Shown here piece after piece: positions 1-64,000 of a stretch of 64,000 bases of DNA (its first letter is position 1; each line of letters begins with the position of its first letter). The stretch is from Chryseobacterium mulctrae (GTDB lineage: Bacteria; Bacteroidota; Bacteroidia; Flavobacteriales; Weeksellaceae). The translations under genes were made by a program, and so were the position numbers. Location: the NCBI RefSeq assembly GCF_006175945.1, contig NZ_VAJL01000001.1, positions 3,853,001 through 3,917,000 on the forward strand. The letters are read 5' to 3'. The notes under the pieces were generated by a model that did no database searches, was not told the DNA's origin, and worked only from the letters and a program-made list of their open reading frames with translations.

Positions 1-1
1 G

Positions 2-2218
2 ACAACCTTCAATCCTGAGTTAATGAAAGAAGTTTCAACAGCCATTGCTAAAGAATCAAAATTGAGAGGAATTCGTCAGATTTTAACTCCGGTTGTGAAT
101 TTGGCGAGTGATGTTAGATGGGGAAGAATAGAGGAAACGTATGGCGAAGACCCGTTTTTGACTTCTGTAATGGGTGTAAATTTTGTCAGTTCTTTTGAAA
201 ATATGAGAATTATTACCACTCCGAAGCATTTTTTAGCAAATGTAGGTGAAGGCGGAAGAGATTCATATCCAATTCATTGGAGCAAAAGATATTTGGAAGA
301 AACGCATTTAATTCCTTTTCAAAAAGCTTTCAATCAAGGGAAAAGCCGTTCGGTGATGACTTCTTATAATTTGTTGGATGGAAGACCTTCAACCGCAAAT
401 CATTGGTTATTGACCGAAAAATTAAAAAACGAATGGAATTTCAAAGGTTTTGTCATCAGCGATGCAAGTGCGGTTGGCGGTGCAAATGTTCTGCATTTTA
501 CGGCAAAAGATTATGACGATGCTTCTGCACAAGCTATCAATGCGGGACTTGACGTGATTTTTCAGACAGAATATCAACATTATAAATTGTTTATTCCGCC
601 GTTTTTGGATGGACGAATTTCGAAGGAGAGAATTGATGATGCCGTTTCGAGAGTTTTGAGAGCAAAATTTGAACTGGGTTTGTTTGAAAATCCTTATGTT
701 TCCAACAAAAATATTGAAGAATTAAAGAAAATCAATCATAAATCTTTAGCCGAAAAAACAGCTGTTGAATCTTTTGTTTTGCTTCAAAATACTCATCAGA
801 CACTTCCAATTTCTGAAAATGTAAAGAAGATTTTGGTTGTTGGAACCGATGCGGTTGATGCAAGATTGGGAGGTTATTCCGGGCCGGGAAATAAGAAAGT
901 AAGTATTTTGGATGGAATTAAAAATTTCGTTAAAAATAAAAATATTGAAATCACTTATTCAAAAGGAATCGATTGGAATCTAAAGAATTTTGTCACTGTT
1001 CCGAGCGAGTTTTTATCTTTCGAAAATAAAAAAGGATTAAAAGGAAATTATTTTTCCAATTCAGATTTAAAAGGATACCCTGCTTTTGAAAAACAGGACG
1101 AACAATTGAATTTCAAATGGACCTTGTATTCTCCAAACCCTGAAAAACTACAGCCAGACAATTACAGCGTTCGATGGACAGGAAAATTGGAAGCTCCAAA
1201 TTCAGGAAAATATCAACTAGGTTTAAGAGGAAATGACGGTTTTAGATTGTATTTAAACGGAAAATTATCGATCGACAATTGGGAAAAGCTAAGCTATTCA
1301 ACGAAAACGGTTGAGCTTGATCTTAATAAAGGTCAAAAATCTGATATTGTTATTGAGTTTCATGAAAATAGGGGAGAAGCAAACATAGAACTGATCTGGA
1401 ATTATGGTATAAATAATTACCAAAAAGATTTTAATGATGCTTTAAAATTAGCTGAAAATGCAGATTACATTATCGTTACCGCAGGAATTCATGAAGGCGA
1501 ATTTCAAGACCGTTCTTCCTTGAGTCTTCCGGGAAATCAGGAGCAATTTATTGATGAAGTTTCAAAATTAAATAAACAAACAACAGTGATTCTGGTCGGT
1601 GGTTCTGCGATAAAAACGACTGATTGGAAAGATAAAGTGGGCGCGATCTTAGATATTTGGTATCCAGGAGAAGAAGGTGGAAATGCGGTTGCAAAAGTTC
1701 TTTTTGGAGCTGAAAATCCTTCAGGAAAATTGCCAATTACGTTTCCAATCGAGGAAGGTCAGTTGCCTTTAACATATAATCATCATCCGACAGGAAGAGG
1801 AAATGATTACCATGATTTGAGTGGCGAACCGTTGTATCCGTTTGGTTTTGGATTGAGTTATACGACTTTCGAAATTTCTGATTTACAATTAAATCAAACA
1901 AAATATTCTGAAATCGACACCATTGTAGCAAAAGTCAATGTGAAAAATACAGGTTCAAAAGAGGGAAGCGAAGTTGTTCAGTTATATGTAAAAGATTTGC
2001 TAGCTTCAGTTTCAAGGCCCATTTTAGAGTTGAAAGGTTTAAAAAAAGTATATTTAAAATCGGGAGAGTCTAAACAGATCTCGATTGAAGTTCCGGTAAA
2101 AGAACTACAGTTTTTAGATGAGAAAATGAACTGGATCGTGGAAAAAGGAACCTATAGGATTTTTGTAGGAAATTCTTCAAAAAATCTTCCTTTAAAACAG
2201 AGTGTTGAAGTTCAATAA
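2..2218 (+). CDS. GH3-family beta-glucosidase-like glycoside hydrolase with PA14 insert (5' end outside window)
   Basis: Glycoside hydrolase family 3 enzymes remove terminal beta-linked sugars from glucosides or oligosaccharides. The frame is open from base 2, before the first ATG at 23, and family-typical residues (TFNPEL) precede that ATG, so the N-terminus is cut by the window edge. Counting from the ATG at 23, KHFLAN lies near residue 69 and the likely nucleophile is D147 in VISDAS. The C-terminal alpha/beta domain is interrupted at about residues 338-465 by a PA14 domain, a carbohydrate-binding beta-barrel seen in some GH3 enzymes. The EGEFQDR stretch that follows probably carries the acid/base Glu. 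A fibronectin III-like domain closes the protein. The substrate cannot be told from sequence. The family call is firm. Confidence 0.93.
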   Translation, partial: TTFNPELMKEVSTAIAKESKLRGIRQILTPVVNLASDVRWGRIEETYGEDPFLTSVMGVNFVSSFENMRIITTPKHFLANVGEGGRDSYPIHWSKRYLEETHLIPFQKAFNQGKSRSVMTSYNLLDGRPSTANHWLLTEKLKNEWNFKGFVISDASAVGGANVLHFTAKDYDDASAQAINAGLDVIFQTEYQHYKLFIPPFLDGRISKERIDDAVSRVLRAKFELGLFENPYVSNKNIEELKKINHKSLAEKTAVESFVLLQNTHQTLPISENVKKILVVGTDAVDARLGGYSGPGNKKVSILDGIKNFVKNKNIEITYSKGIDWNLKNFVTVPSEFLSFENKKGLKGNYFSNSDLKGYPAFEKQDEQLNFKWTLYSPNPEKLQPDNYSVRWTGKLEAPNSGKYQLGLRGNDGFRLYLNGKLSIDNWEKLSYSTKTVELDLNKGQKSDIVIEFHENRGEANIELIWNYGINNYQKDFNDALKLAENADYIIVTAGIHEGEFQDRSSLSLPGNQEQFIDEVSKLNKQTTVILVGGSAIKTTDWKDKVGAILDIWYPGEEGGNAVAKVLFGAENPSGKLPITFPIEEGQLPLTYNHHPTGRGNDYHDLSGEPLYPFGFGLSYTTFEISDLQLNQTKYSEIDTIVAKVNVKNTGSKEGSEVVQLYVKDLLASVSRPILELKGLKKVYLKSGESKQISIEVPVKELQFLDEKMNWIVEKGTYRIFVGNSSKNLPLKQSVEVQ

Positions 2219-2315
2219 ATTGAAGTTATAAAAATATGGTACGATATCTGTAATAATCACTTTAAACCTGAATGAAATTAATTGGTTTTAAAATCATTCA
2301 AAAAAATTAAATGTT

Positions 2316-2579
2316 ATGAAAAAGCTATTGATATCAACCATTTTGTTAGTAGGATTGTCAACAGGTGTTTTAGCACAGAAACATCCAACTCCGCCGCCAC
2401 ATCCTTCGAAAACACAATTATACAACAGTAAACTGAATGAGTTAAATAAAAGGTACAATACTGAAAAAAAACTGATCATAAATCATCCGATTGCTACCAA
2501 AAAAATGAAACAAGATCAGCTTAAAGCTTTAAACGTACGTTATCAAAACGAAAAGAAATTGTTGAGATCTGCCAAATAG
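2316..2579 (+). CDS. small secreted protein, unknown function
   Basis: An 87-residue protein with a clear signal peptide (MKKLLISTILLVGLSTGVLA, then cleavage before QKHP). The mature part starts with a short Pro/His-rich stretch (HPTPPPHPSK). The rest is charged, Lys/Asn-rich and probably helical, with a repeated NxRYxxEKKL-like pattern (about residues 44-53 and 73-82), which may be an internal duplication. No domain was recognised. It lies alone between the GH3 gene and lpdA and has its own terminator downstream. It is probably periplasmic. Confidence 0.7.
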   Translation: MKKLLISTILLVGLSTGVLAQKHPTPPPHPSKTQLYNSKLNELNKRYNTEKKLIINHPIATKKMKQDQLKALNVRYQNEKKLLRSAK

Positions 2580-2656
2580 ATGTACAAAATATGGTAAAAT
2601 GAAAATTTGAACAAGTGTTTAATTTTACGATATTTTTACTATTAAATAAATTTATT

Positions 2657-2686
2657 AAAAGAGAATACGTTTTTGTGTTCTCTTTT
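2657..2686 (+). terminator. intrinsic terminator after the small secreted protein gene
   Basis: A 12-bp stem with one G-U pair (arms 2657-2668 and 2675-2686, 6-nt loop) runs into a T tract. It lies about 80 bp after the stop at 2579 and before lpdA, on the same strand. Confidence 0.75.
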
Positions 2687-2795
2687 TTGTTTATAATTAA
2701 ATGAAAACCATGTTCGTTATGCATTGCTTCACGAATTTTCAGAAACGCAAAACATCCAATATTTTTCCTTAAATTCGCATAAAAATTTTAAGCTA

Positions 2796-4184
2796 ATGAA
2801 TTACGATATTATTGTCATCGGAAGTGGTCCTGGTGGATATGTTACAGCAATCAGAGCGGCACAATTGGGTTTCAAAACTGCAATTATCGAGAAAGAAAAC
2901 TTAGGAGGAATCTGCCTTAACTGGGGATGTATTCCAACCAAAGCTTTGTTGAAGTCGGCTCAGGTTTTTCATTATATTAATCATGCAGAAGACTATGGTT
3001 TGAATAAAGTGGAAGCTAGTTTTGAGTTTCCAAACGTTATTCAGAGAAGCCGTGGTGTTGCTTCTAAAATGAGCAAAGGAATTGAGTTCTTGATGAAAAA
3101 GAACAAAATCGATGTTGTTTTAGGAACTGCAAAAGTACAAAAAGGTAAAAAAGTTTCTGTTACAGATAAAGAAGGAAAAGTAACTGAATATACAGGAACT
3201 CACATTATTTTGGCTACAGGGGCTCGTTCTAGAGAGTTGCCAAATTTACCTCAAGATGGTAAAAAAGTAATCGGATACAGACAGGCATTATCTCTTCCTG
3301 AGCAGCCAAAATCTATGATCGTTGTAGGTTCTGGAGCTATAGGAGTTGAGTTTGCTGATTTTTATAACACAATGGGTACCAAAGTAACTGTTGTAGAATT
3401 TTTACCAAACATCGTTCCTGTAGAAGATGAGGATATTTCTAAGCATTTAGAAAAATCTCTTAAGAAATCAGGGATCGAGATCATGACAAATGCTTCTGTA
3501 GAAAGCGTTGACACAAGCGGAAACGGTGTGAAAGCTACTGTAAAAACTGCAAACGGAAACGTAACTCTTGAAGCTGATATCTTGCTTTCTGCTGTAGGAA
3601 TTGCTGCAAACATCGAGAACATTGGTCTTGAAGAAGTGGGAATTCAGACAGATAAAGGCAGAGTTTTGGTAAACGAATGGTACGAAACTTCAGTTCCTGG
3701 TTACTATGCAATCGGAGATATTATCCCAACTCAGGCTTTGGCGCACGTTGCTTCTGCTGAAGGTATTACTTGTGTAGAAAAGATCAAAGGAATGCACGTT
3801 GAGAAAATCGACTATGGTAATATTCCTGGATGTACTTACTGTCACCCGGAAGTTGCTTCTGTTGGTCTTACCGAAAAGCAGGCTAAAGAAAAAGGTTACG
3901 AGCTTAAAGTTGGTAAATTCCCTCTTTCTGCAAGTGGAAAAGCTACTGCAAACGGAAATACAGATGGTTTCATTAAAGTGATCTTTGACGCTAAATACGG
4001 TGAGTGGTTAGGTTGTCACATGATCGGTGAAGGTGTAACTGATATGGTTGCTGAAGCGGTTGTTGCTAGAAAATTAGAAACGACTGGTCACGAGATCATT
4101 AAGTCAATTCACCCGCATCCAACAGTTTCTGAAGCAATTATGGAAGCTGCTGCTGCTGCTTATGGTGAAGTGATTCACATTTAA
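2796..4184 (+). CDS. lpdA: dihydrolipoyl dehydrogenase (E3)
   Basis: This flavoenzyme reoxidises dihydrolipoamide with NAD+ in 2-oxo acid dehydrogenase complexes and the glycine cleavage system. The start at 2796 (MNYDIIVIG) gives 462 residues, the usual length. An in-frame upstream start at 2724 would add 24 residues with no family counterpart. The FAD-binding GSGPGG is at residues 9-14. The redox disulfide is C40/C45 in GGICLNWGC. A second Rossmann motif (VVGSGAIGVEF) binds NAD. The C-terminal HPHPTVSE gives the catalytic His441-Glu446 pair. No E1 or E2 gene is adjacent, so it is probably shared among complexes. The product assignment is secure. Confidence 0.96.
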   Translation: MNYDIIVIGSGPGGYVTAIRAAQLGFKTAIIEKENLGGICLNWGCIPTKALLKSAQVFHYINHAEDYGLNKVEASFEFPNVIQRSRGVASKMSKGIEFLMKKNKIDVVLGTAKVQKGKKVSVTDKEGKVTEYTGTHIILATGARSRELPNLPQDGKKVIGYRQALSLPEQPKSMIVVGSGAIGVEFADFYNTMGTKVTVVEFLPNIVPVEDEDISKHLEKSLKKSGIEIMTNASVESVDTSGNGVKATVKTANGNVTLEADILLSAVGIAANIENIGLEEVGIQTDKGRVLVNEWYETSVPGYYAIGDIIPTQALAHVASAEGITCVEKIKGMHVEKIDYGNIPGCTYCHPEVASVGLTEKQAKEKGYELKVGKFPLSASGKATANGNTDGFIKVIFDAKYGEWLGCHMIGEGVTDMVAEAVVARKLETTGHEIIKSIHPHPTVSEAIMEAAAAAYGEVIHI

Positions 4185-4233
4185 TTTTTCGCTTTGACAG
4201 AGGTGTAAATCTTTGACGAAGTTCAATAATATT

Positions 4234-4260
4234 AAAACCACAGATTTTGTCTGTGGTTTT
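4234..4260 (+). terminator. intrinsic terminator after lpdA
   Basis: Perfect arms AAAACCACAGA and TCTGTGGTTTT around a TTTTG loop, running into T residues. The same hairpin and loop recur at 4978-5002 after the next gene. Confidence 0.85.
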
Positions 4261-4337
4261 TCTTTGTCTTAAATAACTTTTTCATTTTTATCTCGCATAT
4301 TTTATTAATTTTATCCACTTAATAAAGTACAAATTAT

Positions 4338-4952
4338 ATGTTTAAAAAATTAGCTGCGGAAGCTTTAGGATTGGGTGATATCGGTAAAATTATTCCATCT
4401 CAGGATTATGATAAGGTAGATTCTGATGATTATATTTTATCTGAAGATAATGAGAAAATATTCTTTTTAATTAAATCTAAAAGAGACGAATACTGTTTTA
4501 CAAACAGAGCGTTAATTCATATCGACGGAGCAAGTGCACTGGATAGAAAACGAGTTTTGAGAAGATACGAATATTATCAGTTTCCTTTTTCAAATATAGC
4601 TCTTCAAACTGCAGGAACGATCGACTTGGATGTTGAAATTTCATTTGATATCGGAAATGTTCCTTTGATGATCAGTGTTGCGAAAGGTCAGATTGATCAG
4701 TTGAAAGACCTTTATAAAGCGCTTTTGGCTATTCAGCAGGAAGTTCATCATAATCATTCTTTGCTGAATTTTTCAAATGACAGTATACAGAAAGCAATTG
4801 GTAGTGTTGCATCAGGAAAACAGGAAAATGTTTCAAAAAGTCAGGAATTAAGAGCGATCAACGAGTATATTTTTGCCTGGAATACCAACAGTTTTGATAA
4901 ATATAATCAAAAAGATTTTTCAAGAATTTTTGAAAAATATATTAATAATTAG
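4338..4952 (+). CDS. PH domain-containing protein (YvbH-like)
   Basis: A 204-residue cytosolic protein without signal peptide or membrane segment. Residues about 25-135 look like the bacterial pleckstrin-homology fold of the YvbH type: a run of beta strands (YILSEDNEKIFFLIKS, YCFTNRALIHID, then RRYEYYQFPFSNI) closed by a helix (DQLKDLYKALLAIQQ). The C-terminal 50 residues are polar. These bacterial PH proteins have no established reaction. It is probably monocistronic, between two copies of the same terminator hairpin. The domain call rests on pattern and could be wrong in detail. Confidence 0.7.
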   Translation: MFKKLAAEALGLGDIGKIIPSQDYDKVDSDDYILSEDNEKIFFLIKSKRDEYCFTNRALIHIDGASALDRKRVLRRYEYYQFPFSNIALQTAGTIDLDVEISFDIGNVPLMISVAKGQIDQLKDLYKALLAIQQEVHHNHSLLNFSNDSIQKAIGSVASGKQENVSKSQELRAINEYIFAWNTNSFDKYNQKDFSRIFEKYINN

Positions 4953-4977
4953 GATTTAAAATTCTATTTATAAAATT

Positions 4978-5002
4978 AAACCACAGATTTTGTCTGTGGT
5001 TT
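4978..5002 (+). terminator. intrinsic terminator after the PH-domain gene
   Basis: Arms AAACCACAGA and TCTGTGGTTT around TTTTG, followed by more T. Stem and loop match the lpdA terminator at 4234-4260 while the flanks differ. Confidence 0.85.
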
Positions 5003-5076
5003 TTTGTTTAAATAATTAACAAAATATTTAGATTTCTTAAATGTAATGTTTAAGGATGTTTTCTTACATTTATTTA

Positions 5077-5877
5077 ATGAACTTTGAAAGAACAGGATTG
5101 GTTTTATCAGGCGGCGGTACCAAAGGAATCGCTCATGCTGGAGTATTAAAATTCTTGAACGAACAAAATATTGATGTAGATATTCTGGCTTGCTGTAGCG
5201 CTGGTTCTATTGTGGGCTGCCTTTATGCAATCGGGAAAAAGCCTGAAGAAATTTTAGATTTCTTCCAATCGGTGTATTTTTTTAATTGGAAACATTTTAC
5301 ATTTAATCAGCCTGGTTTGGTTTCTTCGGTGATTTTTAATACTTATCTGAAACCGATTTTCAATGATATGAAGATTGGTGATCTTGACAAAGAAGTAAAG
5401 ATCGTTGCAACCGAATTGGTTGGTGGAACTGAGAAAATTTTTGATAATGACTTTTTGATTACTGATGCTATTATCGCTTCATGCTCGATCCCCGGCATTA
5501 CAACACCTTATATTTTAGGCGAAGAAATGTTCTGTGACGGAGGTGTTTTGAATAATTTTCCGGCAGATATTATCCGTGATGATTGTGATAAATTGATCGG
5601 GGTGTTTGTTTCGCCTCCTCACGATATTAAAATCGATGATTTGAAGACGATAAAATCAATTGTTTCGCGATCATATGATTTGCTTTCTTATCGCATCGAA
5701 AAGGTGAAATTTGAGCATTGCGATTGGTTGATTTCGTCTCAGGATTTATCAAGCTACGGAACTTTTGAACGTAAAAAAGACCGTTTAGAACAAATATTTA
5801 ATATAGGATATCGTGCTGCCAAAGAAAGCTTTGCAGAAAGTAATTACTTTACGCAGTTGAAAAAGTTTGGTTCTTAA
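5077..5877 (+). CDS. patatin-like phospholipase / acylhydrolase
   Basis: Patatin-family enzymes hydrolyse acyl ester bonds of lipids with a Ser-Asp dyad. The start at 5077 (MNFERTGLVLSGGG) puts the first strand at the N-terminus as usual. An upstream ATG at 5056 adds seven hydrophobic residues of doubtful value. The oxyanion-hole glycines are G12-G14 in SGGGTKG. The nucleophile is S41 in CCSAGS, where the first Gly of GxSxG is Cys. D154 in the DGG motif is the dyad partner. At 266 residues it is a minimal single-domain member. There is no signal peptide, so it is cytosolic or membrane-associated. The substrate is unknown. Confidence 0.9.
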   Translation: MNFERTGLVLSGGGTKGIAHAGVLKFLNEQNIDVDILACCSAGSIVGCLYAIGKKPEEILDFFQSVYFFNWKHFTFNQPGLVSSVIFNTYLKPIFNDMKIGDLDKEVKIVATELVGGTEKIFDNDFLITDAIIASCSIPGITTPYILGEEMFCDGGVLNNFPADIIRDDCDKLIGVFVSPPHDIKIDDLKTIKSIVSRSYDLLSYRIEKVKFEHCDWLISSQDLSSYGTFERKKDRLEQIFNIGYRAAKESFAESNYFTQLKKFGS

Positions 5878-5885
5878 AACAAAAA

Positions 5886-5909
5886 AACTCTCACTTTAAA
5901 GCGAGAGTT
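5886..5909 (-). terminator. intrinsic terminator for the minus-strand secreted protein gene
   Basis: A 7-bp stem (5886-5892 and 5903-5909) with a T run only when read on the minus strand. It lies between two convergent genes and may also slow plus-strand transcription. Confidence 0.65.
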
Positions 5910-5917
5910 GATGAGTT

Positions 5918-6358
5918 TTAATTTTTTACGACTTGTGCATCTTGTCTTACCAAAGTTTCGCCGTTTCCATCGATGACAACTAAGGTATAAGGTGCTTTTT
6001 TCGGAGAGTCTGTTAAATAATTCCTCCATACCTGATAAAGAGTCCCGTTATTATTAAATTCGAAATAATAATTACCTCCCGATCCGTCCGGAACTAATTC
6101 TCCGTTACTGATAATCATACTCGGTTTTGCCGTAATTTTTGTATTGGCTCCCCAAGATTGATACAGGTAATTTCCATTCGGTTGTTTATCGATTCTTACT
6201 TTGAATTTTTTTGTTTTAATAATAACCGTTTTAGGAACATTCTGAAAATATCCTGTTCCATTATCTTCTGTAAAATTTGAAGTTTGTTTTAAATCGTGAG
6301 CGGCAATAAGGGAAAACTGAGCGATGCACAAAGTTCCCAATAATAATTTCTTAATCAT
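5918..6358 (-). CDS. secreted protein of unknown function (paralog of 6677-7123)
   Basis: A 146-residue protein with a signal peptide (MIKKLLLGTLCIAQFSLIAA). The mature part shares a repeated framework with the neighbour at 6677-7123: QNVPKTVIIKTKKFKVRIDK, then GNYLYQSWG, KPSMIISNG, YYFEFNNNG, YQVWRNY and a closing PYTLVVIDG. The many short Tyr/Trp-containing beta strands suggest a small beta-rich periplasmic or surface domain. I do not recognise the family. It was probably made by tandem duplication, since both copies have the same orientation and nearly the same length. Confidence 0.8.
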   Translation of the reverse strand: MIKKLLLGTLCIAQFSLIAAHDLKQTSNFTEDNGTGYFQNVPKTVIIKTKKFKVRIDKQPNGNYLYQSWGANTKITAKPSMIISNGELVPDGSGGNYYFEFNNNGTLYQVWRNYLTDSPKKAPYTLVVIDGNGETLVRQDAQVVKN

Positions 6359-6676
6359 GTTGATTTTGTTTTAATTATAAGATGGGAATCAAATTTAAAG
6401 CCAATAAACTATTTCATTTTTTACTTGAAATCATCGATGAAAGATAGTTTTTCATATTCTAAATGTAAAATTTCCCTCCTCCTTTGTTCTTTAATGTCTA
6501 TATTTCCAACCTTAATTTCAAAACTTTATAAGATTTAATAAGGAGATCAAAAAAATCTTTTTTAGATGATTTTTTCTCAATTATTACTGTAATGTATTTT
6601 GTTTATTTCTCCAAAACTAAAACAAATACTTGAAGTCTTTAAAAATAATTTTTGCTCAAAAGAGGATTGCTTAATA
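6359..6676. other. intergenic gap between the two paralogs
   Basis: No gene seen. The 318 bp are AT-rich and must hold the promoter of the minus-strand gene starting at 6358. No convincing paired -33/-7 boxes or hairpin stood out. Confidence 0.5.
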
Positions 6677-7123
6677 TTAATTTTTAAGTATGATGCAGGG
6701 TTCATTGGAAATTTGATTTCCAGAGGTGTCATTTATAATCAGTGCATAAGGCGGAATAGGATCACCTGTAACTTGATTATAACGCCAAACTTGATAAACG
6801 TATCCACCCTTTTTAAACTCATAATAGTAATGACCTTCAGTACTATCATTTAGAATAAGATTTCCATTCTTAATAATCATACTTGGTTTTGAGGTCAATT
6901 TTGAATTCACACTCCAAGATTGGTAAAGGTATTTGCCATTTTCTTGCTTGTCAATTTTTATCTTTAATTTTTTTGTTTTAATGATAACTGTTTTGGGTAC
7001 TTTTTGAAAATTATTGACATAAGATATCAAAGGATTATGTATTGATTCAACTGGAATTTCATTAGCATATGCTAATGAAAATTGTGATATACAGAAAGTT
7101 CCTAATAAAATTTTTTTGATCAT
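6677..7123 (-). CDS. secreted protein of unknown function (paralog of 5918-6358)
   Basis: A 148-residue protein with a signal peptide (MIKKILLGTFCISQFSLAYA). It follows the same framework as the 146-residue neighbour: FQKVPKTVIIKTKKLKIKID, GKYLYQSWS, KPSMIIKNG, YYYEFKKGG, YQVWRYN, PPYALIIND. The regions just after the signal peptide and at the C-terminus differ most. Both genes are on the minus strand, 318 bp apart, so they may have separate promoters. The pattern suggests recent duplication and divergence of a small exported beta-rich protein. No function can be assigned. Confidence 0.8.
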   Translation of the reverse strand: MIKKILLGTFCISQFSLAYANEIPVESIHNPLISYVNNFQKVPKTVIIKTKKLKIKIDKQENGKYLYQSWSVNSKLTSKPSMIIKNGNLILNDSTEGHYYYEFKKGGYVYQVWRYNQVTGDPIPPYALIINDTSGNQISNEPCIILKN

Positions 7124-7197
7124 TTTATAGCATTTAATTTGTTAAATGATTATAATCCAAATATAATGCCGTTCACAATTCATCAAAGATTTCTATT

Positions 7198-7902
7198 TCA
7201 AGAAACAGTAGCAGTATAACTTGCGAAAGCCTCTTCCAGACTGTTGAATCTTCCCTTAAAATTGTTGATGTTACAATCCTGAATGATATTTCCCTGATGA
7301 ATAAGAATTACTCTTGTGCAAAGTGCTTCAACCTCCTGCATAATGTGTGTAGAAAGTAAAACTGTTTTTTCTTTCCCGATTTCTTTTACCACATTTCTGA
7401 TTTCTAAAATCTGATTGGGATCTAAACCGTTCGTTGGCTCATCTAAAATCAATAAATCGGGTTGATGAATAATAGCCTGTGCTAAACCAACTCTTTGCTT
7501 GTAACCTTTAGAAAGCTGACCTATTTTTTTAGATTTTTCGGGAGTAATTCCGACCAATTCTATGACCTCATCCACTCTTGCTTCAGAAATTTTATGAATA
7601 TTGGCAACAAACTGCAGATATTCTTTTATATACATTTCCAGGTAAAGCGGATTGTTTTCAGGAAGAAATCCTATATTTTTTTTGCTTTCAATTTCGTACT
7701 CTGAAATATTTTTTCCGTTAAAGATAATTTCACCCTCATCAATTTTCAGTGCACCGACAATAGATTTCATCAAAGTAGATTTTCCGGCTCCGTTAGGACC
7801 CAAAAGACCGATGATTTCACTTTTATCAATGTTGATGTTGATATTGTTTAGAGCAGTCTGCTCACCAAATTTCTTTGTTAGATTAATTACCTGAAGAGAC
7901 AT
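7198..7902 (-). CDS. gldA: ABC transporter ATP-binding protein, GldA-like
   Basis: A 234-residue ABC ATPase from the start at 7902 (MSLQVINLTKKFG). An upstream ATG at 7947 would add 15 residues that do not fit the family. Walker A is GPNGAGKST (residues 35-43), the signature is LSKGYKQR, Walker B is LLILDEPTNGLD, and the switch His lies in STHIMQEVEALC. The closing NFKGRFNSLEEAF resembles GldA, the ATPase of the gliding-motility ABC transporter GldA-GldF-GldG of Bacteroidota. Neither gldF nor gldG is adjacent, so the permease would be elsewhere. The ABC ATPase call is certain; the GldA assignment is by resemblance and less sure. Confidence 0.75.
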   Translation of the reverse strand: MSLQVINLTKKFGEQTALNNININIDKSEIIGLLGPNGAGKSTLMKSIVGALKIDEGEIIFNGKNISEYEIESKKNIGFLPENNPLYLEMYIKEYLQFVANIHKISEARVDEVIELVGITPEKSKKIGQLSKGYKQRVGLAQAIIHQPDLLILDEPTNGLDPNQILEIRNVVKEIGKEKTVLLSTHIMQEVEALCTRVILIHQGNIIQDCNINNFKGRFNSLEEAFASYTATVS

Positions 7903-7940
7903 AGTACAATGAAATATTTTGACAAAAATAGAAATAAAAA

Positions 7941-7963
7941 AACTCATTCGGTAGGAATGAGTT
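7941..7963 (-). terminator. intrinsic terminator of the 7986-8567 gene
   Basis: A perfect 9-bp stem (7941-7949 and 7955-7963, 5-nt loop) followed on the minus strand by a T run. It lies 23 bp after the stop of the 193-residue protein and just before the GldA-like start. Confidence 0.8.
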
Positions 7964-7985
7964 GATATATATTATAAAAACGGAT

Positions 7986-8567
7986 TTATTTTCTCTTTTT
8001 CGGAGATTTTTCCGGAGTTTTCGGAGTGTTGTTTTGATAAGTATTTGCTGAGCTTTGAGCCGAGGTATTATTCATCGCATTTACCGGGGTTTGTTTTACT
8101 GCAGATTTGGTGTACAATGCAGCTTTTGGAGTTCCAATACCGAAGATTTTATCAATCTGTTTTTTATTTAAAAACTGAGATTTACCGACGTACTTTTTAT
8201 TTTTGTTGATATATTGAATAATCTGTACCGTTGGCTGACCGTAGTTTCTCTCGTATTGAAGTTCAATAATATCATTAGGAAGTTCTAAAGAAATGTTTCC
8301 GGTAGGTTGATCAATAAACCCATCAGTAATCATTTTATAAAGTTCCTGCACATCACCGTTCATATCATTAAATGAAAATGACCTGAAAGTGTTCAAATTA
8401 CTCGTGTTGATATCCTGATAATTAAAAGTGAATTTATTTTCTTTTTTATATAAGCCGACAGAGTTGTCTTTTCCTATTTCAATTAATGTTTCATTTTTCA
8501 GAACCTTTATCTGTGAGAATGCCGATATTCCGGAAAATAAAGTGAGGAGTAAAATTATTTTTTTCAT
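7986..8567 (-). CDS. secreted protein of unknown function
   Basis: A 193-residue protein with a signal peptide (MKKIILLLTLFSGISAFSQ). The middle (about residues 25-145) is a mixed alpha/beta region with an NxLIEIGKDNSVGLYKKEN pattern and a KKYVGKSQFLNKKQID segment. The last 45 residues are low-complexity, rich in Asn, Thr, Gln and Pro, ending in a basic PKKRK. No domain was recognised. It is probably periplasmic and is separated from the ATPase gene downstream by a terminator. Confidence 0.72.
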   Translation of the reverse strand: MKKIILLLTLFSGISAFSQIKVLKNETLIEIGKDNSVGLYKKENKFTFNYQDINTSNLNTFRSFSFNDMNGDVQELYKMITDGFIDQPTGNISLELPNDIIELQYERNYGQPTVQIIQYINKNKKYVGKSQFLNKKQIDKIFGIGTPKAALYTKSAVKQTPVNAMNNTSAQSSANTYQNNTPKTPEKSPKKRK

Positions 8568-9077
8568 ACTATTGTAAATTTAATATTTTGGTTGATAATG
8601 CTAATTTACAGATAAAATCACAAACACCATTTTTTTTATACTAAGCAAAAATAATGTTTTTTTTTAATTTGTCTTTTTTTGAATATTATGCAAATCGTAA
8701 TATATAGTGAAGAAAATGACTTTAAAATTCAATTTTATTCTACGTATCTAGAATTTTTTATAAAAGTATTAATGCTTAAAAGTTAGATCTCAATAAATTA
8801 CACAAGAACTGTAGGTAATTTGTCTAAAGACATATGTGATCTCATTTTTTAACAATATAAATATCTTTACATTGGGTTTGTTTATAGGTTAATAGTTTTA
8901 ATGTATTTAAATACAATACTTTAAGTATATCAAGGTTTTTATTTAAAATTTTAATTAAAATTTAATATTAAATAAAAATATGTAAGCTATTCAAAAAGAT
9001 ATAAATAAATTTTTTATAAATCAATTGGAATCAAGAGTTATACCAAATAAGATTTATTATAAAAATTAACTTAATCC
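8568..9077. other. 510-bp intergenic region, no gene recognised
   Basis: Very AT-rich, with stops in all frames and long T runs. It should hold the promoter of the minus-strand gene starting at 8567 and the 3' end of the kinase transcript from the right. I see no repeat or hairpin worth calling. Confidence 0.5.
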
Positions 9078-10412
9078 TTAGCTTAAAAACCAAATTTCAA
9101 ATCTACTTCCCTGATCCAATGCTTTATAATTGAGATAACCTTTATGTGCTTCCATAATACTTTTACTGAGTGTTAATCCAATTCCGGAACCCGCATTTCT
9201 TGTTGTAAAAAACGGAAGAAAAATCTTATCCTGAATTTCCTTTTGAATTCCGATTCCGCTATCTTCCACACTCAGAATAATACGTTTATTGATTGTTTTT
9301 ATTTCTGTTTTGATGATTCTTTCATTTGTATTAGAAACTGCAAAAATAGCATTGAGATAGAGATTAATTAAACAACGTTCGATCATTTTTTGATCTGCAA
9401 AAACCATCTGATTCTCTAATGAATTAACAATCTTGATATTATTCTTCTCAAATTCCGGCTTCAGGAAATTAAGCGCAGACTCTACAATATGAGTCAAGGA
9501 AATTGTTTTGAAAACAGGTTTTGGCAGTTCTGCAACCTGTCTGTAATCGTCTACGAAATTTAGCAATTGTTTTGATTTGTTATTGATAATCATCAGACTT
9601 TCTTGCATATCCTGTTGATCTTCTTTTTCAATGACATCCTGATTAGCAATATATTCCAGATTTTGAATCAAACTGTTTACAGGCGTTAAAGTATTAAGCA
9701 ATTCATGAGAAATCACTTTCATCAGATTATTCCAGGCTAATTTTTCCTTTTGCTCAATAATTTTCTGAACAGATTCTAAACTGATGATACAAAAACGGTT
9801 TTTTACATTTTCAACTTTCTTAGTTCTGAGAGAAAATGATTGTTTAGTATTTTCATTAATTGAAATATCAAAGAATTCCTGTGAATTTTCATATTGAGTT
9901 TGCTCAATAATCTTATAAAAATTCGGTGTTTTATTTTTGTAAAGATTCCAGTGATTGTATTTCGGAATTTCCAGAATTTCCAGAAAAATAGGATTCACAT
10001 AAAAAACTTCCCATTGATTATTTTTCTCAGAGAGAATCATCAATCCTATTTCTAGTTGATTCAATATTTCTTCATATAAAAGCTTATAAGAAGAATGAGA
10101 AAGATGTTCTTCTTTGCTTTGATAATAGAGTTTTACAGCATTTTCAACCAGACTGTTTTCGTCGGTTTCAGGAAATAATGAAAAATCTTTTTTCTGAATG
10201 GCTAAAAGCAATTTTTCTGTTTTTTGAATATAAGACAAGGCCGAAGTTTGCGCAAAAAAAATACAAACCAAACTTATTGCGGAAAACAGGAAGCAATTGA
10301 TCCACCTGTTTTGCGAATAAAAATCAAAAGCAAAAATTCCGCTGACAATTGCAAGCAGAATAAATAATAACCAAAAAAACTGTTGTTTTTTCATTGTTTT
10401 TTCAACGTTCAT
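9078..10412 (-). CDS. sensor histidine kinase, NtrB-like
   Basis: A 444-residue membrane kinase. Two adjacent N-terminal membrane segments (about residues 12-29 and 38-56) leave almost no periplasmic loop. A PAS-like region at about 115-215 is followed by the H box VISHELLNTLTP with H236 as phosphoacceptor. The ATPase domain has the N box (INLYLNAIF), DSGIGI, an F box (IFLPFFTT) and GSGIGL. A second possible start lies six codons downstream. The layout fits kinases that phosphorylate NtrC-type regulators, and such a gene lies next to it, transcribed first from the same strand. It probably senses a membrane or cytosolic cue and controls the divergent export operon. Confidence 0.92.
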   Translation of the reverse strand: MNVEKTMKKQQFFWLLFILLAIVSGIFAFDFYSQNRWINCFLFSAISLVCIFFAQTSALSYIQKTEKLLLAIQKKDFSLFPETDENSLVENAVKLYYQSKEEHLSHSSYKLLYEEILNQLEIGLMILSEKNNQWEVFYVNPIFLEILEIPKYNHWNLYKNKTPNFYKIIEQTQYENSQEFFDISINENTKQSFSLRTKKVENVKNRFCIISLESVQKIIEQKEKLAWNNLMKVISHELLNTLTPVNSLIQNLEYIANQDVIEKEDQQDMQESLMIINNKSKQLLNFVDDYRQVAELPKPVFKTISLTHIVESALNFLKPEFEKNNIKIVNSLENQMVFADQKMIERCLINLYLNAIFAVSNTNERIIKTEIKTINKRIILSVEDSGIGIQKEIQDKIFLPFFTTRNAGSGIGLTLSKSIMEAHKGYLNYKALDQGSRFEIWFLS

Positions 10413-10543
10413 TGATAGGATTTTATCCTATCCTTTATTAAATCATTCCTTCGGAACTCTCAAAATAACATTAGAGTGGTCACACTGATCGAAGTCAAAG
10501 TATTTCAATTCTATCAACCAAGAACGATTAACTAATAACCAAA

Positions 10544-11887
10544 TCACAACTCAAATTTTTCCATTCTTCTATATAATGCGGCTCTCGATAATCCTAAATC
10601 TTCTGCGGCAAGAGAGATATTTCCACGATGTTTTTTTAATGCTTTTTTAATCAGAATCCCTTCCATTTCTTCGATGTTGAGATTGATGATTGTTTTTTCC
10701 GATTCTTCATCTTGGGGCATCAATAATTTCAGGTTTTTCTCATTAGAAAGAATCACACTTCGCTCAATACAATGATCGAGTTCACGAATGTTTCCAGGCC
10801 AGGAATAGGTGGTCAATTCACTAATTAGAGATTCATTTAAAACTAAATCTGGTTTGTGATATTTCTGCTTATACTTATCTAAAAAATAATTGGCTAAAGT
10901 CGGAATGTCTTCCAATCGATCTCTCAGACTCGGAATTTGCAATTCAACAGTATTAATTCTGTAATACAAATCCTTCCTGAATCTGTTTTCTGAAACTGCT
11001 TTTTTAAGATTTTCGTTCGTTGCAAAAATAAATCTTACGTCCAGTAATCTCTCTTTACTTTCACCGATTCTTGACAATTTTCGGTTCTGAATTAAACTTA
11101 ATAATTTGGTTTGAAGATGAAGCGGAAGATTTCCAATCTCATCTAGAAAAACTGTTCCATTTTGAGCATTTTCAATCTTTCCGGAATAATCCTGATTGGC
11201 ATCCGTAAACGCTCCTTTTTTGTATCCAAACAATTCGGCTTCAAACAAACTTTCTGAAAGGCTTCCTAAATCGATGTGTACGAAAGGCTGATTTTTTCTT
11301 TCAGACAATTCGTGAATGTGTTCGGCTAAAACATATTTTCCGGTTCCGTTTTCTCCTAAAAGTAAAATGTTTGCATCAGTTGGTGCAACTCTCGTAATCT
11401 TATCCATCACTTCCTGCATTGCAAAAGACTTCGTTTCCAGCTGGTATTGATTGGTTTTGATGCTCACATTTTCCCATTGATTGAGCTTTTTATTTTTTCG
11501 GGAAATATCGACAGCGAGATTAACGGAAGCGAACAACTTTTCATTATTCCAGGGTTTTAAAATAAAATCAGAAGCACCGTTTTTCAAAGCTTCAACAGCC
11601 AATTCTACTTCACCATAAGCGGTCATGAGAATGATTGGAAGTTGCGGTTCTAAGGTTTTAATTTCCTGCATCCAATACAAACCGTCTTTTCCGCTTTCAA
11701 AACCTTTCCTGAAATTCATATCAAGAATAACTGCATCAACCTGTTGCTCAGTTAAAAACTTCAAAATATTTTTTGGCTGACTGAGACAGCTCACTTCCGT
11801 GAAAAATTTCTTCAGCCACACTTTTGCCGAAAACAAAATATCCTCGTCATCATCCACAATTAAAATATGAGCTTCTTTTTTTCGCAT
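10544..11887 (-). CDS. sigma-54-dependent response regulator, NtrC family
   Basis: A 447-residue activator in three parts. The receiver has acidic D12-D14, phosphoacceptor D56, T89 and K111. The AAA+ domain has Walker A GENGTGK (178-184), Walker B VFLDEIGN and the sigma-54 contact loop GAFTDA (225-230), a variant of GAFTGA that I recall as common in Bacteroidota. A Fis-type helix-turn-helix lies at the extreme C-terminus (SLAAEDLGLSRAALYRR). The gene lies 131 bp upstream of the kinase gene on the same strand. It is divergent from an operon preceded by a sigma-54 promoter and two dyads, which are its likely targets. Confidence 0.94.
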   Translation of the reverse strand: MRKKEAHILIVDDDEDILFSAKVWLKKFFTEVSCLSQPKNILKFLTEQQVDAVILDMNFRKGFESGKDGLYWMQEIKTLEPQLPIILMTAYGEVELAVEALKNGASDFILKPWNNEKLFASVNLAVDISRKNKKLNQWENVSIKTNQYQLETKSFAMQEVMDKITRVAPTDANILLLGENGTGKYVLAEHIHELSERKNQPFVHIDLGSLSESLFEAELFGYKKGAFTDANQDYSGKIENAQNGTVFLDEIGNLPLHLQTKLLSLIQNRKLSRIGESKERLLDVRFIFATNENLKKAVSENRFRKDLYYRINTVELQIPSLRDRLEDIPTLANYFLDKYKQKYHKPDLVLNESLISELTTYSWPGNIRELDHCIERSVILSNEKNLKLLMPQDEESEKTIINLNIEEMEGILIKKALKKHRGNISLAAEDLGLSRAALYRRMEKFEL

Positions 11888-11892
11888 TTCTT

Positions 11893-12000
11893 TTTATTTG
11901 GTTGTCGGTTGATAGTTTTTTAGTTAATAGTTATTTAGTTGCTAAAGATTTAGAATAGAATTCAAAAACAATCAACTAATCACTGACATCTATCAACTAA
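11893..12000. repeat. intergenic imperfect inverted repeat built of short reiterated words
   Basis: The left part reiterates GGTTGATAG and TTAGTTAATAG words. The right part carries the complement (AATCAACTAATCAC, CTATCAACTAA). The design resembles the elements at 17247-17329 and 19755-19835, with different words. It lies between the regulator start and the activator dyads. Confidence 0.5.
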
Positions 12001-12003
12001 ATT

Positions 12004-12040
12004 TGTCCGTTTTCGCACAAAAAGTGTCCGATAATGAACA
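12004..12040 (+). promoter_or_regulatory. two tandem dyads, probable enhancer sites for the NtrC-type regulator
   Basis: Site 1 (12004-12019) reads TGTCCGTTTTCGCACA, with arms matching at 5 of 6 positions around 4 nt. Site 2 (12025-12040) reads TGTCCGATAATGAACA with a weaker right arm. They are offset by 21 bp, two helical turns, so bound dimers would sit on one face. Their centres lie about 118 and 97 bp before the start predicted from the sigma-54 box, where enhancer-binding proteins normally bind. Confidence 0.65.
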
Positions 12041-12103
12041 GTTTTAAAATTAATTAAAATATATTTAATCACATTATCAAAGAGTTATAAGATTATAAAT
12101 CTC

Positions 12104-12118
12104 TGGCATCTGAATTGA
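12104..12118 (+). promoter_or_regulatory. sigma-54-type -24/-12 promoter of the export operon
   Basis: TGGCATCTGAATTGA matches the consensus TGGCAYR-N4-TTGC except at the last base (A for C). The GG (12105-12106) and the -12 G (12117) are separated by the required 10 bp. Transcription would start near 12129, before the ATG at 12153, which also rules out a TTG start at 12123. A sigma-54 activator gene lies directly divergent. Confidence 0.72.
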
Positions 12119-12152
12119 CTAATTGTCTGTAAGTAAAATAGTTATCTTAAAT

Positions 12153-13394
12153 ATGGATACGAAAATAGTAAAAAAGAAGTCTAAACTAAAATTAATATTA
12201 ATCATCACGGTTTCTGCTTTGGCGGTTTTGGTTTTTGGATGGTATTTTCTCAATCAGAAAAAAACATTTAATGTAAAGTTAGAAGATATTCAAACTGATG
12301 TGGTGACGAAAGGAAAATTCGAAGATATGTTGATGGTAACAGCACAAACGCAATCTCTTAACTCTTCTCTTATAAATGTTTTGGAAGGTGGTGCTGTGAA
12401 AGAAATCTTTGCAGAAGACGGACAAATGCTAACAAAAGGACAACCTATTGCGAGAGTTTACAATCCGAATACAGAATTTAATTATCTGAATCAGGAAACC
12501 GGGATTATGCAGCAAATTAGCCAAATGAGAAGCTCGCTTTTAGAACTGAAGAATCAGGAGTTTAATCAGGATAAAGAATTATTGCAGTCTCAGAATGATT
12601 ACAATACAGCTTTGCAGGCTTATAATCTTCAGAAAAGATTGTACGATGCAGAAATCGGAAAGAAAACCGATTATGATATGGCTTCCCAAAATCTTAATTA
12701 TCAAAAACAACGAAAACAAATTGTGGAAAAAGGGAGTACCAATGAAAAAACATCCAGAAACTCTCAGTTTGCAGCCATTAATAATTCGATTAACCAAATG
12801 GAAAAAAGTTTGGATATTTTGCGCTCTAATAAAAATAATTTCCTAATTATGGCGCCGGTTTCCGGAAGGTTGTCTTCATTTAATATTTCGCTTGGACAAA
12901 ATTTGACAACTGGTGAAAGCATCGGAAAAATAGATTTGATGGGTGGTTACAAACTGATTGCAAAAGTGGATGAATATTATATCAACAAACTTCAAGTCGG
13001 TATCAAAGGAAGTCTGGAAAGCAATACTAAACAGTATGAAGTAATTATCACAAAAATTCTTCCAGAAGTAAAAGACGGACAATTTTCTGTGGAAATAAAT
13101 TTTATTGATGCAAAAATTGAGAATTTAAAAATCGGGATGACTTTCGGAGTGAAGCTGAAACTTTCTGCCGATACACAAAGTATGATGATTCCGAAAGGGA
13201 ATTTTTATAAAGACACCAACGGAAAATGGATTTTCGTTCTGAAAAATAATAAAGCGGAAAAACGAGATATCAGTTTGGGAAGAGAAAACCCAATGTATTA
13301 CGAAGTTGTTTCAGGATTGAAAGCTGGAGAAACCGTTATTACTTCAGATTATTCTGAACTTAAGAAATACGAAATATTAGATATAAAAAAATAA
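12153..13394 (+). CDS. HlyD/MacA-family periplasmic adaptor
   Basis: A 413-residue membrane-fusion protein linking an inner-membrane ABC pump to TolC. An N-terminal anchor (about residues 11-30) is followed by a half-lipoyl motif (GGAVKEIFAEDGQMLTKGQP), a long coiled-coil hairpin with many Gln and Asn (about 110-230), the second lipoyl half (IMAPVSGRLSSFNISLGQNL) and beta-barrel domains. The ATG at 12153 is preferred because the sigma-54 start is predicted at about 12129. It is the first gene of a same-strand series ending in TolC at 21148 and would partner the ATPase at 16516 and permease at 17343. The substrate is unknown. Confidence 0.9.
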   Translation: MDTKIVKKKSKLKLILIITVSALAVLVFGWYFLNQKKTFNVKLEDIQTDVVTKGKFEDMLMVTAQTQSLNSSLINVLEGGAVKEIFAEDGQMLTKGQPIARVYNPNTEFNYLNQETGIMQQISQMRSSLLELKNQEFNQDKELLQSQNDYNTALQAYNLQKRLYDAEIGKKTDYDMASQNLNYQKQRKQIVEKGSTNEKTSRNSQFAAINNSINQMEKSLDILRSNKNNFLIMAPVSGRLSSFNISLGQNLTTGESIGKIDLMGGYKLIAKVDEYYINKLQVGIKGSLESNTKQYEVIITKILPEVKDGQFSVEINFIDAKIENLKIGMTFGVKLKLSADTQSMMIPKGNFYKDTNGKWIFVLKNNKAEKRDISLGRENPMYYEVVSGLKAGETVITSDYSELKKYEILDIKK

Positions 13395-13401
13395 AATAAG
13401 C

Positions 13402-14817
13402 ATGATTTGGATTAAAAAACTTTGGACATTAATTATTCTTTTAATTTCAATTTTAAACTTTTCACAAGAAAAATTAACTCCTAAAGCAGATGAAAGAGTA
13501 GAGATTGTAAGTATTGTTTTTCGATTGGCAGGAGCTAAAGAATATAGCAGTGATTACAATAAAAAATATGCAGCAGATATCAATACTTATTTTGATGCCT
13601 ATAAAAACTCAGGAATTGTTGAATTTATTAAAGAAAACAGAAACAAAAACAGTTTAGGAAATGATGCAGTAATGTCGATGGCACTTCATTTATCTTTTAA
13701 AAATGGAAAATTCAGCCAGATAAAAGAAAAAGTAAATTTATTGGATAAAAGATGGGAAAAAGTAGATAAGAAACAGTTTGTTTCTTTGTTGAATCAATTT
13801 TACAAAACTACAAATTTTCAGCAGTTTTTTAATAACCATTCAGCAGATTATAAAAAAGGAGAAAACGTATATCAAGCAACTATTTTGTCTGATTTTAATC
13901 AAGATTGGTATTCTAAATTTTATGGTAAAAAAGCCAGTGAAGATTACAACATTATTTTAGGTCACGGAAACGGTGGTGGAAATTATGGAATTAAAACTCA
14001 TCCCGAAAAACAAAAAGAAACTGTAAATGCAGTAGTTGGAATGTCATCTTTTGATAAGGATGGAAACGCAATATTTGATAAAAACGAGTTTCACCCTTTA
14101 CTGATTCATGAGTTCAACCATTCATTTATTAATTATATTTTAGAAATGGGCGATAACAAGTCCAAATTAGAAAATTCGGCCAAGATTATTTATGAATTAG
14201 TGAAAGAAGACATGGAATCTCAAGCTTACACCAATTGGGAAATCATGATTAATGAAAGTTTGGTAAGGGCTTCTGTCGTTCGTTATATGATAGATAATAA
14301 ATATTCGCAAAAAGAGATCAATGAAGAAATTTCCATTCAGGAAAAAAGAAAATTTTTATGGATAAAAGACTTAGTGGAATTGTTAGGGAAATATGATAAC
14401 AACAGGAAACAATATCCGACACTAGAAAGTTTTTATCCTGAGATTATTTCTTTCTATAATCAGTTAGCACCAAAATTTAAAACTTTTATGAATGATTATG
14501 AAAAAAATCAGCCTAAAGTACTGTCTATTTATCCAGATATCTGGAACAAAAATGATGTAGATCCTTCGATTAAAGAAATCATAGTCAATTTTGACAGAGA
14601 AATGGCAGAAGGATCTTCTATCAATTTGGGAAGTACAGGAAAAGAGCATTTTCCTTTGATAAAAAATGAAGGTTTTGTCAATAACCATAAAGGAATAAAA
14701 CTTTTGACAGATATGAAACCTAATACAGAATATGAGTTTGTACTGACAGATAATAAATTTAAGTCGAAAGAAGGTTATCCTCTAAAAGAAACTGTGATAA
14801 AATTTAAAACAAAATAA
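13402..14817 (+). CDS. DUF4932-like zinc metalloprotease-type protein with C-terminal Ig-like domain
   Basis: A 471-residue exported protein with an N-terminal hydrophobic signal (WIKKLWTLIILLISILNFS). The central domain carries HEFNH at residues 236-240, an HExxH zinc site, with a plausible third ligand E285 in NESLVRA, so it is probably an active zincin. The last ~100 residues resemble an SbsA-type Ig-like domain (SIYPDIW, INLGS, NTEYEFVLTD). It begins 7 bp after the adaptor gene, so the two should be co-translated. A protease inside an ABC export operon could process cargo or remodel the periplasm; that role is inference. The DUF4932 name is from recognition of the layout. Confidence 0.75.
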   Translation: MIWIKKLWTLIILLISILNFSQEKLTPKADERVEIVSIVFRLAGAKEYSSDYNKKYAADINTYFDAYKNSGIVEFIKENRNKNSLGNDAVMSMALHLSFKNGKFSQIKEKVNLLDKRWEKVDKKQFVSLLNQFYKTTNFQQFFNNHSADYKKGENVYQATILSDFNQDWYSKFYGKKASEDYNIILGHGNGGGNYGIKTHPEKQKETVNAVVGMSSFDKDGNAIFDKNEFHPLLIHEFNHSFINYILEMGDNKSKLENSAKIIYELVKEDMESQAYTNWEIMINESLVRASVVRYMIDNKYSQKEINEEISIQEKRKFLWIKDLVELLGKYDNNRKQYPTLESFYPEIISFYNQLAPKFKTFMNDYEKNQPKVLSIYPDIWNKNDVDPSIKEIIVNFDREMAEGSSINLGSTGKEHFPLIKNEGFVNNHKGIKLLTDMKPNTEYEFVLTDNKFKSKEGYPLKETVIKFKTK

Positions 14818-14846
14818 AAATTAATCTAAAAAAATAAAACATACCT

Positions 14847-15626
14847 ATGAAAACTTTAGCAATATTATTTCTTACCACTTTTGCAACACACTCTTTTCAG
14901 GCTTCTGCAAACTCCAATTTTTATATAGAAAATCAAAGTATCAAGTCTTCTCAAATCGAAACAAAAACCATCGCCTTAGAACATTTTGATGGCATTGCTT
15001 CTGATATGGTTTTTGATGTAGAAGTGGTAAAATCTAACGAAGAAAAAGTTGTGATTAAAAGCAATTATCTTCAATTCGTAGAAGTAAATGTGAAAAATAG
15101 TGTATTGAAAATCGCTTACAAAAGGGGCCAGTCGTTAGAAAACGTAGATACCAAAATTGTTGTTTATGCAAAAGATATTAAATCTGTGAGTTCAGGAATT
15201 GGCTCTATTGTAAAAATTAAGGGTGATTTTGATATTCAAAAATTTTCTACAGTGAGTGGAGGAAAAATTTATGGTGATTCTAATGCTAAAAAAGTAACGA
15301 TCAATACAGAATCCGGGAGCTTGGTTTCAGGAACTATCAATACAGAAAACCTTGTCTTGAATTCAAAATCCGCAAGCACAATAGATATTCAGGGGAAAAT
15401 TTCAAAAGCGATAATCAATTCAGAACATGCTTCTAAAATTATTGCAATCAAAGCTAATATTACCACAGCATTGGTAGACGCAAGATCGGCTTCTTCGGTA
15501 AGTGTAAGTGTGTCTAAAGAATTGACTGCATCTGCAAATTCATTAGCAAAAATCAGATACAAAAAACTGTCATTAATCAAATTTTCCGCAAGCAGAGAAT
15601 CTGGTGGAACGATTGATTCAATCTAA
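14847..15626 (+). CDS. GIN-domain (DUF2807-type) secreted protein
   Basis: A 259-residue exported protein. The signal peptide (MKTLAILFLTTFATHSFQASA) is followed by the right-handed beta-solenoid pattern of the putative autotransporter adhesin head GIN domain: repeated short strands with Ser/Ala/Gly turns (SSGIGSIVKIKG, TVSGGKIYGDSNAKKV, SKSASTIDIQGKI, ARSASSVSVS). Such proteins are abundant in Bacteroidota and mostly uncharacterised. The gene lies between the metalloprotease-like and retropepsin-like genes, 29 bp after the former. It could be surface-attached or the exported cargo; the sequence does not decide. Confidence 0.8.
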   Translation: MKTLAILFLTTFATHSFQASANSNFYIENQSIKSSQIETKTIALEHFDGIASDMVFDVEVVKSNEEKVVIKSNYLQFVEVNVKNSVLKIAYKRGQSLENVDTKIVVYAKDIKSVSSGIGSIVKIKGDFDIQKFSTVSGGKIYGDSNAKKVTINTESGSLVSGTINTENLVLNSKSASTIDIQGKISKAIINSEHASKIIAIKANITTALVDARSASSVSVSVSKELTASANSLAKIRYKKLSLIKFSASRESGGTIDSI

Positions 15627-15636
15627 TTTCAAAAAA

Positions 15637-16503
15637 ATGCAAAAACTATTATTAATCACAATCATTATCTGTCTTTCTACAGCTATAAAGGCACAAAGTT
15701 TTGATTTTAAATGGGAAAAAGATTCGCTTAATGGAAAGATGGTTGACAAAATAGCAATGAGTGTACCTTTTACTATTGAGAACAAAACTTATCGATTTCA
15801 GTTTGACTTAGGTGCTAATATGACGTTAGTTTATGATAAATGTTTCGAAAAAACTGAATTGATTAAGAATAAGAAAATAGATCAACCTATGGAAGCGGCA
15901 GGTCATAAAGTTTTTACCGTTGACAATCAGAATTTCAGTGTTGGAAAAATAAAAATAGAAAATTACAAACTTCACGGACTTTTGAATTTCGATCAGGAAG
16001 AAGCTTGTGGCGTTATAGGAGCAGATTTGTTTCAAAATAAATATTTAATTATTGACTTTCCAAACAAAAAAGCAATGGTAAGTGAGAAGTTGAAACCCTC
16101 TAAAAACATTGACTTTGTTGACATCAAAATCATTAATAATAAACCAATTATTCCTTTGAAGATTGATGGTAAAGTTTATCATTTTCAATACGATAATGGC
16201 GCAAGTATTTTTCCGATTGTTTCTTATAAAAAGAATTTCCAAAATTTAATTGATTCGTCTAAGATTATTGAAAACTTTAATATCAGGAATTTTAATAATC
16301 CATTAATCGTGAAAGCGATAGAAACAAATAAAGAAATTATCATCGGAAAATCATCTTTTAACACCAACGAATTCTGGTTTACGGATGAGGATTATTTTTC
16401 CCTCAAACAGCAAGGAATTGACGGAATCATCGGAAATGTATTCTTTTTAGATAAAACAATTGTAATTGATTTTAAAAATAAAAAATTCGGAATAATAATT
16501 TAA
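15637..16503 (+). CDS. retropepsin-like aspartic protease family protein
   Basis: A 288-residue exported protein. The start at 15637 (MQKLLLITIIICL) gives a proper signal peptide; an ATG at 15604 would overlap the previous gene. Two retropepsin-like halves are visible. The first has FQFDLGAN, the position of the catalytic DTG, and GVIGADLF. The second has FQYDNGAS and GIIGNVFF, and both end in an IIDF/VIDF strand plus KNKK turn. The motifs DLGA and DNGA differ from DTG/DSG at the second residue, so activity is uncertain. It sits 10 bp after the GIN gene and 12 bp before the ABC ATPase. With the HEFNH protein it makes two protease-like products in one export operon. Confidence 0.75.
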   Translation: MQKLLLITIIICLSTAIKAQSFDFKWEKDSLNGKMVDKIAMSVPFTIENKTYRFQFDLGANMTLVYDKCFEKTELIKNKKIDQPMEAAGHKVFTVDNQNFSVGKIKIENYKLHGLLNFDQEEACGVIGADLFQNKYLIIDFPNKKAMVSEKLKPSKNIDFVDIKIINNKPIIPLKIDGKVYHFQYDNGASIFPIVSYKKNFQNLIDSSKIIENFNIRNFNNPLIVKAIETNKEIIIGKSSFNTNEFWFTDEDYFSLKQQGIDGIIGNVFFLDKTIVIDFKNKKFGIII

Positions 16504-16515
16504 ACAACATAAAAA

Positions 16516-17238
16516 ATGATAAATATTCAAAACCTTTCAAAAGTATATAAAACCGAAGACGTACAAACCAATGCGCTTAATAATGTAAGTCTGCAAATCA
16601 AAGAAGGTGAATTTGTAGCCATAATGGGACCTTCAGGTTGTGGTAAATCTACTTTCCTTAATATCCTTGGGTTGTTAGATAGTGCTTCTTCCGGTTCTTA
16701 TCAGTTTGAATCTACTGAAACAATCGGAACTTCTGAAAAGAAAAAGTCAGAAATCAGGAAGAAAAACATAGGTTTTATTTTCCAAAATTTTAATCTGATT
16801 GATGAATTAACGGTTTATGAAAATATAGAATTGCCTTTAATTTATAATGGAGTTTCTTCTTCAGAAAGAAAAAAACGCGTGGAAGAAATTATGGAAAAAA
16901 TCAATATTGCGCACAGAGCAAAACATTATCCACAACAACTTTCCGGAGGTCAGCAACAAAGAGCTGCCGTTGCGAGAGCTTTGGTTACAAAACCAAAACT
17001 GATTCTTGCCGATGAACCAACAGGAAATCTCGACAGCTCTAACGGAAATGAAGTGATGAATCTTTTGGCAGAACTTCACAGAGAAGGCTCTACAATTGCG
17101 ATGGTAACGCACTCTTCTTACGACGCAGGTTATGCATCCAGAATCGTGAATATGAAAGACGGTGAGATTTTTTCTGAGGAACATTCTTCCCAAAGAAAAG
17201 ATGTTTTCGAAAAAGCAGATGCCAAAAACTTCGGGTAA
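16516..17238 (+). CDS. ABC transporter ATP-binding protein, MacB/LolD type
   Basis: A 240-residue ATPase of the type that pairs with FtsX-like permeases. Walker A is GPSGCGKST, the signature LSGGQQQRAAVARAL, Walker B LILADEPTGNLD and the switch region MVTHSSYDAGYASR. These ATPases do not move substrate through the membrane but drive mechanotransmission to the periplasmic adaptor and TolC. The permease follows at 17343 after a 104-bp spacer that holds an inverted-repeat element. The family call is very secure; the cargo is unknown. Confidence 0.94.
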   Translation: MINIQNLSKVYKTEDVQTNALNNVSLQIKEGEFVAIMGPSGCGKSTFLNILGLLDSASSGSYQFESTETIGTSEKKKSEIRKKNIGFIFQNFNLIDELTVYENIELPLIYNGVSSSERKKRVEEIMEKINIAHRAKHYPQQLSGGQQQRAAVARALVTKPKLILADEPTGNLDSSNGNEVMNLLAELHREGSTIAMVTHSSYDAGYASRIVNMKDGEIFSEEHSSQRKDVFEKADAKNFG

Positions 17239-17246
17239 TTATTAAA

Positions 17247-17329
17247 ATGATGGAAGATAGATGTTAGATGCTGGAAGTTTATATGCAGTGAAAAAAAACA
17301 TCCAGCCTCAATCACCCAGCTCCCAACCA
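17247..17329. repeat. intergenic inverted-repeat element (GGAAG/ATGATGG words)
   Basis: The left part reiterates TGGAAGATAGATG and TAGATGCTGGAAG; the right part has the complementary style (ATCCAGCC, CCCAGCTCCC). The word set recurs at 19755-19835. It fills nearly all the space between the ATPase and permease genes. It could form a long imperfect hairpin in the operon mRNA. Confidence 0.6.
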
Positions 17330-17342
17330 AAAAACTAAAATT

Positions 17343-19754
17343 ATGCTACAAAACTGGCTCAAAATTGCCTTCATCAATTATAAAAAGAATTGGCTTTCCA
17401 CAATAATCAATTTGTTTGGATTGACGATTGGGCTTACCGGATTTATGCTCATTCTGATGCATTGGAATGATGAAGAATCTTTCGAAAAATGGAACCCAAA
17501 GAAAGATAATATTTATTATTTTCAGACGTACTACAAAAAAGATAACATTTATGGTGGTGCTATTTCGATACCTTTAGCTGAAAATGCATTGAAGCGAATC
17601 TCTGAAGTTCAGGATTATGTTTTGATGAGTGGTTCTGATATCGCTTATAAGATGACCACAAAAAACAAAACAGCTTATCAGGAAGGTGGGCTTGCTGCGT
17701 CGGAGAATTTTTTCAATCTGTTTCCATTCAAATTGGTGGCTGGAAGCTATAATGATGTTTTTAAAAATGATAACAATATTGCTATTTCTAATGTTGTGGC
17801 AAAAAATCTTTTTGGTAAAACTGAAGTTGCCGGCGAAACGATTAAAATTAATACTACAGATTATATTGTTACAGCGGTTTATGAGTTGCCGAAAGGAAAC
17901 AGCCAGATAAAACCAGATTTTATTTTCAAACCTGCAGAACAGCTGAAAAACGATAAGGAAGCTTGGGGTAATTTCAATTATGGGTGCTTTTTCTTGTTGA
18001 AAAAAGATGCAGACCCGAGAAGTTTTGAGAAAAAATTTCTTGATATCATTATGCTGCGTGCAAAAATAAATTCTAAGGGTGCAGGAGTAACACCTCAGCA
18101 ATTTATTGATACATATGGACCAACTGATTCATTGCTTACGCCGTTAGATAAAATAAAACTGCATTCAGAATCTACTTGGTTTGGGAAACCGGATTTTAAA
18201 TCATTAATGATTCTGTTTACACTTTCTGTTCTGATTGTCATTTTATCAGCCATCAATTTTATTAACCTAAAAACAGCACAAGCTTCTCAAAGAGCTAAAG
18301 AAATTGGGGTAAGAAAAGCAATTGGAAGCACAAAATCTAGTTTGGTTCTTCAGTTCCTGATGGAAACTTTTTTAATCTGTTTTGCTTCGTATCTTCTGTC
18401 TTTGGCTTTAACAGAGCTTCTTTTGCCAAGTCTCAACAGGTTTTATAACAAAGAAATTGTGATGAGCGATTGGCGCATTTACTTCTATTCGTTTGCGATG
18501 GTGGCTTTGGTTACGGTTGTTTCCGGGCTTATTCCAGCTTTGTATTTATCTAATTTCAAAGCGATAGAAACTTTAAAAGGAAATTTCGCAAGAAGTAAAA
18601 ACGGCGTTTGGCTGAGAAACGGAATCCTGACTCTGCAACTTATTATTTCTTCTTTTTTCATTATCGGTGGATTGATTGTTAATCAGCAGGTGAAACATAT
18701 GATGGATAAAGATTTAGGTTTTAGTGGAAAACAAATTTTTCAAATCAATTTTAATGAAGACAACGGAGAACCTTGGCTTAAATATGAAAGACTGAAAACG
18801 GAGATGGCAAAGATTCCCGGTGTAGAAAGTGTTTCATTTTCAGAAGCGCCTCCTGGAACCAATAATCAGAGCAGTTCAAATATGGATTATTTGAATACGA
18901 GTATTCAGGCTCGTCACGGCTCTATGGATCATAATTATCTTCAGTTTATGGGTGTTAAATTGCTTAAAGGACGTTGGCTTGACCCCAAATTATCATCAGA
19001 TACAATTAATAACGCCTTGGTAAATGAAGCTTTTCTAAGAAAATTTGGCTGGACAGTTGAGCAGGCAATGAAAAGAGAAGTAAGACCGGGATTTGATAAT
19101 AAAGCTTATCATATTGTAGGAATTACAAAAGATTTCAACATCAGAAGTTTGAAGAGCGAAGTAGAGCCAATGATATTTTTTCATTACAGAGAAACTACCT
19201 GGAAAAGATATAATGTAAACAATATTCAGTTGAAATTAAAAGCAGACGATATTGACGGAACTGTAAAAAGACTGAAAACGTATTGGAAAGATAATGCAGA
19301 ACCAGGTTATCCATTCAGCTCTTATTTTATTGATAAACAATTTGCTAAAACTTTTGAAACGTATCAGAAACAGCAGACGCTTTTCACGATTCTGAATGCA
19401 ATGGTTTTGATGGTGGCTTTACTCGGATTATTCGCTTTATCGTCATTAATGATTGAACAAAAACTAAAAGATGTCGCAATCAAAAAAACTTTAGGTGCAT
19501 CAGACGGAACTTTGATTGTAGGATTAACGAAACAATTCCTTTGGATTACCTTAATTGCTGTTCTGATAAGCATTCCAATCAGTTATTATCTGATGAATGA
19601 GTGGCTGAAAGATTTCGCCTACCGAATTGATATGCCGGTTTTACCATTCATTCTAAGTATGATTTTATTATTGATTTTAACATTTGCGGTGGTAAGTATT
19701 AAAGCCTACCAAGCTACAAAAGTGAATCTTGTGAAATATCTGAAATACGAATAA
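17343..19754 (+). CDS. ABC transporter permease, FtsX/MacB family (duplicated form)
   Basis: An 803-residue permease about twice the size of MacB's membrane domain. The N-terminal membrane segment (INLFGLTIGLTGFMLILM) is followed by a MacB_PCD-type periplasmic domain, a three-helix FtsX domain (about residues 285-415, with GVRKAIGSTKSSL in the cytosolic loop), a further membrane segment, a second periplasmic domain and a second FtsX domain at the C-terminus (VAIKKTLGASDGTL). This doubled architecture is common in Bacteroidota and needs only one chain per transporter half. It should work with the ATPase at 16516, the adaptor at 12153 and TolC at 19850. Confidence 0.92.
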   Translation: MLQNWLKIAFINYKKNWLSTIINLFGLTIGLTGFMLILMHWNDEESFEKWNPKKDNIYYFQTYYKKDNIYGGAISIPLAENALKRISEVQDYVLMSGSDIAYKMTTKNKTAYQEGGLAASENFFNLFPFKLVAGSYNDVFKNDNNIAISNVVAKNLFGKTEVAGETIKINTTDYIVTAVYELPKGNSQIKPDFIFKPAEQLKNDKEAWGNFNYGCFFLLKKDADPRSFEKKFLDIIMLRAKINSKGAGVTPQQFIDTYGPTDSLLTPLDKIKLHSESTWFGKPDFKSLMILFTLSVLIVILSAINFINLKTAQASQRAKEIGVRKAIGSTKSSLVLQFLMETFLICFASYLLSLALTELLLPSLNRFYNKEIVMSDWRIYFYSFAMVALVTVVSGLIPALYLSNFKAIETLKGNFARSKNGVWLRNGILTLQLIISSFFIIGGLIVNQQVKHMMDKDLGFSGKQIFQINFNEDNGEPWLKYERLKTEMAKIPGVESVSFSEAPPGTNNQSSSNMDYLNTSIQARHGSMDHNYLQFMGVKLLKGRWLDPKLSSDTINNALVNEAFLRKFGWTVEQAMKREVRPGFDNKAYHIVGITKDFNIRSLKSEVEPMIFFHYRETTWKRYNVNNIQLKLKADDIDGTVKRLKTYWKDNAEPGYPFSSYFIDKQFAKTFETYQKQQTLFTILNAMVLMVALLGLFALSSLMIEQKLKDVAIKKTLGASDGTLIVGLTKQFLWITLIAVLISIPISYYLMNEWLKDFAYRIDMPVLPFILSMILLLILTFAVVSIKAYQATKVNLVKYLKYE

Positions 19755-19835
19755 TGTTGGAAGTTAGATGATGGAGGCTTTGTGTTTTTGAGAGCCTAAC
19801 ATTCACTTCCAGCTTCCATCATCCATCTTCCATCC
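19755..19835. repeat. intergenic inverted-repeat element, same family as 17247-17329
   Basis: The left arm reads GGAAGTTAGATGATGGAGGC. The right arm, reverse-complemented, reads GGATGGAAGATGGATGATGG and continues AAGCTGGAAG. It fills the gap between the permease and TolC genes. The unit looks like a dispersed low-complexity element of this genome rather than a terminator, as no T tract follows. Confidence 0.6.
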
Positions 19836-19849
19836 AAAAATTTTCTACA

Positions 19850-21148
19850 ATGAAAAACCTATTCTTCATATTCATCATCAATCTTTTTCCGGCTCAGCAA
19901 AGTTGGACGCTCAAACAATGTCTTAACTACGTTTCGGCAAATCATCCTTTGGTAAAACAGGCAACAGTCAATATTCAGAAAAATGACCGACAGATTGCAG
20001 CTTCAAAAGAAATGTTGCTACCATCTGTGAATGCGGGTGTAAATCACAGCTACAGTTTGGGTTCGTCAATCAATCAGTCGAGTAATCAGAGAGAAACACT
20101 TAATACACAATACGATCAGGTGATTGCTCAGGCAAACATTGAATTGTTTAACTGGAAAAATTATTTAAATATTTCATTATCAAAACTCAATAAAAATGCG
20201 ACCACATATAAACTTAAACAGGCTCAGAATGAAGTAAAACTTAATGTAATTCAGAATTTTTTCACGTATCAGAACAGTAAAAGCTGGTTGGAGGTTTTAG
20301 AAACACAGATCGCAGGGATTGAAGAACAGATCAAACGCACTGAAAAAGAAGTGGAAATAGGAAGCCGTTCAAAAAGTGATATTTATGATATTAAAGCCAA
20401 CTTAGGAACTTTACAGGAACAATGGGTTTCGGCAAAAAACCAACGAGATCTGGCAAAAATAAACCTTCTGAATGCACTGAATATTATACAGGATTCTATA
20501 GATTTTGTGATGGATGATAATGAATCTTTAGTTCAGGAAGATTTTAACACTACTGATTTTACCAATAAATTAATAGAAAATAATCCGGCTTATAAAACTG
20601 TGATTGCAGAAATTAAAGCGCAGGAAAAAAATATAGATATTGAAAAATCGTACTATCTTCCAACATTGACCGGAAACTACAGTTGGTCAACTTTTTATAA
20701 TAAATCTTTAGGTAGCAATGCTCTTTCCAGTGCAAGTTTTTCTGATCAGTTTAGTCAGAATAAAAACCAGTCGATTTCTTTTGGTTTGAATATTCCAATT
20801 TTTAATAAATTCCAAATTAAAAATAATGTAGAAATAGCAAAATTGAATGTGATTAATTCCAACTACAGCAAAGATTTAATCATTAATGATTTAACAAAAT
20901 CGATCAATTCTATAAAAGCTCAGTTTCTGAATGCGCAGGAAAAATACAGTCTTTTGGAACTGAATTTCGAAAATCAAAAACTGTCTTTTCAGAAATCTGA
21001 AGAAAAATATAAAGAAGGTTTAATGGATGCTTATACATTTTTTGTGGTGAGAAATAACTGGCTTCAGGCGAACTATAATTTAATAAGCAGCAAAAATGAT
21101 GTCAATCAACAAGTAGAATTATTGAAGGTTCTTCAATCTGAATTTTAA
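19850..21148 (+). CDS. TolC-family outer membrane efflux protein
   Basis: A 432-residue outer-membrane channel subunit. A short signal sequence (MKNLFFIFIINLFPAQ) is followed by WTLKQCLNYVSANHPLVKQA, the usual TolC opening. Long helical hairpins rich in Gln, Asn and Lys alternate with two strand regions (LPSVNAGVNHSYSLGS and LPTLTGNYSWSTFYN), consistent with two OEP repeats. It is the last gene of the operon, closed by a strong hairpin terminator, and supplies the exit duct for the HlyD/ABC pump encoded upstream. Confidence 0.92.
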   Translation: MKNLFFIFIINLFPAQQSWTLKQCLNYVSANHPLVKQATVNIQKNDRQIAASKEMLLPSVNAGVNHSYSLGSSINQSSNQRETLNTQYDQVIAQANIELFNWKNYLNISLSKLNKNATTYKLKQAQNEVKLNVIQNFFTYQNSKSWLEVLETQIAGIEEQIKRTEKEVEIGSRSKSDIYDIKANLGTLQEQWVSAKNQRDLAKINLLNALNIIQDSIDFVMDDNESLVQEDFNTTDFTNKLIENNPAYKTVIAEIKAQEKNIDIEKSYYLPTLTGNYSWSTFYNKSLGSNALSSASFSDQFSQNKNQSISFGLNIPIFNKFQIKNNVEIAKLNVINSNYSKDLIINDLTKSINSIKAQFLNAQEKYSLLELNFENQKLSFQKSEEKYKEGLMDAYTFFVVRNNWLQANYNLISSKNDVNQQVELLKVLQSEF

Positions 21149-21194
21149 CATTCTGAAAATAATTTTTCGCTGATTTTTTATCTATTGTAAGCTC

Positions 21195-21249
21195 AACCTT
21201 GTCAAGGTTAATAATTCGCATATTTATTAACCTTGACAAGGTTTTTTTT
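21195..21249 (+). terminator. strong intrinsic terminator closing the export operon
   Basis: A perfect 20-bp stem (21195-21214 and 21224-21243) with a 9-nt loop, followed by a T run to 21249. Each arm contains its own near-palindrome, AACCTTGTCAAGGTT or AACCTTGACAAGGTT, so alternative small hairpins are possible. It also lies downstream of the convergent MocR gene. Confidence 0.88.
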
Positions 21250-21365
21250 GAAATATTTTTAAAGAAAATGAGTACTACGTTTGTTGCTTTGTAAGCTTTT
21301 GAATTTCTCTTTTTTCATCATTTCTTTTGATACTTTTGCGGTAAAAAAGATTCTTTTTTTTTTAA

Positions 21366-22847
21366 TCATGACAATAATTTGATGTTTTCAGATAAAATTT
21401 CAATGCTTTTATCCATTTCTGTCAGATTTAAATTTCCAAAACCCAGTCTCATTGCCGTAAGATTTTTGTTCTGATAAAGCAGGGTTTTAGGAATGAAAAG
21501 ATTGTTTTGAGCACAGTTTCTACTGAGTTGCATTAGATTTACATGGGTTTTCCATTTCATCCAAACCGCTAAACCTCCCGAAGGTTTTTGAAAATCAATA
21601 TATTCTCCCAAATTTTGTTCTAAAAGAGAGACAAAATAATCTCTTCTTTCCTGATAAGTTTTTAATGATTTTTTTAAATATCGGTTAATTTCACCTTCAG
21701 CAATCATTTCTCCCAAAACGTGTTCCATCAGAACGTCACCTTGACGGTCTATAATTCCCAAATATTTTCGCATTTCGATCATCAGATTTTCAGGAGCAAC
21801 GATGAATCCTGTTCGGAAACCGGGAACCAAAGATTTTCCGAAGGAGCCGATATAAATAACCATTCCGTTGGTGTCTGCGCTCGCCAAAGGAAGAATGGGG
21901 CTTTTGTCATAATGAAAATCATAATCGTAATCATCTTCTAAAATGATAAAACCAAATTCATTCGCAAGATTGAGTAGCTCTAATCTTCGTTTTGCACTCA
22001 AGGTAACTGTAGTAGGATAGTGGTGATGGGGCGTAAGATAAAGCATTCTTATTTTCTGCTTTTTACAAGCTTCTCTTACTTCTTCTACATTAATTCCTTC
22101 TTCATCAATCGAAATAGACTGGATGTTTACTCCTGCTTTTTGAAAGATCATGTTGACTGAGAAATAACTTAATTCTCCGACCAAAACAACATCTCCTGCC
22201 GAAAGTAAAATTTCAGAAACAATATAAATACTCATTTCCGTACTGCGTGTTATCAAAAGATTGTTTTTCGAAATCGGTAAACCTCTAGATACATTTAAAA
22301 GCTGCGAAAGATTTTTTTTGAAAAATTCACTTCCATCCTGATTGTATTGTCCTATTTTATGAGCTTTTCTTTTTAAAATAGAACTGTAAATTCTGGAATG
22401 ATGATCAATTTGCGTTAAACGGATATCAGGAACTCCATCGTTGAAAATGTATTCACAATCAGAATACTCAAACGGATTATCTAAAATGTTTGAAGTTTTA
22501 AAAGAAAAACCTGTCGATTTGGGGTAGTGTTCAAGGTTGTTCTTCTCAAAATCTTTAATTTGAAATGGTTTTTCCTGATTTTTTCCAATCACAAAAGTTC
22601 CTTTATTGGGAAGACTTTCTACCCAGCCTTGTGCAAACAATTCATCATAAGCAGCAACAATTGTATTTCTATGAACATTCAAAATAATGCTTAAAGCTCT
22701 TGTACCAGGAAGTTTTATGCCAAAAGGGAGAACACCTCTTTGTATAGCATTGATCAATTGATTAGAGATCTGCATGTAGATAGAAATCTCTGAATTTCTA
22801 TTGATTAAAATAAAACTCTCATAAGGAAACTCAACCGGACTATTCAT
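21366..22847 (-). CDS. MocR-type transcriptional regulator (GntR wHTH fused to class I aminotransferase-like domain)
   Basis: A 493-residue fusion. Residues about 12-88 are a GntR winged helix (YMQISNQLINAIQRG, LNVHRNTIVAAYDEL, NKGTFVIG). Residues about 130-490 are an aminotransferase-like domain with the EDDYD motif (304-308) and the PLP lysine K338 in SFGKSLVPGFRTGF, so PLP binding is expected. Known MocR proteins such as GabR and PdxR sense PLP or amino compounds and control divergent metabolic genes. This one faces the biotin operon across 65 bp. BioF and BioA are PLP enzymes whose products are amines, so a pathway intermediate or PLP could be the signal. The role in biotin control is inference. 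Confidence 0.9.
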   Translation of the reverse strand: MNSPVEFPYESFILINRNSEISIYMQISNQLINAIQRGVLPFGIKLPGTRALSIILNVHRNTIVAAYDELFAQGWVESLPNKGTFVIGKNQEKPFQIKDFEKNNLEHYPKSTGFSFKTSNILDNPFEYSDCEYIFNDGVPDIRLTQIDHHSRIYSSILKRKAHKIGQYNQDGSEFFKKNLSQLLNVSRGLPISKNNLLITRSTEMSIYIVSEILLSAGDVVLVGELSYFSVNMIFQKAGVNIQSISIDEEGINVEEVREACKKQKIRMLYLTPHHHYPTTVTLSAKRRLELLNLANEFGFIILEDDYDYDFHYDKSPILPLASADTNGMVIYIGSFGKSLVPGFRTGFIVAPENLMIEMRKYLGIIDRQGDVLMEHVLGEMIAEGEINRYLKKSLKTYQERRDYFVSLLEQNLGEYIDFQKPSGGLAVWMKWKTHVNLMQLSRNCAQNNLFIPKTLLYQNKNLTAMRLGFGNLNLTEMDKSIEILSENIKLLS

Positions 22848-22863
22848 GATATTAAAACTGGCA

Positions 22864-22895
22864 CTATCTAACCATCCGGTAATATACTACTTTTG
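22864..22895 (+). promoter_or_regulatory. -7 box of the biotin operon with an imperfect dyad just upstream
   Basis: TACTTTTG (22888-22895) fits the Bacteroidota -7 consensus TAnnTTTG, with the first ATG at 22913. Directly upstream, CTATCTAACC-ATCC-GGTAATATAC (22864-22887) is a dyad with 7 of 10 matching positions, where a repressor would block RNA polymerase. No good -33 TTTG was found. The dyad is a candidate MocR operator. Confidence 0.5.
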
Positions 22896-22912
22896 AAACA
22901 AAATAAAAACAA

Positions 22913-23536
22913 ATGGAATTTTATAATCTTATTGATAAGATCGTAAGCGATAATAAAGCTCATTCAAAATGGCTCAATACGCTGTCTTTTATGGAGAATG
23001 CGGGAGCGAGAAAAATTTCTGCTTGCGAACATCCTACAAACGTAAATTTAATTCAACTTAAACATGCATGTGAAGAGCATCGTCATGCGTATTACCTCAA
23101 AAAACAGATTGGGAAAATCAATGCAGAATGGTGTAAAACTTATGAAAGTAACGAGCTTTTAGCACCGATTGCAACAGGACAATATCTTCACGCTTTGGAT
23201 GTGAAAGCGTGTAAATATCTTCATGCTCATTTCGATTTAACAAAAGAAGAACTAAAATATGCGGCTTATCTTTTCGTGACGTATGCAATTGAAGTTCGTG
23301 CCGATGAATTATATCCTGTATATCAGGAAGTTCTTACCAAAACCAATTCAAAAGTAATGGTGAAATCTATTATACTGGAAGAAGAAGGGCATTTGGAAGA
23401 AATGATCCATCAATTGGATAAATTTTCTGAGAACTGGAAACCACACGCAGAAAAAATTATAGAAATTGAAAAAGATTTACATATTCATTGGGTTAATGCA
23501 ATAACTGAGGAAGTGATGAAACCTGATTATGCTTAA
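22913..23536 (+). CDS. putative ferritin-like di-iron oxygenase, first gene of the biotin operon
   Basis: A 207-residue soluble, mainly helical protein I cannot assign to a named family. It contains the complete ligand pattern of ferritin-like di-iron carboxylate enzymes: E28, E55xxH58 (EEHRH), E127 (AIEVRAD) and E157xxH160 (EEEGH). The spacings of 27, 72 and 30 residues are close to those of ribonucleotide reductase R2 and methane or toluene monooxygenase hydroxylases. The order Glu, ExxH, Glu, ExxH is that of a four-helix bundle. Its stop overlaps the bioF start by 8 bp, so it is translated with the pathway. Such enzymes activate O2 to attack unactivated C-H bonds. A role in making the pimelate chain is inference; a protective or regulatory role is possible. 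Confidence 0.65.
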   Translation: MEFYNLIDKIVSDNKAHSKWLNTLSFMENAGARKISACEHPTNVNLIQLKHACEEHRHAYYLKKQIGKINAEWCKTYESNELLAPIATGQYLHALDVKACKYLHAHFDLTKEELKYAAYLFVTYAIEVRADELYPVYQEVLTKTNSKVMVKSIILEEEGHLEEMIHQLDKFSENWKPHAEKIIEIEKDLHIHWVNAITEEVMKPDYA

Positions 23537-24638
23537 TCGTCTTCGTTATTTTCAGGAAGCTCTGGATAAAAGAAAAGAAGATCAAACCTTAAGAATATTA
23601 AAACCCAAATCTGAAGGTATCGATTTTTATTCTAACGATTATTTGGGATTGGCAAGAAATGAAGAGTTACAAAATTTATTGTTAAAACAGATTAATGAGA
23701 ATCCTCATTTGCTTTCAGGAAGTACCGGTTCGAGATTGATTAGCGGAAACAGTAAGGAAGTCATCGAAACAGAAAAATTTATTTCTAAAGAACATAAAAG
23801 TTCATCTTCATTGCTTTTTTCTTCCGGATACAATGCCAATTTAGCTTTATTTTCTACGCTTCCGAACCGTCATGATACAATTATTGTTGATGAAAAAATC
23901 CACCGATCCGTACATGATGCCTGTAAAATGTCGCATGCTAAAAAATTGAAATTTAAGCATAATGATATTGGTGATTTAGAACAGGTTTTAAAAAGACAAA
24001 AAGGAAATTGTTACGTTGCAATAGAGAGTCTGTACTCAATGGATGGAGATTTTGCGCCAATTCGTGAAATTGCAGAAGTTGCTAAAAAATACAAAGCTTT
24101 TTTGATTATAGATGAAGCTCATGCTTTTGGTGTTTTCGGATATGGTTTGATTGAAAAATATCAATTGCAAACAATGGTTTTGGCAACGGTAATTACTTAC
24201 GGAAAAGCGCTTGGTTCACATGGTGCAGCAATTTTATGTGATGAGGTTATCAAATCTTATCTTGTGAATTTTGCATCATCATTTATTTACACAACTGCAG
24301 CTCAGGATATTCAATGGAGAAGTATAAGAACTGGGTATGAATTTTTAAAAACAAACAAAAATCCATCTTGCAGTTTACAGCAAAACATCAAAGTTTTTCA
24401 TCAGCAAAATATAAGAACTCCGTCTTCAGAAAACAGTCCGATTCAGGCAGTTTTAATATCGGATAATCACTGTTTGAAAGATTTACAGGAAACTTTATTG
24501 AATGAGGGATTTTTAACCTATGCTGTTTTTAGTCCAACTGTAAAACAGGGAACAGAAAGACTGAGAATCTGCCTTCACAGCTTCAACACAGAAGAGGAAA
24601 TTATTGGTTTGACTACAATTATTAAGGGGTTTATTTAA
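23529..24638 (+). CDS. bioF: 8-amino-7-oxononanoate synthase
   Basis: This PLP enzyme condenses pimeloyl-ACP or -CoA with L-alanine to form KAPA, the first step of the biotin ring pathway. It has 369 residues with the class II aminotransferase fold: IDFYSNDYLGLA near the N-terminus, SGSTGSRLISGN, the DEAHAFGVFG motif and PLP lysine K226 in TYGKALGSHGAA. The gene overlaps the preceding di-iron protein gene by 8 bp and is followed, after a 103-bp spacer, by bioD. The position after the di-iron protein and before bioD and bioB supports KAPA synthase rather than another oxoamine synthase. Confidence 0.93.
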   Translation: MLNRLRYFQEALDKRKEDQTLRILKPKSEGIDFYSNDYLGLARNEELQNLLLKQINENPHLLSGSTGSRLISGNSKEVIETEKFISKEHKSSSSLLFSSGYNANLALFSTLPNRHDTIIVDEKIHRSVHDACKMSHAKKLKFKHNDIGDLEQVLKRQKGNCYVAIESLYSMDGDFAPIREIAEVAKKYKAFLIIDEAHAFGVFGYGLIEKYQLQTMVLATVITYGKALGSHGAAILCDEVIKSYLVNFASSFIYTTAAQDIQWRSIRTGYEFLKTNKNPSCSLQQNIKVFHQQNIRTPSSENSPIQAVLISDNHCLKDLQETLLNEGFLTYAVFSPTVKQGTERLRICLHSFNTEEEIIGLTTIIKGFI

Positions 24639-24741
24639 TGTGAAAAACAACATCATTTTTGTCATTCCGAAGGAATCTAAGCAAAGAATTTATTTTTAAT
24701 AGTTGAGATTTCAGCGGAATGGTCAATCAGAGGGATAAAAT
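24639..24741. repeat. bioF-bioD spacer with a CATTCC/GGAAT dispersed motif
   Basis: The spacer contains GTCATTCCGAAGGAATCT, a near-palindrome, and later GCGGAATGG in related style. A similar motif, TCATTCCTTCGGAA, occurs at 10442-10455 between the regulator and kinase genes. It looks like a dispersed intergenic element. No terminator or promoter is clear, so bioF and bioD may still be co-transcribed. Confidence 0.45.
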
Positions 24742-25395
24742 ATGGATACAAAAAAAGAAAAATTAGAAATACAAAACTTACAACAAAAAAAACTTTTCGT
24801 TACAGGCATCGGAACCGAAGTCGGAAAAACTGTTTGTTCATCAATACTCACAAAATATTTTAAAGCCGACTACTGGAAACCCATTCAGTCTGGAGATTTA
24901 CATTTTTCAGACAGTATGAAAATTAAAGAATGGGTCGGTGAAAATGTGGTCATTTACCCTGAAACATATAGATTACAACTTGCGGCGTCACCTCATCAGT
25001 CGGCTTTGGAAGAAGGAATTTTAATTAACAGTAATGATTTTAAACTTCCTGAAACTCAAAATAATTTAATTGTAGAAGGAGCAGGAGGATTGATGGTTCC
25101 AATTTCTGATGATGAATTCATTATTGATGTAATTGAAAAACTAAACCTTCCCGTTGCTTTGGTTGTGAGGAATTATTTAGGATGCATCAATCATACTTTA
25201 TTATCACTGATGACTTTAGAACAAAAAAATATCAAGTTGGAATATTTGATTTTAAATGGAGGGTTCCCAGAAGATACAGAAAGAATAATCTGTAAAAATA
25301 TTCAAAAGGAAATTAAAATTATAAGAATTCCTGACATAGAAAAAATAACAAAAGAAAATATAGAACGTATTACAAAACAATTAGAAAAAATATGA
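24742..25395 (+). CDS. bioD: dethiobiotin synthetase
   Basis: This ATP-dependent enzyme closes the ureido ring of DAPA with CO2 to give dethiobiotin. It has 217 residues, with P-loop GIGTEVGKT at residues 22-30, then WKPIQSGD, the substrate-binding region typical of BioD, and [10 protein letters not shown] for the second nucleotide loop. The N-terminus carries about 17 extra polar residues before the first strand. The last bases overlap the bioB start (ATGA), so translation of the two is coupled. The assignment is secure from motifs and neighbours. Confidence 0.93.
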
Positions 25396-26408
25396 TAGAT
25401 AAAACAAAATTGAGAAATGATTGGACAAAAAAAGAAATTGAAGAAATCTACAATCTTCCTCTTCTTGAATTGATTTATAAAGCAGCAACCGTTCACAGAG
25501 AATGGCACAATCCGGAAGAGGTACAAATGTCAACTCTTTTATCAATAAAAACAGGCGGTTGCGTAGAAGATTGTTCGTATTGCGGACAGGCTGCACGTTA
25601 TCACACCAATATTAAAGTTCAGGCATTATTGCCAACTGAAAAAGTAATCGAACATGCTCAAAAAGCAAAAGACAACGGCTCTTCTCGTTTCTGTATGGCT
25701 GCAGCTTGGCGAGAAGTACGAAACAACCGTGATTTTGATCGCGTAATTGATATGGTGAAAGGTGTAAATGAACTTGGATTGGAGGTTTGTTGTACCCTCG
25801 GAATGTTGACAGAAGAACAGGCTGTTCGTCTTGAGCAAGCTGGTTTGTATGCTTATAATCACAATTTGGACACTTCAGAGCAATATTATGAAGAAATTAT
25901 TTCCACAAGAACTTTTGATAATAGAATTAATACCATCAACAACGTGAGAAAAGCTGGAATTACAGTTTGTTCAGGCGGAATTATCGGTTTGGGGGAAACA
26001 CATGCAGACAGAATTTCAATGTTGTTGACATTATCAACGATGCCAAAACATCCCGAGTCTGTTCCAATTAATGCTTTGGCAAGAGTTGCAGGAACACCTC
26101 TTGAAAATAATGAAAAAACTGACACTTGGGAAATGGTAAGAATGATTGCTACCGCAAGAATTGTAATGCCTTCATCGATGGTTCGTCTGAGCGCGGGAAG
26201 AATTGAAATGACGGAATTCGAACAAGGTTGGTGTTTTATGGCAGGAGCAAACTCAATTTTTACAGGGGAAAGAGAAACTTTGTTGGTAACACCAAATCCG
26301 GGAGTTTCTGAAGATATGCAAATGCTGCAGACTTTAGGATTGAAACCGATGAAAAGACAATCTGAAAAAGTAATGGATCAATTTGAAACCTGGAAGGCTA
26401 ACTTCTAG
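25392..26408 (+). CDS. bioB: biotin synthase (radical SAM)
   Basis: This radical SAM enzyme inserts sulfur into dethiobiotin. It has 338 residues. The CxxxCxxC cluster is C57, C61 and C64 ([12 protein letters not shown]). The ligands of the second, sulfur-donating [2Fe-2S] cluster are visible as C101 ([10 protein letters not shown]), C133 or C134 (EVCCTLG), C193 (TVCSGG) and the Arg in VRLSAGR. All expected motifs are present, so the enzyme should be functional. It overlaps bioD by 4 bp, and bioA follows 26 bp later. Confidence 0.97.
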
Positions 26409-26434
26409 TTTCTAATCTCTAATTTCTAAAATTT

Positions 26435-27700
26435 ATGAATTTACAAGAGCGAGACAAGGCTGTCAATTGGCATCCTTATACGCAAATGAAAACTGCAGAT
26501 GATGCTATTCCGATCGTTAAAGGAAAAGGAGTTTACCTTTTTGATGATAAAGGAAATAAATACATTGACGCCGTTTCTTCATGGTGGGTGACGCTTCACG
26601 GTCATGCGCATCCTTACATTGCACAACGAGTTTCTGAACAGTTAAATACTTTAGAGCAGGTTATTTTTGCGGGTTTTACCCATGAACCGGCGATTGAGCT
26701 TTCTGAAAATTTACTAAAACTTCTTCCTCAAAATCAGCAGAAAGTTTTCTATTCTGATAACGGATCGACCGCTGTGGAAGTTGCTTTGAAAATGTGTATT
26801 CAGCATGCTTACAACCAGGGAAAAGAAAAGACAAAAATTTTAGCATTTAAAAACGCTTATCACGGCGATACTTTCGGGGCAATGTCGGTGAGCGGAAGAA
26901 GTGTTTGGACGAAACCTTTCGGAGAAATGTTATTTGAAGTCATTTTTATTGATACTCCTACTTCTGAAAATATTGAAGATCTCAAAGCCCAAATTTCAAC
27001 GTATCAGGATGAAGTCGTTTGCTTTATTTACGAACCCCTCATTCAGGGAGCTGCAGGAATGCTGATGTACAATGCTGAAGATCTGAATGAATTGATGAAA
27101 TTTTGCAGATCAAAGGAAATTCTAATGATTCAAGATGAGGTTTTTACCGGCTTTGGAAGAACAGGGAAATTGTTTGCAGCTAATTATCTTTCAGAAAAGC
27201 CAGATATTATGTGTTTTTCTAAAGGTTTGACGGGCGGAACGATGCCTATGGGAATTACAACTTGTTCAAATGAGATTTACAATGCTTTTTTGTCTGATGA
27301 TAAATATAAAACGTTGTTTCACGGGCATTCTTTTACAGCAAATCCGTTAGCTTGTACTGCAGCTTTGGCAAGTATGGAGCTTTTATTAAATGACGAAACT
27401 CAACAAAATATTCAGCGAATTTCGGGGCAACATTTTAGTTTTTCAAAAGTTGTAAAAGAACATCCGAAAGTTGAAAACGTACGACAAACCGGGACTATTT
27501 TAGCCTGGGAAATTAAAAATGATCATAAAACTTCTTATTTTAATGAGATAGGAAAAAAAGTGTATGATGAATTTCTGTCGAGGGGAATTGTTATGCGTCC
27601 GTTAGGAAATGTGATGTATTTAGTTCCGCCTTATTGTATCAGTGCAGAAGAATTAAATTTTATTTATGAGAATATTTTAGAAGTACTAAATTATTTTTAG
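26435..27700 (+). CDS. bioA: adenosylmethionine-8-amino-7-oxononanoate aminotransferase
   Basis: This PLP enzyme converts KAPA to DAPA, classically with S-adenosylmethionine as amino donor. It has 421 residues of the class III aminotransferase fold: WHPYTQMKT at the N-terminus (the BioA-specific start), SSWWVTLHGHAHP, YSDNGSTAVEVALKM, the IQDEVFTGFGRTG strand with the PLP Asp, and PLP lysine K263 in FSKGLTGG. It closes the cluster di-iron protein-bioF-bioD-bioB-bioA. WHPYTQM favours BioA over other class III aminotransferases. Confidence 0.95.
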   Translation: MNLQERDKAVNWHPYTQMKTADDAIPIVKGKGVYLFDDKGNKYIDAVSSWWVTLHGHAHPYIAQRVSEQLNTLEQVIFAGFTHEPAIELSENLLKLLPQNQQKVFYSDNGSTAVEVALKMCIQHAYNQGKEKTKILAFKNAYHGDTFGAMSVSGRSVWTKPFGEMLFEVIFIDTPTSENIEDLKAQISTYQDEVVCFIYEPLIQGAAGMLMYNAEDLNELMKFCRSKEILMIQDEVFTGFGRTGKLFAANYLSEKPDIMCFSKGLTGGTMPMGITTCSNEIYNAFLSDDKYKTLFHGHSFTANPLACTAALASMELLLNDETQQNIQRISGQHFSFSKVVKEHPKVENVRQTGTILAWEIKNDHKTSYFNEIGKKVYDEFLSRGIVMRPLGNVMYLVPPYCISAEELNFIYENILEVLNYF

Positions 27701-27702
27701 AA

Positions 27703-27734
27703 CCTTGACTGTATTGGTTGAGGCTTATTTTTTT
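27703..27734 (+). terminator. probable terminator after bioA
   Basis: A 7-bp stem with two G-U pairs (27703-27709 and 27717-27723), then CTTA and a T run to 27734. It starts 3 bp after the bioA stop. The stem is weak but the placement is right. Confidence 0.5.
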
Positions 27735-28014
27735 ATCTCTGTAAATACCTTTTAACAGAGGTTGACAAGGAATCTGTTACATAGTACCATTATATACTAT
27801 AATTTTATATTAAATATTATCTAACTCTTATCACACTCAAACCCAATCTAAACACTTTAATCGGGAAAATTGGAAAAAAAAATACGTCAAGTTTTGTCGT
27901 AATGCTCATTTACTTTTGTAAGAATAACATATTTATCAAAATTTATCCAATAATTGTGATATTTGTTAAAAAAAGTTAAATTAGCAAAAAAGTAATAATT
28001 AAAAAAAACAAATC
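27735..28014. other. leader region of the T9SS/RHS operon
   Basis: No gene seen. A TACTTTTG box at 27911-27918 fits the -7 consensus TAnnTTTG and would start transcription about 90 bp before the ATG at 28015. The nearest TTTG (27893-27896) is closer than the usual spacing, so the promoter is tentative. Confidence 0.4.
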
Positions 28015-29613
28015 ATGAAAAAGCTCTACATGAGTGCATTTCTAGTATGCACAACTGCTGTATCTTATGCTCAGAATGTGGTATGGCAGAAAGATATTAA
28101 ATCCTCTACACAGGATTTTCTCTCACAAGTCACCACAACAGTGGATCAGCAATATCTTATTACAGGAAGCTCGATTCAATCTAAAAAAATCACTTCCGAA
28201 AACAAACAAAACAACGGTTACGATTTTCATCTCATAAAACTTAATCAACAAGGAGAAGAAGTCTGGGAAAAGTATTTCTCAGGACAGAATCATGACTTTT
28301 TATCGGCAACGGTTGCTACCCAAGAAGGCGGTTTTCTTCTGGCGGGAACTTCTTATTCAGGAAAAGGTTTAGATAAAAAAGATGCTTCTAAAGGAGGATC
28401 GGATATCTGGCTGATCAGAATTAACGAATTCGGGGATGAGCTGTGGCAGAAAACTTTGGGAACAGCTCAGGATGAAGAAGCAAGATCAGTGATTCAAACC
28501 GCAGACTTTGGTTTTATGGTGGCTGGAAATATTCAGAATACAGCCAACGGGTTCGGATCGAAAGATGTAACGGTAACAAGACTTGATAAAAACGGAAAAG
28601 TACTTTCAGAATTAATTGTAGGCGGAAGAGGTCTGGATGAAGTAGAAAAAATGATTCCTACACCTGACGGAGGCGCTTTATTGGGTATTTACTCGAGAAG
28701 TAATTCAACAACAGGAAATAAAACAGTAAAAAGTGATGATAAAGAAAACTCTGTTACTACACAATTTACTGCAAAAACTACAGAAAACTTTGGAGAAGGT
28801 GATTATTGGGTCATCAAACTAAGCAAAGACAACAAAGTAGAATGGGAAAAGAATTTCGGAGGTAAAGGCGATGATCATTTGAGAACCATGGCTTTTACTT
28901 CTTCGGGATATATTATTGGCGGAGAATCAAGATCTGAAAAATCAGGAAACAAAACCGTTGGCATTGAAGAAGGAACAGATGTCTGGTTGATCTCTTTAAA
29001 TACAAAAGGTGAAGAACAGTGGCAGAAATCTTACAACTTTAAGAACCGAGATATTCTGATGGGAATGAATGTAATAAGCACAGGAGATGGGAAGAACTCT
29101 AAAGGAGTTTTACTCGGAGGTTACACTCAGGCTGAAGGAAGAATTGAAGCAGATGATGAGACATTCTGGATGCTTTATATCGACAATGACGGGAATGAAC
29201 AGTGGCGAAAGCACGTAAAAGGTGAATCTAGAAAGAAAGAGGAAAGGCTTTCTGACCTGAGAATGAATAAAGACGGTTCAATTGTTTTGGCAGGAACAAG
29301 TGCTGAAGAATTAGGTAAAGAGAATTGGAAGATAGTAAAGCTTGGAGATCAACAGATTGACCAACTGATCGAGAAACAGAATATGAAGATCTATCCGAAT
29401 CCTGTTTCAGATTATTGTTATGTCGAAATCGGATTTGAATTCAAAGAAGCAGATATTATTCTTTATGATATGGGCGGAAGACAGCTTCAGAGCTTAAAAA
29501 CAAAGAATAAAGTAACTAAAATTAATACGCAGAATTTGATTCAGGGAGCGTATCTGATTGTAATAAAAACCGATACTGAAAAAACTGCGAATGCTAAATT
29601 GATTAAGAAATAA
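28015..29613 (+). CDS. T9SS type A sorting domain-containing secreted protein
   Basis: A 532-residue exported protein. The signal peptide (MKKLYMSAFLVCTTAVSYAQ) is followed by about eight repeats of roughly 50 residues with patterns such as GGFLLAGTSYSG, GYDFHLIKLNQQGEEVWEK and DIWLIRINEFGDELWQK. These are beta-propeller blades of the delta-60 type. The C-terminus (MKIYPNPVSDYCYVEI, LYDMGGRQLQSL, GAYLIVIKTD) is a type A sorting signal recognised by the T9SS, so the protein should reach the cell surface. Four bp separate it from the first RHS-like gene, suggesting an operon and a joint surface role. Confidence 0.88.
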   Translation: MKKLYMSAFLVCTTAVSYAQNVVWQKDIKSSTQDFLSQVTTTVDQQYLITGSSIQSKKITSENKQNNGYDFHLIKLNQQGEEVWEKYFSGQNHDFLSATVATQEGGFLLAGTSYSGKGLDKKDASKGGSDIWLIRINEFGDELWQKTLGTAQDEEARSVIQTADFGFMVAGNIQNTANGFGSKDVTVTRLDKNGKVLSELIVGGRGLDEVEKMIPTPDGGALLGIYSRSNSTTGNKTVKSDDKENSVTTQFTAKTTENFGEGDYWVIKLSKDNKVEWEKNFGGKGDDHLRTMAFTSSGYIIGGESRSEKSGNKTVGIEEGTDVWLISLNTKGEEQWQKSYNFKNRDILMGMNVISTGDGKNSKGVLLGGYTQAEGRIEADDETFWMLYIDNDGNEQWRKHVKGESRKKEERLSDLRMNKDGSIVLAGTSAEELGKENWKIVKLGDQQIDQLIEKQNMKIYPNPVSDYCYVEIGFEFKEADIILYDMGGRQLQSLKTKNKVTKINTQNLIQGAYLIVIKTDTEKTANAKLIKK

Positions 29614-29617
29614 CAAG

Positions 29618-32600
29618 ATGAGAAAAAATATTAATAAAGCTTTATGGGTTATAGCGATGGGAATTTCTGTAGGAAGCTTCAATGCACAGGGAATCCAAAA
29701 CTTTGAGACCTTTGGCGGAAATTTTTTCCCCCAAAGCCCTAATGCAACACCATTTGCCATTGCAGGGAAATATCCTGTTAATATGTATAAAGGAGTTCCT
29801 GTAATTGATATCCCCTTATTTAATACCAACAACTTTAGTGCTTCTCTAAGCTATAATGTAAAATCAGTAAAACCATCAACTATTCCAACGTGGGTAGGTT
29901 TAGGCTGGAATCTGGAAATTGGAGGCTCAGTTACCCGAATTGTAAACAGTGGGGTTGATGAAGTATATGTAAGTGGAGTAACTCCAAACAACAGATATTC
30001 TTATTTGGATAACTATAGTACTTTAGACAATCCCAATTGGGACAGTCTTCCGGCCCTGCAAAGTTATTATAATTCTAACTTACAATTTATCCTACAGGCA
30101 GAACCTAACTCAGTGCCGGATCCTGATGAGTTTATCATTAACATCGGTGGACTTACAGGAAGTTTTTATATGAATGAAAAAGGTAAATGGATTGGTAGAA
30201 CCCGTGATGGAAGAACATTAAAAATTGATCATCAATATAAATTTGATTTTGTATTAGCTGAAAAAACTATTTTAGGATCAAGCTACGCAGGAAATAAAAC
30301 ACACACGCTAAAAAGAACGTTGTATGGATTTATAATTAGTACAGATGATGGAACAAAATACATTTTTGGACTAGATGATAAAGCAGTGGAGTTTTCATCA
30401 ACTCCAAGTACTGTAGATGTAGCCTACAATTCCCATATAGTTCCTTCATCATGGAATGTTAATGAAATTATTTACCCTAGTGGAAAGAAGATTAAGTTTA
30501 CCTATGAGAGAGACGATAGAAGTGTTTTTGTCTCAAACAGATCTGGAAACAGGTCGTATTATACACAGGGCTTAACCTCAGGAGATGTAGGTAATTCTGC
30601 TTCGTCAGGAAGTTTATCTGCACTGCAATCTAATCGGCTAAATAATGTCTTTCTGAAAAAGGTAGAGGGGGAAGATTTTGTAATTAATCTTACGCGGTCA
30701 TTAGCAAATCAAAAGGAATATGAGCAGTTTGATGTCCCTACCAATCAATGGTCACCACCTTATACTCATCATATATCAAGCTATTATATGCATAAGCATT
30801 GGTATAAATTAGATAATATTAATATTACTGATAAGGCAGGGAGGATTATTAAAAATATAGTATTTAATTATAATAATGATCCTACAGATAGGCTTTTACT
30901 CAATAACGTTTCTATTAATAACATTGAAAATTACAGTTTTCAATATAATTCCCAGAAACTACCAAAACACATTTCTGATGCAACGGACCATTGGGGATAT
31001 TATAATGGAACGAGTTTTTTTGATTCGGGTATTAATTTAAATGTACCGCAGGATCAAATGAAAAATATACTTTTAAATACGTATCCCAATTATAAACTTC
31101 CTAATCTTAACTTAACAAAGGCTCAGACCCTCGAAAAAATAACCTATCCTACTGGAGGTAACACAACGTTTGAATACGAGCTAAATGATTATTCAAAATA
31201 TGGAGATAAAGATGTTAATGAAACTTATTTGAAAATAATACCTACGGGATCAAATCAATTTGCAGGGGGATTAAGGATAAAAAAAATCAAGTCTTGCAAT
31301 GAAAATAATAACTGTATTAACAAAACATATTCTTATTTAAATGATGATGGGGTAAGTTCCAGTGGCATTCTTCCATATAAACCGGTTTATCTCTTGGAGG
31401 GTAGTGATCCGGCATACAATTTAAGCTTTTGGGAATTTAATTATAATTCTTATCAGTCATTAAATAGTGAAGACAACTCAATATTATATAGTAAAATTAC
31501 TGAAGTTGATGACAATGGAGGTAAAAAAGAAACCTACTTCACAAATATAGATCAAGCTGATTATAAGGACAAATCAGGAAACAGATATTATGGATGGGTT
31601 GTTGCTCCATTATTTAAACAACTTCCATATCTGTCATTTTCATTAATGAGAGGTAAGCCTTTAAAAGAAATTGTCTATTCAAATACTAATAAAATTTCAG
31701 AAATCAATTATACCTATACTAAACAGACAGATTATCTGAAAGCTTATACTTTTAACTCAAAACAATTTGGGCAAACGCAATCAGCAGGACCGTACACGCA
31801 AGTAGGCGGTGTTTCTTACGGAGCTTTATTAGATGCATTTTTGGTCAATTTCAATACCAGTTTTTTAAGTCAGAAGAAGACGGTGTATGATAATATAGAA
31901 ACTATTGAGAATATTGATTACAACTATACATATAACGTTCCTACGCAAAAAACGATTACAAGTTCCGGTAATATAGATACAACAAACTATGGCTATGCCT
32001 GGAACAATAATAATCAACTGATGCTAAATGCTCATATGGTAGGAATTCCTTTGATTGAAGAAATAAAATCAAACGGAAAAACAAATTCAAAGGTTGAAAC
32101 AATATATCCTTCTTCGATACCTACAGCTCAAACAGGAAATTTGGTATTACCTACTGCAGTACTGTCTTATGATCTTCAAAATCCTACAGTTTCTTCTACG
32201 GAAGTTACTTATGATCAATACGACTCTAAAGGCAATATTTTGCAGTACACAACAAAAGACGGTGTTGTAACATCGATTATCTGGGGTTACAATTCTACCC
32301 AGCCCATCGCAAAAGTAACAGGTGTATCATATTCTGTAGCAAGCGCATTGGCAGCAGATATTATTTCGGCTTCAAATGGTGATATTGATGCGGGTACTGA
32401 GCAGACTTTAATAGGTAAATTAGATATTTTCAGAAAAGAGTCGGCATTACAAAATGCGCAAATATCTACTTATACGTATGATCCATTGATTGGAGTAACA
32501 AGCATTACTCCGCCTTCAGGAATCAGAGAGATTTATAAATACGATTCTGCCAACAGGTTAGAAAGTATCAAAGATATTAATGGCAAACTGTTAAAAGAAT

Positions 32601-32623
32601 TCAAGTACAACTACAAACACTAA
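29618..32623 (+). CDS. RHS/YD-repeat-like secreted protein (shell part without core)
   Basis: A 1001-residue exported protein with a signal peptide ending at about FNAQG. The N-terminal third resembles the beta-strand start of Bacteroidota RHS proteins (YPVNMYKGVPVIDIPLF, LSYNVKSVKPSTIPTWVGLG). The last third has YD-type repeats (TYDQYDSKGNILQYTT, YKYDSANRLESIKDING). The RHS core motif and a toxin tip are absent; the protein stops after a YD repeat. The next gene, 9 bp downstream, begins with DUF6443 and carries the core. The two could therefore be halves of one shell encoded as separate chains. Confidence 0.82.
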   Translation: MRKNINKALWVIAMGISVGSFNAQGIQNFETFGGNFFPQSPNATPFAIAGKYPVNMYKGVPVIDIPLFNTNNFSASLSYNVKSVKPSTIPTWVGLGWNLEIGGSVTRIVNSGVDEVYVSGVTPNNRYSYLDNYSTLDNPNWDSLPALQSYYNSNLQFILQAEPNSVPDPDEFIINIGGLTGSFYMNEKGKWIGRTRDGRTLKIDHQYKFDFVLAEKTILGSSYAGNKTHTLKRTLYGFIISTDDGTKYIFGLDDKAVEFSSTPSTVDVAYNSHIVPSSWNVNEIIYPSGKKIKFTYERDDRSVFVSNRSGNRSYYTQGLTSGDVGNSASSGSLSALQSNRLNNVFLKKVEGEDFVINLTRSLANQKEYEQFDVPTNQWSPPYTHHISSYYMHKHWYKLDNINITDKAGRIIKNIVFNYNNDPTDRLLLNNVSINNIENYSFQYNSQKLPKHISDATDHWGYYNGTSFFDSGINLNVPQDQMKNILLNTYPNYKLPNLNLTKAQTLEKITYPTGGNTTFEYELNDYSKYGDKDVNETYLKIIPTGSNQFAGGLRIKKIKSCNENNNCINKTYSYLNDDGVSSSGILPYKPVYLLEGSDPAYNLSFWEFNYNSYQSLNSEDNSILYSKITEVDDNGGKKETYFTNIDQADYKDKSGNRYYGWVVAPLFKQLPYLSFSLMRGKPLKEIVYSNTNKISEINYTYTKQTDYLKAYTFNSKQFGQTQSAGPYTQVGGVSYGALLDAFLVNFNTSFLSQKKTVYDNIETIENIDYNYTYNVPTQKTITSSGNIDTTNYGYAWNNNNQLMLNAHMVGIPLIEEIKSNGKTNSKVETIYPSSIPTAQTGNLVLPTAVLSYDLQNPTVSSTEVTYDQYDSKGNILQYTTKDGVVTSIIWGYNSTQPIAKVTGVSYSVASALAADIISASNGDIDAGTEQTLIGKLDIFRKESALQNAQISTYTYDPLIGVTSITPPSGIREIYKYDSANRLESIKDINGKLLKEFKYNYKH

Positions 32624-32632
32624 AACACCAAT

Positions 32633-35600
32633 ATGAAAAAAATACTCATCCCTATAGGAGCTTTATTTTTATGTGGCTCAACACATGCACAATTAAGCCC
32701 AACAGAGAATTATGTTTATTCAAAAACATATCTTGACTATGATGCAAATAATCAGTCTACTAAAACCTCTGAAACCGTTCAGTATTTCGATGGTTTAGGT
32801 AGACCTAAACAGACTGTCAATATCAAAGCATCTCCGCTGCAGAGAGACTTAGTCTCTCATATCACATATGATGGATTTGGGAGACAGGCTTTGGATTACC
32901 TCCCTGTTCCGCAAAATGGAACAGCTAATGGAGCTATCGTAACCAACCCTTTAGCTAATGCTCCTAATACACCTTATGGCTCAGAAAAAATCTATGCAGA
33001 GAAAGTCTTTGAAAACTCCCCTTTAGACAGGGTTTTAGAACAAAAACAGGTTGGTACAGCATGGAATGATAAGCCTGTAAAATTCAATTATGACGCCAAT
33101 ATTGCTGGGGAAGTAATGAAGTTTACCACTGCAACAACTTGGGAGAACAATGCAACTAAGTCAATTGCTTTTAATGGTGGAACTTATGGTACTGCTCAAC
33201 TCTATAAAAATACGGTTACGGATGAAGATGGAAACAAAACCATTGAATTCAAAAACGGTCAAGGTCAGGTACTTCTTGTGAGAAAGGTACTGAGTGCTAC
33301 TGAAAACGCAGATACTTACTATGTTTACAATGAGTACAATCAGCTTACATGTGTAGTTCCGCCAAAGGCTATAAGAGATTTGGAAGATCAAGGTTTTGCA
33401 GACGGTGAAGAAATGTATTCGGATGTTTTAAGTCATCTATGCTACGAGTACCGATATGACAGCCGAAACAGATTGGCAGAAAAAAAACTTCCTGGAAAAG
33501 GCTGGGAATATATGGTGTATGATAAAGCAGACCGATTGGTAGCAACACAAGATGCAGTTATGAGTCCATCACACAAATGGCTGTTCACTAAGTATGATAA
33601 GTTTGGCAGGGTTGTATATACGGGAATCTCGATTGATAATGGCGACAGAAATGCTGTGCAGACCTGGATTACGAATACCTACGGAATTAATACAGAAACG
33701 GCGGGAACATATACTCAAAGCGGTATGCAGATACCCTATGGTAATACTGCATATCCTCAAAATATAGAAAGTATACTCTCAGTTAATTATTATGATACCT
33801 ATCCTCCATATACACCATCATTTACTCCTACAGTGACTAATCTACCATTGTTGACGGATGATTCAAGTTTAAATATCAGTACCAAAAGTTTACCAGTTGC
33901 ATCTTATGTGAAAAACATTGAAGATGATGAGTGGACAAAGAATTACACTTGGTATGATATAAAAGGAAGAGCGATCGGAAGTCATTCTATCAATCATTTG
34001 GGAGGCTACACGAAAACGGAATCTGAGCTTGATTTTTCAGGAACTCCCAAGATGGCAGTAACCCGACATAAAAGACTGGATGGTGATACCGAAAGAGTGA
34101 TTACAGAAAATTTCACTTACGATCATCAAAACAGATTATTAACCCATACCCATCAGGTTGATAATAATGCTGTGGAATATCTTACTCAGAATAAATACAA
34201 TGAACTTTCTCAGTTAGAGTATAAAAAGGTTGGCGGAACAAGTTCAAACATACCTTTGCAGCAGGTAGATTATGCTTATAACATCAGAGGTTGGATGACG
34301 CAGATTAATAATCCGAATGACTTAAATAATGGAGACCTTTTCGGATATGCAATAAAATATACCAATCCAGAAAATACAAATCTTTCAACAGGTAGATTCA
34401 ATGGTAATATTGCGGAGATTGACTGGAAAACATCAACAAATCCTAATGATAACAAACGTAGATATTCTTACACTTATGACGGACTAAACAGACTCCAACA
34501 AGGAATCTACTCAGAACCCGGATCATCACTTATCAGCAATGATTATTATAACGAGCAGCTTACCTATGACCTCAATGGAAATATTGCTACTTTAAAAAGA
34601 TTTTCACAACCTTATTCAGGGACCATTGCCGAGAAAATTGATGATTTGATTTACAATTATACAGGCAACCGTTTGGATAAAATAACACTTCCTGCAGGTG
34701 TCGTGAATAACTATTCAGGGTACAATGCTTTACAGAATGTTATTACTTATGATTCCAATGGAAATATGATTAAGCATTTGGATAAAGGTATTCAGAAGAT
34801 TACCTACAACTTTCTGAATTTACCCACCTATATTGGAGATGAAGCACTGCCATTCCCAAAAGGATCTGGGTATATATATAGAGCTGATGGTGCAAAATTA
34901 AAGAAAACATACTCCTACAAAAAGATTGGTGATTTTGGGACAATAAAATATAGCCAGAAAGTAACAGATTATCTCGATGGTTTTCAGTACTTACTAGAAG
35001 GGTTCTCGCTCACATGTATTGGATGTCCTGAACCTTCTCCAACTTTACAGTTTGTACCAACATCAGAAGGCTATTTTGATTATGTAAAAAATAAGTATAT
35101 TTACAATTACAGCGATCATTTGGGAAATACAAGGTTAAGTTATTTTCACAATGGCAGCAGCATAGAAGTTCTTGAAGAAAACAATTATTATCCTTTTGGG
35201 TTGAAGCATGAAGGTTATAATGCTTTGGCGGGAAATACCAATTACAACTACAAGTACCAAGGACAAGAATTACAGGAGACTGGTTTTTACTCGTTTAAGT
35301 GGAGAAATTATATGCCCGATGTGGGAAGATTCTTTAATGTTGATCCGCTGTCAGAAAAGTATACATATCAGTCTCATTATAATTTTTCTGAAAATAAAGT
35401 TACGTCTCACAGAGAACTAGAAGGATTAGAAGCCGTTCCTGCCGATAATTTTAATAAGAATCAATCTACTTTGGTTGTCTTAGGTTTAGGAAGAGCCAAT
35501 GGACCAAAGGGAGATGGTGTTGGTAGTGGAACAAATACATTATACTCTAACCTTCCCAAGGATCTTCAAACAGATGGAGCTTTGGCAAGTCTTCAAAACA

Positions 35601-36163
35601 ATTTAAGTAGCAATATAGCCGTTGCAACTTATACAGGAACCGATAGTGGCTTAGCTGGTACTCATATGGCTGAAACTATAGGAAACTATAGAAGTGTAAA
35701 TCCTGATGGTAAGGTAATAATGATAGGACACAGTTTAGGGGCTACAGACGTTCTTCAAGCTGCTAATTCTACCACAGAAAATATAAATTTAGTTCTAACA
35801 ATGGAGCCTGTCTCTGTAAATGCAGGAGGTGGCGTTGCAACTAGCGGAAGTCCATATTCTAGAAGCTTAGGTGCAAATGTTCAGAATATTATTAGCTTAA
35901 GTGCTGATCCCAATATGTTTACTGGTGGTGGTGGTTCAAAGACTGTTAAAGGTCAAAACTCTATAAAGACAACAATGCCTGGAACAAAACACGATAATAT
36001 TGATGATTCTATGGCTCCTTATTTAAAGCATTTAATTCAACGAACCGATCAAGGCGTTAATCCAGTAAAATGGTTTCAAAATGTTAATTGGAATAATTTT
36101 ACACCTCAGTCAAATGTTCGAACAGGAAATCAAGAAAAGAAAGGAACTGGATCGGGTTCATAA
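32633..36163 (+). CDS. DUF6443/RHS-core polymorphic toxin with C-terminal lipase-like domain
   Basis: A 1176-residue exported protein (signal MKKILIPIGALFLCGSTHAQ). DUF6443 occupies the N-terminus (YVYSKTYLDYD, VQYFDGLGRPKQTV). YD repeats follow to about residue 820 (YDSNGNMIKHLDKGIQKITY). The RHS-associated core is at about 860-925 (NYYPFGLKHEGYN, YKYQGQEL, DVGRFFNVDPLSEKY). After the core a variable tip of about 245 residues carries IGHSLG with Ser1034, and Asp1092 and His1120 as plausible triad partners: an alpha/beta-hydrolase of lipase type. The family norm is a conserved shell with an exchangeable toxin tip. The neighbour at 36174 is the likely immunity gene. Phospholipid as target is inference. 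Confidence 0.85.
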   Translation: MKKILIPIGALFLCGSTHAQLSPTENYVYSKTYLDYDANNQSTKTSETVQYFDGLGRPKQTVNIKASPLQRDLVSHITYDGFGRQALDYLPVPQNGTANGAIVTNPLANAPNTPYGSEKIYAEKVFENSPLDRVLEQKQVGTAWNDKPVKFNYDANIAGEVMKFTTATTWENNATKSIAFNGGTYGTAQLYKNTVTDEDGNKTIEFKNGQGQVLLVRKVLSATENADTYYVYNEYNQLTCVVPPKAIRDLEDQGFADGEEMYSDVLSHLCYEYRYDSRNRLAEKKLPGKGWEYMVYDKADRLVATQDAVMSPSHKWLFTKYDKFGRVVYTGISIDNGDRNAVQTWITNTYGINTETAGTYTQSGMQIPYGNTAYPQNIESILSVNYYDTYPPYTPSFTPTVTNLPLLTDDSSLNISTKSLPVASYVKNIEDDEWTKNYTWYDIKGRAIGSHSINHLGGYTKTESELDFSGTPKMAVTRHKRLDGDTERVITENFTYDHQNRLLTHTHQVDNNAVEYLTQNKYNELSQLEYKKVGGTSSNIPLQQVDYAYNIRGWMTQINNPNDLNNGDLFGYAIKYTNPENTNLSTGRFNGNIAEIDWKTSTNPNDNKRRYSYTYDGLNRLQQGIYSEPGSSLISNDYYNEQLTYDLNGNIATLKRFSQPYSGTIAEKIDDLIYNYTGNRLDKITLPAGVVNNYSGYNALQNVITYDSNGNMIKHLDKGIQKITYNFLNLPTYIGDEALPFPKGSGYIYRADGAKLKKTYSYKKIGDFGTIKYSQKVTDYLDGFQYLLEGFSLTCIGCPEPSPTLQFVPTSEGYFDYVKNKYIYNYSDHLGNTRLSYFHNGSSIEVLEENNYYPFGLKHEGYNALAGNTNYNYKYQGQELQETGFYSFKWRNYMPDVGRFFNVDPLSEKYTYQSHYNFSENKVTSHRELEGLEAVPADNFNKNQSTLVVLGLGRANGPKGDGVGSGTNTLYSNLPKDLQTDGALASLQNNLSSNIAVATYTGTDSGLAGTHMAETIGNYRSVNPDGKVIMIGHSLGATDVLQAANSTTENINLVLTMEPVSVNAGGGVATSGSPYSRSLGANVQNIISLSADPNMFTGGGGSKTVKGQNSIKTTMPGTKHDNIDDSMAPYLKHLIQRTDQGVNPVKWFQNVNWNNFTPQSNVRTGNQEKKGTGSGS

Positions 36164-36173
36164 ATTAGTTGAT

Positions 36174-36587
36174 ATGAAAAAAAAATATACAATTATTATC
36201 GTAGCCCTATTGGTAGTAATAGGATTTTTAAGTATTAAAATTGCTTATAATTTTTCTCCTGCATATCCTTTATATGGATTGATTTTAGAAATATTTAAAT
36301 CAGAATCTATAAGTTTTGATATTAGTAATTATCCTAATAATTTTTTTATTATATATATGGAGATATTATTATCAATAGTAATATTTATGTTTACAGTTTT
36401 TATTAAGAACTCTAAATATATTTTATATTCTTCAATACTTTTATTGATTGTTTGGCTTAAGAATATGATTTTATTTAAAGGAATTATCGAACAAGGTATA
36501 TATTTAAGTTCCTCAATACTATTTTTAGTTAGTCTTGTAGTATTAAATATTTTGAACTTTTATTATAAGGGAAAATCTATTGAATAA
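36174..36587 (+). CDS. small membrane protein, probable immunity protein for the RHS lipase
   Basis: A 137-residue protein starting at 36174 (MKKKYTIIIVALLVV), 10 bp after the toxin stop. An upstream start at 36081 would overlap the toxin gene by 83 bp and hide the first membrane helix. Four hydrophobic segments are seen (about residues 5-22, 53-73, 80-96 and 106-127). No homology was recognised. In polymorphic toxin loci the gene directly after the toxin normally encodes the immunity protein, and a lipase acting on membranes would suit a membrane-embedded antagonist. The gene is more AT-rich than the toxin, as is usual for immunity cassettes. Confidence 0.65.
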   Translation: MKKKYTIIIVALLVVIGFLSIKIAYNFSPAYPLYGLILEIFKSESISFDISNYPNNFFIIYMEILLSIVIFMFTVFIKNSKYILYSSILLLIVWLKNMILFKGIIEQGIYLSSSILFLVSLVVLNILNFYYKGKSIE

Positions 36588-36598
36588 CTAAAGAATTT

Positions 36599-36644
36599 AT
36601 AAAGACAAAAACCCTCGCAATTTTGCGAGGGTTTTTGTCTTTAT
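36599..36644. terminator. bidirectional terminator between the immunity and XRE genes
   Basis: A perfect 22-bp stem (36599-36620 and 36623-36644) with a 2-nt loop. The core CCCTCGCAA is flanked by A and T runs, so it can terminate in both directions. It overlaps the last codon of the minus-strand XRE gene. Confidence 0.9.
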
Positions 36645-37006
36645 AAAGCGGCTACATTTTTATTAAAGAAGTCTTTAAATTTTTTGGTGGTAAGCATTTT
36701 ATCTACCATTTTAAAAATCATACTTCTGTCTTCTTCGTCCAATTGGTTTATTAAATGTAGCTTCTCAAAATCGGGTTTATCTTCGATAGTTACTTCTTCA
36801 GGAATAATATTTTCGTAGTTCAGAATTTGGTCTGTGGTAAGATTAAAAAATTTAGAAAGCTTTAGAAGTTCATTTACAGATAAATCTCTGTGACCGTTTT
36901 CCAGCTTATTGTAATTACTGTTGCCAATTTCTAAGTGTGCAGAAAGAAGTTTCTGCATCAATCCTTTATCTTCTCTTATTTTTTTGATGATTCTTCCTGT
37001 GTTCAT
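36641..37006 (-). CDS. XRE-family helix-turn-helix regulator
   Basis: A 121-residue DNA-binding protein. The HTH spans about residues 4-62 (GRIIKKIREDKGLMQKLLSA, NSNYNKLENGHRDLS, LLKLSKFFNLTTDQIL). The C-terminal half is acidic and helical (LINQLDEEDRSMIFKMVDKM) and probably dimerises. Its promoter region holds a perfect 9-bp inverted repeat overlapping the predicted start, so autorepression is likely. A truncated relative of its C-terminal half is found at 37434-37580. It follows the RHS toxin/immunity pair on the opposite strand; a link to that locus is possible but unproven. Confidence 0.88.
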   Translation of the reverse strand: MNTGRIIKKIREDKGLMQKLLSAHLEIGNSNYNKLENGHRDLSVNELLKLSKFFNLTTDQILNYENIIPEEVTIEDKPDFEKLHLINQLDEEDRSMIFKMVDKMLTTKKFKDFFNKNVAAL

Positions 37007-37019
37007 AGCTGTGAATTTA

Positions 37020-37055
37020 ACTACAATAAATAATTAAATATTGTAGTCAAATATA
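37020..37055 (-). promoter_or_regulatory. promoter and candidate autoregulatory operator of the XRE gene
   Basis: On the minus strand TATATTTG (37048-37055) fits TAnnTTTG. Immediately downstream, arms ACTACAATA (37020-37028) and TATTGTAGT (37039-37047) form a perfect 9-bp inverted repeat around 10 bp, ending 14 bp before the start codon. This is where an XRE repressor would bind. Confidence 0.62.
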
Positions 37056-37150
37056 ATTAAAAGTGCGTTAATAGAAAATACTTGCGAAAATGTAAAATTA
37101 TATTATGCGAAAAAAGAAATTAATTTGTAGATTTGTGATTGAAAAAATCG

Positions 37151-37181
37151 CCCCGCTGCGCAAAGTCTCCCGACTTTGAGC
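37151..37181 (+). repeat. 31-nt hairpin element, copy 1
   Basis: Starts CCCCGCTGCG, then hairpin CAAAGTC-TCCC-GACTTTG (37161-37178), then AGC. Copies 2 and 3 lie at 37363 and 37585. A TAGATTTG box at 37128-37135 could drive it. A 10-bp hairpin with T run (37196-37220) follows, so a short RNA of about 75 nt is conceivable. Confidence 0.7.
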
Positions 37182-37195
37182 TAATAATTCAAATC

Positions 37196-37220
37196 AAGTC
37201 TCACAAAATGTGAGGCTTTT
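37196..37220 (+). terminator. terminator after hairpin element copy 1
   Basis: Arms AAGTCTCACA (37196-37205) and TGTGAGGCTT (37209-37218) with one G-U pair, then TT. No recognised gene lies upstream except the 31-nt element. Confidence 0.6.
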
Positions 37221-37362
37221 GTATTAAAAAGCGTTCTATTTTTGAATATAGAAATATGACTTCCTATACAATAAAAACCTTCTTCATAACAAAAAAACCA
37301 CACTTCAATATAAAAATCACACCCCCAAAACACCCAATTCCCTCATAGTTTTCATACCTTTA

Positions 37363-37393
37363 CCCCGCTACGCAAAGTCTCCCGACTTTGAGC
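37363..37393 (+). repeat. 31-nt hairpin element, copy 2
   Basis: Differs from copy 1 at one base (CCCCGCTACG start); hairpin 37373-37390 with the same TCCC loop. A different terminator-like hairpin follows at 37404-37428. Confidence 0.72.
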
Positions 37394-37403
37394 AGATAAA
37401 AAT

Positions 37404-37428
37404 AACCCCACCGGAATTCGGTGGGGTT
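37404..37428. terminator. terminator after hairpin element copy 2
   Basis: Perfect arms AACCCCACCG and CGGTGGGGTT around GAATT. It lies between element copy 2 and the 3' end of the truncated minus-strand XRE gene (stop at 37434), so it may serve both strands. Confidence 0.65.
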
Positions 37429-37433
37429 TGTTA

Positions 37434-37580
37434 TTATAAAATACTTTGAATTTTTCTTTTTGCAATAAAAGCGTCAATAACAGAAAAAATATCATTGCGG
37501 TCTTCAGGTTCAAATTTTGAAACCTCTAAAATACGGCTACTTATATTTTTATCAATTTGCACATCTTCTTTACCTGTAAG
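37434..37580 (-). pseudogene. C-terminal stump of an XRE-family regulator
   Basis: On the minus strand the frame reads YLTGKEDVQIDKNISSRILE and continues EVSKFEPEDRNDIFSVIDAF to a stop at 37434. This matches the layout of the C-terminal half of XRE regulators after the HTH, and resembles the tail of the 121-residue neighbour (LDEEDRSMIFKMVDKM). The HTH half is missing: the frame meets a stop a few codons further, inside element copy 3 at 37585-37615. The gene was evidently cut at the element boundary. Confidence 0.7.
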
Positions 37581-37584
37581 ATAA

Positions 37585-37615
37585 CCCCACTACGCAAAGT
37601 CTCCCAACTTTGAGC
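37585..37615 (+). repeat. 31-nt hairpin element, copy 3
   Basis: Differs from copy 2 at two positions (CCCCACTACG; CTCCCAACTTTG). One change introduces a C-A mismatch in the hairpin stem (37595-37612). A 17-bp terminator hairpin follows at 37626. It directly abuts the XRE stump. Confidence 0.7.
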
Positions 37616-37625
37616 TGGCTAAATA

Positions 37626-37662
37626 AACATAAAACCCACTGCAACGCAGTGGGTTTTATGTT
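37626..37662 (+). terminator. terminator after hairpin element copy 3
   Basis: A perfect 17-bp stem (37626-37642 and 37646-37662) with a 3-nt AAC loop and core ACCCACTGC/GCAGTGGGT. Downstream sequence (CGTTCTGTTTTG... GGAAACAGAA) resembles that after copy 1 (CGTTCTATTTTT... ATAGAAAT), so the duplicated unit extends past the terminator. Confidence 0.65.
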
Positions 37663-38045
37663 ATAATAACGTTCTGTTTTGTATACGGAAACAGAACTAA
37701 AGTGCAACAATATTTTTGATTTTAAAGCTTGAATAAATAATCCTCACCCCCGCACGAAAATATTTAATATAACTTAAAAGAATATTACAACATTTAGAAA
37801 CTTAATAAAGTATTCCCGTATTGCTTGACTCAGTAATCAATTCAAAAAAATTATTGGACTTACCTCAAATCATTTCAAGAAATTAAAATAGAAATGTAAA
37901 CCTTTAAACGAAGTGAAATTTTATATATCAATCCTATAAAATTACAATAGTTCTATTTTCTAAAAATGTTTTTTTACAATTGGAGACATAAAACAGTAAA
38001 TATTACAAATAAAACAAAGAATAGTATAACAATGAAACATATTAA
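37663..38045. other. gene-free region before the metal-efflux operon
   Basis: AT-rich with stops in all frames. The only structure noted is an 8-bp inverted repeat, TTCTGTTT and AAACAGAA, near 37672-37696. The rest looks like decayed intergenic DNA. Confidence 0.45.
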
Positions 38046-38067
38046 TTGGCTCAAATTTGTACGATTA
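38046..38067 (+). promoter_or_regulatory. promoter-proximal motif shared with the HMA gene
   Basis: TTGGCTCAAATTTGTACGAT (then TA) ends 6 bp before the ATG at 38074. It matches TTGATGCAACTTTGTATGAT at 44818 as TTG-N3-CAA-N2-TTGTA-Y-GATTA. The CAAATTTG within it resembles the -7 box TAnnTTTG. The motif may combine promoter and metal-responsive operator. Confidence 0.5.
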
Positions 38068-38073
38068 TAAAGT

Positions 38074-38502
38074 ATGAAAAAACTACTTGTCATATTTCTT
38101 TCCCTGTTTTATTTGGCATTGGCTTCAGGCTTTGCCCAATATGCACATTTGTGCAAAGGAATGGCAAGCAAAGTTTATAGTTTTTCCAATACACAGGACC
38201 AAAATCAGGACAAACCTTGTTCGCTTTGTTCAGCGAAAGATAAAGATTTAAAAGAAAAAAAGAAGAACTGTTGCAAGAATGAAGCAAAGCTTGTAAAAGT
38301 AAATGACAGCGTTAAAAAGCAGTTTAATTTTGATTTTTCGGTAAAATTTTGGGGTGATGCTATTCCGAACAAAATGTTGGGAGCGGTTTTTGACGTCGAA
38401 TCCATCCTTTTAAAAACTGAAAAAAACACAACTTATTCTTCTTCGAAAGTCCCTATTCATGGCAATCCTCTTTACATTTTACATTGCGTTTATAGAATTT
38501 GA
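38074..38502 (+). CDS. HYC_CC_PP family-type small secreted Cys protein
   Basis: A 142-residue exported protein. The signal peptide (MKKLLVIFLSLFYLALASGFA) is followed by Cys/His motifs: YAHLCKG, a CSLC pair, NCCKNE, and near the C-terminus NPLYILHCVYRI. The order H-x-C, CC, P-LY-LHC is that of the HYC_CC_PP family of Bacteroidota, although PP is NP here. The family is uncharacterised; its Cys/His residues and position next to efflux genes suggest metal binding in the periplasm. It is the first gene of the operon with TolC, RND pump and adaptor. Confidence 0.75.
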   Translation: MKKLLVIFLSLFYLALASGFAQYAHLCKGMASKVYSFSNTQDQNQDKPCSLCSAKDKDLKEKKKNCCKNEAKLVKVNDSVKKQFNFDFSVKFWGDAIPNKMLGAVFDVESILLKTEKNTTYSSSKVPIHGNPLYILHCVYRI

Positions 38503-38586
38503 TTTTAGACTAAAAATCTGATAAAGCAGTTTCGACTTCTCGATTCTGCCTACATTTTTATGTCTAATTTCTAAATTTTATATACA

Positions 38587-39969
38587 ATGAAATTAAAACT
38601 CACTGCATCTGTAATTTTAGTATCGATTTGCTATTTAAATAGTTATAGTCAGATATTGAAACTAGAAGATGCCCTTTATCGTACCCAAAGTCAATACGAT
38701 AAAATAAAAGCAAAGCAACAGTTAGTCGATGCTTCGGCTCAAAACACAGCTTTTCAAAAGCAACAATATTTACCTGATTTTACGCTTTCTGCACAGCAAA
38801 GTTTCGGAACCATCAATGTGCAGCACGGTCCGATGTACGCTTATGGTGGACTAAGTTCTGCTGCTACATCAATGCCTTTGGCAGAACAAAATTGGAATGC
38901 CGCTTTTGGTTCTCTTTATTTCGCAAATATCAACTGGAATGTATTTTCATTCGGAAGAATCAAAAATCAGGTAGAATTGGGAAGCAAAAAAGAATTAACT
39001 GCCAAAGCTGATTTGCAACAGGAAGTTTTCCAACAGCAAATAAAAGTAAGTGCAGCTTATCTCAATTTATTAGCAAGTCAGAGAATCAAATTCGTTCAGG
39101 AAAAAAATGCAGAACGGGCACAGGTTTTTTATGAAATGACTAATGCAAGAGCTAAAAGCGGATTGATTCCTGAGGTTGATGCGCAATTGGCAAAAGCTGA
39201 ATGGTCTAATGCAAAATCGTTGCAGATAAAGACTTTTGATAAAGAATTAGAATGGTCAAAACAGCTCGCTGTGTTAATTAATGATGATTTTAAAATCTAT
39301 CAACTGGATAGTTTGTACAGCACATCACTTCCAAATAATTTATTAGAAACAGCAGAAAATAATATTGAAAAGCATCCGTATTTGCAATGGCAACAAAGCA
39401 AAATCAATGAAAGCGAACAAAGCATTGAAGTCTTGAAAGCTCATAAAAAACCAAATGTATCAGCTTTTGGGGTTATTCAAGGGCGTGGTTCTGGTTTTGA
39501 AGCCAATTATGCACAAGATAACTCAGCTTATTCAGCTAACTATTTAAAAGGAGTAGGAGTTGATCGAGGCAATTACTTGTTGGGTCTTTCTCTAACCTGG
39601 AATGTTACCAGTCTTTTCCGTTTTAATACAAAAATAAAAGAACAGCAATACATAACAAAATCGCTGCAATATACTTTTGATGCACAACAAAAAGAGCTGA
39701 AGACCTTGTCTTATCAAGCTACTGAACAGCTAAAAAATGCCTACAATAATTTTGATGAAACTAAAATTCAGTTGAATGCAGCAGCTTTGGCTCACAAACA
39801 GCAAACTGCTTTGTATGAAAACGGATTGACTACATTGGTTGATTTTACACAAGCTTTATACAGTCTAAACAGAGCTGAAATTGATTACGAAATTGCCCAA
39901 AATAACATTTGGCAGGCTTTGTTGTTACTGGCTTCTGCACAGGGAGATATTCAAATATTAATACCATAA
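38587..39969 (+). CDS. TolC-family outer membrane efflux protein
   Basis: A 460-residue channel protein with a signal peptide (MKLKLTASVILVSICYLNSYS). It starts LKLEDALYRTQSQYDKIKAK and has two helical hairpin repeats, with strand regions LPDFTLSAQQSFGTI and YLLGLSLTWNVTSLF. The C-terminal repeat includes ALYENGLTTLVDFTQALYSL, a typical OEP motif. It lies 84 bp after the HYC_CC_PP gene and 19 bp before the RND pump, completing a tripartite pump with the adaptor at 43152. Confidence 0.92.
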   Translation: MKLKLTASVILVSICYLNSYSQILKLEDALYRTQSQYDKIKAKQQLVDASAQNTAFQKQQYLPDFTLSAQQSFGTINVQHGPMYAYGGLSSAATSMPLAEQNWNAAFGSLYFANINWNVFSFGRIKNQVELGSKKELTAKADLQQEVFQQQIKVSAAYLNLLASQRIKFVQEKNAERAQVFYEMTNARAKSGLIPEVDAQLAKAEWSNAKSLQIKTFDKELEWSKQLAVLINDDFKIYQLDSLYSTSLPNNLLETAENNIEKHPYLQWQQSKINESEQSIEVLKAHKKPNVSAFGVIQGRGSGFEANYAQDNSAYSANYLKGVGVDRGNYLLGLSLTWNVTSLFRFNTKIKEQQYITKSLQYTFDAQQKELKTLSYQATEQLKNAYNNFDETKIQLNAAALAHKQQTALYENGLTTLVDFTQALYSLNRAEIDYEIAQNNIWQALLLLASAQGDIQILIP

Positions 39970-39988
39970 CCTATTAAGAATTTTCAAT

Positions 39989-42900
39989 ATGAATATGATA
40001 AAATTTGCCCTGCAAAAACCAATCGCTATTATGGTTGTAGTGTTGGGATTATTCTTTTTTGGTTTAAAAGCGACCAAAGAAATCAAGGTAGATATTCTGC
40101 CCGAAATGGATTTGCCGGTGGTTTACATCGCCCATTCATTCAACGGTTATACGCCACAACAAATGGAAGGTTACTTTACCAAAATGTATGTTAACATGAT
40201 GCTTTTTACCAATGGTATTAAAAGTATCGAATCTAAAAATACACAAGGTCTTACCTTAATGAAAGTTACCTTTTATGAAGGTACAGAAATGGGTGAAGCT
40301 ATAGCAACGGTCAATGCTTTGTCAAACCGTTCGCAGGTATTTTTACCTCCTGGAGCGCCACCGCCGTTTATTATTCGTTTTGATGCATCTTCGCAACCGG
40401 TTGGTCAGTTGGTGTTTAGAAGTAATACCAAAACAAACAATCAGTTACAGGATATTGCCAATTTTAATGCTCGTCCTTTTTTAATTAAAATTCCCGGATT
40501 GACGACTGCACCGCCTTTTGGAGGAAGTCCGCGTACAATTGAGGTGAATATTGATCCGTATAAACTTCGCTCGCATAATTTATCTCCAGAGCAAATTGTA
40601 GAAGCAATCAACCGTAATAACATCACATCGCCTTCAGGAAATGTGTATATCGGAAATAAAAATTATTTAACACCAACCAATAATACGGTGAAAGAAGTGG
40701 CAGAGTTGGGTGATATTCCCATTTTTAAAGGTTCTGTAGACAATGTGTATATCCGTGATGTGGCGACAATAAAAGACGGCGCCGATATTGCGACGGGCTA
40801 TGCTTTGGTCGATGGAAAACGTTCGGTATATATCAATATAGCAAAAGCAGGAAATGCTTCAACTTTGGATGTTGTGAATACTTTGAAAAAAGAATTGCCA
40901 AATATTCAGCGAAATATGCCCGATGATGTCACGATTTCTTATGAATTTGATCAGTCGGTTTATATCACGAATGCATTAAAAAGTTTGGTTGTTGAAGGTG
41001 TTTTAGGAGCCTTACTTACAGGATTGATGGTACTTTTATTTTTAAAAGACCGACGTGCTGCATTGATTGTGATTATGACGATTCCCATTTCAATTATATC
41101 AGGTGTACTGTTTTTGAAATTATTTGGTCAAACCATCAATATCATGTCGCTTTCAGGCCTGGCATTGGCTATCGGGATTTTGGTAGATGAAAGTACCGTA
41201 ACGATTGAAAACATCCATCAGCATTTTGCAAAGGGTAAAACAAAAGCACAAGCGATTTGGGATGCATGTAAGGAAATTGCGTTTCCAAAATTATTGATTA
41301 TGCTGTGTATTTTGGCGGTATTTGCCCCGGCATTTATGATGACAGGCATTCCGGGTTCTTTGTTTATGCCATTGGCAATGGCCATCGGTTTTTCTATGAT
41401 TGTTTCATTTTTATTATCGCAAACATTTGTTCCGGTAATGGCAAACTGGTTGATGAAACATAACAAAGACCATTGCGAAAATCCGGCACATAAAGAAGAT
41501 TGGTTTTCAAAATTCCGAAACCGTTTTGTGAACTTTTTAACAAAGCTTACCAAGCAAAAGAAAATCATTGTAAGCCTTATTTTATTAGTCGTTTTGGTTG
41601 GAGGTTTTGCACTGTATCACATCACAGGAAAAGATGTGTTGCCAACTTCCAATTCCCGTCAGTTTCAGGTACGGATAAAAGCAGCTGAAGGTACACGGAT
41701 TGAAGTGACAGAAATGAAAGTGAAAGAATTTTTATCGCATCTGAAACACAATGTTGGTGAAGACAATATTGCTATTTCCTCGGTATTTATTGGTCAACAT
41801 CCGTCAACATTTGCGGTAAGTCCTATTTATCTGTACAATGCAGGTCCGCACGAAGCTTTAATGCAAGTGGCTTTGAAGGTATTTAATGGCAATTCGGATG
41901 AATTGAAAGATAAGCTGAGAGCCTATTACAAAGAAAAAATGCCTGAACTGTCTATTTCTTTTGAACCGATAGAATTAACCGAGAAAATTCTAAGTCAGGG
42001 TACCAATACGCCAATTGAAATTCGGGTTTCGGGAATGATGAAAAAGATGAACCGAATGTATGCCAACAAACTATTGGCAAAATTGAAAGAGATTGATTAT
42101 TTACGCGACCAGCAAATTCCTCAATCGCTGGATTATCCGGCGATGCAGATTAATATCGACCGTACCCGTGCTGCACAATTGGGATTAGATGTTCAGGATA
42201 TTTCCAAATCATTGGTGGCGGCTACGGCTTCTACACGCTATACCAACAAAAACTTTTGGGTAGGCGGTATGATGGGAATTGCGTATGATGTACAGGTACA
42301 AACGCCACAAAATATTTTGAACAGTAAAGATGAACTGGCCAATTTACCGCTGAGAAAAAATTCAGACCGACCTGTTTTAGGCGATGTAGCCACCATTACT
42401 CCTACAAAAGAATTGGGCGAAAGTTACAATTTAGGAACAATGGGCTACACTACAGTGACGGCTAATTTGTATAAAAAAGATTTAGAACAAGCTTCTAAAG
42501 ATGTACAAACTGCAATTGCGTCATTAGGCGAATTACCCAAAGGGATAAATATTGAAGTTGCAGGAATGACGCCTGTATTAAATGAAACGTTATCAAGCTT
42601 AGCGACAGGTTTGCTGATTGCTGTTTTCGTTATCTTTTTAATGCTCGCAGCCACTTTTCAATCGTTCCGTGTTTCCATTGTTATTTTATCAACGGTGCCC
42701 TTTGTTGTGGTTGGCGCTTTATTGATGCTTAATATGACAGGTTCTACTTTAAATCTTCAATCGTATATGGGACTCATCATGTCTGTAGGCGTATCAATTG
42801 CCAATGCTGTGTTGCTCATCAGTAATGCCGAAACATTAAGAAAATTAAACAATGATGCCGTTAATTCAGGAGTTGAAGCTGCCAAGTTGCGTATCCGTCC

Positions 42901-43147
42901 GATTATCATGACCACTTTGGCGATGATTGCAGGAATGTTGCCTATGGCAATTGGTTTTGGTGAAGGTGGCGATCAGATTGCACCATTAGGAAGAGCGGTG
43001 ATTGGCGGATTGTTATTTTCTACTTTCTCGGTATTAATTATCCTTCCATTGGTATTCGGCTGGATGCAGAAAAAAGCAAGTATTATTTCTCCTTCCTTAG
43101 ATCCTGAAGACGAAAACAGTATTCATTTTATCAACTCAAATCAATAA
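39989..43147 (+). CDS. RND-family efflux permease
   Basis: A 1052-residue inner-membrane proton antiporter with the duplicated RND fold. TM1 follows KFALQKPIAIMVVVLGL. The first porter domain contains RSQVFLPPGAPPP and FGGSPRTIEVNID; TM4 carries GILVDESTVTIENI, where AcrB-type pumps have the proton-relay Asp. The second half begins near residue 530 and ends FGWMQKKAS. The proton-relay region differs from the classical CusA motif, so heavy-metal specificity is not proven by sequence. The TRASH-like and HYC_CC_PP-type neighbours make metal export the best guess. Four bp separate it from the adaptor gene. Confidence 0.92.
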   Translation: MNMIKFALQKPIAIMVVVLGLFFFGLKATKEIKVDILPEMDLPVVYIAHSFNGYTPQQMEGYFTKMYVNMMLFTNGIKSIESKNTQGLTLMKVTFYEGTEMGEAIATVNALSNRSQVFLPPGAPPPFIIRFDASSQPVGQLVFRSNTKTNNQLQDIANFNARPFLIKIPGLTTAPPFGGSPRTIEVNIDPYKLRSHNLSPEQIVEAINRNNITSPSGNVYIGNKNYLTPTNNTVKEVAELGDIPIFKGSVDNVYIRDVATIKDGADIATGYALVDGKRSVYINIAKAGNASTLDVVNTLKKELPNIQRNMPDDVTISYEFDQSVYITNALKSLVVEGVLGALLTGLMVLLFLKDRRAALIVIMTIPISIISGVLFLKLFGQTINIMSLSGLALAIGILVDESTVTIENIHQHFAKGKTKAQAIWDACKEIAFPKLLIMLCILAVFAPAFMMTGIPGSLFMPLAMAIGFSMIVSFLLSQTFVPVMANWLMKHNKDHCENPAHKEDWFSKFRNRFVNFLTKLTKQKKIIVSLILLVVLVGGFALYHITGKDVLPTSNSRQFQVRIKAAEGTRIEVTEMKVKEFLSHLKHNVGEDNIAISSVFIGQHPSTFAVSPIYLYNAGPHEALMQVALKVFNGNSDELKDKLRAYYKEKMPELSISFEPIELTEKILSQGTNTPIEIRVSGMMKKMNRMYANKLLAKLKEIDYLRDQQIPQSLDYPAMQINIDRTRAAQLGLDVQDISKSLVAATASTRYTNKNFWVGGMMGIAYDVQVQTPQNILNSKDELANLPLRKNSDRPVLGDVATITPTKELGESYNLGTMGYTTVTANLYKKDLEQASKDVQTAIASLGELPKGINIEVAGMTPVLNETLSSLATGLLIAVFVIFLMLAATFQSFRVSIVILSTVPFVVVGALLMLNMTGSTLNLQSYMGLIMSVGVSIANAVLLISNAETLRKLNNDAVNSGVEAAKLRIRPIIMTTLAMIAGMLPMAIGFGEGGDQIAPLGRAVIGGLLFSTFSVLIILPLVFGWMQKKASIISPSLDPEDENSIHFINSNQ

Positions 43148-43151
43148 GAAA

Positions 43152-44261
43152 ATGCAATTAAAAAATATAATTCCGTTTGCAGCCTTGATGCTTTTAGCAG
43201 CTTGCAATACTCCAGAAAATAAAGATCATAATAAACCCAAACCAGCGATGGAAGGAATGGGAATGATGAATATGATGGAAACGATTGAAATTTCAAAATC
43301 AAATCCATTAGTTCCTTTAAAATTAGCAGGTGAATTAAAACCTTATGAACAAACCGAATTGTTTGCAAAAGTAAACAGTTATGTGAAAAATATTAAAGTA
43401 GATATTGGCGATAAAGTTTCAAAAGGGCAAATTTTAATGATATTGGAAGCGCCAGAAATTGTTTCACAGATTGCGAAAGCAAAAGCAAAAGTACAGGCGC
43501 AGGAAGCCATTTATATTTCTACAAAATCAACTTACGACAGAATGTTGAAAGCCGATCAAACCAAAGGAGCGATGGCAAAAGACGCAATAGATCAGATCAA
43601 AGCGCGTAAACTTTCAGACGAATCTCAATTAGCTGCGGCTCGCTCAGCCTACAATGAAATTAGAAATATCAATGATTATTTAGTTATAAGAGCGCCTTTT
43701 AGCGGAACCATTACCCATAGAAGTGTCGACTTGGGAGCTTATGTGAGCCCGATGAGTAAAGAACCTCTTTTGGTGATTGAAAATAATCAAAAATTGCGAT
43801 TGAATCTTTCAGTTCCTGAAGCGAATACGCCTTACATTAAAATAGGGGATACCATTCGGTTTTATGTACGTTCTCAGCCACAAATAAAACATATGGCATT
43901 AGTCAGCAGAAAATCTGGAAGTTTAGATGCTAAACTTCGTTCAGAGAAAATTGAAGCAGATTTTATCAACAAAAAAAATATTCTAAAACCTTATATGGTA
44001 GCAGAAACCAGCATTCCATTACAAAATACCGAGGCTACTTTTTTTGTTCCGAAAATGGCTATAGTAGAAAGTGGAATAGGAGTGTATGTAATCCAGATCG
44101 AAAATGGTAAAACTAAAAATACTTCTGTGAGTAAAGGCAGAATGATGGATGATAAAGTGGAAATTTTTGGTGACTTAGCCGAAGGTGATAAAATTTTAAA
44201 AATGGCTTCGGAAGAAATTGCAGAAGGAACAGCGATTCCAAACTCAACTAAAAAGAAATAA
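43152..44261 (+). CDS. RND periplasmic adaptor, lipoprotein
   Basis: A 369-residue membrane-fusion protein anchored as a lipoprotein (lipobox LLAAC, about residue 18). A His/Met-rich stretch follows (MEGMGMMNMM at about 35-44), which suggests copper or silver binding, as in CusB-type adaptors. The lipoyl halves are at KNIKVDIGDKVSKGQIL and IRAPFSGTITHRSVDLGAYV, separated by a helical hairpin of about 95 residues. A beta-barrel and membrane-proximal domain complete it. It pairs with the RND pump upstream and TolC at 38587. Confidence 0.9.
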   Translation: MQLKNIIPFAALMLLAACNTPENKDHNKPKPAMEGMGMMNMMETIEISKSNPLVPLKLAGELKPYEQTELFAKVNSYVKNIKVDIGDKVSKGQILMILEAPEIVSQIAKAKAKVQAQEAIYISTKSTYDRMLKADQTKGAMAKDAIDQIKARKLSDESQLAAARSAYNEIRNINDYLVIRAPFSGTITHRSVDLGAYVSPMSKEPLLVIENNQKLRLNLSVPEANTPYIKIGDTIRFYVRSQPQIKHMALVSRKSGSLDAKLRSEKIEADFINKKNILKPYMVAETSIPLQNTEATFFVPKMAIVESGIGVYVIQIENGKTKNTSVSKGRMMDDKVEIFGDLAEGDKILKMASEEIAEGTAIPNSTKKK

Positions 44262-44267
44262 TTTATT

Positions 44268-44699
44268 ATGAAATTAATTATTAAAATAATAAGTATCGTA
44301 ACATTGGCTGCGGTACTTTTAACAAGTTGCGAAAGCAAAAAGCCTGAAATACCAACCAAGGCAACAGAAAATAAAGAGGTTGTAAAAGAAATTGCTGAAA
44401 ATAATAATCCTGAAAAAGGGAAAAATGTCCCCAACAATATGGTCTGCATGGTAAATGATGCCTACATGGGAAAAGAACAAATTGAAGTGTCGTTTGAAGG
44501 AAAAATGTACTATGGTTGTTGCAATATGTGCAAAGAAAAAATCCCGAAAGACAAAAGCGTGCGTTATGGAACCGACCCGCATTCATTGAAAAAAATCAGC
44601 AAAGCTGATGCTTATATTGTGGTTATAGGCAATAATAATGAAGTTGCTTATTTTGAAAATGAAGAAAACTATCAGAAGTTTTTAAAAGAAAGCACTTAA
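44268..44699 (+). CDS. TRASH/YHS-like metal-binding lipoprotein
   Basis: A 143-residue lipoprotein (lipobox LLTSC). After a polar linker a compact domain has MVCMVNDAYMG, then GKMYYGCCNMCKEKIP and DPHSLKKISKADA, closing with VAYFENEENYQKFLKE. The Cys pattern (VCM, YYGCCNMC) resembles TRASH or YHS-type domains that bind copper or other soft metals. The gene is 6 bp after the adaptor gene and is the last of the operon, ahead of a terminator. It could deliver metal to the pump or buffer it in the periplasm; no function is established. Confidence 0.72.
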   Translation: MKLIIKIISIVTLAAVLLTSCESKKPEIPTKATENKEVVKEIAENNNPEKGKNVPNNMVCMVNDAYMGKEQIEVSFEGKMYYGCCNMCKEKIPKDKSVRYGTDPHSLKKISKADAYIVVIGNNNEVAYFENEENYQKFLKEST

Positions 44700-44706
44700 A
44701 TTTTAC

Positions 44707-44738
44707 AAGCCGTTTGAAGAATATACTTCAAGCGGCTT
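44707..44738 (+). terminator. intrinsic terminator of the metal-efflux operon
   Basis: A 13-bp stem with one G-U pair (44707-44719 and 44726-44738, 6-nt loop) followed by a T run, 8 bp after the last stop. Confidence 0.88.
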
Positions 44739-44817
44739 TTTTATATTTTTCAAAGGTCTCATAATCAGTAAATATCATAAAACGAACCAAGAATAATGCA
44801 ATGATAAAACTTAGGAG

Positions 44818-44839
44818 TTGATGCAACTTTGTATGATTA
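44818..44839 (+). promoter_or_regulatory. promoter-proximal motif of the HMA gene
   Basis: TTGATGCAACTTTGTATGAT (then TA), 16 bp before the ATG at 44856. The same arrangement occurs directly before the efflux operon at 38046, so both units are probably controlled together. Confidence 0.5.
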
Positions 44840-44855
44840 AATAAGTACTAAAAAA

Positions 44856-45089
44856 ATGGAAAATAATAATCAGAATTTAAAGTTTACAACAAATATCAAT
44901 TGCAGTGGTTGTATATCAAAAGTAAGACCTCATCTAGATAATGCTGATGGCGTTTGTCACTGGGATGTAGATACAACAAGCAAAGAAAAAATACTTACTG
45001 TAGCATCAAAAGGAATTACAGCCGAAGAAATTGTAGAATTGGTAAAAAAAGCAGGGTTTAAGATAGAACTATTAAACCTGCAAAATTAA
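44856..45089 (+). CDS. heavy-metal-associated (HMA) domain metallochaperone
   Basis: A 77-residue cytosolic protein with the ferredoxin-like HMA fold: FTTNINCSGCISKVRPHL with metal-binding C18 and C21, then WDVDTTSKEKILTVAS and a second helix EEIVELVKKAGFKIELL. CSGC replaces the common MxCxxC. It resembles CopZ-type copper carriers, though here the loop after CxxC is unusual (SGCISKVRPHLDNADGVCHW, with an extra C and H). It has its own promoter after the efflux operon terminator. Confidence 0.88.
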   Translation: MENNNQNLKFTTNINCSGCISKVRPHLDNADGVCHWDVDTTSKEKILTVASKGITAEEIVELVKKAGFKIELLNLQN

Positions 45090-45808
45090 AAAACAGAGCA
45101 TCTTTTATGAATGATTAAAGGATGTTTCAGCAAATATTTATTGTTAAATCGTTATTAAATAGAAGCCGACAGAGAAGGAAATAACTTCAAATGACGCTTT
45201 TTTGATTTTAACAGAGTTTTACCTTCAAATCCTTTTATAGATGATTAGTTTTTGAGACAAATTAAACAAGAATTACACCGTTCTGTTTTATCACGAATTT
45301 CTAATAAATGTGTACTAAATTAAAATATGATAAACTTTAATATACAATAAACGAAATTGGCATAGTTTATCTTTAGTTAGTTTTATTTTTCCTGTTCCAA
45401 AAACAAATAGGTGTCGAAATATTTAGAAAGTATTTCATAATTATTAAAATGAAATATTAATCTCTTAAAAAATAGAAATTGATTTGACTTTGGTAATCCA
45501 AATTAAAATTATTCTGGCATTTTTTATTCTCATGGGTATAATCATTAAATTTTTTACCATGTGAACTACTTTAAGCCAAGAGCAATCTAGTTTTAAATAA
45601 ACCATATTCTCTATTCAAGTTAGATGAATACTGAGGAAACTATATATCAATGTGTTTTTAATGTTTGAAATTTCCAATTCATATAAAAAAAAGTGTCCTG
45701 GCTTTAGTATTATATAAAAAACTCTTATCTTTTATAGAGTATAGCTCTTTGATCGCATAGAGTTACTTATTTATTCTCTTAATTATGAAATAAACTTAAA
45801 AGAATGAA
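45090..45808. other. 719-bp region without an intact gene
   Basis: AT-rich with frequent stops. At 45223-45274 it contains a sequence matching 63841-63895 near the window end, including the common stretch TTTTATAGATGATT and AAATTAAACAAGAATT. This copy has an in-frame stop and a 3-bp deletion, so it is a decayed relic. Nothing else was recognised. Confidence 0.5.
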
Positions 45809-46369
45809 TTATCCCTCAAAATCGCCACAGTCATGTTCTTTGAAAAGAGGCAAAGCTTTTTTGATTGTAAAATATTTTGATATTCTTTTGTTTTTTAATT
45901 CTAACTTTTCACCTTCTATAATCAACTCGTAAACCGGAGCTTTATCTATTTTAGCTAAAGTATAAGTTCGCTCTGATGTTTTTATAATGGTTTTGTTTCC
46001 TTCATTAGAGAATGACAAATTATTGATTTCAAATGTGTCATTTTCATCACAGATATTCGTCCATATTATTTTACTTTTTGTTATGGATAAGCTTGCTAAA
46101 TCGCATGAATAACAGTTCCCAGAGAATTCGATACCATATTTTTCATACACATTGTTGCTTTTGCTATCCAATACATCAATAGGAATTAAGTCTGAAAAAT
46201 CACTCGGTAACTCTGAATCTGCTGTGATATTCTTTTCCGAAGCAGATATAGTGATTGTGTCTGCTTTTGTTCTTAAAGAATCTGTTTTATCTACTTTTTT
46301 ATCTGTAGAAGGTGAACAAGAAGCTAACAAAGCTATCACAACTGAACAACTGATTATTACATTTTTCAT
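45809..46369 (-). CDS. putative lipoprotein, unknown function
   Basis: A 186-residue protein with a lipoprotein signal (MKNVIISCSVVIALLASC). A polar Ser/Thr/Lys linker (about residues 20-50) precedes a small mostly beta domain with a CYSC pair (KYGIEFSGNCYSCDLASLS) and a further Cys in NICDEND. The C-terminus ends LFKEHDCGDFEG. The several Cys might form disulfides or bind metal. No family was recognised. It stands alone on the minus strand in a gene-poor stretch. Confidence 0.7.
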   Translation of the reverse strand: MKNVIISCSVVIALLASCSPSTDKKVDKTDSLRTKADTITISASEKNITADSELPSDFSDLIPIDVLDSKSNNVYEKYGIEFSGNCYSCDLASLSITKSKIIWTNICDENDTFEINNLSFSNEGNKTIIKTSERTYTLAKIDKAPVYELIIEGEKLELKNKRISKYFTIKKALPLFKEHDCGDFEG

Positions 46370-46446
46370 ACTCGTAAAATAATTTTAAAAATACCAAATT
46401 TATCATTTGTAAAATTCTCTAAAATACAGCATTTAAAATATCCCTG

Positions 46447-46521
46447 TTTTCAGCCATTTATTCCTTATATGAAGCGGTTTTGTTGGTCGCTACTGTGAAT
46501 ACCGATACCTTTGGCTGAAAA
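46447..46521. repeat. inverted repeat before the 46530 lipoprotein gene
   Basis: Perfect 10-bp arms TTTTCAGCCA (46447-46456) and TGGCTGAAAA (46512-46521) enclose 55 bp and end 8 bp before the start codon. It could fold as a leader hairpin or mark a recombined segment. Confidence 0.45.
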
Positions 46522-46529
46522 TATAGAAA

Positions 46530-47585
46530 ATGAAAATCTCTTATCAGTTTATTATATCATCAATGATGGTCGTCTTTGTGGGATGCAATCCGGAAGATAA
46601 AACATCAGAAACTACCAAACCCGAAGCGAAGGTTACACAGAAAATAATTACCCTTGCAGATTTTAAAAAGATAAAAGGAGTAGATAATGTGCAGGACGTT
46701 CCGTTCCAATTATTTACCAAGCTAGATTCTGTGCAGTTTTTTGTAGCTCCGGATAAAGATGCAGCTCACCTGAAAAAAGCTAATCATAAACTCGATAATT
46801 TTTATGGTTTTGAGGAGTTTGATGATTTCTATTCCATTCATTACAGTATTGATAATAATATTTCGAACAGTATTGAAGCTTTTGTTTTGAAGTCTGAGTT
46901 CACAGCGGCATTTGATTTAACATTAAAAGGAGCGAATCTTTATGAAATCAGAAGCAGTACATTTAAAAAATCAGACGATTTTAATAATAAATCTTTTGAA
47001 AAGTTTGGTACTATTGCCGAGATTTCAGAACAGGAATTTAAAACAGCATCAAAAAACCGAATCGGTGAAGCATTGGTAAAAAATCCGAATATAACGCTGA
47101 AAGATAATAATTGGATATATAATGAAAACGGTAAAAAAATAATCATTACCCAACGTGAAGATATATCTACTGAAACTGGGCCACTTGCTAATGAATATGT
47201 AGGACAATCACCTTTCTTAAACCTGGAGGTTTTCAAAGAAAATACTGATGAAGCCGTAGATTCTTTCTATTCTTTTTACAATATAAAAAATGCACCCATG
47301 TTTGAATTGGGTACACAGGGTTATCCACAGATTTTGCCCACTAAGAGCTGGGTCACCTACATCTCATCCAATAATGATGTGGGGAGTAATTTTGTGATCA
47401 CCCAATATTTACCACAAACCAAAAGACAGGAGAACCTTTTGTATGCAAATTTCACCAACTTCAAAATTGCTGATGAGAAAAAGGCATTTTGGACAGCGAA
47501 CGATACTTTTTATGCAGAAATTTATCCACTTAATTCAGCTTCATCAAAAGGTAAAAAACAGAAAGCTGCTTATATCAAAATTTAA
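46530..47585 (+). CDS. putative lipoprotein, unknown function
   Basis: A 351-residue protein with a lipoprotein signal (ISSMMVVFVGC, Cys at residue 19). A charged linker (about residues 20-40) leads into a mixed alpha/beta domain with recurrent Phe-Tyr patches (LDNFYGFEEFDDFYSIHYSI, VDSFYSFYNIKNAPMF). The C-terminus is Lys-rich (SKGKKQKAAYIKI). No enzyme motif was seen. It is probably anchored in a membrane facing the periplasm. A 10-bp inverted repeat just before its start may form a leader structure. No terminator was found. Confidence 0.68.
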   Translation: MKISYQFIISSMMVVFVGCNPEDKTSETTKPEAKVTQKIITLADFKKIKGVDNVQDVPFQLFTKLDSVQFFVAPDKDAAHLKKANHKLDNFYGFEEFDDFYSIHYSIDNNISNSIEAFVLKSEFTAAFDLTLKGANLYEIRSSTFKKSDDFNNKSFEKFGTIAEISEQEFKTASKNRIGEALVKNPNITLKDNNWIYNENGKKIIITQREDISTETGPLANEYVGQSPFLNLEVFKENTDEAVDSFYSFYNIKNAPMFELGTQGYPQILPTKSWVTYISSNNDVGSNFVITQYLPQTKRQENLLYANFTNFKIADEKKAFWTANDTFYAEIYPLNSASSKGKKQKAAYIKI

Positions 47586-47706
47586 TTAAAAGCTAATCTG
47601 TTTTAAATCCAAAATGCGTTTGAAATAAAACAAAAACCCCTGAAATCAGCCAGTGTTTATCGAGGTAAAGTCTAATATCTTTGCTTCAATTATTTAAAGA
47701 TAAACA

Positions 47707-48273
47707 ATGAAAAAAATAAGTTTAACAATCCTTTTTTCTTTATTAAGTCTAATGACTTTCGCACAATCGTTAAAAGTAATTATTAAACAAGACGGAAAAG
47801 TAATTAAACCAGTAAACGATGTTTATGTACTGAAAAAATCGACTTTTCTATTTGAAATCACGTCCAACAATCTGGATGGATTTTTAATTGGAGCGACTAC
47901 GAATAAAGATATTTACACATCCGCTTTAGATATTTACAATCCCGATGTACCGTGGTTCCAGAATACCGGAATGGCTGAAGAATTATTTAACAAAGACAAA
48001 GAATTGTTTTTAATGGATCAGGCGCCATCTTATTGGTACTACAATGATGCAAAAGATCATAGATTTGATCAAAATCCTAAAGGAAATTCCAAACAATGGA
48101 CTGCAACACGTACCATTACAAGGTTTTATGATATTATGGTTGATCAGGCAATAGATTTAAAAGATTTTAATGGAAATGCTTATATATTGATGTATGAGCC
48201 AACATATAACGATGAATATGATCTGATAGGAAAGAAAAACCTATTTCAGGCAGAGTTGAAATTCGAAGATTAA
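47707..48273 (+). CDS. secreted protein of unknown function
   Basis: A 188-residue protein with a signal peptide (MKKISLTILFSLLSLMTFAQ). It has a KVIIKQDGKVIKPVNDVYVL strand pair near the N-terminus and aromatic stretches (PSYWYYNDAKDH, NAYILMYEPTYNDEYD). No domain was recognised. It ends before a bidirectional terminator shared with the LuxR-type regulator gene and has about 120 bp upstream for its own promoter. Confidence 0.7.
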   Translation: MKKISLTILFSLLSLMTFAQSLKVIIKQDGKVIKPVNDVYVLKKSTFLFEITSNNLDGFLIGATTNKDIYTSALDIYNPDVPWFQNTGMAEELFNKDKELFLMDQAPSYWYYNDAKDHRFDQNPKGNSKQWTATRTITRFYDIMVDQAIDLKDFNGNAYILMYEPTYNDEYDLIGKKNLFQAELKFED

Positions 48274-48303
48274 TGATTACACACCCAATTATTTGATTAT
48301 ATA

Positions 48304-48340
48304 AAAAAGGTCTGCTTACATGATGAAAGCAGACCTTTTT
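48304..48340. terminator. bidirectional terminator
   Basis: A perfect 14-bp stem (48304-48317 and 48327-48340) with A and T runs built into the arms. It separates the plus-strand secreted protein from the convergent two-component genes. Confidence 0.88.
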
Positions 48341-48355
48341 GTTAGGCGAATATTT

Positions 48356-48985
48356 TTATTCGATGATCAAACCGTATTCTATCGCTAATTTTATCGCTGA
48401 GCTAAGATTAGAAGTTTGAAATTTTTCAATAAGATTTTTCCGGTGACTTTCTACGGTGTGCGGACTGATAAAAAGCTTTTCTGCCATTTGATTGGTCGTA
48501 AGTCCTTTTGCTGCTTCTGCTAAAATTTCCTTTTCTCTTCGGGTTAATTTAGGAACCTGATTGAGTCCATCTGCTGTTTTTTTTTCCAATACTAACTTGG
48601 TTTGAGAGCATAAAAACCTTTCGCCGGAATATACAGTAGTAATACCTTCCAGAATTTCGGAAACTGAAGCGTTTTTTTGAATGTATCCCAAAGCGCCTTC
48701 AGCCAAAGTACTATTAATTACAGGCAGTTCGTTGTGAACGCTGAGCATAATAATCTGTAGGTTTTTATACTTTTTCTTTAAAGGTTTTATTAGCTCAATG
48801 CTATTGGTGTCTACCAGATTGATGTCAAGCAACAAAATATCGACAGCTTGTTTTGCCAGTCCTGCATTCATTTCCGAAACACTTTTAAAACAATCTACTA
48901 CATCTATCGTATTGCTGTTTTCTAAAATATTTTTCAGACCTTCTAAGAGAAGAGGGTGATCATCTGTTATCGCTACTTTTATCAT
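48356..48985 (-). CDS. response regulator, NarL/LuxR family
   Basis: A 209-residue regulator. The receiver has the acidic pair D8/D9 (ITDDH), phosphoacceptor D54 (LLLDINL) and a Lys in IQKNASVSEI. The C-terminal LuxR-type HTH contains LTRREKEILAEAAKGLTTNQ and FISPHTVESHRKNL. It overlaps the kinase gene by 4 bp and is transcribed after it, so the two form a HisKA_3/NarL pair. No DNA target can be seen in the window; the adjacent WG/SEL1 cluster is on the same strand upstream but has no evident shared operator. Confidence 0.93.
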   Translation of the reverse strand: MIKVAITDDHPLLLEGLKNILENSNTIDVVDCFKSVSEMNAGLAKQAVDILLLDINLVDTNSIELIKPLKKKYKNLQIIMLSVHNELPVINSTLAEGALGYIQKNASVSEILEGITTVYSGERFLCSQTKLVLEKKTADGLNQVPKLTRREKEILAEAAKGLTTNQMAEKLFISPHTVESHRKNLIEKFQTSNLSSAIKLAIEYGLIIE

Positions 48986-51195
48986 GATTGAATAATCGGA
49001 ATTTGAAGTTCTACACTGGTACCAATATTGATTTCAGATCTGATGTTCATTGTACCTTTTAAAAACTGAACTCTAGATTCTATATTATGAATACCCGCTG
49101 TTTTTTTTAGGTTTAAGCTTTTTAGGTCAAAACCTTGGCCGTTGTCTTCTACAGTAAGGTTTAATACATTTTCTTCTTCGCTTATCTGAATAATAATTTC
49201 TGAAGTTTGGGCATGTTTTATCGCGTTGTTGACGAGCTCCTGAATGATTCTGTATACGATCAGTTGCTTTTCTTCTGATAGAGAATTGCTGTAATTGATA
49301 AATTCGGTATGGATTTCTAATGCGGTATTTGACATGCGTGAAGCAAACTCCTGAACACCCACTTTCAGACCATATTTCATTAGAAGATCAGGCATCAGAT
49401 TGTGTGCTACACGTCTCAGTTCGTCTACAGCGCCATCAATTTGGCTGATTGATTTTGAAATTCCTTCTTCTATATTTTCAGATTGATGAGGATTTAAATA
49501 AGATAATTGAAGTTTGGTTCCCGAAAGCAAACCGCCCAATCCGTCATGAAGATCGCGGGCTAAACGACCACGTTCCTGTTCCTGACCTTCAAGCAACGCA
49601 GTAAGTGTAGAAATTTTTGAATTTTGTTTTTCTTTTTCCATGGCTAAAGCATGCAGTTCGTCTCTTTGCTTCATCGATTTTGCACGTTGTTTATAGGCAT
49701 AAAGCAACAAAATGATTAAAGCTATTGAGATGATAATAAAAACAATAGAGTAGGTGTTGATCTTTTCTTTGAAGGTCAAAAGCTTTTTATAATTGCTAAT
49801 ATCATTGTTCTTTTGTTCGGTTTCTAGCTTTGATAAACGAAGCTGTTGCGCTCTTTTTTCAGATTCGAGTTCTGAAAATTTCAACCGTTCCCGCTGATTT
49901 TCTTCCACCAGTTTTAAGTTGCTGTAAACCTGTTCACGCTTTGCCCGCAGAATGTTGATCAACTTTATTTCCTGTGCTTTTTTATCACTTTCCAGCTGCA
50001 GCTTTATATACTTCTGCTCTTGTCGTTCTTTATCAAACTGAGATTCTAATCTTTTGGTAATATCCAGTTTTTCCTGATCGTAAACACTTTTATATTTGTC
50101 AACATAACTTTTATAATACGTAAGTGCTTCTTTATAATTGCCCTGCTCTTCGCTGATTCTGGACAAAGATTCAAGAATAGACAATTCTATATTATGATCT
50201 CTGACCGGGCTTTTCCCAATTTCCATAGAAGCTTTTAGAAAATAAGATTTAGCTAAGTCATAGTTTTTATCCTGTAGGGCCAGTTCTGCCAGAATCCCAA
50301 ATGAAGAAGCGATATGAATGGGATCTCCTATTTCCAGACTCACGCTGTTGGCTAACCTGGCATATTGCATTGCCTTCTCCCTATCAAAACCAGTATACAG
50401 ATTGGCTAAATTGATCGTAGCATAAGAAAGACTGCTTCTGTTGAGCATAGCGTCTTTATTTTTGTTGAAAGTCGTGATCGCCTGCAGATAATACTGCTCT
50501 GTTTTATTTCTAAACTCTGTGTTCGATGGAGTTTGGGTGTATTTTTGTTCGTATACGTATCCCATTCGCATATAGGCATCGAAGATAAGATTAGGATCAT
50601 TTTGTTTGGATGCCAACAGGAGAAATTGTTTGCTGTATTTCTCTTCCAGTTGGTATTCATTGAGGTTGGAATAAATAGCAGACAGCTCTTTGGCTGTATT
50701 GCCAAATCTTCCGTACAGCGTGGAAGTCGTTGGCGAATTTTCGTAATATTCGATCGCTTTTAGATAAGCAGCAACGGCATCAGTCGTTTTATTATTGCGT
50801 ACCAAAATCCAGCCTTTAGCATATTGCAGATAGCCTTTGGCCTCGTTGCTGTTCGTTTTTAAACTATACCCTTTTGCCATGTCCAGGCTTTTTTGGGATT
50901 CTGCTCCTTTATTATCAAGCCGATAATTCATGGCTTGTACAGCGTACAAAATGGTGGCGTATTTCCCGTCAGCCTGTTTTGTGGCGATGGAGATGTTGGT
51001 TTCTAAAACCTGATAAGATTTAGACTTAAGGTTATGAAAAAATAAGGCTGTAGCGTATTTGGGAGCCAGGTTCAGCTGCTCAGCCGTATTGTTTGAAGCA
51101 TGATTATATTCCTTTTCTAATTTGCTTAAAACATCTTGTGCCTGAACAAAAAACGGACAAATAAGTGCAATAAATATAAACAATAACCTGTGCAT
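48982..51195 (-). CDS. sensor histidine kinase with periplasmic TPR domain (HisKA_3)
   Basis: A 737-residue kinase from the start at 51195 (MHRLLFIFIALICPFFVQAQ, a signal peptide). A far-upstream ATG at 51390 would overlap the next gene and add 65 unrelated residues. The region to about residue 420 consists of TPR-like helical repeats (AAYLKAIEYYENSPTT, KNYDLAKSYFLKASM). A coiled coil precedes a single membrane segment (YSIVFIIISIALIILLLYAY). HisKA_3 has H550 in ARDLHDGLGGLLSG, and the ATPase has ELVNNAIKHAQ and EDNGQGFD. This architecture is frequent in Bacteroidota and works with the LuxR-type regulator next to it. The ligand is unknown. Confidence 0.92.
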   Translation of the reverse strand: MHRLLFIFIALICPFFVQAQDVLSKLEKEYNHASNNTAEQLNLAPKYATALFFHNLKSKSYQVLETNISIATKQADGKYATILYAVQAMNYRLDNKGAESQKSLDMAKGYSLKTNSNEAKGYLQYAKGWILVRNNKTTDAVAAYLKAIEYYENSPTTSTLYGRFGNTAKELSAIYSNLNEYQLEEKYSKQFLLLASKQNDPNLIFDAYMRMGYVYEQKYTQTPSNTEFRNKTEQYYLQAITTFNKNKDAMLNRSSLSYATINLANLYTGFDREKAMQYARLANSVSLEIGDPIHIASSFGILAELALQDKNYDLAKSYFLKASMEIGKSPVRDHNIELSILESLSRISEEQGNYKEALTYYKSYVDKYKSVYDQEKLDITKRLESQFDKERQEQKYIKLQLESDKKAQEIKLINILRAKREQVYSNLKLVEENQRERLKFSELESEKRAQQLRLSKLETEQKNNDISNYKKLLTFKEKINTYSIVFIIISIALIILLLYAYKQRAKSMKQRDELHALAMEKEKQNSKISTLTALLEGQEQERGRLARDLHDGLGGLLSGTKLQLSYLNPHQSENIEEGISKSISQIDGAVDELRRVAHNLMPDLLMKYGLKVGVQEFASRMSNTALEIHTEFINYSNSLSEEKQLIVYRIIQELVNNAIKHAQTSEIIIQISEEENVLNLTVEDNGQGFDLKSLNLKKTAGIHNIESRVQFLKGTMNIRSEINIGTSVELQIPIIQS

Positions 51196-51256
51196 CAAAC
51201 CCTTATCTTTATTAAGTTGTATTATAGTAAAGAATGTAAATATAAGTAAATACCTG

Positions 51257-53725
51257 CTAATTGATTTTGAAGCCATTTTCTTCAGCGAAAGCTCTCCACT
51301 TCTGAAGTTTTTTTTCATTTTTAAATGCAGGATCTTCACCGTAGTAGTACACCAAACGCTGAGTAGCATATTCGTAGGCATTGTAAGCATTAGCCTGTTC
51401 GTAGTACTTAATAGCCTTCTTTACATCGGCTTTTACCCCCATGCCATGTTCATAGATAATACCGTAATAGATCCCCGAATAAGACTGATCATAGTCTTTC
51501 TTTAAATACATCAAAAGATTGTTATAGTCTCTTAACTGGTAATAGATTTCTGAAATTTTATCGTAGTTATAGTAGTATTTTTTCTCGGCTTTTTGATAAA
51601 AATCCAAAGCTTTATCATAATCCTGTATGACATGCTCTCCAAAATAGTACAAATCACCTAAATTGGCAAGTGCCATTCCCTCACCAAGCTCAGCGCCTTT
51701 TCCGTACGCCTGAATCGCTTTTTTGATATTAAAAGCATATCCGGTCCCGTTGTGATACAAAGCCCCTATATTGTTCCAGGCTACAGGATGATTTTGCTGT
51801 GCCGCTTTTTCGTAATATGCAATCCCTTTTTGTGGATTAAATAATGATTCTATTTCAGGATCGGTGAGTAATATCCCCATTTCTACCCAGCTGTCTATAT
51901 CGTTTTTCTGAGCAGATAGTTCAAACAAGCGAAGCGCTTCACGGTAGTTTTGATTTTCTTTTGCATCAAAAGCCATTTTTTTAATGATTTCAACATCCAT
52001 GAACTGTTCAAAGTTACTACCGGCCTGGTTTTTCCAAAGGTTATAAAAGGAAGTAAAATATTCCAAGTCTTTTCCCCGGAATGAATACCGATCCAGATAA
52101 ATAGGTCCATACTCAGCTGCCTCTACTATCTGAATGCTTCTGTCTTCATTTATTCTAAACATATTGGCCCCTTTATATAGAAATAGCAACCCTTCTTCCG
52201 TTCTATAATTCAAAGGATTAGAAATATAGTCATACAATTCAGCCGACAAATCATTTTCGAAATCAAACAATTGATACCCTTCATTTTTTTGGACAGATAA
52301 AAATCCGTTTTGCAAATAATGAATCTGTTTAATTTCTGATTGAGGAGCGATTAACCAATTCTCATTGTCTGCATCGAAAAGTCCTAATCCGGTTTGGGTT
52401 TCCAGGATAAAAGCATTGTTTTTATATCCAATACTTGATTCTGCTTTTACTTTAATAATATATTCAGTGTCTAACAAAAACCTATGTTTTAAAGCATGAT
52501 AGATCTTCCAGTTTTTATCTGTACGAACAGCCAGTGCTTCAAAATGATCTATTAAAATCAATTGATCTGCTTCATCTATTATAAGGCCGCCCTTTTCATC
52601 AATCAATCTGCCTTTTTTGTCAAATTTGTTCGGTTTAATCCAGAAACAGGTATTCGTTTTTAAGATACTGCCTTCTAAAAAATCACCCAAATAGCGTCCT
52701 TCTTTTGTATAATATCTGCGTTTGCTGGTTCCCTTTTGTTTGGTAAAAAACAACTCTGGGAAATAGTCATATTCATAAGGAGTTTCGCTTTCAACAGGAA
52801 TAATGATATTATTTTCATCGCCATACACTCCAAATTTTCCTTCTTTTTCCACCCCTAAAAATCCATACGCTACTCTTTCGATTGCATCATAATCAGCAGG
52901 AACCAGCCAGATTTTTGAATAGATTTTTAAAACCCCCGATTTCCCGTTCACTTTTACTTCGCCCAAAGGTTCCAGTGCAAAATCGAACACATCAAAAGCT
53001 TCTTCATACATTGGAGGAACCAATTCTTTCCCGTCACTTTGCAGGTACCCGAACAGTCCTTCTTTTTGGATCACCGATACCCCGTAATGATAGTCTGCTT
53101 CAAAAATTTCATCATAAATAGCCGGAGCCAAAATGACACCTTTTGCATCCTTCAGACCGAATTTTCCATTTTCTTCAAATACAGAAGAGGCTACTTTCTT
53201 ATAAGCAAGCTCCTCAAAATATCCCAGTCCGTAATTGATCCAATCGGTTTGTAAAATATCGAGAAATGAAGAATAACCTGTACGCGAAAACAAGGAATCT
53301 AATAATGAAAGATTCTGAGTTTCCACAGCCTTTTTATACAGCTTGCTCTTCTGTTGAATTTCCACCAGCCATTCCTTTGCCTGTACTTTATGCTTTTCTT
53401 CATTCATATTGAATACATCTGTGGCATTCATCACGAAGGAATCATAAGGCAATGCCTCCAGGAACTCAAACATTTTGTTGACGGGTTCGTAGTAGGCTTT
53501 TTTATAATGCAGTTGGTAAGTATCAGCCAGTAAATTGAAAAAATAACGCAGGTGGACAATTCCTTGTTCTTTATTAGAGAAAAATTCAACACCTTCCACT
53601 TTGATATCTTCTGCGATGAGAGGATACAGCAATAATGGAATCTCATAGTTCCATTCGCCCAAATAGGTATCAAAAGATTGATCTGTTTTCTGATCGTAAT
53701 TGTATAGATAAATACGGTGTGCCAT
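51257..53725 (-). CDS. WG-repeat and SEL1-repeat protein
   Basis: An 822-residue protein without signal peptide (MAHRIYLYNYDQKTDQSFD). The N-terminal ~170 residues are an unrecognised helical domain (IPLLLYPLIAEDIKVEGVEF). Residues about 180-450 have WG-type beta repeats with GKFGLKDAKGVILAPAIYDE, EGLFGYLQSDGKELVPPMYE and GKFGVYGDENNI. The C-terminal third carries SEL1 repeats (AYYEKAAQQNHPVAWNNIGA, AYGKGAELGEGMALANLGDL). Such repeat proteins usually mediate protein contacts. It is the 3'-most member of a minus-strand series from 56969. A role in contact-dependent competition or immunity is a guess from the SMI1/KNR4 neighbour. Confidence 0.82.
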   Translation of the reverse strand: MAHRIYLYNYDQKTDQSFDTYLGEWNYEIPLLLYPLIAEDIKVEGVEFFSNKEQGIVHLRYFFNLLADTYQLHYKKAYYEPVNKMFEFLEALPYDSFVMNATDVFNMNEEKHKVQAKEWLVEIQQKSKLYKKAVETQNLSLLDSLFSRTGYSSFLDILQTDWINYGLGYFEELAYKKVASSVFEENGKFGLKDAKGVILAPAIYDEIFEADYHYGVSVIQKEGLFGYLQSDGKELVPPMYEEAFDVFDFALEPLGEVKVNGKSGVLKIYSKIWLVPADYDAIERVAYGFLGVEKEGKFGVYGDENNIIIPVESETPYEYDYFPELFFTKQKGTSKRRYYTKEGRYLGDFLEGSILKTNTCFWIKPNKFDKKGRLIDEKGGLIIDEADQLILIDHFEALAVRTDKNWKIYHALKHRFLLDTEYIIKVKAESSIGYKNNAFILETQTGLGLFDADNENWLIAPQSEIKQIHYLQNGFLSVQKNEGYQLFDFENDLSAELYDYISNPLNYRTEEGLLFLYKGANMFRINEDRSIQIVEAAEYGPIYLDRYSFRGKDLEYFTSFYNLWKNQAGSNFEQFMDVEIIKKMAFDAKENQNYREALRLFELSAQKNDIDSWVEMGILLTDPEIESLFNPQKGIAYYEKAAQQNHPVAWNNIGALYHNGTGYAFNIKKAIQAYGKGAELGEGMALANLGDLYYFGEHVIQDYDKALDFYQKAEKKYYYNYDKISEIYYQLRDYNNLLMYLKKDYDQSYSGIYYGIIYEHGMGVKADVKKAIKYYEQANAYNAYEYATQRLVYYYGEDPAFKNEKKLQKWRAFAEENGFKIN

Positions 53726-53746
53726 TAGATATACGATGTGTGGTTT

Positions 53747-54964
53747 TTAACAGTTATAATACGCTTCAGGGATTCCCACTGATTTTTTCGTCATTCGCTC
53801 CAATTGCTTAGCAAACTGGTCGAAGAAATAGGTGTCCTCTATGAAAACATACAGATCGTCTTCTGTTTTAAGATGAACCATAAAATCTGCATATCCGGAT
53901 CCTTTTGCGGGAAGGACATTCTGAAGTGTAAAATATGTAATTTTTTCAAGGTCTAAAATCAATGCAGTATCTGTTCCCGCAAATCCAATTTTATTATTAA
54001 CACTGTCGAGCCAGATACCGCTTTTTTCTTGCAGCAGTTCTTTTACTTTAAGTGGAATATGTTTAACTCCATCATTATCAATATATTTAACGCTTAACTC
54101 TAATTTATTGGTGAATGATAGTAATTCGGAGACTTCCATCACTTCTTCATATTCATTATTTTCTAAAAAATACTTGTATTGTCTTTTGTTATAAAAATGA
54201 AGCGATGTACTTCCATCATCATACCCATAGTCATTATCATAAGTATAGCAAATAGAAGCACTTATACCATCCACCAAAGCAAATTGCAGGTAACATTGGT
54301 CGTCTCTTTCATAACCGTACTGATTAATATCAATATCGTCATCAATCCAGAGTTCGCGTAGTTTTTTGTAGCTTTTATCGGTATTGGTTTCATCGTACAG
54401 ATTTACGAAAAACTCTTGTACAGGGCGATTAATACTGATATTGTCTGTATATATTTCCAATTGATCAATAAGAATACTTTCTATTCTAACCGGATATTTG
54501 AATCTTAAATATTTAGCCCCGAAGTCGGTAAAATAAGCTTCTACACAACCCCATGCTTCCAATTGTTCATAGGTAGTATCCCAGGACATCATCTGCTTGG
54601 GTTCAGTATATACTTCGTAGCCCAAATCACCATCATCATAATATTCCTTCAAAACTTGATAATTCTGAGGCATTTTTTTTGCCCAAATTTTTACTTTCTC
54701 ATCTTCTTTTCTTGCTTTACATACGGCAAAAAAAGTTTCGTTATCAAAATGAAAACGATCCGACAGTTTGTGATACACTTCTTCAAAACCATGTAGTTCA
54801 GTAGAGATATAGTGTTGATGACCTGCAAAAACAAATAGAAAGGGTACATCTCCTAAAACCTGTACATAAGCATATTTTATTGCATTAATGGTTGCATTTT
54901 CAATGTTTCCATGATCTTTATAAAAAAGTGTATCTCCGTCTATCCAGGTTTCTTTATTATCCAT
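53747..54964 (-). CDS. hypothetical protein (accessory cluster)
   Basis: A 405-residue acidic, Tyr-rich soluble protein of unknown family, without signal peptide. Features are WIDGDTLFYKDHGNIENATI near the N-terminus, a central acidic Tyr stretch (YTYDNDYGYDDGSTSLHFYN) and a C-terminal PH-like or beta region (GIWLDSVNNKIGFAGTDTAL, FMVHLKTEDDLYVFIEDTYF). It ends 21 bp before the WG/SEL1 gene and follows the 254-residue gene by 46 bp, so they are probably co-transcribed. A cytosolic immunity-like or structural role is possible but not supported by motifs. Confidence 0.7.
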   Translation of the reverse strand: MDNKETWIDGDTLFYKDHGNIENATINAIKYAYVQVLGDVPFLFVFAGHQHYISTELHGFEEVYHKLSDRFHFDNETFFAVCKARKEDEKVKIWAKKMPQNYQVLKEYYDDGDLGYEVYTEPKQMMSWDTTYEQLEAWGCVEAYFTDFGAKYLRFKYPVRIESILIDQLEIYTDNISINRPVQEFFVNLYDETNTDKSYKKLRELWIDDDIDINQYGYERDDQCYLQFALVDGISASICYTYDNDYGYDDGSTSLHFYNKRQYKYFLENNEYEEVMEVSELLSFTNKLELSVKYIDNDGVKHIPLKVKELLQEKSGIWLDSVNNKIGFAGTDTALILDLEKITYFTLQNVLPAKGSGYADFMVHLKTEDDLYVFIEDTYFFDQFAKQLERMTKKSVGIPEAYYNC

Positions 54965-55010
54965 TTTCTTTTTCTCTTATATGTTTTGCAAAGTTGAATT
55001 TTCTATCAGA

Positions 55011-55775
55011 TTATGTGTATTCTAAACAAATAACTGCCTTTTTAAGCTCTTTGTCATAAAATAAAAACACTTGGTCTGCCGAATTTTGTTGAAAATCATA
55101 GCCTTCCAAACATGCAATATAATCCATTAGGGTTCCGTCTGCTTTAAAGGGTTTTTCAATGAGGTTTTCACCTCCGAAATTGCATTCTTCTAAGGGGAGC
55201 GCATTGGTATTAAGTTCTTCAAAAATACCGAAAATCTTATTTTGCAAACGTTTCTCCGCATATTCTGAGTAACCATCTTTCTCCAGATCTTCAAACGTAA
55301 GCTTTCGTAAACGCTCTAAACGGCGAATGTCATAAACCTCTAAACCCGGCCGATTGAAATCTCTATCATAAAGCTTGTTGTGTTTTTGGTAATATTCCTT
55401 TTTTAATTGATACATTGCATCATTCATATTGTATTCAATCTCTGCATCTGAATAATTCTTACCATAATCTTCCGGGAAAATCTCGGTATGTGCTGAAAAA
55501 TAATTCCAATCTGCATCAAATTTGTATTTGCCGTCAATAACATCAAAGCCAAACATATCGGCTTTGGTAAATTGTGTGTGATATTCCGACTTGTTCTCCC
55601 CAACACAGCCTTCATAAATTTCCTTTACAGAAACAATATGCAACCATTGATCTTCTGATGGATCAATCATCTTTAAATTAATTGAGCAAATCGGAAGAAA
55701 ATATTTTTTATGATTTTCAATGTCATCATAAAATACGTCTTCGTAAGCGGGGAATATTCTTATTAAATCTGTCAT
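55011..55775 (-). CDS. hypothetical protein (accessory cluster)
   Basis: A 254-residue acidic soluble protein, unknown family. Starts MTDLIRIFPAYEDVFYDDIE. Aromatic and acidic clusters (FKADMFGFDVIDGK-like, DWNYFSAHTEIFPEDYGKNY) alternate with helices (RRLERLRKLTFEDLEKDGYS). The C-terminus ends with a beta strand pair (QVFLFYDKELKKAVICLEYT). It begins one base after the stop of the upstream lipoprotein gene (55777-56232), so translational coupling is likely. No catalytic residues are recognisable. Confidence 0.7.
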   Translation of the reverse strand: MTDLIRIFPAYEDVFYDDIENHKKYFLPICSINLKMIDPSEDQWLHIVSVKEIYEGCVGENKSEYHTQFTKADMFGFDVIDGKYKFDADWNYFSAHTEIFPEDYGKNYSDAEIEYNMNDAMYQLKKEYYQKHNKLYDRDFNRPGLEVYDIRRLERLRKLTFEDLEKDGYSEYAEKRLQNKIFGIFEELNTNALPLEECNFGGENLIEKPFKADGTLMDYIACLEGYDFQQNSADQVFLFYDKELKKAVICLEYT

Positions 55776-55776
55776 T

Positions 55777-56232
55777 CTATTTTCTTATTAATTTTAGCTT
55801 TTCTCCTTCTTTTGAAAGGGTAAAAGACATGACTTTTGATGGTTTGAATATTTGTGTAGGCGCGTCACAAAATTCAGATTTTCTAATACTATCGACTTCC
55901 ATTTTTATCTGGTTGGCTTCCGTAAAATAATATCTGCCATGTACCTCTGTGAAGCAATCGTTTCCACATTGCCATGCGTCATAACTTTTGAATTTTTCTT
56001 CATCCAAAAAATTTACAGCATGAAAGTTGAAAATAATTGCAGTGTCTATTCTCTTGGATAGATCATAGGTTTTCTCGCCATCCGGGGTCATAAGTCTGTC
56101 ACTATCAACAATCCAGTTGGTATTTTTCAGATAATTCTGGAAATTTGTTTTTTTTCTTTCCGGATTTCTACAACTGAAGAGGATAATCAACAGGCCACTC
56201 AAAAATGGGAAGGCAAAATTCTTTTTCATCAT
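55777..56232 (-). CDS. putative lipoprotein, unknown function
   Basis: A 151-residue protein with a lipoprotein signal (FPFLSGLLIILFSC, Cys at residue 21). The mature part has a compact beta-rich pattern with TNWIVDSDRLMTPDGEKTY near its start, resembling small lipocalin-like lipoproteins of Bacteroidota, though I do not assign a family. Four further Cys (CGNDC, ... SEFCDAP plus the lipidated one) could pair. It lies 32 bp after the SMI1/KNR4 gene and directly before the 254-residue gene. Confidence 0.7.
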   Translation of the reverse strand: MMKKNFAFPFLSGLLIILFSCRNPERKKTNFQNYLKNTNWIVDSDRLMTPDGEKTYDLSKRIDTAIIFNFHAVNFLDEEKFKSYDAWQCGNDCFTEVHGRYYFTEANQIKMEVDSIRKSEFCDAPTQIFKPSKVMSFTLSKEGEKLKLIRK

Positions 56233-56264
56233 TGTGCTTTTTTATAAGTATTGAGCCAGCTATT

Positions 56265-56969
56265 CTATTTCCGATAATCAAATTTTGTGTTTAATTTTTC
56301 AAAAGCAATTTCCTGTTTAATGAGTTTTTCAAATTCGTCAAAAGTCAGCAGACCTTCTGCATCAAATTCACTGCCATTGGGCGTTTTATAAGTATATTCA
56401 AAAATATCACGTTTGTAAAGATTCTCCAGAATTTCAACTTGTTCAGGCTTTAAATACTTACGGTGTGTTTTCAGCTGATTGTGCAGGTTTTGTTTAATTT
56501 CTTCTTCAGAATCCTCATAAGCCATAGAATATTCATCTATTTCGATTAAAGATTCCAAAAGCTGTCTAAAGATAAAATCCTGCAGATTTTTGGCTAAAAT
56601 TTCAGCATCTGAATCATGACCGAAAAAAGTGATGGGAATTTTATCATTATTCTCCATATCCAATTGAAAAACAAACATATCACCAGCTCCATTTTTTGCA
56701 AAGGGAACCATCCTATATTTTGGATTTATATCGTAGATTTCGTGGTTAATGATTTCTCTGATTCCACCATGATAGATGATGGGATCCCAAATTTCAATAT
56801 CATTTCCAAATAAAAGTAAAGGCGGATTTTCCTTTAAAGTGGGAAGAACATTGGTATACCAACCATTTCCCTCTGCTCCCCAATCCAGCATTTTATCCGT
56901 ATGCAATTGCTTATAAAGCTCAGGATAAGTAAAATTAAATTCCTTTTCTAAATCTTGTAAAGTGTTCAT
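56265..56969 (-). CDS. SMI1/KNR4 (SUKH) family protein
   Basis: A 234-residue cytosolic protein. The SUKH pattern begins at the N-terminus: LEKEFNFTYPELYKQLHTDK, then the conserved W-G turn (MLDWGAEGNGWY), a strand PPLLLFGNDIEIW, and MVPFAKNGAGDMFVFQLDM, the G-D-x-F motif. The remaining 100 residues are helical. SUKH proteins are the best-known immunity superfamily in polymorphic toxin loci. No toxin gene lies next to it, so it would be an orphan immunity gene or belong to the RHS toxin family elsewhere. It is the first gene of the minus-strand cluster. Confidence 0.82.
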   Translation of the reverse strand: MNTLQDLEKEFNFTYPELYKQLHTDKMLDWGAEGNGWYTNVLPTLKENPPLLLFGNDIEIWDPIIYHGGIREIINHEIYDINPKYRMVPFAKNGAGDMFVFQLDMENNDKIPITFFGHDSDAEILAKNLQDFIFRQLLESLIEIDEYSMAYEDSEEEIKQNLHNQLKTHRKYLKPEQVEILENLYKRDIFEYTYKTPNGSEFDAEGLLTFDEFEKLIKQEIAFEKLNTKFDYRK

Positions 56970-57045
56970 TTCTTATTATTTTTCTTGATTTTTATGCAAA
57001 ACCATCATAGTATCATTTCAGGCGTTTAAATTTTTTTGCAAGAAA

Positions 57046-57258
57046 CTAAAAGTTTGCTGAGCAATAAGCTTTGGGATTGTACCCGATGTATGATTGATCT
57101 TCATACAATTCAATTCTTATTACTTTAACATCATTCGGTATTTTGTAAGTTTCATCTTTTGTATAATTATAACCCAGTACATAAACACTTTCTTTACCAG
57201 AGATTTTTTTGATCTCAATATAATATTTCAATGTAATGGTATTGCCATTTTGTTTGCC
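57046..57258 (-). pseudogene. 5'-truncated fragment of an unrecognised gene
   Basis: The minus-strand frame is open from 57258, after an in-frame stop, to the stop at 57046 and reads coherently: GKQNGNTITLKYYIEIKKIS, VYVLGYNYTKDETYKI, DVKVIRIELYEDQSYIG, ending YCSANF. There is no ATG; the only start-like codon is a TTG at 57231. The 5' end appears to be missing at the same junction where the plus-strand adhesin begins without its own 5' end. Confidence 0.45.
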
Positions 57259-59865
57259 TTACCAAAATATGTGGGAGGAACATCCTCTTACTTCAACTTT
57301 AATCCGGGAATTAATTTTACAGCGGTTACCCAATCATTAGGTAATACCAGTGTACAAACCATATCTTCTTTATCATTTGATATTTTCACCTTTACAAAAG
57401 AAAATATCCTGGGAACTGGAGCCAATAACAGACTTTTCAGTTCATTGGTTAACAATAGCTTGCCAACAGGAGCAATTGAGAGATGGGATGGTATAGGATT
57501 GATGACAGATCAAGGCTTTTCAAATATGGTTGAAAGATTGAATAATGCTTATGGATCCAGATATTTGGCAAACCCTGGAACTATCAGTCGCTCTACTACG
57601 ATACCAAGTATTATGTATCACAGATTTACCGACACAACCATATCAAAAGGTCTTAATGGTGCAGCCAATGGTGGTAATGGTACTCATGGAGCAAGAGGAT
57701 TAATGAATGGAGGACATGCTTTCGGTGATACCCGTTTTTCATCAAACGGAAGTGATAATGGTGGTTTCACAGGACATATCGGAGAAACGATCATCTATGG
57801 CGCAGGCGCTTTGTCAGACGCAGAGCGTAGAAGAGTAGATTCTTATCTTGCGATTAAATATGGTATTACTTTAGGACGGGTAAATACAGACCATTACCTG
57901 AATGCTGATGCTGCAATCGTATGGAACGGTACTGCCAATACAACTTATAACAATAATATCTTTGGTGTTGCAAGAGAAGACATTGGGGTTTTCCATCAAA
58001 AGATATCAAAAAGCGTGAACGCCGGAACGATACTTACCGTTGCAACAATTAATGATTTTGTTAATCCTAACCTCGCAGCAGCACGTACTGGATTGGCTAA
58101 TGACAAAACCTATTTCCTGCTGGGAGATAATACCAATGTAGCCACGTCACCTGTGGATGTTATAGTAGGTGCAAACACCTATAAAAGAATCCAGAGAGTA
58201 TGGATGGCACAAGAGAAAAATGCTGATGCAGGAGCTTTGTTCTTTGAGACAGATCTTACAATCTACAACAGCGGATCATACAATACTACACAAAATATGG
58301 TAATGCTGGTAGCAGACGATGCAGCCTTCACAACTAATGTAACGGTGGTGAATCCTACATCCAACAATGCTTCAAAATGGGTATATAACCAAAATGTAGT
58401 AGATGGTAAATTCATCACATTTGCGAAATCTTTCCCTGCCGACATACAGGTCAATAAGGTAGGTCCTTTATCTGCACAGACAGGAAGTACGATCAGCTAC
58501 ACCATCCGCATAACTAACAACGGACCTGGCAATGCTACCAATGTAATTGTAAAAGACCCTGCTGTAGCTAATTTTACAGCTACAGGTATTACCTGTACCG
58601 CCGGTGCGGGGACTCTAAGTTCCGCACAGTGTCCCGCATCTGTAACTTTGGTAGGATTACAGGGAGCAGCAGGTCTTACCATTCCAAGTTTACCGGAAGG
58701 CAGCGGGGTAACCTTTACCCTGACGGGAACAGCAGGTAGTACAGAGGGAGCAGTAATTACTAACACGGCAACCGCAGAATATGCTAATGATAATAATACG
58801 GCAAATAACAGCTCTACGGTAAATACTACCTTACATGGTTGTACAGGAGCAGAATCTACTTACACTATAGATGGGACTGCTACCTTGGCAGCTAATACCA
58901 TAGCCGTAAACGGCGGTACGATAAACCTTGTTTATAGGCTTACCAGCGGTACAGCCGTGCAGGGTATTGGCAACGAGTTTATCTTACCTGTGCAGTACAG
59001 TGACCTGAACAATAATCTGGGTGTGGACAACCGATGGGAAGCGCTTGCTTCATTTGGTACTTCACTTGCGATCATGCCAAGAACCACAGCAGGTACGGGA
59101 AGATTGTACAACAATCTGCCGGCAAACAATAGCACCACTGAAACGACGGTGCCGCCCGATAACGGTACGGATATTGTTTTCACGACCAAAATTGCAAACG
59201 GTGCTCTCGATCCCTTAGGTAAATTTACTACTACCATTGGGAATTTCCCAGCTGCACCCGCGGGATATGTGGTGAAAGTAAGTAGATTCGCGATGTATTC
59301 GACTGGTAGTAATGCAGCCGGTACCAGCAACCTTTCCGGCTTTTGGCTGAAACCACTGGTACAGACAGACGTCATAAGTACTGGTTTTACTCCCGCGACT
59401 CCCGTAACTAATTTTATGCCGGGCGATACTTATGTATGGCGTTATTCGGCTTTTTCCGATGGAAGCACATTTGCATCTAATACAACTACTCAGAATAGAG
59501 GGTTACATTTTTCCAGCTCAATTACCTTCGCCAAGATGTGTGATGCGGTTTGTTACAAACCGGGAGTTACAGCCGGTACCGCATTAGATACTAAAGCAGG
59601 TATTACCGCTCTTAGCAGAGCCGGAGCAGAGAACGGCAATTGGCCAATGGCAAGAAAAGGAGCGTGGACTGTTTTAGAATCTAAAGAAAAAGGATTCGTT
59701 ATCAACAGAGTGGCTACTACAGCAGGTTTAAATTTAATTACCAATCCTATTGAAGGAATGATGGTTTATGATCAGGAAGCGGCTTGTCTGAAAATCTACA
59801 CCATCAAAGATGGAGAAAGCACGGCCAACTGGCATTGTTTAACAACTCAGGCTTGTCCGGATTAA
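57256..59865 (+). CDS. large surface adhesin-like protein with DUF11 repeat, 5'-truncated
   Basis: About 870 residues in an open frame, without start codon or signal peptide. Family-like sequence begins at LPKYVGGTSSYFNFNPGI; the frame runs further back over unrelated AT-rich DNA. Residues typical of a DUF8202-like region follow (FTGHIGETIIYGAGALSDAE, VDSYLAIKYGITLG), then a DUF11-type repeat (VNKVGPLSAQTGSTISYTIR, ITNNGPGNATNVIVKD) and a C-terminal domain ending GMMVYDQEAACLKIY and CPD. Such proteins in Chryseobacterium-like species are normally far longer and exported. Both this gene and the minus-strand fragment lost their 5' ends at about 57240-57260. It is probably not expressed normally. 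Confidence 0.72.
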   Translation, partial: ALPKYVGGTSSYFNFNPGINFTAVTQSLGNTSVQTISSLSFDIFTFTKENILGTGANNRLFSSLVNNSLPTGAIERWDGIGLMTDQGFSNMVERLNNAYGSRYLANPGTISRSTTIPSIMYHRFTDTTISKGLNGAANGGNGTHGARGLMNGGHAFGDTRFSSNGSDNGGFTGHIGETIIYGAGALSDAERRRVDSYLAIKYGITLGRVNTDHYLNADAAIVWNGTANTTYNNNIFGVAREDIGVFHQKISKSVNAGTILTVATINDFVNPNLAAARTGLANDKTYFLLGDNTNVATSPVDVIVGANTYKRIQRVWMAQEKNADAGALFFETDLTIYNSGSYNTTQNMVMLVADDAAFTTNVTVVNPTSNNASKWVYNQNVVDGKFITFAKSFPADIQVNKVGPLSAQTGSTISYTIRITNNGPGNATNVIVKDPAVANFTATGITCTAGAGTLSSAQCPASVTLVGLQGAAGLTIPSLPEGSGVTFTLTGTAGSTEGAVITNTATAEYANDNNTANNSSTVNTTLHGCTGAESTYTIDGTATLAANTIAVNGGTINLVYRLTSGTAVQGIGNEFILPVQYSDLNNNLGVDNRWEALASFGTSLAIMPRTTAGTGRLYNNLPANNSTTETTVPPDNGTDIVFTTKIANGALDPLGKFTTTIGNFPAAPAGYVVKVSRFAMYSTGSNAAGTSNLSGFWLKPLVQTDVISTGFTPATPVTNFMPGDTYVWRYSAFSDGSTFASNTTTQNRGLHFSSSITFAKMCDAVCYKPGVTAGTALDTKAGITALSRAGAENGNWPMARKGAWTVLESKEKGFVINRVATTAGLNLITNPIEGMMVYDQEAACLKIYTIKDGESTANWHCLTTQACPD

Positions 59866-59883
59866 TAGAATTATTTGAAGAAT

Positions 59884-59910
59884 AAAGAGGTGAGAAATCA
59901 TCACCTCTTT
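59884..59910 (+). terminator. hairpin after the adhesin fragment
   Basis: A perfect 10-bp stem AAAGAGGTGA and TCACCTCTTT with a 7-nt loop, then T-rich sequence. It lies 18 bp after the stop and before the next gene. Confidence 0.75.
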
Positions 59911-59941
59911 TACTTCTTCTTTCATTTAAAAAATTAAAACA

Positions 59942-60574
59942 ATGAAAAAATTAACAATAATAGTTTTAGGACTTCTTTCGATACCTGCATTTTCTCAGAT
60001 TGCCATCGGAAAAAGTGCAGTAACTGCAGGCTCTAATGTTTCTCTGGAATTTTATGATAATGCGGATAATACCAAAGGAATTGTTGTGCCCTGGACGACA
60101 ACTGTTGCCAATAACCCTGTGGCTTACAACGCCACTACAGGTGTAGGCTACAGAGGAATTCAGGGAACAGTAGCAGATGGAACCCTTATCTTTGACCTGT
60201 CTGATAAAAAGCTGAAATATATGAAATCGGGTGCATGGTCAGACCTTACAGGAAGCCCAACTTTCCCATTGACAGTAAAAGACAGCTCGAATAATGATGT
60301 CGTTTTTACACAGTTCAATGCAATTAACTCCACATTGCAGGATAACGCCAAGGAAGTGAATAATGCTAAAAGTGCGATCGGCACAAACGCTGCTACAGAT
60401 ACAACCAGTGGAATATTGGTCTTAACCGATACCAACAGAGCAATGGTACTCCCTAAAGTGGCAAACCCACACCTCAATATCATTAATCCGGCTCCCGGAA
60501 TGATGGCGTATGACACCGTGAAAAAACAGCTTGCGGTTTATAATGGAACGGTCTGGAGTTTCTGGAAACCATAA
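59942..60574 (+). CDS. secreted protein, partner of the adhesin
   Basis: A 210-residue exported protein (signal MKKLTIIVLGLLSIPAFSQ). It has IAIGKSAVTAGSNVSLEFYD, then a beta-strand pattern with Asn/Asp/Gly turns, a central NNAKSAIGTNAATDTTSGI and a closing MMAYDTVKKQLAVYNGTVWS. The end resembles the C-terminal MMVYDQEAACLKIY domain of the adhesin upstream, so the two share a domain type and were probably expressed together. Such short companions often follow large adhesin genes in this group. Function unknown. Confidence 0.72.
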   Translation: MKKLTIIVLGLLSIPAFSQIAIGKSAVTAGSNVSLEFYDNADNTKGIVVPWTTTVANNPVAYNATTGVGYRGIQGTVADGTLIFDLSDKKLKYMKSGAWSDLTGSPTFPLTVKDSSNNDVVFTQFNAINSTLQDNAKEVNNAKSAIGTNAATDTTSGILVLTDTNRAMVLPKVANPHLNIINPAPGMMAYDTVKKQLAVYNGTVWSFWKP

Positions 60575-60584
60575 AAATAAAAAT

Positions 60585-60605
60585 TTCCCCTCCAATGGAG
60601 GGGAA
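60585..60605 (+). terminator. GC-rich hairpin after the 210-residue secreted protein gene
   Basis: Perfect 9-bp arms TTCCCCTCC and GGAGGGGAA around AAT, 10 bp after the stop. No T tract follows on the plus strand; the A-rich 5' side would serve the minus strand better. It may be part of a dispersed intergenic element. Confidence 0.5.
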
Positions 60606-60684
60606 TCGCAGGGAAGTGGGGTAGAGCTTTACAGCCATGATTAGCATCAATGAAAAAAATATCAATAATTAAAAACACATACTT

Positions 60685-60933
60685 ATGCCAATTTTACACA
60701 AAATCAAAGCCTATTTTTACGATAACTTTCTTACAAAAGACAATCCCAACGATTTTATTGCCCATACAGTAAGTTAGCGATCGCTTACAGTAAAACAAAT
60801 CTGTGAATCTTCTGTCAACCTTACCAGCTATGCGATGGATATTCCATAAACACAGGCTATTTTACTGACAATATTTGAGGCTGCTTTTTTATCCATATTC
60901 AATGCAGAAAATTCCATAACGGTACTTGATTAA
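60685..60933 (+). pseudogene. decayed HU-like DNA-binding domain gene (PF14848-type)
   Basis: Starts MPILHKIKAYFYDNFLTKDN and continues NPNDFIAHTVS to a stop, then in the same frame RSLTVKQICESSVN, and after a frame shift LCDGYSINTGYFT. These are signature pieces of the Bacteroidota HU-like DNA-binding domain family in the right order. At least two stops and one frameshift interrupt it, and a central piece that normally precedes YQLCDG is missing. The intact family member is about 220-250 residues. Confidence 0.72.
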
Positions 60934-60997
60934 ATATTTCTTATGATAATTGCGAATATTATAAAAAACACAGAAAATTAATTATAATGAACATATA

Positions 60998-61429
60998 GTG
61001 ATGAATTTTAAAAATATACATATTGGTGTGATGATTGAGAAAAGAGTAAAAGAAAATCAGGTTGATATTGTACGGATATGTAATTTTTTAAAATGTTCCG
61101 AAGAGGAGGTTTTACAAAACTATAGCTCAGAGAGCATAGACTCTGAGTTACTTCTAAAATGGAGTAAACTTTTGCAATATGATTTTTTTAGAATTTATTC
61201 ACAACACATTTTACTGTTTTCTGCTTCACCGTTTTCCTCAAAAGAGACTGCAAAAACTAATAAAAGTGCATTGCCCCAATTCAGGAAAAATATTTATACC
61301 AAAGAAATTATTGATTTTATCCTAGATTCTCTTAGGACTGGCGAAAAAACAAAAAAACAGATTTTAGATGACTACGGAATACCCAAAACCACTCTTTATA
61401 AGTGGATTAATAAATATAATAATGAATAA
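60998..61429 (+). CDS. orphan HTH protein, transposase-orfA-like
   Basis: A 143-residue protein with two parts. The N-terminal part (NIHIGVMIEKRVKENQVDIV, FLKCSEEEVLQNY) looks like a short helical domain. The C-terminal part (FRKNIYTKEIIDFILDSLRT, TKKQILDDYGIPKTTLYKWI) is a homeodomain-like helix-turn-helix of the kind found in IS3-type OrfA proteins and resolvases. No transposase catalytic domain follows. A 45-residue reading frame overlaps its last 8 bp. It probably derives from a mobile element and may act as a regulator. Confidence 0.7.
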   Translation: MMNFKNIHIGVMIEKRVKENQVDIVRICNFLKCSEEEVLQNYSSESIDSELLLKWSKLLQYDFFRIYSQHILLFSASPFSSKETAKTNKSALPQFRKNIYTKEIIDFILDSLRTGEKTKKQILDDYGIPKTTLYKWINKYNNE

Positions 61430-61559
61430 TAAAATTTTGGAATTAAAAGATGTGACACTTATGGAAAGAAGAAGAGTAGAAATAATTTCATTATTTGGGA
61501 ATAATTATGTGGAAGATAATGATGGAAATATAATTTACTTACAACAAGAAAATATCTAA
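61422..61559 (+). CDS. small protein overlapping the orphan HTH gene
   Basis: A 45-residue frame starting MNNKILELKDVTLMERRRVE and ending DNDGNIIYLQQENI. The start overlaps the stop of the preceding gene by 8 bp, a common arrangement for coupled translation. No domain was recognised. The frame is short, so it may not be a real gene, but the overlap and its coding-like sequence favour it. Confidence 0.5.
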   Translation: MNNKILELKDVTLMERRRVEIISLFGNNYVEDNDGNIIYLQQENI

Positions 61560-61662
61560 AGGATTGAGTGAGAATGATCTTACAGAAGTTGTTTTTACCA
61601 TAAAAAATGCAACCCCTTTAGTGTGACTAATTACTTTAAGGACGAATTTTAAAATACGAAAC

Positions 61663-61992
61663 ATGAAAAGCATTAAACCCAACTACCAGAGAATATTTGA
61701 AGATATTATCATAAAAAAATGCCCAAAAAGAAAAGAGGAATTCAATCATTATTTTACTAAAAAACAGTTTTCGATCATGGATGTGATTACCCTCAACGCC
61801 AAAATATTCAAACTGAACGATAAAGAAACTTTGAATTTTAATCAAAAGCACAAATCTTATGATCAGGAAACCATCCTTCAGATTTTGACTTATCAAAATA
61901 AAGAAAAACTTAACAATATTCAGCTTGCCAATCATTTTAATCTAAGCAGAAATACCGTGAGCAAGTGGAAAAGACTTTATCAAAACGAATAA
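61663..61992 (+). CDS. orphan HTH protein, transposase-like
   Basis: A 109-residue protein. Residues about 5-60 are helical and basic (YQRIFEDIIIKKCPKRKEEF). Residues 60-109 hold an HTH (SYDQETILQILTYQNKEKLN, NIQLANHFNLSRNTVSKWKR). The layout matches small HTH proteins of Chryseobacterium usually annotated as transposase-like. No catalytic domain is present. It lies in the decayed segment after the HU-like pseudogene. Confidence 0.68.
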   Translation: MKSIKPNYQRIFEDIIIKKCPKRKEEFNHYFTKKQFSIMDVITLNAKIFKLNDKETLNFNQKHKSYDQETILQILTYQNKEKLNNIQLANHFNLSRNTVSKWKRLYQNE

Positions 61993-62307
61993 AATATAGA
62001 TATCAAAGGCTTAGTGAAATATTGATTACAATAAAACATGAAAATGTGCCGTAAAAAGCATAATGTAACCTCAAAATAATTTAGAGCCAATCGAAAAATT
62101 TAAATAAAACTTACTCATGAACATTTTTAAAAATCTAAAGATCAATTTTAAAGATCTTTTGGTAACCTTCTAAAAAATCAGATAATGGAGTTTGATTTCA
62201 TAGGAAACTCTATTTAAATCTCTTTAGGATTACAACGAATATCCTTTACGAAAGTGTCGAGAAGATATAAATGCCTTAATTCTGCTTACTTTTTAAATAA
62301 AACGCAA
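61993..62307. other. 315-bp intergenic region
   Basis: AT-rich, with only very short reading frames (for example an 18-codon frame from ATG 62117). No promoter was recognised with confidence for the AraC gene at 62308. Nothing else seen. Confidence 0.4.
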
Positions 62308-62715
62308 ATGAGAAAAACAAATAAATTGATCAGCTACGCAATCGTAGATCGCTATTTTACATTTTTAGATAAACATCTTAAAGACATTGTAGAAGGGCAT
62401 TCTCAAGAATTTTTAACGCTAAAAAAGATTTCCAATGAAATTGCAATATCACACCAGCATCTTATAGATACTGTGAAAAAAAGTACAGGTAAACCGCCTC
62501 GTTATTTCTATGAAACAAAAGTGTTGGAAGAAGCAAAAAAGATGTTGATAAATCAGGATATGAAACCTGTAATTGTGGCTCACGCGCTTACATACGACCC
62601 GTCTAATTTTTCCAAATTTTTTAAAAAATGTACAGGGAAGACTCCCGGACAATATAAACAATCAATAGAATTTACTGAAAATATAAGTCTTAACAGAGAT
62701 CTAAAGAATCATTAA
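62308..62715 (+). CDS. AraC-family transcriptional regulator, DNA-binding domain only
   Basis: A 135-residue protein starting at 62308 (MRKTNKLISYAIVDRYF). An upstream start at 62254 would add 18 residues of no AraC character. Two HTH motifs of the AraC domain are visible: LKKISNEIAISHQHLIDTVK and PVIVAHALTYDPSNFSKFFK, with GKTPGQYKQ. There is no sensor domain, so it may act alone or with a partner. It lies 130 bp upstream of the SDR gene on the same strand and may regulate it. Confidence 0.82.
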   Translation: MRKTNKLISYAIVDRYFTFLDKHLKDIVEGHSQEFLTLKKISNEIAISHQHLIDTVKKSTGKPPRYFYETKVLEEAKKMLINQDMKPVIVAHALTYDPSNFSKFFKKCTGKTPGQYKQSIEFTENISLNRDLKNH

Positions 62716-62845
62716 AATCCCTGATAAAGACTGTCTTTATATTTTCTCTCAATCTATCATTCGAAAAACGTAAAATCCGAAAATATCACCATGATTTATA
62801 GAAAAAAAGAGAACAAATTTGTAATAATAATTAAAATAAGATAAA

Positions 62846-63601
62846 ATGACAACACACAATGTGAAAGGAAAAGTAGTTTTGATTGCCGGAGGTGGCAAAA
62901 ACTTAGGTGGTTTATTAAGCAGAGATTTTGCTGCAAAAGGAGCTAAACTGGCTATCCATTATAACAGTGAAAGTTCAAGAGTAGAGAGCGAAAAAACTTT
63001 AGCAGAAGTAAAGGCTTTGGGAGCTGAAGCATTTTTGTTTCAGGGAGATTTGACGGAAGTTGAAAATATTACCAAATTTTTTGATGAGACCAAAGCAAAT
63101 TTTGGAGCTATTGATATTGCAATCAATACAGTAGGAATGGTACTTAAAAAACCATTTACAGAAACTACGGAAGCAGAATATGATACTATGTCTGATGTTA
63201 ATTCGAAAGTAGCTTATTTCTTCCTTCAGGAAGCGGGGAAAAAGGTAAATGATGGCGGAAAAATCTGTACAATTGTTACTTCACTTCTTGCTGCCTACAC
63301 AGGATTGTATTCTACATATGCAGGGATGAAAGCGCCGGTAGAGCATTTTACAAGAGCTGCTTCAAAAGAATTTGGAACAAGAGGGATTTCTGTAACAGCA
63401 GTTGCTCCAGGGCCTATGGATACTCCTTTTTTCTATGGACAGGAAGCTGAGGACGCTGTTGCTTATCATAAATCTGCTGCAGCTTTGGGAGGCTTAACAG
63501 ATATTAAAGATATCGCTCCATTAGTAGAATTTTTAGTAACTGATGGATGGTGGATTACCGGACAGACCATCTTTGCAAATGGCGGTTATACAACGAGGTA
63601 A
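62846..63601 (+). CDS. short-chain dehydrogenase/reductase
   Basis: A 251-residue NAD(P)-dependent oxidoreductase of the classical SDR type. The nucleotide motif is AGGGKNLGG (residues 14-22, a variant of TGxxxGxG), followed by NTVG (94-97), catalytic S146, Y158 and K162 (YAGMK) and APGPMDTPFF. The end (DGWWITGQTIFANGGY) is typical. The AraC gene directly upstream may control it. The substrate is unknown; the alcohol or carbonyl partner cannot be told from sequence. Confidence 0.9.
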   Translation: MTTHNVKGKVVLIAGGGKNLGGLLSRDFAAKGAKLAIHYNSESSRVESEKTLAEVKALGAEAFLFQGDLTEVENITKFFDETKANFGAIDIAINTVGMVLKKPFTETTEAEYDTMSDVNSKVAYFFLQEAGKKVNDGGKICTIVTSLLAAYTGLYSTYAGMKAPVEHFTRAASKEFGTRGISVTAVAPGPMDTPFFYGQEAEDAVAYHKSAAALGGLTDIKDIAPLVEFLVTDGWWITGQTIFANGGYTTR

Positions 63602-63783
63602 GTATAGAAGAAAATAAAAATACCAATTTATTTCTGCCTCAATTTTGGGAAAATTTTTACCCAAAAGATTTAAAAATTACCCTATATCCATTTTTATAAT
63701 AAAAAGATCATTTGGATAAAAATTTTATATTTTTTTAGCTCAAGATTGATGCATTACCTTTTTTTCTTAAACTTAAATAAAAA

Positions 63784-63809
63784 GGCGCCAACTATCTTAA
63801 GTTGGCGCC
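63784..63809 (-). terminator. hairpin terminator (minus-strand reading)
   Basis: A perfect 10-bp GC-rich stem GGCGCCAACT and AGTTGGCGCC with a 6-nt loop. A T run follows when read on the minus strand, so it would stop a transcript coming from the right, whose gene lies outside the window. Confidence 0.6.
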
Positions 63810-63821
63810 ATTTGGCAGTTT

Positions 63822-63935
63822 ATGACCAAGACGAGCGTATCTTCAAACACTTTTATAGATGATTTGGTTCGTTTGAGCCAAATTAAACAAGAATTGACTA
63901 TCTCAAATTTATCATTTAATTTCTTAGAGTTGTAA
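63822..63935 (+). other. 37-codon frame carrying a repeated sequence
   Basis: ATG at 63822 reads MTKTSVSSNTFIDDLVRLSQ, then IKQELTISNLSFNFLEL and stops at 63933. After the stop the same frame stays open to the window end (SFLQDDFKQSKVEWFDLSLM). The related copy at 45223-45274 has a stop at the equivalent position after FIDD. This may be the start of a broken mobile-element gene. I cannot name it. Confidence 0.4.
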
Positions 63936-64000
63936 AGTTTTTTGCAAGATGATTTTAAACAATCGAAGGTGGAATGGTTTGACTTGAGTTTAATGCTATT

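What the first reader, a model, noticed from the sequence alone, without database searches (positions are those of the whole stretch)
22913..23536. Unassigned di-iron-oxygenase-like protein opens the biotin operon
Seen: a 207-residue protein overlaps bioF by 8 bp and heads bioF-bioD-bioB-bioA. It has E28, E55xxH58, E127 and E157xxH160 with spacings 27, 72 and 30. Known: ferritin-like di-iron enzymes such as R2 and methane/toluene monooxygenases use the same order with similar spacings. The pimelate chain of biotin is made by different enzymes in different bacteria (BioC-BioH, the P450 BioI, BioW and others). Inference: no bioC or bioH lies nearby, so this could be an oxygen-dependent enzyme that makes pimeloyl-ACP, for example by oxidative cleavage of an acyl chain. 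A role in oxygen protection of BioB is an alternative.
Basis: partly seen in the sequence, partly recalled or inferred. Interest (0 to 1): 0.87.

Follow-up and report, generated by a model that had tools for sequence, protein, structure and literature searches.

The report
BioE, a known biotin-starting oxygenase

Summary
A 207-residue ORF (22913-23536) overlaps bioF by 8 bp, heads bioF-bioD-bioB-bioA, and has E28, E55xxH58, E127, E157xxH160. The window protein is 64% identical, without gaps over 198 residues, to an E. meningoseptica protein with the six published EmBioE ligands at their numbers (E26, E53, H56, E125, E155, H158), a constant shift of 2. The divergent gene 21366-22847 fits the published MocR repressor BioL: R50 is exact, K338 matches K340. 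The predicted fold is a di-iron-type helical bundle nearest aldehyde-deformylating oxygenase and MiaE. The genome has no BioC or BioH over cut-off, no BioW, no P450. Verdict: already known. Small extras: one conserved operator-like element for the whole operon, and a Gly at position 89 not seen in the relatives checked. Activity was not measured.

The parts
22913..23536 (+). bioE: ferritin-like di-iron oxygenase, 207 aa; predicted ligands E28, E55, H58, E127, E157, H160
   Evidence: published EmBioE ligand numbering in PMC12915131 section 2.3
21366..22847 (-). bioL: MocR-family (GntR HTH + class I/II aminotransferase domain) repressor, 493 aa, divergent from bioE; R50 and K338 (= EmBioL K340)
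   Evidence: PMC12915131 section 2.2
22834..22895 (.). operator/promoter-like element with arms ACCGGA (22834-22839) and TCCGGT (22875-22880), a CTGG block between them, and a TACTTTTG -7-like box (22888-22895; the -7 consensus is recalled). It starts inside the first codons of bioL
   Evidence: CCGGACTA, then TGG, then CCGG in this order and spacing, exact, in 86 of 88 bioL-bioE gaps (80 distinct sequences), 78 of 88 with TTTTG after them, 0 of 88 shuffled gaps; similar blocks in five Elizabethkingia-type loci; no second full copy in the window. Binding not tested here
23529..24638 (+). bioF, 8-amino-7-oxononanoate synthase
   Evidence: best NCBIfam hit TIGR00858, 294.7 bits, below its cut-off of 426.45
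24742..25395 (+). bioD, dethiobiotin synthase
   Evidence: TIGR00347, 116.6 bits over cut-off 83.3
25392..26408 (+). bioB, biotin synthase
   Evidence: TIGR00433, 397.8 bits over cut-off 225
26435..27700 (+). bioA, adenosylmethionine-8-amino-7-oxononanoate transaminase
   Evidence: TIGR00508, 562.8 bits over cut-off 405

Best explanation
The ORF is bioE, the Chryseobacterium-type ortholog of the published ferritin-like di-iron oxygenase BioE. A di-iron site held by E28, E55, H58, E127, E157 and H160 activates O2 and cuts a long-chain acyl-ACP or acyl-CoA between C7 and C8 to give pimeloyl-ACP or pimeloyl-CoA, which BioF, BioA, BioD and BioB turn into biotin. The divergent MocR protein BioL represses the operon from a site in the bioL-bioE gap. 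Shown here: orthology, residues, predicted fold, operon, regulator and its key residues, and no sign of the BioC-BioH, BioW and BioI routes. Shown by others for the Elizabethkingia and Chlamydia proteins: activity, O2 need, effect of the ligands (iron content for CpBioE), repression by BioL. Inferred: that this protein has the same activity, and that the element at 22834-22895 is the BioL site.
Confidence: 0.96

Rival explanations
1. A ferritin- or rubrerythrin-like protein that protects the oxygen-sensitive BioB rather than making the pimeloyl chain, as the first reader's alternative and some database names (bacterioferritin, rubrerythrin) suggest.
For: Di-iron-type helical bundle; it is in an operon with bioB; some sources name relatives rubrerythrin or bacterioferritin.
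Against: No Pfam ferritin or rubrerythrin hit for this protein; 5 of 15 relatives touch PF02915 at best E 0.0032. The E. meningoseptica protein replaces BioC-BioH in E. coli and its removal gives biotin auxotrophy (PMC12915131).
Confidence: 0.02
2. A di-iron oxygenase of the same fold acting on another substrate (aldehyde, tRNA, fatty acid desaturation) that merely sits in the operon.
For: Closest folds are aldehyde-deformylating oxygenase and MiaE; position 89 on the carrier-docking face differs from published BioE.
Against: Identity to solved members of those families is 13-16% in the listed rows against 64% to the E. meningoseptica protein; a bio gene nearby in 95 of 95 loci.
Confidence: 0.02

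Closest known systems
BioE of Elizabethkingia meningoseptica (EmBioE; PNAS 2025 122 e2501226122, not held; PMC12915131)
   Same: 64% identity, no gaps over 198 residues; all six ligands; start of the operon; divergent bioL in the related loci
   Different: The paper gives two BioL-controlled promoters, bioEFD and bioBA; here bioE-F-D-B-A is one run with one operator-like element. G89 instead of R87; Q48 instead of the published K46 (also Gln in the E. meningoseptica proteins held).
BioE of Chlamydia psittaci (CpBioE; PMC12915131)
   Same: Six ligands at a constant shift of 13; 17 of 23 residues taken from the paper match
   Different: By the paper about 40% identical to EmBioE, no BioL, acyl-ACP only; H93 here against D106 there. 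The CpBioE sequence itself was not fetched.
Cyanobacterial aldehyde-deformylating oxygenase and MiaE
   Different: 13-16% identity in the listed rows; different substrates
BioI (P450) of Bacillus subtilis
   Different: Heme P450; no P450 found in this genome

Membership tests
BioE | Six di-iron ligands at published positions | tested here: met
   E28, E55, H58, E127, E157, H160 = EmBioE numbers +2 and CpBioE numbers -13; 200 of 200 rows, 80 of 80 named loci
BioE | Over 40% identity and 85% coverage to EmBioE (the authors' own search rule) | tested here: met
   64% over residues 5-202 of 207 against P0128, an E. meningoseptica protein that fits EmBioE numbering at 16 of 17 positions
BioE | Ferritin-like di-iron oxygenase fold | tested here: met
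BioE | Encoded with late biotin genes, commonly with bioL | tested here: met
   bioFDBA downstream, bioL divergent
BioE | Makes pimeloyl-ACP or pimeloyl-CoA; replaces BioC-BioH in E. coli; iron content; needs O2 | not testable with these tools
   bench work; reported for EmBioE and/or CpBioE in PMC12915131
BioE | Basic residue on the carrier-docking face (EmBioE R87, CpBioE K102); not stated as defining by the authors | tested here: not met
   Gly89 in the window; position varies in relatives, e.g. Ser in 17 of 80 named loci
BioL (MocR repressor) | HTH plus aminotransferase-like domain, R50, K340 | tested here: met
   PF00392 and PF00155; R50 exact, K338 in the same GSFGKSL stretch as K340 of five Elizabethkingia-type BioL
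BioC-BioH route | BioC and BioH over family cut-offs in the genome | tested here: not met
   BioC best 78.9 bits against 184.95; BioH best 77.4 against 206.95
BioI / BioW routes | P450 (PF00067); PF03744 | tested here: not met
   0 matches each, positive controls rang
BioG | PF04301 | tested here: inconclusive
   0 matches but no control genome rang
BioZ, BioJ, BioK, BioV | homologs present | not tested
   no search made
Heme-oxygenase-like di-iron oxidases (CADD, UndA, AetD) | heme-oxygenase-like fold | tested here: inconclusive
Rubrerythrin / bacterioferritin (database names) | Pfam family over its gathering score | tested here: not met
   no such hit for the window protein

The most novel reading that the evidence does not exclude
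The window's BioE is a carrier-preference variant: with Gly at position 89 on the charged face that docks the carrier, and with the whole bioEFDBA run under a single BioL element rather than the two promoters reported for Elizabethkingia, it may favour acyl-ACP or acyl-CoA differently and be regulated as one unit.
Probability: 0.08. Interest if true: 0.3.

Novelty: already known. Interest (0 to 1): 0.2.

Why it matters
A gene with no Pfam or NCBIfam family over cut-off, called hypothetical, rubrerythrin or bacterioferritin by sources, can be named with confidence: BioE, the first step of a recently described biotin route. That helps annotation of its many relatives (3764 at E up to 0.001, not all necessarily BioE), but the biology itself was published in 2025.

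Tried and rejected
Motif spacing as proof: a loose ferritin-like pattern is common in shuffles (3067 of 20000), so I relied on conservation and published numbering. Solved-structure sequence searches with the protein and with a 15-row profile gave nothing up to E 10. NCBIfam gave no family for the protein. The weak match G051 (E 5.8e-4, 77 residues) was dropped from the counts of strong matches and of loci; L113 is a fragment (115 aa) without bio genes in its stretch. A second operator inside the operon was sought and not found in the window; in L018-L097, 78 of 80 loci have one copy of the 21-base core (up to 5 mismatches), 1 has none and 1 has a second, weaker one. BioE-BioC exclusion looked attractive, but 0 of 15 against 64 of 392 is not significant. 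The 95 loci are not independent: 80 are the best of 505 from one scan (76 of the 80 titled Chryseobacterium), they include the window itself (L002), and L003 and L037 appear to be the same contig by length. (an unrelated Fe-S family) served only to place the window in its genome. Foldseek against 'pdb' could not be started; the VIA second look ran. The PNAS paper is not held, so whether it already gives the exact BioL site is not known to me; PMC12915131 used about 50-bp palindromic probes in the bioE and bioB promoters. Of PMC12915131 I read the abstract, Introduction, sections 2.1-2.4, part 1 of 2 of the Discussion, part 1 of 2 of the references, and found passages; of PMC13336041 one reference line. 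Paper searches.

Full report
What is there. The ORF 22913-23536 (+) encodes 207 residues, overlaps bioF by 8 bp, and is followed by bioD, bioB and bioA. The window lies in a 4.87 Mb genome; the closest protein among the 80 named loci kept is that of Chryseobacterium balustinum (96% identical), so the source is very likely a Chryseobacterium. The genome's name was not given.

No family library names it: Pfam gave one chance hit and NCBIfam nothing. It has 3764 relatives at E up to 0.001, of which 120 were listed. The literature search found the answer: PMC12915131 describes BioE, a non-heme di-iron oxygenase that cleaves long-chain acyl groups at C7-C8 to give pimeloyl-ACP or pimeloyl-CoA, first reported by the same team in Elizabethkingia and Chryseobacterium. 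[quoted passage not shown]

Is this protein BioE? The paper names EmBioE ligands E26, E53, H56, E125, E155 and H158 and CpBioE ligands E41, E68, H71, E140, E170 and H173. The window's six are those numbers plus 2 and minus 13. I then obtained two E. meningoseptica proteins (P0127, P0128). Each has 16 of the 17 EmBioE residues that I took from the paper at their numbers (K46 is Gln in both), and P0128 aligns to the window protein at 64% identity over 198 residues without a gap. The window protein has 15 of 17 at the shifted positions; the exceptions are Q48 and G89. The six ligands do not vary in 200 of 200 aligned rows and are in register in 80 of 80 named loci.

Regulator and operator. The divergent gene 21366-22847 has a GntR HTH and an aminotransferase domain. 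Its R50 is at the published number of EmBioL; its K338 lies in the same stretch as K340, which sits at position 340 in five of five loci of the genus that fits Elizabethkingia (genus inferred from a 98% match of L106 to an E. ursingii protein). The bioL-bioE gap holds a three-block element, ACCGGA ... CTGG ... TCCGGT followed by TACTTTTG, 22834-22895. The core blocks occur exactly and in this order in 86 of 88 extracted gaps (80 distinct sequences), 78 of 88 with TTTTG behind them, and in 0 of 88 shuffled gaps. Five Elizabethkingia-type loci have the blocks with small differences. By eye the element is also recognisable in L108 and L109, where no bioL was found in the fetched stretch, while L102 lacks the first two blocks; this argues for a DNA site rather than a trace of bioL coding sequence. 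The paper reports two BioL-controlled promoters, bioEFD and bioBA; here I find one element for the whole run and no second full copy in the window.

Distribution. Of 392 Bacteroidota genomes, 16 matched, 15 strongly. These 15 all have bioB over its cut-off (181 of 392 overall), and none of them has BioC over its cut-off (64 of 392 overall) (those calls scored only the best candidates of each genome). Within the family, 23 of 120 genomes in 6 of 33 genera match, one of them a fragment. In 95 of 95 loci (15 from unnamed Bacteroidota including the window, 80 named) at least one of bioF, D, B, A lies in the fetched stretch of up to 1.5 or 7 kb on each side, with bioL divergent in 88; in L098-L113 it is 15 of 16. 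In four genomes of one other genus bioE lies behind bioA (L011-L014).

Other routes in this genome. BioC-type hits reach 78.9 bits against a cut-off of 184.95 with 29 of 29 candidates scored, BioH-type hits 77.4 against 206.95; BioW and P450 gave no match while controls rang; BioG gave no match but no control rang. BioZ, BioJ, BioK and BioV were not searched.

Against. Nothing was measured. Gly89 stands where EmBioE has R87 and CpBioE K102, and the paper reports that single mutations of six such surface residues in CpBioE abolished complementation. Of 198 non-window rows, 190 have Arg or Lys, 3 Ser, 3 Gln, 1 Phe and 1 was not shown; of 80 named loci 57 have Arg, 5 Lys, 17 Ser, 1 Gln. The position tolerates loss of the charge in relatives; Gly itself was seen only in the window.

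Verdict. Already known, low interest as a discovery.

Noticed in passing
392 Bacteroidota genomes; L114: At least 102 of the 181 genomes with bioB over cut-off have neither a strong BioE match nor BioC over cut-off (181-64-15, a lower bound; some of these have BioC-like hits not far below the cut-off). In L114 bioB is the only bio gene I recognised in 15.7 kb (read by eye). How or whether these genomes make the pimeloyl chain is open.
   Followed up: partly
window residue 89 of BioE (codon within 22913-23536): Gly at a position that is Arg or Lys in 190 of 198 non-window rows and Arg, Lys, Ser or Gln in 80 of 80 named loci.
   Followed up: partly
24660-24683: A stretch with a short dyad (ATTCC-GAA-GGAAT) in the 103 bp bioF-bioD gap; a single copy in the window. 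The bioF-bioD distance, measured between alignment ends, runs from 2 to 332 bp in 78 loci, so an inserted repeat is possible.
   Followed up: partly
L011-L014: In four genomes of one other genus bioE follows bioA rather than preceding bioF, and bioB lies elsewhere.
   Followed up: no
29618-36163: Two long ORFs with RHS-repeat hits, one with DUF6443.
   Followed up: no
17343-21148: MacB/FtsX-type permease followed by an outer membrane efflux protein, ending near bioL.
   Followed up: no
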